From the NCBI GenBank assembly GCA_946699065.1, contig CAMPDV010000061.1, forward strand, positions 186,001 to 250,000: 64,000 bases of DNA. The letters run 5' to 3'. Each line of letters begins with the position of its first letter. The first letter of the stretch is position 1. The position numbers were made by a program, and so were the translations under genes. Source of the stretch: Loxodes magnus (taxonomy: Eukaryota; Ciliophora; Karyorelictea; Loxodida; Loxodidae). Shown one piece after another: positions 1 to 64,000 of the stretch. The notes below the pieces were generated by a model, which searched no databases, had not been told where the DNA came from, and was given only the letters and a program-made list of their open reading frames with translations.

Positions 1-95
1 GATGTTAGCCATTATTAGTTTCTTTCTGAAATATTTTGTTATTTTAGATCTGTAAAATTTATAGATATATTAAATTTAAATCTTAAATTAAAAAG

Positions 96-175
96 TGACA
101 GCGGTGGGATTTGAACCCACGCCCCGAAAGACTAGCACCTGAAGCTAGCGCCTTAGACCACTCGGCCACGCTGTC
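96..175 (-). tRNA. tRNA-Leu(CAG)
   Basis: This is a complete class II tRNA gene on the minus strand. The 7-bp acceptor stem (GACAGCG / CGCTGTC), the D-arm GGCCGAGTGG, a 5-bp anticodon stem CTAGC/GCTAG around the loop TTCAGGT (anticodon CAG, Leu), a variable arm of the class II type and the T-arm GGGTTCAAATCCC are all visible. CCA is not encoded. A run of five T follows the 3' end, as expected for RNA polymerase III termination. The tRNA is identical base for base to the copy at 15162-15241, in opposite orientation. Confidence 0.97.
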
Positions 176-757
176 TTATAATTACTATCTCATATCATTT
201 AAATATAGAAGATAAATAATTCCTATCTCCTTTAAAATTTGTCTTTATTACAAAACTTAGCAAAAATGAGAAAACTCTAAATTATATTAAAATGTTTTTA
301 AACTTTTTGTTCTAGGACTAAACAAATTAAATTAGGTACTTATTTAATATATTTTATCTAATTAGCAACCTATCTCTTTAAACTTTCTTACCTCTATCAA
401 AGTATTAATACATTCATTAACTACTTTAAAATAAAAAGCATTTATCTTTATGATCTTACATATTCTAATATGCTATTGAATTAAATCTCTTATAATTTTA
501 TCCTTTTTATTAATTTAATTTAAATAAAACAAATTAAGAGTTTAGTTTAATAATTAAGAGGATTATATAATCAATTTCTAGATATTTCAATTTTAAAGAG
601 AATAAAATCTAACAATATGTTTTCCCTTTTTTATATAGCTGATTACAAAATCCATATCTATACCTAAATCTTTTTCTTTTTTAAGTTATTTTCAGCTTCT
701 AATTTATAAACTAAACTTTACAATTATAATTTTTAATTATCAACTTGATTTAATAAA
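176..757. other. AT-rich intergenic stretch
   Basis: I see no RNA gene, repeat or convincing coding segment here. The sequence is very AT-rich and has no GA-rich codon texture in any frame. It separates the divergent tRNA-Leu gene and the small ORF at 758. Confidence 0.5.
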
Positions 758-1039
758 ATGATATACTTTCTAGTTAATAGTTTATAAGATAGATATAAAT
801 TAAAATTTGTGCTAGTTTGCTTAAAAAGGGAATTAATTTGAAATATAGATGATATAGTAGAAGACAAACAATTATTTTAAATATACGAAGATACAATCAA
901 AGCATTTTATATTTTGAATAAAATAATTATTTAATCTCTTGAAATGCTAGCAAAAGAAATAAATCAGGAAATTTAACTTAAGAATTTAAAATAAATGGAG
1001 TTAAGTTTAGAGACTTATGATGATATTATCTTCATTTGA
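758..1039 (+). CDS. small uncharacterised protein (93 aa), candidate
   Basis: I do not recognise this gene. Starting at ATG 758, the frame reads 93 codons to TGA at 1037-1039 and gives a Lys/Glu/Ile/Leu-rich, probably helical product. One stretch reads EDKQLFQIYEDTIKAFYIL, and the C-terminus reads SLETYDDIIFI. One internal TGA would be Trp (ELIWNIDD). The stop is ambiguous: if TGA 1037 is Trp, the same frame continues to another TGA at 1214-1216 (152 aa), but bases 1040-1090 are T-rich and look like untranslated DNA, so I prefer the shorter form. With this genetic code an open frame is expected by chance, so the call rests only on codon texture. Confidence 0.4.
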
Positions 1040-1216
1040 AACAAATTTTTATTATTTTTATTTAATTTTTAGGTATTTTAAGAAATAAAAGCTTTAGACA
1101 AAGTTATCTTTATATTAAGGTGAAAGTCAATTTTGAAAAATAAATTAAATATAATTTCTTACATATAAATAATCCATGTAGCTGATTTATAGTAATAGGA
1201 ATAGAATCAAATTTGA

Positions 1217-1683
1217 ATCTGGATGCTTAAATGCAATAAAATAAACTTAGAGATCTTTCTTTAAAATATCAAATTTGAATAAATATTATAATTATTTTTA
1301 TTATTGAAAGTTACTAGATATATATGAATTTTATTTGTAGCTAACACTTGATACTTGCTACTAATTCAAATTATTATATGGAAAATAAATAAATTAATAA
1401 TATATTTTTTTTACAGTTAGATCTTTGGTCTCGTTAATTTATATAAATTCTTAATTTTTTTATTTTTGTTGTTCTTCCAAATTATGTTGAAATTTTAGAT
1501 ATTTTTATATAGAAATAACTTAAAAAATTATTTTTAATTTTTAATTTGATAAATCTTTTTCTTCATTTAGTACCAAATTAAAATTGAGTAGTCTATTTTA
1601 TGCTAAATTAACAAATTTAGAATTAATATTTATAAATTAAAAGCATTTTAAAAATGTTATATATTAGCAACTATATATCATAC
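1217..1683. other. AT-rich intergenic stretch
   Basis: This stretch lies between the convergent 3' ends of the small ORF at 758 and the minus-strand glycosyltransferase. I see nothing in it beyond AT-rich low-complexity DNA. Confidence 0.45.
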
Positions 1684-3147
1684 TCATTTGTTTCTTTCTC
1701 CTTCAAGAGGTTTATTTTTTTCAAATGTTCTGCTTATAAAAATAGAATTCAAGTTTTTTAAAATTTAATCTCTAGCTTTTCATTTCAACTTTATATTTCT
1801 GAAATCGATGGTTTTTTCAATTAATGTTTTATAGCATATTTCATAACGCTCTGAATTATCAAATACTTATTAGCTAAAATCATCCATTAGTTTAAAGTGT
1901 AAAGTGCTGTTATCTCTGGAATGAGGATAGAACCAAATATTATTTCTTCGATAGCTATGATTTTTCTATCTTTTTTTTAATCCAATAACGTTGATGTTAT
2001 TATAACCTAACAACCAACTGATAATTATATCATCTGAAAAATAGCATTCATTCATTTCTGGTACTAGATCTCTTCGTGTTAGTGCTATGGCTAATTATAA
2101 ATCTAAATGGGATTTTTTATATACTATTCCTGCATATCCTTATAATACTTCAGTATAAACACACCTTCCTATTATTTCCTATCTAAAATACGTTGGCCAA
2201 CCAAAATTTGGCAGATTGAAATGTTTTAGTTTTAAATGTGAAGCTCCAATCGTACATTGAGGATTAAGTAATGAATAGTATACCAAAGTATCAATCAAAG
2301 CAGTTGTATAGGAAGCGTCATCATCAATGGCTATGAAAATATCATCATCTGTAGAACTAGCTAGATTTTATTAACCATATAGCATAGCTGCAACTATTTT
2401 AGTTATAGGGCCTATATCAACAGAAGTTGATAAAAACTAAATTTTAGGATACTTATAAATTAATTTTCTTGGAATACTATACGTATATTAGTTTCTATAT
2501 TTTCTAGGTATTGAAATGAAGACTTAAGATATAATATCTAAATTTAAAGAATCCAGGACATAGTGGATCAACTTTAACCGCTATGGGTTTGTAGTTAGTG
2601 TTAAATAAACTTTTTAGTTTTTTTTTAGTTTCTTTAGATTGAAATCTCGTTAAGTCTAATTTAACTAGTTTTGCTTCTTATTTTTCTTATTAATTCTATG
2701 ATATCTGGTGTCAAAAATTAAATCATCATTTGATCATAAGTAAGTGCTATTTAATGTGTCATTCAGATTAAATGCTCTCACTGTATATTCAACAAATTTT
2801 TCTAACCTTTATGTAAAATTTGCTTTTGAATACTTAGCAATGTAAGGGATTACATCATGTACTTCATTTGATATTCACACTTAGCATTTCTAGGGAACTA
2901 TATCACAAACACCTAGTTTAAATTTATAACTCACTTATTTATTGAACGAATAAGAATGATTTTTCAATTTAAACTACATAACTTAATCAGTACAGCATTT
3001 TACTTATATACTCTATACTGGTATTACTAAATTCCTCAATTATAAGAAAGTTTAGTTTTAGCTAAGAACTATAATTGAAAGCAAGTTTCCTTAATCCGAA
3101 AATGTAGAGTGGATCATAATTAGCAAAAAACAAATTTGCTACCACAT
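1684..3147 (-). CDS. DDD-motif glycosyltransferase-like protein
   Basis: A single intronless frame of 487 codons runs from ATG 3147 to TGA 1684-1686. An earlier TGA at 1780-1782 would give 455 aa. The N-terminus (MWQQICFLLIMIHSTFS) looks like a signal peptide or anchor, so a secretory-pathway or membrane location is likely. An upstream in-frame ATG at 3177 is possible. Landmarks in order are LTLTTNPQRL near residues 184-193, LSTSVDIGPITKI, a metal-binding-type DDD at 275-277 with Tyr 280 (FIAIDDDASY), LQGYAGIVYKK, CYFSDDIIIS with Asp 372-373, and a C-terminal RDNSTLHFKL. This order (TTxPxR, then lDxGPixK, DDDxxY, GYxGVxY and CxxSDDxxIS) is that of nucleotide-sugar glycosyltransferase-like proteins common in protists. 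The substrate is unknown. Two internal TGAs must be Trp (STYLWSND and QVWISNEV), and many TAA/TAG are Gln. Confidence 0.85.
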
Positions 3148-3177
3148 TTTATAAGAGTGACTAATGAAATGAAGCAT

Positions 3178-3785
3178 TTAATTTAATTTGAGAGAGATAT
3201 GTTTAATACTAAACTACTAAGAAATAAAATACTTTTTTCAATTAAATTTTACTATTAAATACTAAATACAGATTAGAGTAAGACAAATATTGTTTGGCAT
3301 TTGAAAATAAAAATAAACATTAGAAATAGAAGCCAGAGGCCTTATTATAATAATAGAGCCTGGCCTTTGTTTAAAAATAAAAAAGTGAAAAATACAGAAA
3401 CTTAAATAAGTTTTACCTAGTAAATTAGTTTTAAGATATAAGTGAACAAAATTTAAATAAAATCTGGCAGGTAAATCATTAACATTGAAAGACCTATATA
3501 GGATTAAAAATACCGAAAAATAAAAATTAATGAGTTCTAACTTTAAACAATAAGCATGAGTTAAATAATTTATTATGTGATCTAACTAATTATAACTCAT
3601 TAAAATTAACTTATAATGAAAATTAAATTTTTCTTAAAATAGAACCTTATTCGAGGTAAAAAGTCAACTATCCTTTAAAAAACACATCTTACCATATAAA
3701 ACGCTAAGGTAACACACATATCCACCAAGTTATTTGAAATGAAATATAAATAAAAGAATGCTAAAATTAAAATTCTAAAATAACT
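3178..3785. other. divergent intergenic region
   Basis: This region lies between the start of the minus-strand glycosyltransferase and the start of the plus-strand ORF at 3786, so it probably holds both promoters. No core promoter motif is recognisable. It contains one GC-rich inverted repeat at 3337-3361, listed separately. Confidence 0.5.
3337..3361. repeat. inverted repeat / hairpin
   Basis: AGGC at 3337-3340 pairs with GCCT at 3358-3361, and the inner TATTAT / ATAATA halves also pair, giving a nearly continuous stem with two mismatches. It stands out because its ends are GC-rich in an AT-rich spacer. The role is unknown. Confidence 0.4.
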
Positions 3786-5090
3786 ATGCAATTAGATTAT
3801 TTATAAGCATCTCTTAAAAATATTTCGGAGCTCATAAATAGGGTTTCTAAAAATGAAAATAATTGAGAAGATAAGAAAGTTCTAACTGATGAAATATTGT
3901 TTGGTATGATACTTTTTTTTAAGTGAAGGATATGCAGTCCAAAATATAATAGTTCTTATTCAACTATTTAATTTAAAAACTTTTTAAATAAGATTTTCCA
4001 GTTTTTTTTGTCTAGGAAAGAAATAAAATTAGATAAAGCTTAAACATTCCATTTTTCATTTTATAATCAACTAAAAATATATCCTTTATAACTATAAAAA
4101 TTGATAATATGAATATTTAGACAAACCAGGTAAATTTTAAATTTTAAACAGGCATATTCTATTTCATTCCAAAAATAGATATTAATCTTTCAACTCTTTA
4201 TGGAAAAAGACAAATGAAAGAAATAAATTCTTTTAGCGTATAAAAAGAACTTTTAGTCTAAAAGAAATACTTACTAACGATAATTATATTGCGACTTAAA
4301 TACTCAGATATATACAAATATTTTTAGCTTTAAGCAAAAAAAACAAAGGTAACTAGTTTCAGAATAATTATTAGAATGAATAAAAATTTATTAAAATTAA
4401 AGTTTCTTAAACTTTAATAATTCTATTTAACTAAGCAACTAGAAACTTTAATTTAGCTTTTAAAAATCTATAAGTCAAATCAATTTTAAAGTTAAAATTA
4501 TAAAAAAGCATAAAAAAATAAATTAAAGCTTGAAATAGTAGAAAATTGCTTTAATGGACTCTGAAAGTATAAATAGAGATCTGAAATTTAAAAATTAGGG
4601 TTAATGATTACTAAGATTTAAATAAATGCAAAATAAAAATTTTATTATTATAAGAAAAATAAAGGATGAAAGCAGACTAAAGATTGTAAAAAATAAATTT
4701 GAGGAATTTTAAATTATAAAGATAAAATTTTCTTTATAAACCTTAAATTATGAAAATTTACAACAAATAGAAGAAATTAGCAGACATAAAAAGAAAGCGA
4801 ATAGGGTTATAATATAGCTGAAATGCTTAAAATAAAATTATAATGAAATTAGTATTATTTACCTAGATTCATTTACAATAAACAAATTTATTAGATTTCA
4901 CTTCTTGTAAATTAATAAATCAAATCATTGTTATAAATCATCATAAGCAAATGAGAAGTTGGAAACTATAATTAATATGATTATTAAAAGTTATAAGATA
5001 TTATTAGAAACCAAGTTGACTAGAAAGGAATTTCCTTACTATGATGCTTTTCTTAAATAACGAACCAAGTTACAATAAATTTTGTTTATT
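3786..5090 (+). CDS. uncharacterised ORF with two tiny introns, candidate gene
   Basis: I do not recognise this gene. ATG 3786 opens a segment reading LQASLKNISELINRVSKNEN. Two GT-AG introns keep the frame coherent. One is at 3904-3923 (20 nt, phase 1) and the other at 4130-4151 (22 nt, phase 0). The third exon starts at 4152 and stays in one frame, with stretches such as LETKLTRKEFPYYDAFLKQ (around 5003-5055). Three internal TGAs would be Trp. No TGA stop is seen before 5145, and the frame is the same as that of the RING gene starting there. The end I give is therefore the point where codon texture fades, not a stop codon. The two may be separate genes or one long gene whose RING domain is internal. 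Confidence 0.45.
3904..3923 (+). other. 20-nt GT-AG intron
   Basis: The donor is GTATGATAC and the acceptor is TTTTAAG. Removing it joins G to TG and restores one frame across the ORF at 3786. Size and sites match the introns of the array at 6058-8176. Confidence 0.5.
4130..4151 (+). other. 22-nt GT-AG intron
   Basis: The intron runs from GTAAATTTT to TAAACAG. Its length is not a multiple of three, and removing it joins CAG to GCA in phase 0. The downstream frame then reads well for several hundred bases. Confidence 0.5.
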
Positions 5091-5144
5091 ATCATGTTAA
5101 TTAAATATAAGATTCAAATTTAATTAAGTTGGTTATTATATAAA

Positions 5145-8100
5145 ATGGATTCAGGGGTATGTTACTATTGCAAAAGTTAATTTAACCCTTAGAATAAAAT
5201 AAATAAAGTTCTTCCTTGCTAGCATATTTAGTGCTTAACTTGTTTATAGAATTAATATTAAATCAACGGGAGAGTTTAGTGTTTTAACTGCTCCTAAGTT
5301 TATGCTTTTAATCCTTAAGACTTTGTTACAAAAAGTGTGACTGAATAGTAAAACAAACAATAGAATCAAAATGAGCCTAATGAAACGCTATAAATTCTTC
5401 ATGATTGAAAAAAATAAGTTGTAGAAATGAAAAATGAGCTAGCTAATCATCAAAGTAAATTATTCATTAAGATAGCCGATATCTTGAAAAGGCTTTTCAG
5501 TTAAAGAGGTAATTAGTTTTAAAAAGAGTTATAAGAAATATCTGAAAATATAGACAAAGATATTAACTAATTGCAGAGCGCTTTGAAGTAAAATAACTAA
5601 ATAGTAGTCCTTAAATTCTAGGAGTTAAAAGCAAAATATAATCAAAATTATTTTTTACAGCTATAAGGAAACAAAAACTTAATAATGCAGTCTATTTCTA
5701 AAAATTCCGAAAAACTAAAAGAATTCATTCCCATTATTATAAACGAGCCTAATAAACTAAATCAAACTTAAGAAGTGCAAAAATAAAAAGAGCAATCAGA
5801 AATAATAAGTTTTATAAATTACGAAAACAATCACAATTTCTAAATTTTTATATAATCAGAAAAAGGAAAATAAGTAATGATAGAGGTTCAAAGTGAAAAC
5901 GAAATAAATCTAGTAAAATAAAAATTGCAAAAAAAGCTAGAAATAAATCCTGGTTTCTATTAACTAAAATATAATAATAAAATATTAGAGGATTAAGATG
6001 TTTTATCAGTGGTTGGAATTTAGAAAGAATCTGTTATCTAAATAGAGTTCATTAAATGTAAATTATATAATAATCCAGTCGGTAATTACTCTTTAATTTA
6101 TAGACAGTAAAATGATTTAGTCTTAGCATGTAAGGTTAATAATTAAAAGTGTGTAAGGAAAATAAAGCTTTTAGTTGGTAATTTTTTTGATTTTTATAGA
6201 AGGTACAAAGTAACAGTAAATAGGTTGTAAGTGAATAATTTTCAAAGGGAGTAATTTTAATTAAATATCAGAGAGTATATTTCTTAAATTTATCAGATTG
6301 TAAGATTTAATAGATTTAGAGTGTAAGAGTTTAAAATAAGGGCGTAAAAATATAAAAGCAACAGAATGTAAAATTTTAATTTTAGAGGGTAAAATATTAA
6401 ATTTTAAAGAGTGTAAGCTAAATAAATAAAAGAGAGTAAAACTCTTAAAAAATAATTAGAAGGTGAGTATTAATTAATTTTAGGAGGTATAAATGAAATT
6501 ATTATAGAGAGTAAGGAAATTGATATATAGATGGTATGCTCCATTAATATAAACAGAAAGTATTATTTTTTTAAATCAAAAGCTGGTAAAGGATTCATAT
6601 TCTAGCATGTAAGTTCTAAAATATTAAGTTTGTAAGATATTTAATAAATAATAGATTGTATGAATACTTAATGACAGAGATGCGTATGTTATAAAGTTTT
6701 AGATAGTAAGATAATTTCTAATAAAAGATTGTAAGATTTTTAATAGAAGCATGTAAAATAATAAAATAAAAGAAAGTAAATCATTTATTCAAATAGTCCG
6801 TAAGATAGCTAAAAATAAAGAAAGTAAGCAGTTAAAATAAATAGTTGGTAACATCTTTTATATGCAAGAGAGTAAGAAAATTAAGCTTTATAGGAGGTAT
6901 TAGAATTTACCTCCATAGCACGTAATTTTTAAACAATCAAAGTATGTAAGCAATGTAAAAGTGATTAGTGTGTAAAAATGTTATATTAAGAGAGTAAGTA
7001 AATGACATCATACAGAAAGTACAAATTTAATCCTAGAATGTATTTTAGTTAAATAACTAAGATAGTAAAATTATCTAAAATAGACGGTATTGATTTATTT
7101 TTACTTTAGAATGTAAATAATAAGTACTTAGAAGGTATACTTTTAATATTTTAGTTAGTAAAATATTGATAATTTATAGAAAGTAAAATATTGTAATTGG
7201 AACAGAATGTAAGAAATTTAATTCAAAGTCGGTAGGAAATTTAAAAATTTAGAGGGTAAAATCTAAGCTTCAAGGCGGTCAATATTTTAATATCTTAGGG
7301 AGTAAGTCATAATTAAATAGATGGTAAGTTAATTATTAATAGAACGTATAACTCAATAAATTATTAAGCATGTAAGAGAGATAATATTAATAGCCTGTAA
7401 GGATATATAAAATAAAGCTGGTATTTAATTTGAAATTAAGCGGGTGTAAATATATTTGAGAATGAATGTAAGTCATTTAATATTTAGATAATTAGATATT
7501 TTAATATAGTCTAAGGTAAGATGATTGACAAATAATCAGAATGTAAATTATATCAAAATTAAGTTGGTGAGCTTTTTAAATCCTTAAGCATGTAAGACTC
7601 AATTAAAAACCAGCAACAAGTAATTTCTAATACAAAAAAGTCGGTAACAAAATTATTTAGAGCGTAAAAAATATAAAAATAGCTTGTAAGATATAAAAAT
7701 TTAGCTGGTAAATTTATAAAATAGAGAGTAAAAATTGATATTATTAGTTTGTGAGAATTAATTAAGATGGTAAAAAAGACAAATGTAGAATGTTAAGACT
7801 TATATCAATTAGAAAGTAATATTTTAAATATTAAGAGGGTAATTTGAAGGCCTATCAAAAAAATTTAGATCGTATAGTTAATTATATTTAGCATGTGAGA
7901 ATTAAAAAAATATATAGAGAGTATATCAAATTAATATACACAAAGATTGTAAATATTTCAATCAGTTGGTTATATTAACTAGTCGTATAGAAGGTAAAAT
8001 ATTTTGTAAATTTAGAAGGTAAATTCTAATATTAGAGAGTAAAGTTTAATATAAAGGGAGCAAGAGTTTATTTACTTTATTAGAATGTATATTATGACAT

Positions 8101-8181
8101 ATTTAGAGTGTAAGTTTTAAAATTTCAGGAAGTAAGGCTTAAGGTATAAATAGAGAGTAAATTTATACTAAAACAGAGTGA
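5145..8181 (+). CDS. RING finger - coiled coil - ubiquitin-like protein with single-codon-exon tail
   Basis: This is a probable E3 ubiquitin ligase-type protein of about 397 aa after splicing. Exon 1 (5145-6057) encodes a C3HC4 RING finger (Cys6, Cys9, Cys25, His27, Cys30, Cys33, Cys46, Cys49), then a Gln/Lys-rich coiled coil at about residues 85-215. A ubiquitin-like domain follows at 232-304, with the ubiquitin hallmark GIQKESVIQI near its end (ubiquitin has NIQKESTLHL). One TGA at Trp (HDWKKQ) and many TAA/TAG as Gln are needed. From 6058 the gene breaks into 88 introns of mostly 17-25 nt, all in phase 1, separated by exons of nearly always 3 nt. The joined exons add residues 305-397, with segments such as FDTLFEGWKNQWQQ and SEIYEQKDPQNFEEERKQW. 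The stop is TGA 8179-8181, or possibly the in-frame TGA two codons earlier. The RING and Ubl calls are solid. The splicing model is inference from the pattern. Confidence 0.85.
5160..5291 (+). other. C3HC4 RING finger coding segment
   Basis: Residues 6-49 of the gene above have spacing C-x2-C-x15-C-x-H-x2-C-x2-C-x12-C-x2-C, which fits a zinc-binding RING. In the known family this domain recruits a ubiquitin-charged E2. It begins five residues after the ATG, so ATG 5145 is a natural start. Confidence 0.85.
5838..6057 (+). other. ubiquitin-like domain coding segment
   Basis: Residues 232-304 align with ubiquitin along the whole fold: NFQIFIQSEKGKQVMIEV corresponds to the first hairpin, a VKQKLQKKLEI helix follows, then QLKYNNKILED (ubiquitin QRLIFAGKQLED) and GIQKESVIQI. 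No C-terminal diGly is seen, so it is a fused Ubl rather than a processed ubiquitin. The segment ends at the first intron donor. Confidence 0.85.
6058..8176 (+). other. array of 88 tiny introns separated by single-codon exons
   Basis: The whole 2.1 kb parses as intron-exon-intron with no remainder. Introns 1-3 are 6058-6078, 6082-6103 and 6107-6126, with exons TCG, ACA and CAT between them. Donors are mostly GTAAG, GTAAA or GTATN, and acceptors are TAG, AAG or CAG. Of 87 internal exons, 82 are exactly 3 nt. The exceptions are 6 nt (6678-6683, 7510-7515, 7614-7619), 5 nt (7441-7445) and 7 nt (7461-7467), and the 5 and 7 together keep the frame. Intron lengths are about 15-30 nt, apart from one of 42 nt (7468-7509). 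One intron starts with GC (8060-8083). Introns are not copies of one another. Exon sequence is clearly richer in G and C than intron sequence. DNA-level excision of these segments would fit the pattern equally well, but the GTAAG donors favour splicing. Confidence 0.85.
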
Positions 8182-10266
8182 GATAACTTTAAAATACTAT
8201 AATTATAACTTTAACCTTGAAAAACACTCGTAAAAATTAAAAATTTTTAACTAAAATTATTTTGCTTTAAGCAACTTTATCTTTCAAGAGGCTTTTAACA
8301 GTTTGTTCGAGTAAATCATAAAATTATCATACATTTATCGGTATGAAAAATAAAGCATTTAGTTCAAGTAAATTAAGATATTATTAAGCTAGAACTAAAA
8401 TCAAATTACTATATAAAATATATTTGAATTTATAGTCAAAATATATATAAATTATCTAAGTTATAAATCCCGGCAAAAGTTGTATTTAAGAATCTCAGCT
8501 GTAAAAAAGGGATCCTTAACTAAAAGATATTTATTCAGTATAAAGGATATATAAAGAATAAATAAGCAATAAGGAATTTTAGAAATGAATAACTCACTTT
8601 ATTTTTGCAAAAAGCTACAATAATTTATTACATTCATATACACTTTCTATGAAAGTATTTTTTTATCTACAGTAATTTAAAGCTTTTAACTTTCTTAATG
8701 TTTTTAAATGTATAATAAATAATAACTAATTATGTTTAGAAAGAATAAAAATATATCCTTAAAAGAGAATAAAGAGAATAATTAAGCATTGAGGTTTTTC
8801 AACTAATAAGATAAAAAAATAAAAAAATGATTATAAAATAAAAGGTAAAGCTATATAAATAAAAATTAATAGACTAATTAAACAATTTATATAAGTACTT
8901 AACACAGAACCAAGAAACTATTATTTTAATTAAACTTATTTAAGTCCTTAGCAATAAAATTATATCAAGATAAAAATATTAAATTTTATAACTTAGAATG
9001 CTATATAGATTGCTTTGAAATAATAACTTCTTATTAACAATTAAATTTTTATTGCAAAATGAGCAGAACTCGGTATAAGCTAAAAGTTTTTTTTTTAAAG
9101 ATTTATCTAGAGATAAAGAATTTTCTGTGTTTTAGAGTTCTCAAATTTTCTTGAATATCTACTTTCACTTGAATTTTCGCAAGATTATAGTATTTTATAT
9201 TTTTATTAATCTCTATGATATAAATCGTGTTATGTCATTAGCCTATAATTCATTTACCCTTAAAATTTATATTAATATCTCTATTTTTCGTATTTTAAGG
9301 ATTTTAACAAATGCTAAATTTTTACTTATAAAATCTTAGATCTTTAATGATTTTTAATTTTTTTCTTTTTCCTTCTCTTTAATAGTTTTAATCTCTACTA
9401 TTTTCTACTTTTTGTTGAATTTAATATAATCTTCCTAACAAATCTTTTATAAATATATGGCTTTTTAAAAAATTTAAATCACAACTTGACTCCATTTAAA
9501 AATAAGAGCTTTTAAAAATAGTTTCTAAATTTCTTGGGAATCATTTTATTAGTGAATCGTTTTTTCATTCATTCATTCATTCATAAAATAAAAAATATTA
9601 ATATCCCTTTTTAACTTCTTTTTGGTATCTTAAAATATATTTGATATTAAACTCATTTTATTATTGCTTAAATATTTCTACTTTATCTAATTATGCTTTC
9701 TCTATTGTTATTATTTAAAGATTGAAAATATTGACCTTTATGTAGCCTTTGTTTATTTAAACTAGAATCTTATCAAATAATTTATATTTCTAAATCACCT
9801 AAAGTACCTTCTCGCTCATTTGTATATCCTTTGTCTTTATATTCTATTTACTTACATTTTTCCTTTCCATTAGCAAAATTAATATATTTATATAATCCAA
9901 AAATCATAAAAATTAGTATTGTAGATAGAGAGGGTTTATTAGAGATCTAAGTGATTATTTTAATATACATACATCAAAAAAGGGTCTATGATCACATATT
10001 ATTTTATTAGACTAAAATTATATAAAGGCAAAAAATACAAGCTCTATAAAACTCTTCTTATTTTAACTATTTTTAAATAAAGGTTCAAGCTGTGCATATT
10101 TATATAACAGGTTAAGAATCAGTCAATTCTAATTAATTAAGCAAGCTCCTTATTCCAATTTTTTATAAAGTCTAAAAATTATTGAAAAAAGAAGATTAGA
10201 TGTATATTTATTTCCTGCGACTTTATCATAAGATATTATATCTATTTTCCTTAATCTCTTTTGATT
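8182..10266. other. AT-rich region, no confident gene
   Basis: Both strands of 8240-8800 can be read as plausible-looking protein (a hydrophobic frame on minus, a Lys/Gln-rich frame from ATG 8343 on plus), which shows how little an open frame means under this code. I do not choose between them. A CATT microsatellite lies at 9566-9585. The 62-codon frame at 9151-9339 is hydrophobic, low-complexity and probably chance. Confidence 0.4.
9566..9585. repeat. (CATT)n microsatellite
   Basis: Five tandem CATT/ATTC tetranucleotides are visible in T-rich spacer DNA. Confidence 0.8.
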
Positions 10267-11310
10267 ATGGCAGAAAATCTGAAATATCAGTTTTAAGAAA
10301 CATGATGCAAAAGATATTTAACTGCAAATCAAGAATCGTATTTTTCATGCCGGAAAAGGAAGTCTTTTTACTTAGATAAGTTATATGAAGAAAATTTTTT
10401 TAACTAAGTATATATCAGAGTTAAGCAGTTGCAAACAGTGGAATCATTTTATTAATTAATTTAAACATAATAGAATAAAAGTACTAGTTTATTTTAAATT
10501 TTAAAGCTGTAGATGTGATTCATGATTTTACTATTAAAGTCTACAGAGTTCCAATATAAATGTAATCAAGCATAATTTAAACAATCACAAAATTCACTAT
10601 AGCGCGATGTTCAATCGTTTAAAATATTTCATCTTAAATAATTAATTAGCTCCATATCTTGCAGAAAGTAAAATAATAATGATCATCTGTAAAATTGTTT
10701 CTGTGTTTAGTGTTTGTAAAAAGGGAGAATTGTCTCATAAAAGAATTTGAATTTTGAAAAATGACATTAATGAATAGTACCAGCAAGAAGGACTTTAACG
10801 CATAAATGCTTGTTTTATAATTATTAAGATTGAAATATGATTAGAAATTCACTATTACATAGGCTTTTGATTTATCATGAAAAAGGCTACATTTCCGATC
10901 AAATGACTTAGATTAGGTAAAAATGCTAGAGAATATTTTAAACATCTATTAAATTTGCTTAAGAAAACGAAAACTAATAAGAAATATATGAACATGCAGC
11001 AGAAATGGTAATGGTCAATATCAAAGATCTTTTATAATATAATAATTATTATCTTCTAGCATCCTTAAACAAATTTCACTTCACCTATTCTACTAATTAA
11101 TATATCCACTTTCTATTTTTCTATAAAACTCTCTCATATTTGAATATTGCAAAAAGAAAAATATTATAATTCTCTAAGATAAAGAATTTAAGTGTAGTGA
11201 TTGTAAAAAAAAAAAATCTAGTTTAATTTTATGCATTTTCATTATTCTGTTCAGCCCAGAAAATAAAAGGAAAATATTCATTCAAGATCCAAAATAATTT
11301 CATTATTTGA
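10267..11310 (+). CDS. uncharacterised Cys/His-containing protein, candidate
   Basis: I do not recognise this gene. From ATG 10267 (MAENLKYQFQETWCKRYLTA) a single frame without introns gives coherent protein texture to about 11040. It includes a Cys-rich stretch QNCFCVQCLQKGRIVSQKN, then HQWIVPARRTLTHKCLFYN and a helical part LLIYHEKGYISDQMTQIRQK followed by YEHAAEMVMVNIKDLL. TGAs at several positions would be Trp. The paired CxxC and HxC could bind a metal, but no known zinc-finger spacing fits. The first later TGA with a plausible stop context is 11308-11310 (347 aa). The last 80 codons are low-complexity, so the true end may be nearer 11040 after an intron. Confidence 0.5.
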
Positions 11311-14300
11311 TTTATTTTCTTCAATTTATTAAATAAATTATATATGTTCCATCTTAAATCTAAGCTGAGCTAATTTCATTAGCATTTTCTTGACTTATAA
11401 TTATAAAACGTGAGTCAAACTAAAAATTTAATTTAATTTAATCTTTTTTCTTAAGAACTTGACACTTTATTTTTAAAAGATGATTATTATGTATTAGCTT
11501 TAACAATTAAATTAAAAAGATAAAGTATTAATGTAAAAAGACAACTAAAAAATTCCAAAATTAACTTAGAAAAAGCTAATAAAACCAAATTCTTAAATTT
11601 TTTTTAAATTAGAAATGATTTTAAATGGATCTGAAAAAAACTTAGAGCCTTTATATAATGTAAAGGATAATAGAATCATTTAAAGTTAATAATTAAAACT
11701 ATAAAATTAATTTTTAATTAAATCTCATTTGCTTATTCATCATGTTTGTATTTTTTAAGTTACTTAATTAAAATTTAGAGTTATCATTTAAACATGTGGC
11801 TAAATTTTATTTTATACTTTTAGTTACTTCCTTTGATTTATAAACAAGAGTAAAATTTTCTAAGTTTTAAATAAATTGGATTGAAAAATTTATTTCCTTA
11901 TTACTAGGCTATAAAAAAGATTATAGTTATAAGTATGCTTTAGAATAAAGAAATATATATAAAATATTTAATTAGCTATTATTACTAAGACTCAGTATGA
12001 ATAATTTTTCAAATTTTTATTACTATTTAAGATAATTTGATTTTTCTTATCTAAAGCATCTAAATTAAAATTTTAATTAGGGTATGAAAATAGAATTTTT
12101 ATTAAATTTGGAAAAATTTTAGGTTGCTATTATCTACACATTATTTTAAATGAATACTGATTTAAAATTGATAGCTATAGAAGTATTATTTCTTGAAGAA
12201 TTTTATCTTCCTCAATTATTTAAATTTAATAAACTTTTGTACTATTTAAAATTGTAAAGGAGATATAAATTTTATTGTAAGTGCATCATATTAAAGTTGA
12301 GTATATTTTTAAATTCTTAATTTAATATTAATCAAAGAATACCTTAGTCTAATAAAAAAAGATAAACTTTCTTTCCTTTGTAAAAATCTTTACTCAGAGA
12401 AAAAAATTATTAAAAAAAGTTATTTATAGAAAGAAAAAGAATCAAAAAAGAAAGAAATTAAAATCTTTAAAAAGATAATAAAAATAAATTTTATTTAAAA
12501 TAAATGAATGAAATAAAATAAATAAATAAGAGAAAATATAATTACCGAGTAAGTATTAAAATGTATTCTAAGATAAAAATTATTTCTTTAAAAAATAATT
12601 TTAAATATATAAATACTTTAAAAATAAAAAAAATATGAGCTTATTAAGATTATTAAATTTAGCATGATAGACTCTATTGAGGATTTTTAAATACAAATTT
12701 TTTATCATGATAAATTTTTATTTTTACAATCTAATGCAAATAATTTAAATTTATAATACTACTTATCTAAAACTTATATAATTTTATTATTATTATTAGA
12801 GAAATTTACCTAAATTTAAATTTTTCTATTATTTTAAGCTTTGAATAATTTAATTTCCTTTTTTATTGTTTTTTTTATTATCTATTTCATAAATTTAAAG
12901 TTCAATTATTAATAAGTTAATGAAAAGTTTTATTTACCAGTTATATACCTTTTTAATTTTAAGAAAAACTAAGAACATTTTTAACTTAAAAAAATTATTG
13001 AGAAGCTTACGAAGATAAAAAATTATAAATGAAAGCATTTATTTAATTAATATAAGAAACTTTTTATTTTATAAATTTTTATTTAATAAACTTATTATTC
13101 ATTTGTTTTGCTTTATCTTATTATTTTTTCTTTTATATCTCTTGCAAATTTTTATTTTTTTATTTATCTTTATTTTCAATTTATAAATTTAACTTTTTTA
13201 AAATAAACAGGCGTCTTTAGATATTTTATATATTCAACTATAATTTTCTAAACTTTATTTAATTTTTTAATTACAGAAAGAGAATCAAACAGTTGTCTTT
13301 ATATCTTTAATCCTTTCTTCCAGTTCTAATAATTTTTAAAGGATTAATAGCAAATAAATGTTTATTAGTTTAGAATGTATTTATTTATAAATCTTAGTTT
13401 ATAAAGAGACTTATAGTAGGTAAAATATAGAAATATAAAATTATTCTTAGTATTTGAGAAACTTACATCTTCAGATACTCAAGTTTTCCTAACTTTTTTA
13501 ACAGTAATTGCGATTTATTAATACATTTTGACTTTTAAGTTAGTTACTAATAAAATTTATTCAATGCGATAATTATTTATTCCACTTATATTGAAAAATC
13601 AGAACTTAAAAATTATGAAAGTATCTCATAAATAATTATCTGAACTTCAATATCTTTCAAATAGTAGTTGTAATTTCTATCCCAAGCAAATTATATCTTT
13701 TGTACTCAAATAAACTAAATAAAGGTTATAGTTAATATTCCATTCAAAAACGATTAAACAAATGCTTATTGATTTACAAATATTTTATATTAGCAAAATA
13801 ATAAAGAAAACTTCCTAAAATTTAAATTAATTGTTTAGATTCTATTTTAGGGCTAATTAAAAAACCTAAATTTTATTAAATTCTATAATTGAAATTAATA
13901 GATTTGAATTTAAAGTTTTTTAAAACATTATTCTTCATATTAAAAATAAATTACATATTAGAACTTTTATTAATAATTATCTATTTTCTTTACTTTTTAC
14001 TTTTCCTTTAAGAGCTTGAAAATGCGTTAATTTTTAGTATTCGGAATGTATTTCTATCTAAGTAGAATTTCTATATTTTTTTGATTTTTAAATTAAAAAA
14101 TAGAAAAGATTTAGTTTATTTATATTTAATCCTTTAATATTTTACTAAGACTTTTAACCAAAAAATTAATATATAAGAAATAAATTTAAAATCAAAAATG
14201 TTACAAAATCATTAAAAAATAGCTAGTTCTGATAAATAAAGAGATATCACGTAGAATTATTATTTATTTAATTAATTTAAATTACTGCAGATTGAAATTT

Positions 14301-14600
14301 TATTTTTCTTATAATGTTAAAATTAGAAAAATCGTATTATAGGTTATTACCAAGGATATAAAGTGCTTGAAAGTAAAAAAATTTGAATCATTTTTTTGAA
14401 TGAAAATTATATAAAAATAAAGTTAAAAAAACTAAGATTAAAAACTAAATTTTATGTCAGTTATCATTAATTGAAGTCTTTGAATATATAATCAAATAAG
14501 AATAAAAAATAAATAATTTAATTTTTCTTGCCAACTTGAATAAAAATTCAAATAATAACGATGAACAAAAATATCATATAAATAAATAAATTGGATTATA
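11311..14600. other. AT-rich low-complexity region
   Basis: This is about 3.3 kb of extreme AT content with many A and T runs. No RNA gene, tandem repeat or coding texture is recognised on either strand. Confidence 0.5.
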
Positions 14601-14940
14601 GAGCGCGTAGCACTCTCGCTGGTGTGCAGCTCTTTAAATTAATTTTATTTAATGTCTAAATTTTTTTTATAGGTCTCTCTTTCCTTGTTCCCTCTTCCTG
14701 CAGTACGTCCCTGTAATTTTTCCTTCCAAAGCATAGGATGCAATATGCGATTACGAGTACATTTCCCCGACCTATGATGAAGAAAGTTTCCTCTTGGCAT
14801 TCGAGTTATAAAGCTTTTCACATCTTCTTTCTATTTTAATTGGTTTCTCTTCCTCCGATTTATCCTCCGTCCGCGTTCATTTTTTTGTTGCCTTGCTGAA
14901 CCTCCAAGCAGCATCCGAAGGAAAGGGCTTTCCATCCTAT
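14601..14940. ncRNA. GC-rich, hairpin-rich block; candidate structured RNA
   Basis: About 340 bases of clearly higher GC sit abruptly in very AT-rich DNA. The block begins with a strong hairpin, GAGC 14601-14604 paired with GCTC 14629-14632 plus inner GTAGCAC/GTGTGC pairing. It ends with GGAAAG-GG-CTTTCC at 14920-14933, and holds further small stems such as TGCTG/CAGCA near 14895-14912 and GCAT-AGG-ATGC near 14730. I looked for the signature elements of U1-U6, U3, SRP, RNase P and MRP RNAs and could not match any. The strand is therefore undecided. A short coding exon or an old transferred fragment are alternatives. Confidence 0.4.
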
Positions 14941-15161
14941 TTAAATTATATAATAATTGAACTACTAAATCAAAATTAAGAATTAAAAATAAAAAATTTG
15001 TAATCATAGCAAATTATTTGGATTTCGAGTGTAGATTAAAAATGTTAGTTATAGATTTATTCATAATTATTAAAAGAAAAATTTTATTAAACTAGTTATA
15101 ATTAAATGAAAAAAGCTATTATATCGAACTATATTTAAAAGTTTGAATTTAGATATTGTAA

Positions 15162-15241
15162 GACAGCGTGGCCGAGTGGTCTAAGGCGCTAGCTTCAGGT
15201 GCTAGTCTTTCGGGGCGTGGGTTCAAATCCCACCGCTGTCA
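15162..15241 (+). tRNA. tRNA-Leu(CAG), second copy
   Basis: This copy is identical over all 80 bases to the minus-strand gene at 96-175, with the same acceptor stem, CAG anticodon, class II variable arm and T-arm. It is followed by CTTTTTATTTTT, a good polymerase III terminator. Flanking DNA outside the gene and terminator is not similar to that of the first copy, so only the tRNA itself is shared. Confidence 0.97.
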
Positions 15242-16925
15242 CTTTTTATTTTTAAAACAAAAAGTTTTGTTTAAATTAGAACTAAATTATCTTCTTTATA
15301 TTTTAAAAGTTAAATTAATTTTATAAACATTCTAACTATATTTATTTGTATTAAACAAGTTGAAAATTATTTCTATTTCATACTTTTGCCAGCATATGCT
15401 GAAAGGCCTAATAGATTTATTACAATATACAGTCATTTATTTGAACTAAAAAATGTTATAACTTTCCTATTTAGAAAATTATTTTATATAATCTAAAATT
15501 AACTGAAGTCTTAACATCGATTTAATTTTGGTTAAGAAATATAATCTACTTTCGATATTTTATTTCACTATTTCTACAAGAGCCTACCATAAGCAACAAA
15601 TGAAATAAAAATAAGCATATTGATTAATAGAATAATTATAATAAATATCTTTATATTTATTATTTCATTTAGCTTATTAAATAAAATGAGTTACTCATAT
15701 ATTTTTCTTTTGCTTTAAAGATAATTTTTATCTATTTTATTTTTTATTGCTATAAGTTTAAATCTAATTATAAATATGATTTAAATCAAATTTGAAGAAA
15801 ATATTTATCTCAGAAAATAATAAATGGCCAACTCTTCTTTAGTTTATCGCTTTTATGAGCTTTAAGTTTCTCTTCTCTCTGGATTTTAAAAATAATGTTT
15901 AATTTTATAAATTTAATCTCTTTCCATCCTTCCAATTTATATTTACCTTATTAACTTCTACTTAAGTTTTGGCATTTTACATTTTATCTAACTTTCTAAA
16001 TTATTTTCTTATTTTCTTAATTTTGAAATTAATAATAGATATATCTAAAAAAATGTTGATTTGAAATAAATTAAGAATTTAAGTTAAATTGTATCTAAAA
16101 TATTTATTTCCTTAAAAAGCTGATATCATTTTTACAGACTACATTTCTTTTTTATAAGCATGACTCTTTTGATTAAAATATTCTAAATCCAACTAAATGA
16201 TTTTTGTTTGATTACTTTTATATTAATCTATTAATTTATAATTCTATAATTTGTATCTAAATATTTATTATTAATTAGAATTAAATCTAAATAATGACAG
16301 TCATTTAAGATATTTTTATTCTTTTTTATCTAAGAAGTATAAGAGTAATTTTGGTCATACAATCACCCTTTAAAACTTTCTTTATAATAAATGTGAATAA
16401 GCTTTATTTTTCTTTTGTCCAAGTTAATGAAAAGCTAAATTAATATACTTTAGATAAAAATTTTAGAGTAAAAGAAATGGAATTGGATAAAATGAAATAT
16501 CAACATTTGAGGAAATTAACTTTAAGCTTTTAAATTAACTTGGCTGCTTTCATAAAGCTTGAGATAATTTTGATTTAAATAAGATATAAATAAAATGTTC
16601 TATTCTTATAAATTATAGCATTTTATTTAATATTAATTTTAAATCTATTTCTATCAAACTATGCTTAGTTGCCATGCCAAAAGTCCATTTTAAAGTACTA
16701 AAATTTATTTCATAACTAGAAATTAAGTAAAAAGAAGAATTTTTTTTCCTTTGATAGGCAAGATCCTGCTTCTTAAAATTTTTTTAAGAAAAATCTTTAT
16801 TAAAAATACAGAGTTATTTATATTATATATTAAAATGGCTTCTAAAATATAACAGAACTTTGAACAGAATATTTAAACAGGAAAATTATCTAAAAAATAA
16901 AAAATAAAAAAGCGAAATAATTACA
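15242..16925. other. AT-rich intergenic region
   Basis: I see no confident gene. T-rich and A-rich segments alternate without clear coding texture. It separates the second tRNA-Leu from the ORF at 16926. Confidence 0.5.
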
Positions 16926-17822
16926 ATGAGTAAAAGTGAGAAATATGATTGATATGACGAACATTAATCACTTGGAAATCCAGAATTAAAAAAATTTCCG
17001 ACACAAACTCAAATAGAAATATTATTTAAGTCATTAAAAGAGTTTATGCTCAAAAATAGATACCTCACTGATAAAGTAGAAAAATTAGAAAAACTAATAA
17101 TGTCTTTACTTGAGAACAATATTAATCATCATAAGAATAGAAAAAAACTGGAGCAAAGAATTCTTTAAATTTAATAATAGATTCAGGTAACGCCATTTTC
17201 GTTTTAACAGAATTAATCAGATCCTATGGAAATAGAAAATGAAGCCTCAAATTAAAATAAATAATAAGCGTTTATTTACAATATATAGAAATTTAAATTA
17301 AGTGAGTGTTACAGGAATAATAGTTTGAAAGAAGAATAAAATGCTACTTGTGCAATAAATAGCACCAATGAAAATACTGCTACTAACTAAGCGAAATTTA
17401 AAGAAAGAATAAATAAGATATTTTTAGAAAACTATTTAGGATATTCAACATAAAGCGGAAAAATTTATAGAAAAAATTCTTTAATTCAAATCTTAATCCT
17501 TGGATAAATAATTAGGAACGCTACGTGCAAGATCAAAACTATTCAGAATATTAAAGGATGGTGCACTAATGAAGTGCTACACCGCCTAACTAAGCCTAGT
17601 AGAAATTCAAGACAAACTAATTAAGACAAGCTGATAGAATAGGTAAGATGGCTGATTACTAAGGCTTTAACAAAGATTTTTAACTTAACTTTAACTCTAT
17701 GCTAAATTTACTTGGAAAAATTAAAAGTTTTCGCTTAGATTTTTCTTTTATATTTTTCCCTCTTTTTATTATTTTTAATTTAAGCAATCTATCTTTTTCT
17801 TTATCTATTCATTACTATATGA
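16926..17822 (+). CDS. uncharacterised coiled-coil protein
   Basis: I do not recognise this gene. ATG 16926 opens a hydrophilic frame beginning MSKSEKYDWYDEHQSLGNPE, in which the Trp in YDWYDE is a TGA. A coiled coil follows, LKEFMLKNRYLTDKVEKLEK and beyond, then a Gln-rich stretch largely written with TAA/TAG. An Asn/Thr-rich linker leads to a basic C-terminal part (IQNIKGWCTNEVLHRLTK). Two GT-AG segments inside could be 24- and 21-nt introns that keep the frame, one beginning GTAACGCC after CAG near 17186 and one at 17643-17663. The first later in-frame TGA is 17820-17822, but the last 130 bases are T-rich and look untranslated, so the real end is probably near 17700. Confidence 0.55.
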
Positions 17823-20800
17823 CACTACTTCATATAATTATCTAATTTAAATGAGGTATATAATTATTTGTCCTTGTAAATCGCATATAATATACTACTT
17901 ATTTTCTAGTAAAAAACTAAAACTTTTCTTTCTTAATGCTGAATAAAATTTAAAATATATATTTAAAGCAGGACTTAAGCTTAAATTGTATTTAGCTTAC
18001 CTACTTTTTCTTAAATTAAGCAAAAATTTTTTATTTAGTTTATTATAGTTTCAAATTAGTTAATTCTAAATAAACTCTAAGGTCACAACTGTAGTTTTAA
18101 TAGATATCTAAAGTCTATAGCTTTGAAATCTATATACTTTGCTATTTATTCTTTTCTGAGAATTTATAAGAACAACTAATTCTAATTTTGTACCTTTTCT
18201 ATCAAAAGTAAGATTCTAAATATATATTAGTTTTTTTTCTTAAATTTATAAGATTCTAATTTAAATGTAGAGTCATAATACAATTGAAACTCTGATGTTT
18301 TGATCTATATGATATCTTTTACCTTAACCTAAATTTCAAAATATTGATTTAAATTTACTTTTGTTTTAATTGTTTATCTTAGGTATAGTTTAAAGTTTAT
18401 ACTAGATACTTAAAGACTCTCATATTTATATTTACTATGAAAACAATTAACTAATAAAAGTCCATATTACTTCAATTTCTCTTATCAATTGAGCACTGTT
18501 TAATTTTCCCTTAGATGTTTTAAACTTTACTAGAATGTTTAAAGAACATACTTATACTAATCTAAAGTATGTATATAAATAAAGAGGTTTATATTTGAAT
18601 TATTAAAGTAGCAACTTAAAATGAATTAAATTACTAGGTATGTAAGTATATTTAATCTAATACTCTCATAAATTACATAAGTTACATGTTGCTTTATCAA
18701 TATAGTTTACATTTCCTTCTACTAATTATTACCATTCCTTAACGTTTTATACTTCAACTTAGTTTTATTAATTTATAGTAATGAAGACTTTAAAATAATT
18801 TCTGTTCTTTATTATCTTATATTGTTTATATATGATAAATTTGGTAATAATATAATAAAATAAAGAGATATTAGAAACTAATTAAGTTATAGACATAGTG
18901 GATATTATGTTTAAAAATGTGAATATAAGCTAGTAAATTACTAGTTGCTATTATGCTTTGATTATAATAAAACTGATCTATGTAGATATTTATTTAACTC
19001 TTATCTTATTAATATTTCTTTTTTCTTTATTATGCTTGTCTTAATTTATCAATTACCAGAAAGAAAACATTAGCAAATCTAGTATTTTTACAGTCTTTGG
19101 GTGAAGGATTGTAAAATGTATAACTAAAAGAAAATATGACTGAATGGTTATGGCGAGAGATTTGAAATATGTTGAGTTGTACACATAAAATAAATTATGC
19201 TTGTTTCATTTTTGGTATATCTGAAAGGGCTTCTACTTAAGAATTATTTACCTTAGAATAAATTTTAGTCTAAATTATAAAGCCATTTATTTATAGCTTT
19301 CTACATTTTATCTCAAAATTAAAATAAATGCTTTAAAACCAGATTATCATTTAAAAAAGTAAGATACATAATTTCATAAAGATGTTCAAAACAAGAAATC
19401 GTTAATTTATTACAAAATAAAGAATATTTAATTTATGTTTCTTAGCATTATACTGTCATTAAGCTTATCTTAATTTAAAATCTAAAAGTAAATTTTAGTT
19501 TGAAAATGAAGATATAATTGTAAAGAGTCTATTTATTATAACTCCAACATAAAAAGATTTAAATTTCATATATTTTTAATTATTATATCTATATTATAAT
19601 CTCATTTTTGTCCAAATTCTTAAATAAAATTGAAAGATAATAAATTAGCTAGGGTATAAGCTTTTGTCTTATTTAGTATATTATAAGTAGACTCTTGGTA
19701 ATTTATTTAACTAAATTTCAAAAGCAACTTTAAAAACTAAGAACTCAGATCAATCTAACTTTTTTCTCTAATAAGAGTAAGAATTGTAAATTCAAAATTT
19801 GTGCAAGCAACGTATTTAGACTGTCAGATACTCTTTTGAATGCATATATAGTATGTCCTTAAGACTATATACTAAGCAATATTTACTCTTTAGCATGAAA
19901 TATTTTAGAGTCTATTTTAAATAAAATGTTTGGTAAATAAGAGACATAATTCCAATTAAAGATACTTTGATTGTGAATCAACTAAGATTTTAAAGTCTCT
20001 AAAACAATAAATTCTAAGCTATTTAATCACTAGTATTATTAAGTCTAATAACTCTAAATAAATACTTTATTAAAGTAACTTAATTAGATCAAATTAAAGT
20101 TGGTTAAGCAATAAGTCTTAATATTATCGCATTTATAGATCTTTTATTATTATAAGGGAACAAACAATCTTAAATATGATTTAAGTTTGTTAAAGAATTG
20201 TAAAAATAACTTCACTTTTAAATTAATTAAGTTTAATAAAAGTCTATAATCTTCAGTTTTATAATATCACTATAATTAAAGCAAATAAGTAACAAAATTG
20301 TCAAGAATAGATAGCTTATAAAAGAAATACACAAAAAATGCTAAAAATATATAATTAACCATTTAAACAATAAAGCTTTAATTAAAAATTAAGATAAGCA
20401 ATCTATATAATAAATATTTAAGATAGACAACTAAAGTTAATGCATATCATATGAGTATCTATGCAAACTATATCTAACCAGATATTTAGCTAGCATCCTT
20501 TTCTTTATTACTAGCGAAAGTTAAATTTCAAAGATTATATGGTTTACTATTATGATACCTTAGCTTATAGGTTTATATTTATATAATTAAAAAAATAAAC
20601 GAAAAAAGGAAACTCAATAATAAGGAGAATCCTAAGTAAAAGAGCTAGAAGTGATGAACACTAATTTATATAATTGATAATTTAAGAGTAAATAGAATTT
20701 CTATTTAAGGCTTAAGTAATTAATATCTATTTTCATTATTTAGATGCTTCATTATTAAGTTGCCTCGTCTTTCTATATTTTTCATTCCAGCTTCAGCTAG

Positions 20801-20837
20801 TCTGAATATTTTTTAAACTGGTTCTTTTTTATTTAAA
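17823..20837. other. AT-rich region, no confident gene
   Basis: This is three kilobases of AT-rich DNA. I see no RNA genes, no tandem repeats and no segment whose codon texture stands out on either strand. Confidence 0.45.
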
Positions 20838-21461
20838 ATGAAATGGAAAAGGTAAAGAAAATAGCGGAATGAATCTAAAATTAGTAGAATGAATATGTTT
20901 AGATATTCGATTAAGTTAAAAATATAAATGAAATAATTATTTATAGAATAGCAGCTTCTCTTATGTAACTGACTTTAAGAAGAATACACTTGATTGCAAA
21001 ACTAAGTTTTTTAATTTTTCGCTAAATTTTAGTTCAATTAAATGTAGAAGGGGTAAAACCTTAGAAATTTATGAAAAAATAAGAAATCTACTATCCTTAA
21101 GATTTTAAAGAGCTAAAAGCATATTAAAACTTAATGTAATGCTTAGATAAAATAAATTGAGAGTTTCAACTAGCTCATTATATTCTTAAATGAATTACAA
21201 AAATATTAAATAAGAAAATACTAAAAACAGCTAGAAAATATTGCTAAAGGAAATCTCTTCTGTTTTCCTTATTTAAAATTTTAAATATAAAATGAAGTTC
21301 TTTGAGCTAGGAATTCAACAGAAAATACGAAATAATTTTATTAATCTTCAAAATAATAAAAAAAGGAAATGATGATTGAGTTCTAGTACGCTAAGCAATG
21401 ATTTCAGTTTGCGAGTTATAAAAATATTTTTTTTAAACAATAAGCAGATTAAAAATTATGA
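20838..21461 (+). CDS. uncharacterised Gln/Lys-rich protein, candidate
   Basis: I do not recognise this gene. The frame from ATG 20838 to TGA 21459-21461 (207 codons) is hydrophilic at first (MKWKRQRKQRNESKISRMNM). It continues with helical Gln/Asn/Lys-rich segments such as IKQIESFNQLIIFLNELQKY and KEMMIEFQYAKQWFQFASYK. Several TGAs would have to be Trp, more than average, which lowers confidence. The region is a little less AT-rich than its surroundings. Confidence 0.35.
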
Positions 21462-23817
21462 ATTTGCTAAATTAGTAAAATAATAAAAAAGGAGTGAACT
21501 AAAAAGGTAATTTATAAAATAATTAAAATAGCATAAGAATTATAAAGATATGTAAATCATTTAATTTATGTTAAAATTAAAAGAAAAATTATAAAAAGTA
21601 TTTTTAATTTTAGGTAGATTTATTTTTATACCTTCAAATAAAATTATTCTAGATTTTCTTATTATTTTATATATAATTCGTATATGTGTTATAATTATAT
21701 TATTACTTAAATTTTTTTCATTTTTTGTAGGCCTATAATCAAAACTTCTAAAAAAAATCTTAAATTGAAAGATTATACTAATATTTAGTAAGACTATTAT
21801 TATCTTTTCCATTATTATTTTACCATTTTCCATATATTTTTTTGCATATTCCATTCTCTTTACCTTCTAGGATATTTTATATATTCAGATTTTCTAAGAA
21901 GATTTAGAAAGTAAATAGTCATCTTGATATATATCTTATGATAATTTCAATATAAAATTTCTAGTCTTTTATTTTTAATTGAATGCATATAGTCATTTTA
22001 CGACTCTCTATTTTTTTCTTATTTTATTAATTAAAAAAGAAAGTTAAATTTTAAGATTTATTTTTATATCATTATCCTATATATAAAGATCGATCAAAAT
22101 TTCCTCAAACTATAATAAAATGATCTAACACCTCTTTAATTTATTTAATTCTTAGCTAAATTTATGAAAATAGTTTATAGTTAAATTTCATAAATAATTA
22201 CTTTTAATTTAGTCTAAATAGCAAAGTTATAAACTTAGTTTTATTATCATAAATCATTAATACTTTGCAATTCTTTTAAATTTGCAAATATCAAAATAAA
22301 TAAAATATTATGATGAGCATTAGTTTTTGTGTAAGATTGACTTATGCTTTTAATTTTAGTTTATACTTACATGAGTCGCTATAAATACGAAAATGCATCT
22401 TTTTTTTACCTTGGTAATTTTCTTGATATTTTAAAATTGAAATAATTATTCTCTAAAGAATATTTGGAAATATATATAATATCATTGTAATAACTTCGAT
22501 TCAACATTCGGATGCTATAAGATTGTTTCGGTAGATGCATATATAATTTTTTTTCTCATGAAGTCTTAACTTTCTAAATTATTTGTATTCTTAATTAATT
22601 AATTAAGGTTACATCCTAGTATCTAAAAGAATAGCTTAAATTTCTATTTATTATATTTATACTATTTGAATCTATATTTCTATAGAAACTATCAATCTAA
22701 TAAATCTAGTCAATCTTTAAAGCTATTTATTTTTAATCTTTATTTAACTAAAGTTTAAATAGACTAAGAAGATTAACAATAATGATTATTATTAACATAA
22801 TTAAAAGATATTATATTTACTTTCATTCTAAAGGCCTTACTAAATTAAATCAGCTATAAACTAAATTTAAGCTTATTGATTTATGTTTTGATTACAAGGA
22901 ATAAATCCTTTAACTTGTGTAAATTATTACCTTAACTTAATATTAATTGGCTATATTTATATCCGAATAAATATTCTACTTAAATTCAATTCCCTTTTAA
23001 AATTAATTTCATTTATAAGTTATTTCTAAAATCATATTTCAAACTTTTATATTTCTTAGTTCTAAATTAATATTAAAATATCTGCAGCAGCTTGCTACAA
23101 TCCATAACTATATATTCTAATTTTTCTTTATTATTATTTAATAAAGATAATTAACTGATTTCTGTATAATGCTTTTCTTTATTTCTCTTGCAAACTTACT
23201 TTTAGTCATATCCAATTTTAAAGTCAAAATTTTTCTAAGATATCTAATTTTTTCTAATATGCATGAGTAAAATTTTTATTTAGATCATACCTTTCATTAA
23301 TGCTTAGTTTATTAAATTAATAGCATCTATTATTTTATAATATCAAAGTAAGGACATAAAGTATTTTATCCTACTGCTAAGTTCCTATTGAAGTAATTAT
23401 GATTACTTTCTATCAAAATAAATTGCTTTTGTTTTATTTAAAATTTTTACTCATTTAATTTAATTTTAAGGAAAGCTCTTATTTAAATCTACTTCTATAG
23501 AACTTAATTACCATATAATCAATTTTATAAACAACTATGCTTGAATTTAATCTGCCTCATAACTTTTATATTTCCCCTTGTGATCATTAAAGTAAAGGTT
23601 ATACAACATTCTTTATGTTTTTTCTATAAATAGCTTAGTTATAAGTTAATAAACCAAATTTTGATTCTACATTTTTTGAACTAAGTGTTTGATTCTTAAT
23701 TTTTAAACATTAATCTAATTTAATAGATTATAACCTTTTCACTCGATGGTAAGTAAATGATATTTATATGGGAACATTGTTTAATTATATAGCAATAAAT
23801 TTAAAGCTAAAGGGAGA
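21462..23817. other. AT-rich region, no confident gene
   Basis: The minus-strand frame at 21561-21854 (97 codons) is open even under the standard code but is Ile/Asn/Phe-rich low-complexity sequence, and I do not accept it as a gene. Nothing else stands out. Confidence 0.4.
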
Positions 23818-24081
23818 ATGGACTATGATGTTTTATCCTTCTTCATATCCATAAAAACCGGAAATTAAATGTAAAACAAGTTTAAACTTAAAGATTGCTA
23901 GCATTTTAAAAATAGCCCATTGACTTACTTTATTTTAATTAGAATTAACTTAAGAAATAAATATACAGAAGGAGTCATTCTTTTTTAAGATTATCTCATC
24001 TTATAATTAATAGTTTGCTAGTTTACTTAATTATATTGGTAACTTATTATTAAATCTTTGCAAAAGAAACTAAGAATCTGA
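23818..24081 (+). CDS. small uncharacterised ORF, candidate
   Basis: From ATG 23818 the frame reads 87 codons to TGA 24079-24081. It begins MDYDVLSFFISIKTGNQMQN and includes LRNKYTEGVILFQDYLI. No domain is recognised. It lies 0.6 kb upstream of the better-supported gene at 24694. Codon texture is the only support. Confidence 0.28.
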
Positions 24082-24693
24082 TTAAGAAGTCTTATATACT
24101 AATAATTTTAAAGCTCTTTCTTTAAAAATTATATGGTAAGAAAATATTAAATGATAATCAAAAGATTTGCTTTAGATACATTGAATTAGGCATTTTTTAC
24201 TCTTATGATGATAAAATATTTGATATGAAATAATTTAAATCTTAAATGATATGGAATATGATTATTTTAATGCTCAAGGATTAACTTAATAAATATACAG
24301 ATAAATATAATTATGAGATTTAATATCACTATAATTGATATTAACTTCAAAATTAATTTAAAGTTTGTCATATGCTCAAAATAAATTTTAAAGGGATTTA
24401 ATAACATAAAATAATTATAGAATTAAAGCATAAGAATCTAATTAACTTCATAATGAGATTAAGAGTTCCTTTATTTTATGAAATAATAGATAGTACATAG
24501 AGAAATGTTATATATCTAGATAGAGATATCTTAGTATATTATGTTTATAATTTAAAAAATTAAAACTGAAAGCAAGTCTTAAAGAAAATATTTAAATGAT
24601 TTATAGTTACTTTTAAGGATTTTCATTTGTGAATTGATATTCTATTTCAAATAAAAAAATCCAACAATAAATAATACAAACTCCTAAAAAAAA

Positions 24694-25579
24694 ATGGATT
24701 AATCTCTTCGACTCTCAAAGAATTAACTTAAAAACCTAAAGAGAAAAGCGACAAAAGAAATTTAGAAAAAACAATAGCAACGAGAGGAGTCAAGTTCGTC
24801 ATCAGAAGGTAAAGTGATGGTAGGATCTATAGAGATAAGATAACCTAAGAACGAATCTGATCAAAAACTTTAAATTTAACTAGATCAAATGTAAAAATTA
24901 ATTTCAAAGTATGAAGAAATAGCTTATAACTAAGGAGAAAAAATAAGGGAATTAATGAATAGCATAGAGGATTAAAACAACGAATTATTAATACTCAGAA
25001 GACAGCTCATTCAAAGCAATTTGATAACGGAAGAACAACTCTGAACTTAGTCACAATAAAACTTTAAATATGACACGAAAATGGAAATAGAAAAAATACC
25101 AATAGAATTAAAAACAGAATTGAATCCAGAAAAAGAAATGATTGCTACAAGTTTCATTAAAAGATTAGAAAATATAGAAAATAAATTATCATAAAAAAGA
25201 ACGAAATAAAGACAATAATAAAAACTTTGTTGATGTTGCAAATCAAATCAACATATTTTAAAAAACTGTTGATAATGAAAGAAAATAAACGAATAAGAGC
25301 AGAAAAGAACATGGAGACAACTCAATAAACTATGAATAACTCCAACAGGAATCTACAAATAAAAGCTTTTTGCAAAACCACTTGAACGGTTACAGTGGTA
25401 ACCTTCCACTTAATAAAAAGGTCGTGGATCACACCCACGTTAAAAAAACTGTCCGCAGGAACTGGTTGCAATTCCAGAGAATGCAAAACTCTACTAACTT
25501 TAAGTATATTATTATTATTATTATAAAAAAATCCACATATATAAGTATATTAGAACATATTAAAAACTATTAAATATGA
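24694..25579 (+). CDS. uncharacterised coiled-coil protein with a frame change
   Basis: I do not recognise this gene. ATG 24694 starts a basic, Ser/Gln-rich N-terminus with a run of serines, then a coiled coil (KLISKYEEIAYNQGEKIREL, SIEDQNNELLILRRQLIQSN), continuing to ENIENKLS near 25190. The C-terminal part is coherent only in the next frame: ESTNKSFLQNHLNGYSGN, then KKVVDHTHVKKTVRRNWLQF, ending at TGA 25577-25579. The switch could be a spliced intron of length 3n+1 or a one-base change in the A6 run at 25193-25198. The conserved-looking C-terminal block (about 25370-25500) has unusually balanced base composition and ordinary CAA/CAG glutamines, and is the most gene-like part. Confidence 0.6.
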
Positions 25580-28500
25580 AGCATAGTTCTACTAAAAATT
25601 TGCTAGCTAAACGTAAGGAAATTATTTTTTTGAAAAGTTATGCTTAATTTAATAAATAAGTTCATACCTTTATAATAAATTTTACTTTAAAGCTGTTCAA
25701 ATAAAAATAATGTAGAAGTCTAATTAATGAATAAGAAAAATTTGGAAGATAAAAGTTATTAAAAAGCAAGTATATAATAAGAAGGAAAAAACAATAAAAA
25801 ATGTAAAATTTTATTCATTTACACTTAATCATTTTTTTATTCATATAAATACATAGAAATAATTATGCGAGGCAATATCTTTAAAGATAGTTTGAACCTC
25901 GTTTATGTATAAATATTAATTAATTTTTTTTGATTTGATGAAATCCAAGGTATAATTGAATCTTTTTCTCTTTACCTTTATAAAAGTTTATTTTTGCTTA
26001 TTATAGAGATTGAAATTAACTTCTTTAATTTTTATATTATATTATTCCTTTGAATATTATTTATATTTTTTCTTCCATTTAATTAATCACTTTACTATTC
26101 TATGCGTTATTATTTCAATTCTCTTTCTCTAGGCTAAGTTTTTTAAGATTTTATTTTAAAATTGCTATAATTCTAGCTTTTAATCCCCTAAAAATTATTA
26201 GGAGTATTTATTTAAAAAATACTCAAAAGGAGAAGTATCAAATCATACGAAAAACAACTTAAGTTTCTTTCTTTTAAATTTTTTGCTTTAATATTTTTAT
26301 CTATTTCTTTGTTTAAAAGTATAGACAAAGAATTTCTTCTATTACAATTTTCACAAATTCAAAATTTCACTTCCATTTCTAAAGAATTATTAAATAGACT
26401 TCAAAAGAAAGATATATGTTAAAACTAGAGATAACTAAGACTTTTATTTAATACCTGCTTATTAAATTTCAAAACGATTTAGCGAAACAGTTGAAATAAT
26501 TAATTAAGAAAGCTTATAGTATATTATTTAATTTAAGTTTATTTTTTCAATTCTTAAATCTTGTTTAACTAAAATCAAATTATCTCTGATATGTACTTTC
26601 GACCATCTAAATAATATTTATTCAAACTGTCTACTATCTTAATTACTATTATTTATCAATTTTGATTTTATAAACTTAAAAATGTTGTATTTTGGTTAAA
26701 GTCTTTAAGCTTTAAAATTTATCTGAATCTAAAATTAATTAAAAATGCATTTAACTTTAATATTTAAATATTAAGCTGATAATAAAATTTTATTATGAGC
26801 ATTTATTTATGAAAGCTAATTTAATTCACAGAGTGTTTTATTTTAGCTATTATTAACAATTTTAATATTGGTTTTTAAGATCTTCTGTGTTCTTCTGCTA
26901 TATAGATTTAAATTTTATTATATTAAATATTTTTAATAATTAACTAACCTCTGCAAGAAAAGTTTCATATCTTCCTTTAGAATACCTAATTAATTAATAT
27001 CCTAAATTTACTTTTATTATTATTTTCCAATTTCATTATATTTAGATATTCTTTCTTAAATGATTAAGTTTATTTCTATTTTAAGAAAATATAGCTTCAT
27101 TACATTTCCCTTTATAGTTCTATATTCTTAAAATTATTCCAACATGTATTAGGAAATAGAAGTATCTCTAGAATAGTTGACTATTAATGTTTATTTTTAT
27201 TAGTTAATTTTCTTATTTTTAAGGTTAATATCATGTTTTAAGTATTAACGCATTTCTAGAAGTTCTATTAATAATTGATTCGTAATAATAAAGTTCAATG
27301 CAACTTTCTTTTATTAAGCTGCTTAATAATAAAATCTATATATTTATCACTAGAATTTATATTGCTAGATTATAGAAAGATTCTTGTAAAAGTACATATT
27401 ATATCACAATGTTTCGTTATATTCCAAGTAATTATTATATGTCTGTAATAAAAATCTAGGTGAAGTAACTATAAGATATACTTAGTTATATCAAATTGTT
27501 AAAACTAAAATAATAAAGCTAATTTAGAAATTATAGGCACTTAGCTAAAAGAAAAAGAGTAAGGCTTAATTATCTAATATATATCTATTCTAATCCTATA
27601 ATGACTATTATAAGCTAAATAATTAAATAAAAATCTAAACTTCTTCTTAAATAATAATTTTAATATGGCTTATTTATTTTATTTAAAGGAACTAACAGAG
27701 TAAGTATAACTGATTGAAATATCTTCTAAATTTTTTTGTAAATATAGCTTTGAAGATTCAGAAATTAATAATTTGAATGCCTTTAATTAAAGTAATATTA
27801 GTTTTTAATTTAAAAGATAATTATTATAGAAGTTGATCACTTAACTAGTGAACAAATATAAAGTTTTTGTTAATCTTTAAAATTTAATTCAGACTCTTCT
27901 TTTTGTTGAATATTACTAGCTTACATTTTCTATTTGATCTAAATTTTTCGTATGCTTTTAATAAAATAATTATAGAACTATTTTGTTCTAAATATCCATA
28001 TAATTTCACTATTTCACTTAAATAAATAATAGAATATTTATCTTTAAAAATATAAATAAAAAAGAAAAGATAAAGCTTTTATTTAGATTATTAATATTAA
28101 AGCTAATTAGTTCTTAGAATAATAAAATAGTTTTCATCTTAGTTTTCTACTTAGAAAAATATTGGCTTTGTGTTTTTGATTATATTGCTATATGAAAAAT
28201 ATTGATTTTGGAAGAGCATCTTTTAGCAAACAAGTAATTTTTAAATTTAAGTAAGAAGAATTATGGATAAATAGCCTTTTATATCTTTGAGCTAAAGCCT
28301 CATTAATTCAGACCCGAAGTTTAAGGTTTTATATTTTTTAAATAATACTGATCATTAGATATCATTAAAATTATTTCTAGATTAAATTGCTATTGGACTC
28401 AAATATACCATAACTTAATGCTTTTATATTATTTTTTAACTTTTTTCTAGAAAATAATCTGATGAATTGAAATCAAATTATGATGAAAACTTGATAATTT

Positions 28501-29438
28501 TTTATTATTAATAGAAGTATACAAATAAAATTAAAAAATCCGCAATATTAAAATATTTGTCCAAATTTTTTTTCTTAACTAACTTCAACAGCTGAGATTC
28601 CTATATCTCGTAAAATTAGAAGTGATAAAACTAAATTCTCTTTAATTTTTCTAAGCTTTTATAATTTAAATTTAGGCATTTAAATATAAATTCATAATGA
28701 TCATTATAAAGTTTTCATAATTGATGCAAGAATAACAAAAGATAGAAAAATTAACTAAAAAAAAATATTGAAATTAGTATCGTTTAATGGTCCTCTTAAG
28801 TTGGAATCCTTTTTAAAAGAAATATTGGTGAAAATTTTAATTTATAAGCGTATGAATTTTATTTCCAATAAATAATATTAAAATAAAAAGAAATATTAAA
28901 TTTACGAAATTGTTAAGGATAATGATCTATTAATATATCACAATTATTTATTAAATGTAAAAAAAAGTAAGCAGGAAATATATAAAGAACAATATTGTAA
29001 AATATTGAAAGCCTAAAAGATAAATTCAATATTTATTTACGTAAAATTTTGTTAAAATAAAATAAAAAAACTAATAATTTGCAATTTAATGATTTGAAAT
29101 GAAATATTTTGATCAAATCATAAAACTTAGAACAAGCTTTATTCTTTTTAATAAAATAAGTTATTTAGCTTATTAAAACATTTATTGCCGAGCTTTTATT
29201 CCTACACATAAAAATTAAGCAAATTTTAATTAATCAAAAAGATTTTTTGACTTAGTTTCACAATAAATGTTTTTACTATCAAATCATTTCTAAAAGAAAA
29301 AATTAGAAACTCTATAAAACAAGATTGATACAAACAAATTAAAAAAAAAATCTTTTTTTCGTAGAAAAAAAATTTAGTAAATAACATATTGTTTCAACTT
29401 AATCGTAAAATGAAGAATTCGTAAAAATTAAAGCAAAA
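25580..29438. other. AT-rich region left of the satellite
   Basis: This is nearly 4 kb of AT-rich DNA. It holds one clear hairpin at 25868-25901 and otherwise no recognised gene, RNA or repeat. The last bases before 29439 show no partial satellite units, so the array begins abruptly. Confidence 0.45.
25868..25901. repeat. hairpin downstream of the 24694 gene
   Basis: CGAGG at 25868-25872 pairs with CCTCG at 25897-25901, and the inner palindrome TATCTTTAAAGATA adds a second stem. It lies about 290 bases after the TGA of the 24694 gene. A 3' processing signal or a small RNA are possible. No family is recognised. Confidence 0.45.
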
Positions 29439-32400
29439 ATACTGGCTTAGACTAGGAAAGGGTTTACCGTTGGAGAGTAATGTATATTAAAGTCGGAAAG
29501 TAATTTAAAGTAAAAGAAATGTATTTTATTAAGGTATTGAAAAAGAGAAAAAAAATTCAGTTTATTTCAACGAGGTCGACATCCGGAATAGGTGTCTTCC
29601 TCGCAACCAGTTATACTGGCTTAGACTAGGAAAGGGTTTACCGTTGGAGAGTAATGTATATTAAAGTCGGAAAGTAATTTAAAGTAAAAGAAATGTATTT
29701 TATTAAGGTATTGAAAAAGAGAAAAAAAATTCAGTTTATTTCAACGAGGTCGACATCCGGAATAGGTGTCTTCCTCGCAACCAGTTATACTGGCTTAGAC
29801 TAGGAAAGGGTTTACCGTTGGAGAGTAATGTATATTAAAGTCGGAAAGTAATTTAAAGTAAAAGAAATGTATTTTATTAAGGTATTGAAAAAGAGAAAAA
29901 AAATTCAGTTTATTTCAACGAGGTCGACATCCGGAATAGGTGTCTTCCTCGCAACCAGTTATACTGGCTTAGACTAGGAAAGGGTTTACCGTTGGAGAGT
30001 AATGTATATTAAAGTCGGAAAGTAATTTAAAGTAAAAGAAATGTATTTTATTAAGGTATTGAAAAAGAGAAAAAAAATTCAGTTTATTTCAACGAGGTCG
30101 ACATCCGGAATAGGTGTCTTCCTCGCAACCAGTTATACTGGCTTAGACTAGGAAAGGGTTTACCGTTGGAGAGTAATGTATATTAAAGTCGGAAAGTAAT
30201 TTAAAGTAAAAGAAATGTATTTTATTAAGGTATTGAAAAAGAGAAAAAAAATTCAGTTTATTTCAACGAGGTCGACATCCGGAATAGGTGTCTTCCTCGC
30301 AACCAGTTATACTGGCTTAGACTAGGAAAGGGTTTACCGTTGGAGAGTAATGTATATTAAAGTCGGAAAGTAATTTAAAGTAAAAGAAATGTATTTTATT
30401 AAGGTATTGAAAAAGAGAAAAAAAATTCAGTTTATTTCAACGAGGTCGACATCCGGAATAGGTGTCTTCCTCGCAACCAGTTATACTGGCTTAGACTAGG
30501 AAAGGGTTTACCGTTGGAGAGTAATGTATATTAAAGTCGGAAAGTAATTTAAAGTAAAAGAAATGTATTTTATTAAGGTATTGAAAAAGAGAAAAAAAAT
30601 TCAGTTTATTTCAACGAGGTCGACATCCGGAATAGGTGTCTTCCTCGCAACCAGTTATACTGGCTTAGACTAGGAAAGGGTTTACCGTTGGAGAGTAATG
30701 TATATTAAAGTCGGAAAGTAATTTAAAGTAAAAGAAATGTATTTTATTAAGGTATTGAAAAAGAGAAAAAAAATTCAGTTTATTTCAACGAGGTCGACAT
30801 CCGGAATAGGTGTCTTCCTCGCAACCAGTTATACTGGCTTAGACTAGGAAAGGGTTTACCGTTGGAGAGTAATGTATATTAAAGTCGGAAAGTAATTTAA
30901 AGTAAAAGAAATGTATTTTATTAAGGTATTGAAAAAGAGAAAAAAAATTCAGTTTATTTCAACGAGGTCGACATCCGGAATAGGTGTCTTCCTCGCAACC
31001 AGTTATACTGGCTTAGACTAGGAAAGGGTTTACCGTTGGAGAGTAATGTATATTAAAGTCGGAAAGTAATTTAAAGTAAAAGAAATGTATTTTATTAAGG
31101 TATTGAAAAAGAGAAAAAAAATTCAGTTTATTTCAACGAGGTCGACATCCGGAATAGGTGTCTTCCTCGCAACCAGTTATACTGGCTTAGACTAGGAAAG
31201 GGTTTACCGTTGGAGAGTAATGTATATTAAAGTCGGAAAGTAATTTAAAGTAAAAGAAATGTATTTTATTAAGGTATTGAAAAAGAGAAAAAAAATTCAG
31301 TTTATTTCAACGAGGTCGACATCCGGAATAGGTGTCTTCCTCGCAACCAGTTATACTGGCTTAGACTAGGAAAGGGTTTACCGTTGGAGAGTAATGTATA
31401 TTAAAGTCGGAAAGTAATTTAAAGTAAAAGAAATGTATTTTATTAAGGTATTGAAAAAGAGAAAAAAAATTCAGTTTATTTCAACGAGGTCGACATCCGG
31501 AATAGGTGTCTTCCTCGCAACCAGTTATACTGGCTTAGACTAGGAAAGGGTTTACCGTTGGAGAGTAATGTATATTAAAGTCGGAAAGTAATTTAAAGTA
31601 AAAGAAATGTATTTTATTAAGGTATTGAAAAAGAGAAAAAAAATTCAGTTTATTTCAACGAGGTCGACATCCGGAATAGGTGTCTTCCTCGCAACCAGTT
31701 ATACTGGCTTAGACTAGGAAAGGGTTTACCGTTGGAGAGTAATGTATATTAAAGTCGGAAAGTAATTTAAAGTAAAAGAAATGTATTTTATTAAGGTATT
31801 GAAAAAGAGAAAAAAAATTCAGTTTATTTCAACGAGGTCGACATCCGGAATAGGTGTCTTCCTCGCAACCAGTTATACTGGCTTAGACTAGGAAAGGGTT
31901 TACCGTTGGAGAGTAATGTATATTAAAGTCGGAAAGTAATTTAAAGTAAAAGAAATGTATTTTATTAAGGTATTGAAAAAGAGAAAAAAAATTCAGTTTA
32001 TTTCAACGAGGTCGACATCCGGAATAGGTGTCTTCCTCGCAACCAGTTATACTGGCTTAGACTAGGAAAGGGTTTACCGTTGGAGAGTAATGTATATTAA
32101 AGTCGGAAAGTAATTTAAAGTAAAAGAAATGTATTTTATTAAGGTATTGAAAAAGAGAAAAAAAATTCAGTTTATTTCAACGAGGTCGACATCCGGAATA
32201 GGTGTCTTCCTCGCAACCAGTTATACTGGCTTAGACTAGGAAAGGGTTTACCGTTGGAGAGTAATGTATATTAAAGTCGGAAAGTAATTTAAAGTAAAAG
32301 AAATGTATTTTATTAAGGTATTGAAAAAGAGAAAAAAAATTCAGTTTATTTCAACGAGGTCGACATCCGGAATAGGTGTCTTCCTCGCAACCAGTTATAC

Positions 32401-35400
32401 TGGCTTAGACTAGGAAAGGGTTTACCGTTGGAGAGTAATGTATATTAAAGTCGGAAAGTAATTTAAAGTAAAAGAAATGTATTTTATTAAGGTATTGAAA
32501 AAGAGAAAAAAAATTCAGTTTATTTCAACGAGGTCGACATCCGGAATAGGTGTCTTCCTCGCAACCAGTTATACTGGCTTAGACTAGGAAAGGGTTTACC
32601 GTTGGAGAGTAATGTATATTAAAGTCGGAAAGTAATTTAAAGTAAAAGAAATGTATTTTATTAAGGTATTGAAAAAGAGAAAAAAAATTCAGTTTATTTC
32701 AACGAGGTCGACATCCGGAATAGGTGTCTTCCTCGCAACCAGTTATACTGGCTTAGACTAGGAAAGGGTTTACCGTTGGAGAGTAATGTATATTAAAGTC
32801 GGAAAGTAATTTAAAGTAAAAGAAATGTATTTTATTAAGGTATTGAAAAAGAGAAAAAAAATTCAGTTTATTTCAACGAGGTCGACATCCGGAATAGGTG
32901 TCTTCCTCGCAACCAGTTATACTGGCTTAGACTAGGAAAGGGTTTACCGTTGGAGAGTAATGTATATTAAAGTCGGAAAGTAATTTAAAGTAAAAGAAAT
33001 GTATTTTATTAAGGTATTGAAAAAGAGAAAAAAAATTCAGTTTATTTCAACGAGGTCGACATCCGGAATAGGTGTCTTCCTCGCAACCAGTTATACTGGC
33101 TTAGACTAGGAAAGGGTTTACCGTTGGAGAGTAATGTATATTAAAGTCGGAAAGTAATTTAAAGTAAAAGAAATGTATTTTATTAAGGTATTGAAAAAGA
33201 GAAAAAAAATTCAGTTTATTTCAACGAGGTCGACATCCGGAATAGGTGTCTTCCTCGCAACCAGTTATACTGGCTTAGACTAGGAAAGGGTTTACCGTTG
33301 GAGAGTAATGTATATTAAAGTCGGAAAGTAATTTAAAGTAAAAGAAATGTATTTTATTAAGGTATTGAAAAAGAGAAAAAAAATTCAGTTTATTTCAACG
33401 AGGTCGACATCCGGAATAGGTGTCTTCCTCGCAACCAGTTATACTGGCTTAGACTAGGAAAGGGTTTACCGTTGGAGAGTAATGTATATTAAAGTCGGAA
33501 AGTAATTTAAAGTAAAAGAAATGTATTTTATTAAGGTATTGAAAAAGAGAAAAAAAATTCAGTTTATTTCAACGAGGTCGACATCCGGAATAGGTGTCTT
33601 CCTCGCAACCAGTTATACTGGCTTAGACTAGGAAAGGGTTTACCGTTGGAGAGTAATGTATATTAAAGTCGGAAAGTAATTTAAAGTAAAAGAAATGTAT
33701 TTTATTAAGGTATTGAAAAAGAGAAAAAAAATTCAGTTTATTTCAACGAGGTCGACATCCGGAATAGGTGTCTTCCTCGCAACCAGTTATACTGGCTTAG
33801 ACTAGGAAAGGGTTTACCGTTGGAGAGTAATGTATATTAAAGTCGGAAAGTAATTTAAAGTAAAAGAAATGTATTTTATTAAGGTATTGAAAAAGAGAAA
33901 AAAAATTCAGTTTATTTCAACGAGGTCGACATCCGGAATAGGTGTCTTCCTCGCAACCAGTTATACTGGCTTAGACTAGGAAAGGGTTTACCGTTGGAGA
34001 GTAATGTATATTAAAGTCGGAAAGTAATTTAAAGTAAAAGAAATGTATTTTATTAAGGTATTGAAAAAGAGAAAAAAAATTCAGTTTATTTCAACGAGGT
34101 CGACATCCGGAATAGGTGTCTTCCTCGCAACCAGTTATACTGGCTTAGACTAGGAAAGGGTTTACCGTTGGAGAGTAATGTATATTAAAGTCGGAAAGTA
34201 ATTTAAAGTAAAAGAAATGTATTTTATTAAGGTATTGAAAAAGAGAAAAAAAATTCAGTTTATTTCAACGAGGTCGACATCCGGAATAGGTGTCTTCCTC
34301 GCAACCAGTTATACTGGCTTAGACTAGGAAAGGGTTTACCGTTGGAGAGTAATGTATATTAAAGTCGGAAAGTAATTTAAAGTAAAAGAAATGTATTTTA
34401 TTAAGGTATTGAAAAAGAGAAAAAAAATTCAGTTTATTTCAACGAGGTCGACATCCGGAATAGGTGTCTTCCTCGCAACCAGTTATACTGGCTTAGACTA
34501 GGAAAGGGTTTACCGTTGGAGAGTAATGTATATTAAAGTCGGAAAGTAATTTAAAGTAAAAGAAATGTATTTTATTAAGGTATTGAAAAAGAGAAAAAAA
34601 ATTCAGTTTATTTCAACGAGGTCGACATCCGGAATAGGTGTCTTCCTCGCAACCAGTTATACTGGCTTAGACTAGGAAAGGGTTTACCGTTGGAGAGTAA
34701 TGTATATTAAAGTCGGAAAGTAATTTAAAGTAAAAGAAATGTATTTTATTAAGGTATTGAAAAAGAGAAAAAAAATTCAGTTTATTTCAACGAGGTCGAC
34801 ATCCGGAATAGGTGTCTTCCTCGCAACCAGTTATACTGGCTTAGACTAGGAAAGGGTTTACCGTTGGAGAGTAATGTATATTAAAGTCGGAAAGTAATTT
34901 AAAGTAAAAGAAATGTATTTTATTAAGGTATTGAAAAAGAGAAAAAAAATTCAGTTTATTTCAACGAGGTCGACATCCGGAATAGGTGTCTTCCTCGCAA
35001 CCAGTTATACTGGCTTAGACTAGGAAAGGGTTTACCGTTGGAGAGTAATGTATATTAAAGTCGGAAAGTAATTTAAAGTAAAAGAAATGTATTTTATTAA
35101 GGTATTGAAAAAGAGAAAAAAAATTCAGTTTATTTCAACGAGGTCGACATCCGGAATAGGTGTCTTCCTCGCAACCAGTTATACTGGCTTAGACTAGGAA
35201 AGGGTTTACCGTTGGAGAGTAATGTATATTAAAGTCGGAAAGTAATTTAAAGTAAAAGAAATGTATTTTATTAAGGTATTGAAAAAGAGAAAAAAAATTC
35301 AGTTTATTTCAACGAGGTCGACATCCGGAATAGGTGTCTTCCTCGCAACCAGTTATACTGGCTTAGACTAGGAAAGGGTTTACCGTTGGAGAGTAATGTA

Positions 35401-38400
35401 TATTAAAGTCGGAAAGTAATTTAAAGTAAAAGAAATGTATTTTATTAAGGTATTGAAAAAGAGAAAAAAAATTCAGTTTATTTCAACGAGGTCGACATCC
35501 GGAATAGGTGTCTTCCTCGCAACCAGTTATACTGGCTTAGACTAGGAAAGGGTTTACCGTTGGAGAGTAATGTATATTAAAGTCGGAAAGTAATTTAAAG
35601 TAAAAGAAATGTATTTTATTAAGGTATTGAAAAAGAGAAAAAAAATTCAGTTTATTTCAACGAGGTCGACATCCGGAATAGGTGTCTTCCTCGCAACCAG
35701 TTATACTGGCTTAGACTAGGAAAGGGTTTACCGTTGGAGAGTAATGTATATTAAAGTCGGAAAGTAATTTAAAGTAAAAGAAATGTATTTTATTAAGGTA
35801 TTGAAAAAGAGAAAAAAAATTCAGTTTATTTCAACGAGGTCGACATCCGGAATAGGTGTCTTCCTCGCAACCAGTTATACTGGCTTAGACTAGGAAAGGG
35901 TTTACCGTTGGAGAGTAATGTATATTAAAGTCGGAAAGTAATTTAAAGTAAAAGAAATGTATTTTATTAAGGTATTGAAAAAGAGAAAAAAAATTCAGTT
36001 TATTTCAACGAGGTCGACATCCGGAATAGGTGTCTTCCTCGCAACCAGTTATACTGGCTTAGACTAGGAAAGGGTTTACCGTTGGAGAGTAATGTATATT
36101 AAAGTCGGAAAGTAATTTAAAGTAAAAGAAATGTATTTTATTAAGGTATTGAAAAAGAGAAAAAAAATTCAGTTTATTTCAACGAGGTCGACATCCGGAA
36201 TAGGTGTCTTCCTCGCAACCAGTTATACTGGCTTAGACTAGGAAAGGGTTTACCGTTGGAGAGTAATGTATATTAAAGTCGGAAAGTAATTTAAAGTAAA
36301 AGAAATGTATTTTATTAAGGTATTGAAAAAGAGAAAAAAAATTCAGTTTATTTCAACGAGGTCGACATCCGGAATAGGTGTCTTCCTCGCAACCAGTTAT
36401 ACTGGCTTAGACTAGGAAAGGGTTTACCGTTGGAGAGTAATGTATATTAAAGTCGGAAAGTAATTTAAAGTAAAAGAAATGTATTTTATTAAGGTATTGA
36501 AAAAGAGAAAAAAAATTCAGTTTATTTCAACGAGGTCGACATCCGGAATAGGTGTCTTCCTCGCAACCAGTTATACTGGCTTAGACTAGGAAAGGGTTTA
36601 CCGTTGGAGAGTAATGTATATTAAAGTCGGAAAGTAATTTAAAGTAAAAGAAATGTATTTTATTAAGGTATTGAAAAAGAGAAAAAAAATTCAGTTTATT
36701 TCAACGAGGTCGACATCCGGAATAGGTGTCTTCCTCGCAACCAGTTATACTGGCTTAGACTAGGAAAGGGTTTACCGTTGGAGAGTAATGTATATTAAAG
36801 TCGGAAAGTAATTTAAAGTAAAAGAAATGTATTTTATTAAGGTATTGAAAAAGAGAAAAAAAATTCAGTTTATTTCAACGAGGTCGACATCCGGAATAGG
36901 TGTCTTCCTCGCAACCAGTTATACTGGCTTAGACTAGGAAAGGGTTTACCGTTGGAGAGTAATGTATATTAAAGTCGGAAAGTAATTTAAAGTAAAAGAA
37001 ATGTATTTTATTAAGGTATTGAAAAAGAGAAAAAAAATTCAGTTTATTTCAACGAGGTCGACATCCGGAATAGGTGTCTTCCTCGCAACCAGTTATACTG
37101 GCTTAGACTAGGAAAGGGTTTACCGTTGGAGAGTAATGTATATTAAAGTCGGAAAGTAATTTAAAGTAAAAGAAATGTATTTTATTAAGGTATTGAAAAA
37201 GAGAAAAAAAATTCAGTTTATTTCAACGAGGTCGACATCCGGAATAGGTGTCTTCCTCGCAACCAGTTATACTGGCTTAGACTAGGAAAGGGTTTACCGT
37301 TGGAGAGTAATGTATATTAAAGTCGGAAAGTAATTTAAAGTAAAAGAAATGTATTTTATTAAGGTATTGAAAAAGAGAAAAAAAATTCAGTTTATTTCAA
37401 CGAGGTCGACATCCGGAATAGGTGTCTTCCTCGCAACCAGTTATACTGGCTTAGACTAGGAAAGGGTTTACCGTTGGAGAGTAATGTATATTAAAGTCGG
37501 AAAGTAATTTAAAGTAAAAGAAATGTATTTTATTAAGGTATTGAAAAAGAGAAAAAAAAATTCAGTTTATTTCAACGAGGTCGACATCCGGAATAGGTGT
37601 CTTCCTCGCAACCAGTTATACTGGCTTAGACTAGGAAAGGGTTTACCGTTGGAGAGTAATGTATATTAAAGTCGGAAAGTAATTTAAAGTAAAAGAAATG
37701 TATTTTATTAAGGTATTGAAAAAGAGAAAAAAAATTCAGTTTATTTCAACGAGGTCGACATCCGGAATAGGTGTCTTCCTCGCAACCAGTTATACTGGCT
37801 TAGACTAGGAAAGGGTTTACCGTTGGAGAGTAATGTATATTAAAGTCGGAAAGTAATTTAAAGTAAAAGAAATGTATTTTATTAAGGTATTGAAAAAGAG
37901 AAAAAAAATTCAGTTTATTTCAACGAGGTCGACATCCGGAATAGGTGTCTTCCTCGCAACCAGTTATACTGGCTTAGACTAGGAAAGGGTTTACCGTTGG
38001 AGAGTAATGTATATTAAAGTCGGAAAGTAATTTAAAGTAAAAGAAATGTATTTTATTAAGGTATTGAAAAAGAGAAAAAAAATTCAGTTTATTTCAACGA
38101 GGTCGACATCCGGAATAGGTGTCTTCCTCGCAACCAGTTATACTGGCTTAGACTAGGAAAGGGTTTACCGTTGGAGAGTAATGTATATTAAAGTCGGAAA
38201 GTAATTTAAAGTAAAAGAAATGTATTTTATTAAGGTATTGAAAAAGAGAAAAAAAATTCAGTTTATTTCAACGAGGTCGACATCCGGAATAGGTGTCTTC
38301 CTCGCAACCAGTTATACTGGCTTAGACTAGGAAAGGGTTTACCGTTGGAGAGTAATGTATATTAAAGTCGGAAAGTAATTTAAAGTAAAAGAAATGTATT

Positions 38401-41400
38401 TTATTAAGGTATTGAAAAAGAGAAAAAAAATTCAGTTTATTTCAACGAGGTCGACATCCGGAATAGGTGTCTTCCTCGCAACCAGTTATACTGGCTTAGA
38501 CTAGGAAAGGGTTTACCGTTGGAGAGTAATGTATATTAAAGTCGGAAAGTAATTTAAAGTAAAAGAAATGTATTTTATTAAGGTATTGAAAAAGAGAAAA
38601 AAAATTCAGTTTATTTCAACGAGGTCGACATCCGGAATAGGTGTCTTCCTCGCAACCAGTTATACTGGCTTAGACTAGGAAAGGGTTTACCGTTGGAGAG
38701 TAATGTATATTAAAGTCGGAAAGTAATTTAAAGTAAAAGAAATGTATTTTATTAAGGTATTGAAAAAGAGAAAAAAAATTCAGTTTATTTCAACGAGGTC
38801 GACATCCGGAATAGGTGTCTTCCTCGCAACCAGTTATACTGGCTTAGACTAGGAAAGGGTTTACCGTTGGAGAGTAATGTATATTAAAGTCGGAAAGTAA
38901 TTTAAAGTAAAAGAAATGTATTTTATTAAGGTATTGAAAAAGAGAAAAAAAAATTCAGTTTATTTCAACGAGGTCGACATCCGGAATAGGTGTCTTCCTC
39001 GCAACCAGTTATACTGGCTTAGACTAGGAAAGGGTTTACCGTTGGAGAGTAATGTATATTAAAGTCGGAAAGTAATTTAAAGTAAAAGAAATGTATTTTA
39101 TTAAGGTATTGAAAAAGAGAAAAAAAATTCAGTTTATTTCAACGAGGTCGACATCCGGAATAGGTGTCTTCCTCGCAACCAGTTATACTGGCTTAGACTA
39201 GGAAAGGGTTTACCGTTGGAGAGTAATGTATATTAAAGTCGGAAAGTAATTTAAAGTAAAAGAAATGTATTTTATTAAGGTATTGAAAAAGAGAAAAAAA
39301 ATTCAGTTTATTTCAACGAGGTCGACATCCGGAATAGGTGTCTTCCTCGCAACCAGTTATACTGGCTTAGACTAGGAAAGGGTTTACCGTTGGAGAGTAA
39401 TGTATATTAAAGTCGGAAAGTAATTTAAAGTAAAAGAAATGTATTTTATTAAGGTATTGAAAAAGAGAAAAAAAATTCAGTTTATTTCAACGAGGTCGAC
39501 ATCCGGAATAGGTGTCTTCCTCGCAACCAGTTATACTGGCTTAGACTAGGAAAGGGTTTACCGTTGGAGAGTAATGTATATTAAAGTCGGAAAGTAATTT
39601 AAAGTAAAAGAAATGTATTTTATTAAGGTATTGAAAAAGAGAAAAAAAATTCAGTTTATTTCAACGAGGTCGACATCCGGAATAGGTGTCTTCCTCGCAA
39701 CCAGTTATACTGGCTTAGACTAGGAAAGGGTTTACCGTTGGAGAGTAATGTATATTAAAGTCGGAAAGTAATTTAAAGTAAAAGAAATGTATTTTATTAA
39801 GGTATTGAAAAAGAGAAAAAAAATTCAGTTTATTTCAACGAGGTCGACATCCGGAATAGGTGTCTTCCTCGCAACCAGTTATACTGGCTTAGACTAGGAA
39901 AGGGTTTACCGTTGGAGAGTAATGTATATTAAAGTCGGAAAGTAATTTAAAGTAAAAGAAATGTATTTTATTAAGGTATTGAAAAAGAGAAAAAAAATTC
40001 AGTTTATTTCAACGAGGTCGACATCCGGAATAGGTGTCTTCCTCGCAACCAGTTATACTGGCTTAGACTAGGAAAGGGTTTACCGTTGGAGAGTAATGTA
40101 TATTAAAGTCGGAAAGTAATTTAAAGTAAAAGAAATGTATTTTATTAAGGTATTGAAAAAGAGAAAAAAAATTCAGTTTATTTCAACGAGGTCGACATCC
40201 GGAATAGGTGTCTTCCTCGCAACCAGTTATACTGGCTTAGACTAGGAAAGGGTTTACCGTTGGAGAGTAATGTATATTAAAGTCGGAAAGTAATTTAAAG
40301 TAAAAGAAATGTATTTTATTAAGGTATTGAAAAAGAGAAAAAAAATTCAGTTTATTTCAACGAGGTCGACATCCGGAATAGGTGTCTTCCTCGCAACCAG
40401 TTATACTGGCTTAGACTAGGAAAGGGTTTACCGTTGGAGAGTAATGTATATTAAAGTCGGAAAGTAATTTAAAGTAAAAGAAATGTATTTTTATTAAGGT
40501 ATTGAAAAAGAGAAAAAAAATTCAGTTTATTTCAACGAGGTCGACATCCGGAATAGGTGTCTTCCTCGCAACCAGTTATACTGGCTTAGACTAGGAAAGG
40601 GTTTACCGTTGGAGAGTAATGTATATTAAAGTCGGAAAGTAATTTAAAGTAAAAGAAATGTATTTTATTAAGGTATTGAAAAAGAGAAAAAAAATTCAGT
40701 TTATTTCAACGAGGTCGACATCCGGAATAGGTGTCTTCCTCGCAACCAGTTATACTGGCTTAGACTAGGAAAGGGTTTACCGTTGGAGAGTAATGTATAT
40801 TAAAGTCGGAAAGTAATTTAAAGTAAAAGAAATGTATTTTATTAAGGTATTGAAAAAGAGAAAAAAAATTCAGTTTATTTCAACGAGGTCGACATCCGGA
40901 ATAGGTGTCTTCCTCGCAACCAGTTATACTGGCTTAGACTAGGAAAGGGTTTACCGTTGGAGAGTAATGTATATTAAAGTCGGAAAGTAATTTAAAGTAA
41001 AAGAAATGTATTTTATTAAGGTATTGAAAAAGAGAAAAAAAATTCAGTTTATTTCAACGAGGTCGACATCCGGAATAGGTGTCTTCCTCGCAACCAGTTT
41101 ATACTGGCTTAGACTAGGAAAGGGTTTACCGTTGGAGAGTAATGTATATTAAAGTCGGAAAGTAATTTAAAGTAAAAGAAATGTATTTTATTAAGGTATT
41201 GAAAAAGAGAAAAAAAATTCAGTTTATTTCAACGAGGTCGACATCCGGAATAGGTGTCTTCCTCGCAACCAGTTATACTGGCTTAGACTAGGAAAGGGTT
41301 TACCGTTGGAGAGTAATGTATATTAAAGTCGGAAAGTAATTTAAAGTAAAAGAAATGTATTTTATTAAGGTATTGAAAAAGAGAAAAAAAATTCAGTTTA

Positions 41401-44400
41401 TTTCAACGAGGTCGACATCCGGAATAGGTGTCTTCCTCGCAACCAGTTATACTGGCTTAGACTAGGAAAGGGTTTACCGTTGGAGAGTAATGTATATTAA
41501 AGTCGGAAAGTAATTTAAAGTAAAAGAAATGTATTTTATTAAGGTATTGAAAAAGAGAAAAAAAATTCAGTTTATTTCAACGAGGTCGACATCCGGAATA
41601 GGTGTCTTCCTCGCAACCAGTTATACTGGCTTAGACTAGGAAAGGGTTTACCGTTGGAGAGTAATGTATATTAAAGTCGGAAAGTAATTTAAAGTAAAAG
41701 AAATGTATTTTATTAAGGTATTGAAAAAGAGAAAAAAAATTCAGTTTATTTCAACGAGGTCGACATCCGGAATAGGTGTCTTCCTCGCAACCAGTTATAC
41801 TGGCTTAGACTAGGAAAGGGTTTACCGTTGGAGAGTAATGTATATTAAAGTCGGAAAGTAATTTAAAGTAAAAGAAATGTATTTTATTAAGGTATTGAAA
41901 AAGAGAAAAAAAATTCAGTTTATTTCAACGAGGTCGACATCCGGAATAGGTGTCTTCCTCGCAACCAGTTATACTGGCTTAGACTAGGAAAGGGTTTACC
42001 GTTGGAGAGTAATGTATATTAAAGTCGGAAAGTAATTTAAAGTAAAAGAAATGTATTTTATTAAGGTATTGAAAAAGAGAAAAAAAATTCAGTTTATTTC
42101 AACGAGGTCGACATCCGGAATAGGTGTCTTCCTCGCAACCAGTTATACTGGCTTAGACTAGGAAAGGGTTTACCGTTGGAGAGTAATGTATATTAAAGTC
42201 GGAAAGTAATTTAAAGTAAAAGAAATGTATTTTATTAAGGTATTGAAAAAGAGAAAAAAAATTCAGTTTATTTCAACGAGGTCGACATCCGGAATAGGTG
42301 TCTTCCTCGCAACCAGTTATACTGGCTTAGACTAGGAAAGGGTTTACCGTTGGAGAGTAATGTATATTAAAGTCGGAAAGTAATTTAAAGTAAAAGAAAT
42401 GTATTTTATTAAGGTATTGAAAAAGAGAAAAAAAATTCAGTTTATTTCAACGAGGTCGACATCCGGAATAGGTGTCTTCCTCGCAACCAGTTATACTGGC
42501 TTAGACTAGGAAAGGGTTTACCGTTGGAGAGTAATGTATATTAAAGTCGGAAAGTAATTTAAAGTAAAAGAAATGTATTTTATTAAGGTATTGAAAAAGA
42601 GAAAAAAAATTCAGTTTATTTCAACGAGGTCGACATCCGGAATAGGTGTCTTCCTCGCAACCAGTTATACTGGCTTAGACTAGGAAAGGGTTTACCGTTG
42701 GAGAGTAATGTATATTAAAGTCGGAAAGTAATTTAAAGTAAAAGAAATGTATTTTATTAAGGTATTGAAAAAGAGAAAAAAAATTCAGTTTATTTCAACG
42801 AGGTCGACATCCGGAATAGGTGTCTTCCTCGCAACCAGTTATACTGGCTTAGACTAGGAAAGGGTTTACCGTTGGAGAGTAATGTATATTAAAGTCGGAA
42901 AGTAATTTAAAGTAAAAGAAATGTATTTTATTAAGGTATTGAAAAAGAGAAAAAAAATTCAGTTTATTTCAACGAGGTCGACATCCGGAATAGGTGTCTT
43001 CCTCGCAACCAGTTATACTGGCTTAGACTAGGAAAGGGTTTACCGTTGGAGAGTAATGTATATTAAAGTCGGAAAGTAATTTAAAGTAAAAGAAATGTAT
43101 TTTATTAAGGTATTGAAAAAGAGAAAAAAAATTCAGTTTATTTCAACGAGGTCGACATCCGGAATAGGTGTCTTCCTCGCAACCAGTTATACTGGCTTAG
43201 ACTAGGAAAGGGTTTACCGTTGGAGAGTAATGTATATTAAAGTCGGAAAGTAATTTAAAGTAAAAGAAATGTATTTTATTAAGGTATTGAAAAAGAGAAA
43301 AAAAATTCAGTTTATTTCAACGAGGTCGACATCCGGAATAGGTGTCTTCCTCGCAACCAGTTATACTGGCTTAGACTAGGAAAGGGTTTACCGTTGGAGA
43401 GTAATGTATATTAAAGTCGGAAAGTAATTTAAAGTAAAAGAAATGTATTTTATTAAGGTATTGAAAAAGAGAAAAAAAATTCAGTTTATTTCAACGAGGT
43501 CGACATCCGGAATAGGTGTCTTCCTCGCAACCAGTTATACTGGCTTAGACTAGGAAAGGGTTTACCGTTGGAGAGTAATGTATATTAAAGTCGGAAAGTA
43601 ATTTAAAGTAAAAGAAATGTATTTTATTAAGGTATTGAAAAAGAGAAAAAAAATTCAGTTTATTTCAACGAGGTCGACATCCGGAATAGGTGTCTTCCTC
43701 GCAACCAGTTATACTGGCTTAGACTAGGAAAGGGTTTACCGTTGGAGAGTAATGTATATTAAAGTCGGAAAGTAATTTAAAGTAAAAGAAATGTATTTTA
43801 TTAAGGTATTGAAAAAGAGAAAAAAAATTCAGTTTATTTCAACGAGGTCGACATCCGGAATAGGTGTCTTCCTCGCAACCAGTTATACTGGCTTAGACTA
43901 GGAAAGGGTTTACCGTTGGAGAGTAATGTATATTAAAGTCGGAAAGTAATTTAAAGTAAAAGAAATGTATTTTATTAAGGTATTGAAAAAGAGAAAAAAA
44001 ATTCAGTTTATTTCAACGAGGTCGACATCCGGAATAGGTGTCTTCCTCGCAACCAGTTATACTGGCTTAGACTAGGAAAGGGTTTACCGTTGGAGAGTAA
44101 TGTATATTAAAGTCGGAAAGTAATTTAAAGTAAAAGAAATGTATTTTATTAAGGTATTGAAAAAGAGAAAAAAAATTCAGTTTATTTCAACGAGGTCGAC
44201 ATCCGGAATAGGTGTCTTCCTCGCAACCAGTTATACTGGCTTAGACTAGGAAAGGGTTTACCGTTGGAGAGTAATGTATATTAAAGTCGGAAAGTAATTT
44301 AAAGTAAAAGAAATGTATTTTATTAAGGTATTGAAAAAGAGAAAAAAAATTCAGTTTATTTCAACGAGGTCGACATCCGGAATAGGTGTCTTCCTCGCAA

Positions 44401-47400
44401 CCAGTTATACTGGCTTAGACTAGGAAAGGGTTTACCGTTGGAGAGTAATGTATATTAAAGTCGGAAAGTAATTTAAAGTAAAAGAAATGTATTTTATTAA
44501 GGTATTGAAAAAGAGAAAAAAAATTCAGTTTATTTCAACGAGGTCGACATCCGGAATAGGTGTCTTCCTCGCAACCAGTTATACTGGCTTAGACTAGGAA
44601 AGGGTTTACCGTTGGAGAGTAATGTATATTAAAGTCGGAAAGTAATTTAAAGTAAAAGAAATGTATTTTATTAAGGTATTGAAAAAGAGAAAAAAAATTC
44701 AGTTTATTTCAACGAGGTCGACATCCGGAATAGGTGTCTTCCTCGCAACCAGTTATACTGGCTTAGACTAGGAAAGGGTTTACCGTTGGAGAGTAATGTA
44801 TATTAAAGTCGGAAAGTAATTTAAAGTAAAAGAAATGTATTTTATTAAGGTATTGAAAAAGAGAAAAAAAATTCAGTTTATTTCAACGAGGTCGACATCC
44901 GGAATAGGTGTCTTCCTCGCAACCAGTTATACTGGCTTAGACTAGGAAAGGGTTTACCGTTGGAGAGTAATGTATATTAAAGTCGGAAAGTAATTTAAAG
45001 TAAAAGAAATGTATTTTATTAAGGTATTGAAAAAGAGAAAAAAAATTCAGTTTATTTCAACGAGGTCGACATCCGGAATAGGTGTCTTCCTCGCAACCAG
45101 TTATACTGGCTTAGACTAGGAAAGGGTTTACCGTTGGAGAGTAATGTATATTAAAGTCGGAAAGTAATTTAAAGTAAAAGAAATGTATTTTATTAAGGTA
45201 TTGAAAAAGAGAAAAAAAATTCAGTTTATTTCAACGAGGTCGACATCCGGAATAGGTGTCTTCCTCGCAACCAGTTATACTGGCTTAGACTAGGAAAGGG
45301 TTTACCGTTGGAGAGTAATGTATATTAAAGTCGGAAAGTAATTTAAAGTAAAAGAAATGTATTTTATTAAGGTATTGAAAAAGAGAAAAAAAATTCAGTT
45401 TATTTCAACGAGGTCGACATCCGGAATAGGTGTCTTCCTCGCAACCAGTTATACTGGCTTAGACTAGGAAAGGGTTTACCGTTGGAGAGTAATGTATATT
45501 AAAGTCGGAAAGTAATTTAAAGTAAAAGAAATGTATTTTATTAAGGTATTGAAAAAGAGAAAAAAAATTCAGTTTATTTCAACGAGGTCGACATCCGGAA
45601 TAGGTGTCTTCCTCGCAACCAGTTATACTGGCTTAGACTAGGAAAGGGTTTACCGTTGGAGAGTAATGTATATTAAAGTCGGAAAGTAATTTAAAGTAAA
45701 AGAAATGTATTTTATTAAGGTATTGAAAAAGAGAAAAAAAATTCAGTTTATTTCAACGAGGTCGACATCCGGAATAGGTGTCTTCCTCGCAACCAGTTAT
45801 ACTGGCTTAGACTAGGAAAGGGTTTACCGTTGGAGAGTAATGTATATTAAAGTCGGAAAGTAATTTAAAGTAAAAGAAATGTATTTTATTAAGGTATTGA
45901 AAAAGAGAAAAAAAATTCAGTTTATTTCAACGAGGTCGACATCCGGAATAGGTGTCTTCCTCGCAACCAGTTATACTGGCTTAGACTAGGAAAGGGTTTA
46001 CCGTTGGAGAGTAATGTATATTAAAGTCGGAAAGTAATTTAAAGTAAAAGAAATGTATTTTATTAAGGTATTGAAAAAGAGAAAAAAAATTCAGTTTATT
46101 TCAACGAGGTCGACATCCGGAATAGGTGTCTTCCTCGCAACCAGTTATACTGGCTTAGACTAGGAAAGGGTTTACCGTTGGAGAGTAATGTATATTAAAG
46201 TCGGAAAGTAATTTAAAGTAAAAGAAATGTATTTTATTAAGGTATTGAAAAAGAGAAAAAAAATTCAGTTTATTTCAACGAGGTCGACATCCGGAATAGG
46301 TGTCTTCCTCGCAACCAGTTATACTGGCTTAGACTAGGAAAGGGTTTACCGTTGGAGAGTAATGTATATTAAAGTCGGAAAGTAATTTAAAGTAAAAGAA
46401 ATGTATTTTATTAAGGTATTGAAAAAGAGAAAAAAAATTCAGTTTATTTCAACGAGGTCGACATCCGGAATAGGTGTCTTCCTCGCAACCAGTTATACTG
46501 GCTTAGACTAGGAAAGGGTTTACCGTTGGAGAGTAATGTATATTAAAGTCGGAAAGTAATTTAAAGTAAAAGAAATGTATTTTATTAAGGTATTGAAAAA
46601 GAGAAAAAAAATTCAGTTTATTTCAACGAGGTCGACATCCGGAATAGGTGTCTTCCTCGCAACCAGTTATACTGGCTTAGACTAGGAAAGGGTTTACCGT
46701 TGGAGAGTAATGTATATTAAAGTCGGAAAGTAATTTAAAGTAAAAGAAATGTATTTTATTAAGGTATTGAAAAAGAGAAAAAAAATTCAGTTTATTTCAA
46801 CGAGGTCGACATCCGGAATAGGTGTCTTCCTCGCAACCAGTTATACTGGCTTAGACTAGGAAAGGGTTTACCGTTGGAGAGTAATGTATATTAAAGTCGG
46901 AAAGTAATTTAAAGTAAAAGAAATGTATTTTATTAAGGTATTGAAAAAGAGAAAAAAAATTCAGTTTATTTCAACGAGGTCGACATCCGGAATAGGTGTC
47001 TTCCTCGCAACCAGTTATACTGGCTTAGACTAGGAAAGGGTTTACCGTTGGAGAGTAATGTATATTAAAGTCGGAAAGTAATTTAAAGTAAAAGAAATGT
47101 ATTTTATTAAGGTATTGAAAAAGAGAAAAAAAATTCAGTTTATTTCAACGAGGTCGACATCCGGAATAGGTGTCTTCCTCGCAACCAGTTATACTGGCTT
47201 AGACTAGGAAAGGGTTTACCGTTGGAGAGTAATGTATATTAAAGTCGGAAAGTAATTTAAAGTAAAAGAAATGTATTTTATTAAGGTATTGAAAAAGAGA
47301 AAAAAAATTCAGTTTATTTCAACGAGGTCGACATCCGGAATAGGTGTCTTCCTCGCAACCAGTTATACTGGCTTAGACTAGGAAAGGGTTTACCGTTGGA

Positions 47401-50400
47401 GAGTAATGTATATTAAAGTCGGAAAGTAATTTAAAGTAAAAGAAATGTATTTTATTAAGGTATTGAAAAAGAGAAAAAAAATTCAGTTTATTTCAACGAG
47501 GTCGACATCCGGAATAGGTGTCTTCCTCGCAACCAGTTATACTGGCTTAGACTAGGAAAGGGTTTACCGTTGGAGAGTAATGTATATTAAAGTCGGAAAG
47601 TAATTTAAAGTAAAAGAAATGTATTTTATTAAGGTATTGAAAAAGAGAAAAAAAATTCAGTTTATTTCAACGAGGTCGACATCCGGAATAGGTGTCTTCC
47701 TCGCAACCAGTTATACTGGCTTAGACTAGGAAAGGGTTTACCGTTGGAGAGTAATGTATATTAAAGTCGGAAAGTAATTTAAAGTAAAAGAAATGTATTT
47801 TATTAAGGTATTGAAAAAGAGAAAAAAAATTCAGTTTATTTCAACGAGGTCGACATCCGGAATAGGTGTCTTCCTCGCAACCAGTTATACTGGCTTAGAC
47901 TAGGAAAGGGTTTACCGTTGGAGAGTAATGTATATTAAAGTCGGAAAGTAATTTAAAGTAAAAGAAATGTATTTTATTAAGGTATTGAAAAAGAGAAAAA
48001 AAATTCAGTTTATTTCAACGAGGTCGACATCCGGAATAGGTGTCTTCCTCGCAACCAGTTATACTGGCTTAGACTAGGAAAGGGTTTACCGTTGGAGAGT
48101 AATGTATATTAAAGTCGGAAAGTAATTTAAAGTAAAAGAAATGTATTTTATTAAGGTATTGAAAAAGAGAAAAAAAATTCAGTTTATTTCAACGAGGTCG
48201 ACATCCGGAATAGGTGTCTTCCTCGCAACCAGTTATACTGGCTTAGACTAGGAAAGGGTTTACCGTTGGAGAGTAATGTATATTAAAGTCGGAAAGTAAT
48301 TTAAAGTAAAAGAAATGTATTTTATTAAGGTATTGAAAAAGAGAAAAAAAATTCAGTTTATTTCAACGAGGTCGACATCCGGAATAGGTGTCTTCCTCGC
48401 AACCAGTTATACTGGCTTAGACTAGGAAAGGGTTTACCGTTGGAGAGTAATGTATATTAAAGTCGGAAAGTAATTTAAAGTAAAAGAAATGTATTTTATT
48501 AAGGTATTGAAAAAGAGAAAAAAAATTCAGTTTATTTCAACGAGGTCGACATCCGGAATAGGTGTCTTCCTCGCAACCAGTTATACTGGCTTAGACTAGG
48601 AAAGGGTTTACCGTTGGAGAGTAATGTATATTAAAGTCGGAAAGTAATTTAAAGTAAAAGAAATGTATTTTATTAAGGTATTGAAAAAGAGAAAAAAAAT
48701 TCAGTTTATTTCAACGAGGTCGACATCCGGAATAGGTGTCTTCCTCGCAACCAGTTATACTGGCTTAGACTAGGAAAGGGTTTACCGTTGGAGAGTAATG
48801 TATATTAAAGTCGGAAAGTAATTTAAAGTAAAAGAAATGTATTTTATTAAGGTATTGAAAAAGAGAAAAAAAATTCAGTTTATTTCAACGAGGTCGACAT
48901 CCGGAATAGGTGTCTTCCTCGCAACCAGTTATACTGGCTTAGACTAGGAAAGGGTTTACCGTTGGAGAGTAATGTATATTAAAGTCGGAAAGTAATTTAA
49001 AGTAAAAGAAATGTATTTTATTAAGGTATTGAAAAAGAGAAAAAAAATTCAGTTTATTTCAACGAGGTCGACATCCGGAATAGGTGTCTTCCTCGCAACC
49101 AGTTATACTGGCTTAGACTAGGAAAGGGTTTACCGTTGGAGAGTAATGTATATTAAAGTCGGAAAGTAATTTAAAGTAAAAGAAATGTATTTTATTAAGG
49201 TATTGAAAAAGAGAAAAAAAATTCAGTTTATTTCAACGAGGTCGACATCCGGAATAGGTGTCTTCCTCGCAACCAGTTATACTGGCTTAGACTAGGAAAG
49301 GGTTTACCGTTGGAGAGTAATGTATATTAAAGTCGGAAAGTAATTTAAAGTAAAAGAAATGTATTTTATTAAGGTATTGAAAAAGAGAAAAAAAATTCAG
49401 TTTATTTCAACGAGGTCGACATCCGGAATAGGTGTCTTCCTCGCAACCAGTTATACTGGCTTAGACTAGGAAAGGGTTTACCGTTGGAGAGTAATGTATA
49501 TTAAAGTCGGAAAGTAATTTAAAGTAAAAGAAATGTATTTTATTAAGGTATTGAAAAAGAGAAAAAAAATTCAGTTTATTTCAACGAGGTCGACATCCGG
49601 AATAGGTGTCTTCCTCGCAACCAGTTATACTGGCTTAGACTAGGAAAGGGTTTACCGTTGGAGAGTAATGTATATTAAAGTCGGAAAGTAATTTAAAGTA
49701 AAAGAAATGTATTTTATTAAGGTATTGAAAAAGAGAAAAAAAATTCAGTTTATTTCAACGAGGTCGACATCCGGAATAGGTGTCTTCCTCGCAACCAGTT
49801 ATACTGGCTTAGACTAGGAAAGGGTTTACCGTTGGAGAGTAATGTATATTAAAGTCGGAAAGTAATTTAAAGTAAAAGAAATGTATTTTATTAAGGTATT
49901 GAAAAAGAGAAAAAAAATTCAGTTTATTTCAACGAGGTCGACATCCGGAATAGGTGTCTTCCTCGCAACCAGTTATACTGGCTTAGACTAGGAAAGGGTT
50001 TACCGTTGGAGAGTAATGTATATTAAAGTCGGAAAGTAATTTAAAGTAAAAGAAATGTATTTTATTAAGGTATTGAAAAAGAGAAAAAAAATTCAGTTTA
50101 TTTCAACGAGGTCGACATCCGGAATAGGTGTCTTCCTCGCAACCAGTTATACTGGCTTAGACTAGGAAAGGGTTTACCGTTGGAGAGTAATGTATATTAA
50201 AGTCGGAAAGTAATTTAAAGTAAAAGAAATGTATTTTATTAAGGTATTGAAAAAGAGAAAAAAAATTCAGTTTATTTCAACGAGGTCGACATCCGGAATA
50301 GGTGTCTTCCTCGCAACCAGTTATACTGGCTTAGACTAGGAAAGGGTTTACCGTTGGAGAGTAATGTATATTAAAGTCGGAAAGTAATTTAAAGTAAAAG

Positions 50401-52409
50401 AAATGTATTTTATTAAGGTATTGAAAAAGAGAAAAAAAATTCAGTTTATTTCAACGAGGTCGACATCCGGAATAGGTGTCTTCCTCGCAACCAGTTATAC
50501 TGGCTTAGACTAGGAAAGGGTTTACCGTTGGAGAGTAATGTATATTAAAGTCGGAAAGTAATTTAAAGTAAAAGAAATGTATTTTATTAAGGTATTGAAA
50601 AAGAGAAAAAAAATTCAGTTTATTTCAACGAGGTCGACATCCGGAATAGGTGTCTTCCTCGCAACCAGTTATACTGGCTTAGACTAGGAAAGGGTTTACC
50701 GTTGGAGAGTAATGTATATTAAAGTCGGAAAGTAATTTAAAGTAAAAGAAATGTATTTTATTAAGGTATTGAAAAAGAGAAAAAAAATTCAGTTTATTTC
50801 AACGAGGTCGACATCCGGAATAGGTGTCTTCCTCGCAACCAGTTATACTGGCTTAGACTAGGAAAGGGTTTACCGTTGGAGAGTAATGTATATTAAAGTC
50901 GGAAAGTAATTTAAAGTAAAAGAAATGTATTTTATTAAGGTATTGAAAAAGAGAAAAAAAATTCAGTTTATTTCAACGAGGTCGACATCCGGAATAGGTG
51001 TCTTCCTCGCAACCAGTTATACTGGCTTAGACTAGGAAAGGGTTTACCGTTGGAGAGTAATGTATATTAAAGTCGGAAAGTAATTTAAAGTAAAAGAAAT
51101 GTATTTTATTAAGGTATTGAAAAAGAGAAAAAAAATTCAGTTTATTTCAACGAGGTCGACATCCGGAATAGGTGTCTTCCTCGCAACCAGTTATACTGGC
51201 TTAGACTAGGAAAGGGTTTACCGTTGGAGAGTAATGTATATTAAAGTCGGAAAGTAATTTAAAGTAAAAGAAATGTATTTTATTAAGGTATTGAAAAAGA
51301 GAAAAAAAATTCAGTTTATTTCAACGAGGTCGACATCCGGAATAGGTGTCTTCCTCGCAACCAGTTATACTGGCTTAGACTAGGAAAGGGTTTACCGTTG
51401 GAGAGTAATGTATATTAAAGTCGGAAAGTAATTTAAAGTAAAAGAAATGTATTTTATTAAGGTATTGAAAAAGAGAAAAAAAATTCAGTTTATTTCAACG
51501 AGGTCGACATCCGGAATAGGTGTCTTCCTCGCAACCAGTTATACTGGCTTAGACTAGGAAAGGGTTTACCGTTGGAGAGTAATGTATATTAAAGTCGGAA
51601 AGTAATTTAAAGTAAAAGAAATGTATTTTATTAAGGTATTGAAAAAGAGAAAAAAAATTCAGTTTATTTCAACGAGGTCGACATCCGGAATAGGTGTCTT
51701 CCTCGCAACCAGTTATACTGGCTTAGACTAGGAAAGGGTTTACCGTTGGAGAGTAATGTATATTAAAGTCGGAAAGTAATTTAAAGTAAAAGAAATGTAT
51801 TTTATTAAGGTATTGAAAAAGAGAAAAAAAATTCAGTTTATTTCAACGAGGTCGACATCCGGAATAGGTGTCTTCCTCGCAACCAGTTATACTGGCTTAG
51901 ACTAGGAAAGGGTTTACCGTTGGAGAGTAATGTATATTAAAGTCGGAAAGTAATTTAAAGTAAAAGAAATGTATTTTATTAAGGTATTGAAAAAGAGAAA
52001 AAAAATTCAGTTTATTTCAACGAGGTCGACATCCGGAATAGGTGTCTTCCTCGCAACCAGTTATACTGGCTTAGACTAGGAAAGGGTTTACCGTTGGAGA
52101 GTAATGTATATTAAAGTCGGAAAGTAATTTAAAGTAAAAGAAATGTATTTTATTAAGGTATTGAAAAAGAGAAAAAAAATTCAGTTTATTTCAACGAGGT
52201 CGACATCCGGAATAGGTGTCTTCCTCGCAACCAGTTATACTGGCTTAGACTAGGAAAGGGTTTACCGTTGGAGAGTAATGTATATTAAAGTCGGAAAGTA
52301 ATTTAAAGTAAAAGAAATGTATTTTATTAAGGTATTGAAAAAGAGAAAAAAAATTCAGTTTATTTCAACGAGGTCGACATCCGGAATAGGTGTCTTCCTC
52401 GCAACCAGT
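29439..52409. repeat. 174-bp satellite, about 132 tandem copies
   Basis: A 22,971-bp head-to-tail array with a unit of 174 bp. The start ACTGGCTTAG recurs at 29441, 29615, 29789 and so on to 52239, giving 131 full steps. The total is 4 bases longer than 131 x 174, and I see exactly four 1-base insertions, all in homopolymers (near 37553, 38947, 40489 and 41099). No substitutions were noticed, so the units are essentially identical. Each unit is GC-richer than the flanks and carries two adjacent hairpins: CGAGG...CCTCG (for example 29571-29603) and CCAGT-TAT-ACTGG (29607-29619). Such homogeneity means recent amplification or ongoing homogenisation. A centromeric, heterochromatic or germline-limited role is possible but is inference. 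Confidence 0.98.
29571..29619. repeat. double hairpin within each satellite unit (first copy)
   Basis: The first stem is CGAGG/CCTCG with an inner GACA/TGTC and CC/GG stem separated by a bulge. Three bases later comes the perfect palindrome CCAGTTATACTGG (5-bp stem, 3-base loop). The pair recurs in every unit, spaced 174 bp. Both outer ends of the whole array fall inside the second palindrome. Confidence 0.7.
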
Positions 52410-53812
52410 AAGTTTCTCTTGGAAGATATTCATTACTTTTTTTTCGAATCTTTTAAAGATGTCTTTATTTATCTATTTTTTTTTCATTATTTTTTTTTCA
52501 GAAGTATAAAATTTTTTTTCTATCTCTATTTGACTTTTTAATTTATTTAAAATTTATATATTTATCAAGTTATTTTTATTTATATCTAGTTATAATGGCT
52601 TTATACTTTTAATTTAAGTTCTTTGAATTCAGTTTTACTTGTTCTTTAGTTCGATTACTTATTTTTTTTTTTTTTTTTTTTATCGTTATTTAATTCTTTT
52701 TATTATTCTTCAAATTTTTTCGAAAAATTTTTTATTTTTACATTTTCTTGCATCTCTTGATTTTATGTGAATTTTGATTAGCACATTTAATTTTCTTTTT
52801 AATTTCTTTTTATTCTTTTTACCTATCTTCTAAATTCTCCATTTTTATTTCATTGATTAAAGTTTCTTTACGTTTATCCAGTTTGCTATACTTTCATTTC
52901 TTATTTGACAAGGCATTTTTTCGTATTATACTTTTTTCTATTTATTTTTTTTTTTTTTATTTAATAATTTTACATCTGATTACAGAATACGACTGATTTC
53001 AAAAAACTTTCAGGTATTAATTGGTCTACAATTTGTCACTTTTTGCAACGTTTTTGTATTCTCTAATTTCCTATAATTACTTTTCTAGGTTTAGGAAGAA
53101 AGTCAATATTTTATTTTTGTTTTAATCTATTTATACTTATTTATGTTTTTTTTTTAAGATTGTCTTAAATTTTAACTTATGGAGGTTATTAAGATTAAGA
53201 AGATTATTATTTATTAAAGAAGACGTGATGGATTAAGATTTAGAGGTTTTTTTTTTTTTTTTTATCATTGGATCCTACAAAAACCCTGCTTGAGACCTTC
53301 TGCCATTTTTTTTTAGAGTTCTTCTAATATTTGTTCCTTATTAGGTCTTTCAATTTATGCCTTCTTTCAGTATTTTCTTCAGCAGCAATTCTTCTAGCAT
53401 ATGTAGCAACGTATCTTTCTACGATAGGAATATATCTTATTTGTCTCTTATTATTATTATTCAGTTTCGATTTTCATTGGAATACTTGATTATAGTTGTT
53501 ATTATTCTTATCAATTTATTCCAATTTAATTTCTATTTACGATTCGTATTTATCGATTATTTCTTCCCGTGATGGAAATTGATGATCTAGTGATTAAATC
53601 AATTCTTCGTACATTTTTTCTAGTTTTTCTATCCTTTATCTTTGTTATTTTAATTCTAATTATATATTATCAATTCGTTGTTACGCAGATTATGCAAAAG
53701 CTTCCTTAGATTCTATTTCTTAATATTATTGATGCTCTTATTCATTTATGTTAGATTATTATTCTTATTTTCTTACGAAAGAGCCAAGAGAGGATTATTT
53801 CTTAGGTGCCAT
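52365..53812 (-). CDS. Lys/Gln-rich coiled-coil coding region with frame breaks, running into the satellite
   Basis: I do not recognise this protein. ATG 53812 starts MAPKKQSSLGSFVRKQEQQ, followed by a coiled coil (LELKQQRQRIEKLEKMYEEL) and DHQFPSREEIIDKYESQIEI. Further down, coding texture persists but changes frame several times: RPNKEQILEELQKKMAEGLK (with a TGA at 53265-53267 in that frame), FLNLE and KQLQEIREYKNVAKSDKLQ, SKLDKRKETLINEIKMENLE, and finally KKVMNIFQEKLTG. The last frame enters the terminal satellite unit and meets TGA at 52365-52367. Frame changes coincide with long A tracts (17, 14 and 20 A on this strand) or with possible tiny introns. It may be one gene with lysine tracts and introns, two genes, or a decaying gene whose 3' end is satellite. 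Confidence 0.5.
52662..52681. repeat. T20 homopolymer
   Basis: Twenty T on the plus strand (A20 in the sense of the coiled-coil region). Similar runs are T14 at 52945-52958 and T17 at 53247-53263. Within a coding frame they would encode polylysine and are slippage-prone. Confidence 0.85.
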
Positions 53813-56800
53813 TATATATATTCATAATATTGATAAAAAACGTAAAATATTTTTTTTATTCAATACTTACCATTTCTTTATAGATTTAGAATGTTTAAGT
53901 TTAATATTTTTCTTATTTTCTATTTAAAAAATAAACTAAGTGCTTAGTAAATAAAATCTTTAGTTTCTTACATCTAAAATAAGCATTTTTAATAAATTAA
54001 ACGATGGTTTTCTTAAAAATGAGCAATTAGTTAATTTAATTTCTAAATAAATTTGAAAGGAAACAACTATCTTTTATTGTAATAAATTCATTAAATGTTT
54101 TAGTTTATAAATAAAAGCAATGATTCTATTTTTGAAAAATAGGAATTATTAATAATCTTTCTTCTAACTGAGATAAGTGTAAAGTTAAAGTTTAATTTTG
54201 TTTTAATTTAAACTAAAATTAATGTCAAATTAAAATATTAGGAATGATTAAATGAAATTTTAAGACTTTGTTTTTCCTTATTAGCCTAAACTTCTTTTAA
54301 TAATTTCTATTTAAATCAAAACATTAAAATTAGAGATTTTGATTGAAATTTATAGCTTTCAAATTTAATTTATTTAAAGTAAATACTAACTTACAAGAAT
54401 TTTTTCTCTTAAATGTAGAAATAAAATGAAAACATTATTCACTTTAATTAATTTCTTTTAAAATAAAATAGATTTTATAATTTTACTTTAATGGCTAATA
54501 GTTTCTCTAGCTTAAATTTCTATTACTTTTAGATAGTCAGATATATTATACATCTTTTAAAAGGAAAAATCTTTATGATTTTAAATCTTATTTAAATAAT
54601 ATGAAGATATATCTTTGCTATTTTTCTCATCAATAGTTTTAAAGATTTTTAAAATTGTCTGCTTAGCTGTTTAACTAATTCTTCTTAATTTAATAAAGAA
54701 TTTAAATTTAAAATAGAAAAGTCGTCTTAAACAAAAATAAAATAGAAGATGTTTTAATTTTTATCTTTTTGCTTTTTTGTATTTCCAAAGCAAATTCTTA
54801 ATTTTTCCTAAGTAAAGACTCTGATTTGTCTACATATAATTTATGGAGAGAAATATTTAAAAAAATAATTAAAATAATAGTGAAAATATATTTAGGGACA
54901 AGTTTATGAGGATTAATGAATGCAATAATTTGAATCTCCTCATTATTTATAAAAGCATTTTTATCAATTTTATTATTATCTTTGTGAGATAAATATAAAC
55001 AAAAAGAAAATATTAAATAGACAAACTCTAAAAATATTTAAAGGATTTCTTTACTATCTTGAAAAATTATTTGAGCAATTATGTTGAAATTAATAAACTT
55101 TTGGCTAAGATTCTTTAAATTTTAATATTTTTCAAAACTTTTATTTGTGATTTAAAAAATGAATAGATTCAGAATAAATCTTAAACTTAACTTTTCTACA
55201 ATTTATATTATTTAAAATAATGAAAACAAATAAATATAATTTGGATAACCTAAAATTAAATTAAAATTAGATTAGCCTCAATTTTATAAACCACAATTGA
55301 AAATAGCTGTATAAAATAACTATTAATATATAGCTAATTTTTCTAAAATAATTCATCAAATTTTAGTTAAAATTTACCGGATTTGAAATTCTATAAAATT
55401 TAACTTTTCTATTTTACATCATATGCAATTTAAATCTTGGTAACCAAAATAAATACTTTGTTATTAAAATAAAATGTAAAAGTGAGAAATTTTACTATTA
55501 CTATTAAATTAGATACTCTAAAAGATTATTTTAATACCTTTTATAGATAATTTTATTATTATATACTGCAAATTAATATATTCACTAACCTTTCCTTTTT
55601 ATGGGATATATTCTCCTTTTTTTTATAATATTAGTAAAATATATATAATAAAGCCTTAAGAAAATAAAAATATTTTTCTATAAATAAGGAAATTAAGAAA
55701 AAAGCCTAATAAAATATAAAAATATGGAAATATAACATACTAAAGCATAGTCAATTAAGAGTTAGATAAATAAAAGGTTTAAGATTACAATAGAATAATT
55801 TCAAATTAAAATAAAGAAATTCATCAAAAGATTACTTTTTTTAATTATTTTTATTTGATTATAAATGTAAAAAGAAATCAAAAACTTTTTAATTTATTTA
55901 GATTTTTGAGTCTATTGAAGTTATTTTAGAAGGAAATATAACATTTTCATAATAAAAAAATTTATTTAAAAAACATTAAAGAGTTCATTTATTTTTATGA
56001 GTGGTTTCTATCCATGCAAGCACTTTAAAAATATTTTTTCTTACTTATTAAAAAATAACAATATTTTATGAATCGAAAACTAAGAAATCATGTTACATAA
56101 TTAGAGAATGAAGTATATAAAATAATCTATTTATTGTATAAATGTAAAATGGGAATTATAATAAAAATTAAAGTTAATTTATTCTAAATAACTTAAATCA
56201 AATAAAAATAAATCTCAAAAATAAGATAATTTAATCTAATAAAAATAAAATATAAAGTTTTATTATTAATACAAAAAGAACCAAAACTTATGTTTGAAGT
56301 ATCGCTATCTAGAAATTCTTTTAAAGGTATTATATGTAAAACATAAAAAGGAAAACTTAATAAATAAAAAATAATCATTAGATTATTCTCTTTTTAGTTC
56401 GATTTTAGAAGTATAAATTATAGAAATTTTAAAAATTAAAGTCGTAACTAAGATTAATAAATAAGTCTTTATAAAAAATTTAAGAATCAGAATTAAACTA
56501 GATATTGCAAATTAGAAAAATTAGATATATAATAAAGAAGATAGAAAGTAGGATAACTTTATTTCGCAATTAAAACAATTTAAGTTAAATTTTATTTTAT
56601 ATTCGCTTTATAGCTAATAGAAAAAATAAATTAAGTGATTGGCAAAAATACAATTTTAGTTTTAGATGGTAAGCTCTTTAGACAAAACATTATTAAATTA
56701 AGAAAAATAAAATTAAAAATTGCTTTAAGATAGAAAATTATTAAGATCATAGCTTGAGAAAATATTTTTTAACAATCAAAATTTTCTAATTTGAGGAAAT

Positions 56801-59800
56801 GTTAATGAGATAAATTTAAGAGTCCCAATTAAATTAAATTAAATAGCTGGAAAATAGAAAGAAGTTCTTTATATTGTTGAAGACTTTAAACTATTATTTG
56901 ATATTTATCTTTTTAATTAAACTTAGCTTCAATTTTTTTAATTAAATGAATTTAACTTTAAAAGAAACACTTGTTTATTACAGAATCAAACTCTTTTTGT
57001 ATTAGTCTTAGTATATCTTCATGAAATTATTGGTAAAATAAAATTAAAGATCTTTTATCTAGTTAATATGAAAAGCTAATAAAGGTTATTAGTTTTGCGA
57101 ATTATTAAATATAATATTTCTAATTAATAAGCATTCTAATAACTTATTAATCATTAGCTTAAAATTAATATCCATTAGCAAAAACATTTGGTTACTATTT
57201 CCTTTTCTTTAATTTAACTAAGATAATTTTTGGTAAATTTCTCGCTAACTTTCTCAAAAAGTAATAAATTAATTTATCCATTAATAACTTCAAAATCTGA
57301 CTTCTGAAGAAAATTTTTATCTGCATTAATTTTTTATTTTCTTTTAACTTTTTAACTCAAAAAATTAAAGCATCTTACAATTAGAACTAGATATCGGTGA
57401 TTTAGATATTCTTTATAAAATAATAAAGTTGTATATCAAATCCCTAATTTTTTATTTATTTAATAGACCAAAACTAAGCAAAATATAATTAAAAGAATAA
57501 GCCAAATCTTATAATTAATAGTAGATATTATTTAAACTTGATGATCTCTATAAAAGCTTATTATATAAAATATTTATTCCTATCTTAGCTTTTATATATG
57601 TTTAATATAATTTCTCACTATTATTAAAATAATTAATTAAACTAATCTGACAATTAAAAAATAATCAAAAATTTAATTAAATTTAAAGCGCTTGCTCATT
57701 AGTTCAGTCTTTTTAACGCAGATAAGGAATTAAATATTTTCTTTTCTAACTATATATTAAAACTAAAATGAAGAATGAAAATTTAAGCTTTTAAATCTAG
57801 TAGAAAAATATTGTCTTATGCCAAGGAAATTAATTTATATATAAGAGACTTTTAAAACTTTAAAACTTTTTTGAAATAAATCTAATAGCAAGTTATTATA
57901 TATTTTTAAATAACTACATATCTTAATAATTATAATTTAAGTGAGTTTATTATTATAAATTAATTATAATTAAAAAAATAAATAATTTATATAAATAAAA
58001 TTTTTATTTTCTCATTATCCTAATTTATTTACATGATATAATAAATCTAATTAGCTAAATGATTTAATAACTTTATTTATCTTTAAAATTATAAGATAGA
58101 TGATGAATTTTCTATAATTATCTATTTATTACCTAGAAAGAAAAATTCTATTTTATATATTTAAATCAATTCTTAATTTTAAGAGTTTAACCTTTTTTAC
58201 ATTTTTTAGTTGCTTTTGGTTCCTAATTAAAAAATTAATAAAATTTCAGCCTTTTTTTTAGATGACTAGTAATTCTGTGATATGTTTTCAATTATTAAAT
58301 AAAATTTGAGTTACATTAGAGATTCATATCACTATTTTATTTTAAACTATATAAAAATAAAAATTTTCATAATATATAAATTTTAAAGTTTTGATTTAGT
58401 TACTTTTTTAAAAAGCTATTACTTCATTCATCAAAATAATAAGCAATAGATTTAGAATAATACTTGTATAAAATAAGTTTGGATTCGTTAATTTTAAAAT
58501 TTAAATTTATATCTCTTTGTTTTGAATATCTACTATAAACTTCTAATATAATAAAAAAATAGAATAAATTTAGGAAAAGTCTTACCATGTTTTGAATATT
58601 GTCAAAATAAATTAGGCAGCAACTTACTTGAATCTTTTAAAATTATAAAAAGGAGAAAATTAGAGGAGTCAAACTTGAAATAAAATTATCGTAAATTTAA
58701 GAATTGAAAAAAGCTTCAAAGGCCATTTTTACATGAATTCTCATATAAAAATTGCTTTGATTTATATATCTCGCTAATTTTTTTGTCAATTACCTTCAAT
58801 AGCTTCTAAAATGGAACTGACACAAAGTAGAGATTTTAAAAAAAATAAAGATAAGAGATTTTATTCTTTTTTGAAATCTCCCATTGTATTCAAATGATTC
58901 TAAGAAAAAATTTTAAAATGAATCTTATTCACAAATTTTGATTTTAATTAGTTATTTCATTCAAATAAGGAAATTACGTAAAGAGATTAAATTTCAATTT
59001 TTTAAATAAAAATCATTCGAAAATAAAGGAAATGCTTTGATTGATTAGATCAAATTTAATTAGAAAGTATCAAATATAATCCCACCAATCATATGACAAT
59101 AATATCTTAATTTATTTTTTTTAATCCTTAGAAGATTTTGCATTAGCTAATAAATAATTAGGACAAAATTTCATTTTACTAAAAATAAAACTCTATTTAT
59201 ATCTTATAAATGATCTTTAAGTGACTGAGATTAAAAATATAAAAATTGATTTATAAAATAATAATGAAAATAAACAAGCGAGTATCATTACAAAAAAAAT
59301 TAATAAAAGTTGAAACTAAAAAATAAAATAAAACTTATTAGCCATAATTTAATTTTTCTAAAATTATAAAATAAATAAAAATAGCACCTTTGAAATTATG
59401 AATACAAAATAAAAAATTTTAATAGGCATATCTGCGTCGTGAATTGAATTTTAATTAAAATATAAGAAAAAGTAATTATCAAAGTAAAAGCAACACTTAC
59501 CTCACTATAATTTATTTTAAACTTTTTCTTTGAAAGAAAAATTTAAACATCTTTAGACACTAATCTTTCTGGTTAAAATTTAAATTTCTTAAATTAAATA
59601 TGTTAAAAGTTTTAGTAAAATTTAAAAAGGTAAATTTCTTCTTGCCTATGAGATAGATGAAAATAATTTTAATATTAATTTATTCGAATTAACAAATAAA
59701 CATTTCCTTCATTTCATTTTCACTTTCGAATAACCAAATTATATAGCATTCCGATATCTATTCAACCACTTAGATTAAGATTTTTTAATATTTTAATTTT

Positions 59801-60016
59801 TATATCTTTTCATTTGATATAAACAATAAAATATTAAATAAATTAATATATTCATCGCTAAAAAATAAAATATTTTTCGATTTTTATTTAAATTTTATTA
59901 CTTGAAATCAACAATCAATAAAATGATTTAAATCATTATTTTTTATTGGCATTATTTTACAAAGCTACATAATTTTTGACTAAGCTTATTTTTATTTATT
60001 TCTATTGATTTATTTT

Positions 60017-60042
60017 AATAAATAAATAAATAAATAAATAAT
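60017..60042. repeat. (AATA)n microsatellite
   Basis: About six tandem AATA units. Confidence 0.85.
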
Positions 60043-60256
60043 TAGGTAAATATATTAATGGATATTAAAAAAATTATTTAAAATTTTTTTATTTTAGATT
60101 TGATTTTATAATTAATTACAAAGATATCCTACTGTATTTATTCGATAATTTAACATTTTAAAATAATTTATCGTTCTCTTCTGAAAAGATTTTGAGTTGA
60201 TTGAGCTTTTATCTACTAAGTTTTTTTTTAAGTTTAATTAGTTTTTCAATGAATAG

Positions 60257-60310
60257 ATAAATAAATAAATAAATAAATAATTAAATATATAAATAAATAA
60301 ATAAATAAAT
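60257..60310. repeat. interrupted (AAAT)n microsatellite
   Basis: Two runs of AAAT/ATAA units broken by TTAAATATAT in the middle. It is the same motif as the run 215 bases upstream. Confidence 0.85.
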
Positions 60311-62002
60311 TCTATTTATTTTCCTTCTTCTTTGTTATAAATTTATTTTTTTAATTATGAAATTATCAATTATAAGTTAAGAATTTTAATATTTAAAATA
60401 TTTTATTTAATTTCACAATTTAATTTATTAGATAGTTAAAAATTGAGGTTTTCTTTTGAAAAATTTATTTATGATTTCACAAATTATTATTAATTTTTGA
60501 ATTACTAGATATAATTTTAATTAACTAAGATATTTTTTTGTATAATATTTTAATTTATCTATTACAATATTCTTTTGTTTTAATGTATATTTATGAATTT
60601 TATTTCTTTTTATTTTAAGAAGTTTAATAATAACTTTGCATAAATATAATATGCAGACATTAATTTTCTAAAATATAGATGATTTTTTATTTTCTATGAC
60701 ACAAGTTTCAAATAAATAAATCTAAATTATTTTCTTTATTTTTTATATTCCATCAGATACTTTAAGCATCTAAATTGAAGTATTAATTTTTTAGGTTTTG
60801 CACAAAAGAGATTTAGTAAAAGAGATTTAATTTTTAGGAAAATACTCTTTATGAAAATTAATTTTATTATGCTAGTTCATATAACTTCTTTAAGGTTTTT
60901 TGTTTAGAATAAATTCACCTGAAGCTTTATTTACGAATATTAAAGCTATGATATTTTGAACTTTGATAAAATGCTAATCCTAAATTTTTATTAAGCTTTT
61001 CGTCTTATTTCATTAAAGTTAGTTGTAAGATATATATTTGATTTTTCATTTATTTTTAGAAGATAGGATTATCAGATTAAATTAAAAAACTAAACTTTAA
61101 TTTTCGAAAAATTAGAAATTTAAATCTAGTTCTCTACATGAACTTCAAAACTTAAATTAAATTAAGATGCTTAAAGTTTATTTACATTATAAAGTATATA
61201 AGCAACACAGCATCATAAGTTATTAACTTTATTCATAATTTATTATTAAATTCTCTTATAATTTATTACTTTTTTCTATTTCCTTAATTATTAAAAGGAG
61301 ATAAAAATCAATAATAATCAATAATTTTCCCGGTTATTAGCTGGTTACTTATAGTCCAAAATTTAGCTAATGATAGATATTTACATTAAAATATGCTATA
61401 TTTTCTTTAGAATTTTTCTCTTAATCCTCATTATTATTTTTTCTCCCTGTCTTCCCCCTCACTAAAATATTAATTTATTAGCTAAAATTTATTTTAATTT
61501 AGATGCTATTCTTTTTTTATCCTTCAAGTCATTTAAGTTAAAATTAAATTTAATGAAGCTTCTAGATTATTATTTTTAATCTTAGCCCAATTTTATAAAT
61601 TAATATTGCTTAATCCTTAATAATTTTTATTTAATGGGAGGATTTATTAGTTAAGGGATCTTATGCTTAAATTTTTTTAATCTATTTTATTTTACAATTT
61701 CTGAAACTTAAAATGCACTCTAAATCCTATTTTATTTCCAAATGTTTCAGTCAGATTGCTTGGATTTAGTGATTGAAATAATTTGAAAGCTATAATGAAA
61801 CTTTCTCTTTTTAAAATAATTCAAAGTAGGAGCTAATTATTATTTCTTTAAGGTAAAGAAATCAAATGCCTCACTTTATGGCTAAATTTTTTTTATGCTT
61901 ATTTTTTCTTCTTTTTGCGATAAAAATATTCTTCAAGCTTTCTAAACCTCTTTATTCATAATTATCTATTTTAGCATTGTTTATAGAAAAAAAATTAGCT
62001 AT

Positions 62003-62155
62003 ATGAAATACGTAGACAAATAAACTAAAATTGAAAGCTACCATCAAGAAGGACAAAGCATAACAGATTTAATATGCTGATAAACCTCACAAAAGTTATT
62101 TAAAAGAATATTATTTATTTTCTTAGTTTTGGTTTAGCTTAATCCATAAATATGA
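62003..62155 (+). CDS. small membrane ORF, candidate
   Basis: I do not recognise this gene. ATG 62003 opens MKYVDKQTKIESYHQEGQSI, a hydrophilic start with one TGA as Trp, followed by a hydrophobic segment (LFKRILFIFLVLV) that could span a membrane. The frame reaches TGA at 62153-62155 (50 aa). The same frame stays open beyond if that TGA is Trp, with more hydrophobic segments, so a longer membrane protein is possible. It is 330 bases upstream of the channel gene, in the same orientation but in a different frame. Confidence 0.35.
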
Positions 62156-62483
62156 AAAAAAATCTTCTTAAATTTTAGTTTGTATACAGCAAATGAATTA
62201 GTAAACAAATAAAGAAGAAATAATTTAAGGATATAAAATTTAATTTGATGATTTAAATAAATAATTTTCGATAGCCATTACACTATTCTCTTCATAATTT
62301 TATGCATCTGTAACTTTTTCTATTTCTATAAAATTTCTTTATCGAAAGTACTTTAAATAAATGAAAAAAGGAAACTTTATTTTCAACATTTTTTATTTTA
62401 ATTTCAAATTTAAGAAAAAAAATTATTTTAGAATTTTAACGAATTTAAATTGAGGGTAAATTGAAATTTTATAATTACGGGCC

Positions 62484-64000
62484 ATGAAAGTCAATCCCGA
62501 AAGTCATAACACAAAAAATTAAGAAGAACTGGACTTAGTTATTGATAACATGGAAGATTTTACACGACGAGGCAATTTGAAAGTGGCAGATTACTATGTT
62601 TAACATAACTCAGTTTACAAAGATTACGTTGAAGGAGTAAGGTTCCCTATCTGAGCTACCACTAGTAAAGACTTAAACAAGTTCGGATTAGGTCTTGAGC
62701 TTTACTTCGATTGGGTGAAATGGCTAATTTTAACTTTTGTAGTGTTAAGTCTGATTGATATAGGAAAGCTAGCGATAAACCGATATGGTGAAAATTACGA
62801 GAAAGAGGAAGCAGGTCTTTTCGAACGTTTTACACTTGGTAATCTTGATACTGGAGAAAAAGAAATTGAGTTTTGGGTTTTTGACGAAAAGAGCAGGGAT
62901 ATTAGCATCGAAAAAAAGTAGGAATATTTATATTAATATTAAAAGAGTAAAGGGAAAAGTTAAAGTGATATACTGCTATTATTTGACGACGACGATGATC
63001 AGGAGTAGTATGAGAGAGATATTTTAGATAGAACTGAAAAAAGGAATATGCAAATCGCATTAATTGACTTCTTTTAGTGCTTGATATTTTTATGTTTCAT
63101 CGTATTCTATTGATACAAGACAAATAAAATCATTTCCTAGTACCAAAAAAGCGCTCTAACTGCTTCTAAATATTCTATCTAAATAGGAGGTCTTCCTTAA
63201 GACGAAATATCTGAAAACGATGTCAAAGACTTCTTTGAATAAAAATATGGAACAGTTCATGAAATAGTATTTGGCAGAGTTTAAAAAAGCCTTCTAGATA
63301 AATATACCTAGTTAGCAAATCTAGAGATATAAATATCTTCAGAACAAATAAAAATTGATGAAAACGTAAAAGACAACAAAATAGTAGCTTGGTTAAAGAA
63401 TATTCTAGTATAAATGAGAATAATCCCTAAAATAAAGAATATTTCAGAATTGAAAGAAGATTTGAAAGACCTTAAGGAAAAAATTCAAAAAGAAAAAGAA
63501 ACTCTCAATGAAGATACTCGTAAAATAAAATTATGCAAGACTTTTATAATTTTTGAAGACTTAAAATCTAAAGAAAAATGCCTGGATGACTATAAAAATA
63601 CTTTCTGATTTACTTGGTTTTAATCCGGTAAATTAAGATACAAAGGAAAATATCCACTTAGTATTGAAGAGGCCAAAGATCCATCAGTTATATAATGGGA
63701 AAATTTAGAAGTTCCATACTGAAAGGGAAAAATATTTTCGTTTATTGTCACCCTTGTATCTATGGCAATAATTGGAATTTCACTAGCTGTGATTTATGGA
63801 ATAAACTAAGGTAGAAATGAAAAACTTCCATCACAGACATAGTGTATAAAATATTTTAGTACTGTGAATAAGAAGATTAAAAAAATTACAGTTGATACAG
63901 ATTTTGACCCAAAAAAGTTTACTGTGGAAGAGGCAGAGCGAACATATAAAAGCAACACTGATACAATTGGATACTATTGCTGGTGTTCTTAATAAGACAT
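62484..64000 (+). CDS. OSCA/TMEM63/CSC1-like channel, 5' part
   Basis: This is a probable mechanosensitive or calcium-permeable cation channel of the OSCA/TMEM63 (calcium-dependent channel 7TM) family. It starts at ATG 62484 and is cut by the window end after 505 codons. Order of parts: a short cytosolic N-terminus, then GLGLELYFDWVKWLILTFVV with the first membrane helix (about 72-97), an acidic loop, and a second helix DFFQCLIFLCFIVFYWY (about 195-211). A cytosolic RRM-like domain begins YSIQIGGLPQDEISENDVKD, contains a Lys/Glu coiled coil, and ends with TFIIFEDLKS. The family signature follows, DPSVIQWENLEVP near 399-411, and a third helix IFSFIVTLVSMAIIGISLAV. Four in-frame TGAs (residues 57, 210, 375 and 413) fall where Trp is reasonable, and some 15 TAA/TAG are Gln. 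No introns are needed. The pore helices lie beyond the window. Confidence 0.8.

Follow-up and report, generated by a model that had tools for sequence, protein, structure and literature searches.

Arrays of tiny putative introns and single-codon exons behind ubiquitin-like domains in the ciliate Loxodes magnus

In a stretch of 64,000 nucleotides, which was analysed as a whole and is called the window here, a gene for a protein with a RING-like finger, a coiled coil, and a ubiquitin-like domain (UBL) runs directly into a series of 88 tiny putative introns that are mostly separated by exons of three nucleotides. The window most likely derives from the somatic genome of Loxodes magnus. The explanation preferred here, which is considered probable though well short of certain, is that the mRNA of this gene is built from the UBL end onwards mostly of single-codon exons lying between spliceosomal introns of 16-25 nt, and that the gene is a member of a class of UBL-array genes comprising RING-UBL and kinase-UBL types. 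As judged from the DNA sequence, the segments are probably true spliceosomal introns and the single-codon exons between them are probably translated.

The array in the window and its host gene

A dynamic-programming parse reproduced the 88 introns between positions 6058 and 8176 of the forward strand and the 82 out of 87 inner exons with a length of 3 nt that had been reported in a preceding sequence-only reading (Table 1). The remaining five inner exons have lengths of 6, 6, 9, 7, and 28 nt. The introns, described in that reading as mostly 17-25 nt long, are indeed short, but the range found is 16-25 nt for 87 of the 88, plus one intron of 30 nt. While GT and AG at the ends of all 88 introns are given by the construction of the strict parse, 79 of 88 donors read GTA and 87 of 88 acceptors read TAG, AAG, or CAG. 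Exon triplets have a GC content of 34% compared to 12.6% in the intron cores, and intron lengths divisible by three are not depleted (27 of 88). A further, unbiased parse has no preference for 3-nt exons, allows zero-length exons and GC-AG introns, and uses splice-site scores trained on the window introns; in this parse, the exon at 8057-8065 is absent from the odd exons and one GC-AG intron is present in the window.

Table 1. Positions of the array, its notable exons, and the upstream gene in the window
Feature	Position	Strand	Basis
Coding region preceding the array: RING-like finger, coiled coil (by eye), UBL	5145..6056	+	Translation, Pfam
In-frame TGA, codon 88, read as tryptophan	5406..5408	+	Translation
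UBL directly before the array	5835..6056	+	Residues 231-304 of P0004
Array of 88 tiny introns with mostly single-codon exons between them	6058..8176	+	Dynamic-programming parse, parses without 3-nt preference, statistics
First array intron, 21 nt, phase 1, at the UBL end	6058..6078	+	Dynamic-programming parse
6-nt exon AGATGC	6678..6683	+	Dynamic-programming parse
Possible 15-nt intron, required by the 93-residue reading	7446..7460	+	Reading of joined triplets
7-nt exon with a phase-1 TGA inside under the strict parse	7461..7467	+	Parse
28-nt segment, frame-breaking under strict GT-AG rules; includes AT-AG segment 7491-7509	7488..7515	+	Parse
6-nt exon CAACAA	7614..7619	+	Dynamic-programming parse
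9-nt exon GGAGCAAGA	8057..8065	+	Dynamic-programming parse
AGT (8107-8109), intron, GAA (8129-8131), giving a split phase-1 TGA; likely stop of the 93-residue reading	8107..8131	+	Joined reading
Phase-1 TGA directly 3' of the last intron (8157-8176)	8179..8181	+	Parse

The coding region upstream of the array encodes 304 residues when TAA and TAG are read as glutamine. In Pfam, its product (P0004) matches the ubiquitin family PF00240 with residues 234-299 (8.8e-07, 29 bits, cut-off 25.4), and a match of residues 6-46 to zf-RING_UBOX stays under the cut-off of 25.2 (0.0027, 18.1 bits). In the relatives P0002 and P0005, PF00097 scores above the cut-off and ubiquitin below. The UBL of the window protein shares 38% identity with that of a kinase gene, L062 (see below), in which an internal TGA likewise lies inside the kinase domain. 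According to the published description of the Loxodes genome (PMC11441545, cited here and below from the part of it that was available), UGA has a dual meaning in this genus and encodes tryptophan as well as stop.

The codon that directly follows the UBL is interrupted by the first array intron (AAA T/GTAAAT, the slash marking the junction), which bears out the statement that the upstream frame continues into the array in phase 1. From this phase-1 start, a tail of 93 residues ending at TGA had been assembled in the sequence-only reading by joining the triplets. Under the strict GT-AG parse, however, phase 1 yields 60 residues (FDTLFEGWK...EPSSAE) up to the TGA in the 7-nt exon, and the 28-nt exon shifts the frame. 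The 93-residue tail (...SSAGNEYIQEF...SKKQ, followed by TGA) is obtained only if 7446-7460, as an intron of 15 nt, and the AT-AG segment are removed as well. Because of the frame break in 7461-7515, this tail therefore depends on the choice of extra removals. In the 93-residue parse, an intron separates the T of the first in-frame TGA (T8109) from its G and A (G8129 and A8130), and the second TGA is located at 8179-8181. The sequence KFEGGNEPSSAGNEY is an example of a peptide from the predicted tail. The spot at 7446-7515 is the weak point of the joined reading and may represent a non-canonical intron, a decaying site, or an assembly error.

The motif AG-N3-GT occurs 84 times in the array, compared to 3.0 occurrences expected from the flanks, and AG and GT separated by any other distance between 0 and 10 nt are found 2 to 23 times each. 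A pattern of two successive introns has 33 matches in the window versus 0.02 in shuffles, and the longest chain of AGNNNGT units is 32 in the real array but at most 5 in 1000 dinucleotide-Markov copies of it. The cores of the 21-nt introns (19 of the 88) show a mutual similarity of 40.9%, compared to 40.4% after shuffling. Common descent of the units, if there was any, is therefore no longer visible, and a tandem-repeat origin was rejected as a description of the present state of the window array.

Published L. magnus introns have a mean length of 19.3 nt and a mode of 17 nt, and 93% of them have at most 25 nt (PMC11441545). The lengths in the window match these values, in agreement with the earlier remark that ciliates have very short introns. 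They also bear on the idea of a usual composite splice, in which the first donor would be joined to a late acceptor and the triplets skipped, so that the tiny introns would be alternative or unused sites. A join of 6057 to 8177 gives T/AG TGA in phase 1 and thereby a proper stop, and skipping is frame-neutral. Nevertheless, such a splice is very improbable, as an intron of 2.1 kb would lie far outside the usual range (PMC11441545) and unused internal sites should decay, whereas 88 of them persist in the window.

Recurrence and conservation in the genome

The genome searched comprises 705,730,643 bases in 7843 contigs, and the published somatic assembly of L. magnus has a size of 706 Mbp (PMC11441545). 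This comparison concerns the removal of the segments from DNA instead of RNA, which had been named as an alternative in the sequence-only reading. The host is a ciliate, and the array segments could in principle be internal eliminated sequences. However, they are present in an assembly of 705.7 Mb that matches the somatic one in size and genetic code, so that excision at the DNA level is unlikely, and the available part of PMC11441545 reports that no classical internal eliminated sequences were found in this species. The probability of this explanation is regarded as negligible.

Across the whole genome, 39,112 matches to the two-intron pattern were obtained with exons of 3 nt, compared to 979 for a reversed-pattern control. 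The respective numbers are 875 versus 910 for exons of 2 nt, 749 versus 433 for exons of 4 nt, and 216 versus 1045 for exons of 6 nt. The excess is specific to 3 nt, with little or none for exons of 2, 4, or 6 nt. The array is no isolated case, as the same structure is found elsewhere in the genome.

Further arrays were found by DNA search in L009 to L014 and L018. Four of these loci (L009, L011, L012, and L018) each contain a short RING-UBL gene with an array starting at the same point. A protein search with a RING-UBL query yielded 2176 candidates, and all 150 scored matches cover the whole query (1-171) with 72-95% identity. Arrays are present in all 30 of the best matches fetched (L022-L051; the best 30 of the 150 scored), and of the remaining 120 scored matches, L009, L011, and L012 were read. 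In L009, L022-L051, and L062, the array begins with an intron of the same phase and at the same place as in the window. The window protein itself is distant from the RING-UBL family, with 30% identity over the RING, and nearly all of its 121 further matches lie on the RING part. Of 19 fetched relatives of the window protein, itself excluded, only L062 has an array; the other 18 (L053-L061 and L063-L071), which are RING-only relatives, have none in the stretch examined, with a longest chain of 3. L062 encodes a protein kinase with a C-terminal UBL, both above the Pfam cut-off (kinase 7.8e-60, ubiquitin 1.7e-10), and its UBL is followed by an array of at least 62 introns of 16 to 30 nt. The exons of this array comprise 54 with 3 nt, five with zero length, and two longer ones with 21 and 30 nt. 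A second copy of a kinase-UBL gene is located at C89:740438, and its UBL has 86% identity to the query. Thus, RING and kinase heads share an ending that consists of a UBL plus an array.

The unbiased parse of 37 arrays gave 2594 introns. Of the 2557 inner exons, 2385 have 3 nt and 2529 have a length divisible by three; the longest array parsed has 250 introns. These arrays are not independent of each other: L018 and L022 represent a single locus, L009, L011, and L012 are close copies of each other, and many contigs have the appearance of alternative haplotypes. By sequence, the arrays of the window and of L062 are independent of the others. A tubulin locus (L019), taken as a yardstick for introns, is uninterrupted. 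The flanking open frames of the repeat family were listed with a mobile-element origin in mind.

Conservation was analysed in an alignment of the first 22 introns from 33 members of the RING-UBL family, in which 25 distinct rows were kept after removal of eight identical ones. GT and AG are present in 536 of 550 introns of these relatives, and eight of the 14 exceptions come from the rows L022-L025, which are shifted in two introns. Intron length varies in 12 of the 22 introns, and gaps occur in 22 of 417 intron columns compared to 0 of 105 exon columns. In a second count with 21 members, from which the four shifted rows were dropped, 4 of 88 GT and AG columns are variable versus 43 of 241 columns of the intron interior (P = 0.0013), and gaps are found in 0 of 105 exon columns versus 18 of 417 intron columns (P = 0.03); both P values are optimistic, as neither columns nor members are independent. 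In this family, the splice dinucleotides and the length of the exons are retained despite changes in intron length, the pattern to be anticipated if it is the splice sites and the exon length that count, and not what the introns contain. The exon columns are not less variable than the intron columns (41 of 105 versus 83 of 417 in the 25 rows).

A more repetitive picture is seen in L009, L010, and L011, where near-identical introns of 24 nt alternate with a small set of triplets in an arrangement that by eye resembles higher-order repeats; related 24-nt introns are found in the arrays of one gene family. The arrays could alternatively be an unspliced, functionless minisatellite that arose from one intron plus codon and owes its splice-like look to descent. 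Near-identical 24-nt units, which are also present in L013 and L014, and the higher-order duplication agree with this explanation, and so does L014, in which AG positions are as mutated as the interior (changes per position: GT 5.5, AG 10.5, interior 10.2). Nevertheless, a minisatellite is an improbable account of the arrays: the window introns lack mutual similarity, yet GT, AG, and the 3-nt spacing remain, the introns of L062 range from 16 to 30 nt, and among the relatives gaps avoid the exons and GT and AG are conserved. Some spacers of 2, 4, and 5 nt in L013 and L014, as well as the mutated acceptors of L014, are as expected of decaying copies. Splicing of the arrays is likely.

Reading of the joined triplets

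If the arrays are spliced, the joined triplets may either be read or remain in the mRNA as an untranslated part. In the latter case, translation would end with a UGA located in or close to the first junction, and the array would belong to the 3' untranslated region. In all 25 aligned relatives, the first junction indeed creates a TGA (T/GA), which must be either tryptophan or stop. In the window, no TGA arises at the first junction, and phase 1 runs through 60 residues before a TGA is reached. Internal UGA is a sense codon in the Loxodes lineage, as seen in L062 and as described for the genus (PMC11441545).

The distribution of TGA speaks for translation in phase 1. Among 666 triplets in runs from six arrays, phases 0, 1, and 2 contain 13, 1, and 27 TGA, respectively, so that phase 1 is the poorest, and in the window alone the numbers are 0, 0, and 7. 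Beyond the first codon, the aligned 5' parts of the arrays have five TGA in phase 1, of which four belong to shifted rows, compared to 32 and 87 in the other phases. In addition, the divisibility by three of nearly all inner exons would not be needed in an untranslated region.

Codon usage gives a mixed result. In the window, phases 0, 1, and 2 score -28.3, +1.6, and -31.5, which puts phase 1 ahead by about 30 natural-log units, with a training set that includes the window's own upstream gene. Window triplets in shuffled order score -4.8 (SD 4.0) in phase 1, which shows that the signal is mostly one of triplet composition. In ten arrays of the repeat family, phase 1 achieves the best score in just two, L018 and L031, and ties in L027, while phase 2 is best in L009, L010, L011, L012, and L038 and phase 0 in L026 and L029; the failure of phase 1 in seven of the ten is in line with an untranslated array. 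In L062, phases 0 and 1 tie, phase 1 contains two TGA, and phase 0 reads like a membrane segment. The fraction of synonymous changes among the aligned relatives is not raised in phase 1 (0.168 versus 0.221 expected), as would also be the case for unread triplets, and it reaches 0.353 versus 0.237 expected in another phase. Retrocopies of the joined tails were searched for and none was found, although the empty answer of that search shows nothing.

Taken together, an array that is spliced but located in the 3' untranslated region is unlikely. For the window, the balance tips towards translation of the tail, and for the tails of the repeat family translation is less sure. Of the earlier proposal that the tail is assembled one codon at a time, the part concerning segments with the lengths and the GT and AG conservation of spliceosomal introns is upheld, while the coding part is weakened by the missing enrichment of synonymous changes and by the minority of relatives in which phase 1 is best.

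Proposed mechanism and known systems

For the preferred reading of spliced and translated single-codon exons, the following course of events is suggested. Each tiny intron would be recognised across itself. Introns of about 20 nt that lie 3 nt apart leave no room for two spliceosomes, so that sequential removal would be the simplest solution; introns would be removed one after another and every removal would lengthen the upstream exon. As almost all exons consist of a single codon, or in places of no nucleotide at all, exon skipping would keep the frame, and splicing noise would presumably cost residues but not the frame. The arrays may grow by duplication of an intron-plus-codon unit, as suggested by the near-identical 24-nt introns in L009, L010, and L011. 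Subsequently, the interiors of the introns would drift apart, whereas splice sites and an exon length of 3 nt would be retained, the state seen in the window and L062. A wider and more tentative proposal, to which somewhat less than an even chance is given, is that a whole class of tails following the UBL of RING and kinase proteins is encoded with one codon per exon and that the longest array requires some 250 or more splicing events in succession. These presumably functional tails would have grown by intron-plus-codon units, and in-frame skipping could provide each gene with a vast set of tail variants.

If the arrays are spliced as read here, exon size is pushed to one codon, and this in series. 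They would then be a test of a spliceosome working by recognition of 20-nt introns alone, of splicing fidelity across tens to hundreds of adjacent events, and of the possibility that exons became codon-sized as an adaptation to noise in splicing. They suggest that proteins can grow by tandem duplications of a unit of intron and codon, each of which adds one residue, and genes coded in such minimal exons would represent a distinct type of gene architecture. Any gene finder or RNA aligner that sets a lower limit on exon length would overlook such arrays entirely.

The sequence-only reading knew of no described precedent and, correspondingly, no title or abstract start in the literature searched, which excluded bioRxiv and most subscription journals, describes arrays of single-codon exons. 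The array introns resemble the known short introns of Loxodes in their GT-AG ends (by this parse), their AT-richness, and their length of about 17-25 nt (PMC11441545). However, serial one-codon exons are not described in the available part of that source, and the genome-wide depletion of intron lengths divisible by three reported there is absent here. Heterotrich ciliates likewise have extremely small introns, of 15 nt, that need a compact recognition, but single-codon exon arrays are not mentioned in the parts available (PMC11441545, PMC9505925). The aphid bicycle and megacycle genes are alike in their numerous small internal exons, which nearly all share one phase, and megacycle has more than 100 microexons for about 2000 residues (PMC9168663). 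By arithmetic, its exons have tens of nucleotides, and neither single-codon exons nor a link to UBL is mentioned in the available part (PMC9168663). A fungal gene pair shares exons of 3 nt, but has two of them (PMC5639578, as far as available) where 80 to 250 are found here. In plants, microexons of 1 nt to 15 nt are known, so that exons of one codon or less exist, but the available parts of these reports mention no arrays of 80 to 250 (PMC8831610, PMC12409088).

The trait of microexon-rich genes such as bicycle and the schistosome micro-exon genes, namely many tiny internal exons of one phase, is found in the window and in the 37 arrays. Finally, zero-length exons are known from recursive splicing, where the known cases are located inside long introns. 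In contrast, the five back-to-back AG/GT junctions of L062 lie among 3-nt exons and 20-nt introns.

Array of the kinase-UBL locus

In the array that follows the kinase gene with a C-terminal UBL (L062), introns in places stand back-to-back (AG|GT), so that the array parse yields zero-length exons at locus positions 1901, 2759, 2778, 2930, and 2991, amid single-codon exons. One intron in this array is parsed as GC-AG. Downstream of a 30-nt exon, the joined triplets read in phase 0 give NNSYLAVYVVLVFMFVVLHVHK, which looks like a membrane helix; the phase 1 reading is rich in cysteine and contains two TGA codons. Both phases have the same codon-usage score. Two in-frame TGA codons are also located in the kinase domain of the encoded protein P0006, at residues 305 and 316, and tryptophan would fit both of them, in the contexts ESWRAL and VCWKAPE.

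Spacers and 3' ends of the other arrays

Within 8 kb, 290 array units were counted in L013 and 256 in L014. Spacers of 2, 4, and 5 nt occur in places in these two arrays, which may be decaying copies. A pair of exons of 14 nt and 22 nt recurs close to the 3' end of six arrays (L009, L010, L011, L012, L018, and L031), and taken jointly the two exons preserve the frame.

Further loci and features of the window

Downstream of the array gene of L018 (~5170-5260), a zinc-knuckle-like CX2CX4HX4C reading was recognized by eye, possibly representing a mobile-element neighbour. Matches to the two-intron pattern for 4-nt exons are clustered at G000:C24:1345981-1347673. The satellite of the window has a strong GC skew.

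Coordinates of the L062 locus and of further window features
Feature	Location	Strand	Details
L062 locus	C89:611414-614671		kinase-UBL gene and array
Satellite, 23 kb	window 29439-52409		174-bp unit, ~132 copies, 99% matches
tRNA-Leu (CAG) gene	window 95-175	(-)	
tRNA-Leu (CAG) gene	window 15162-15242	(+)
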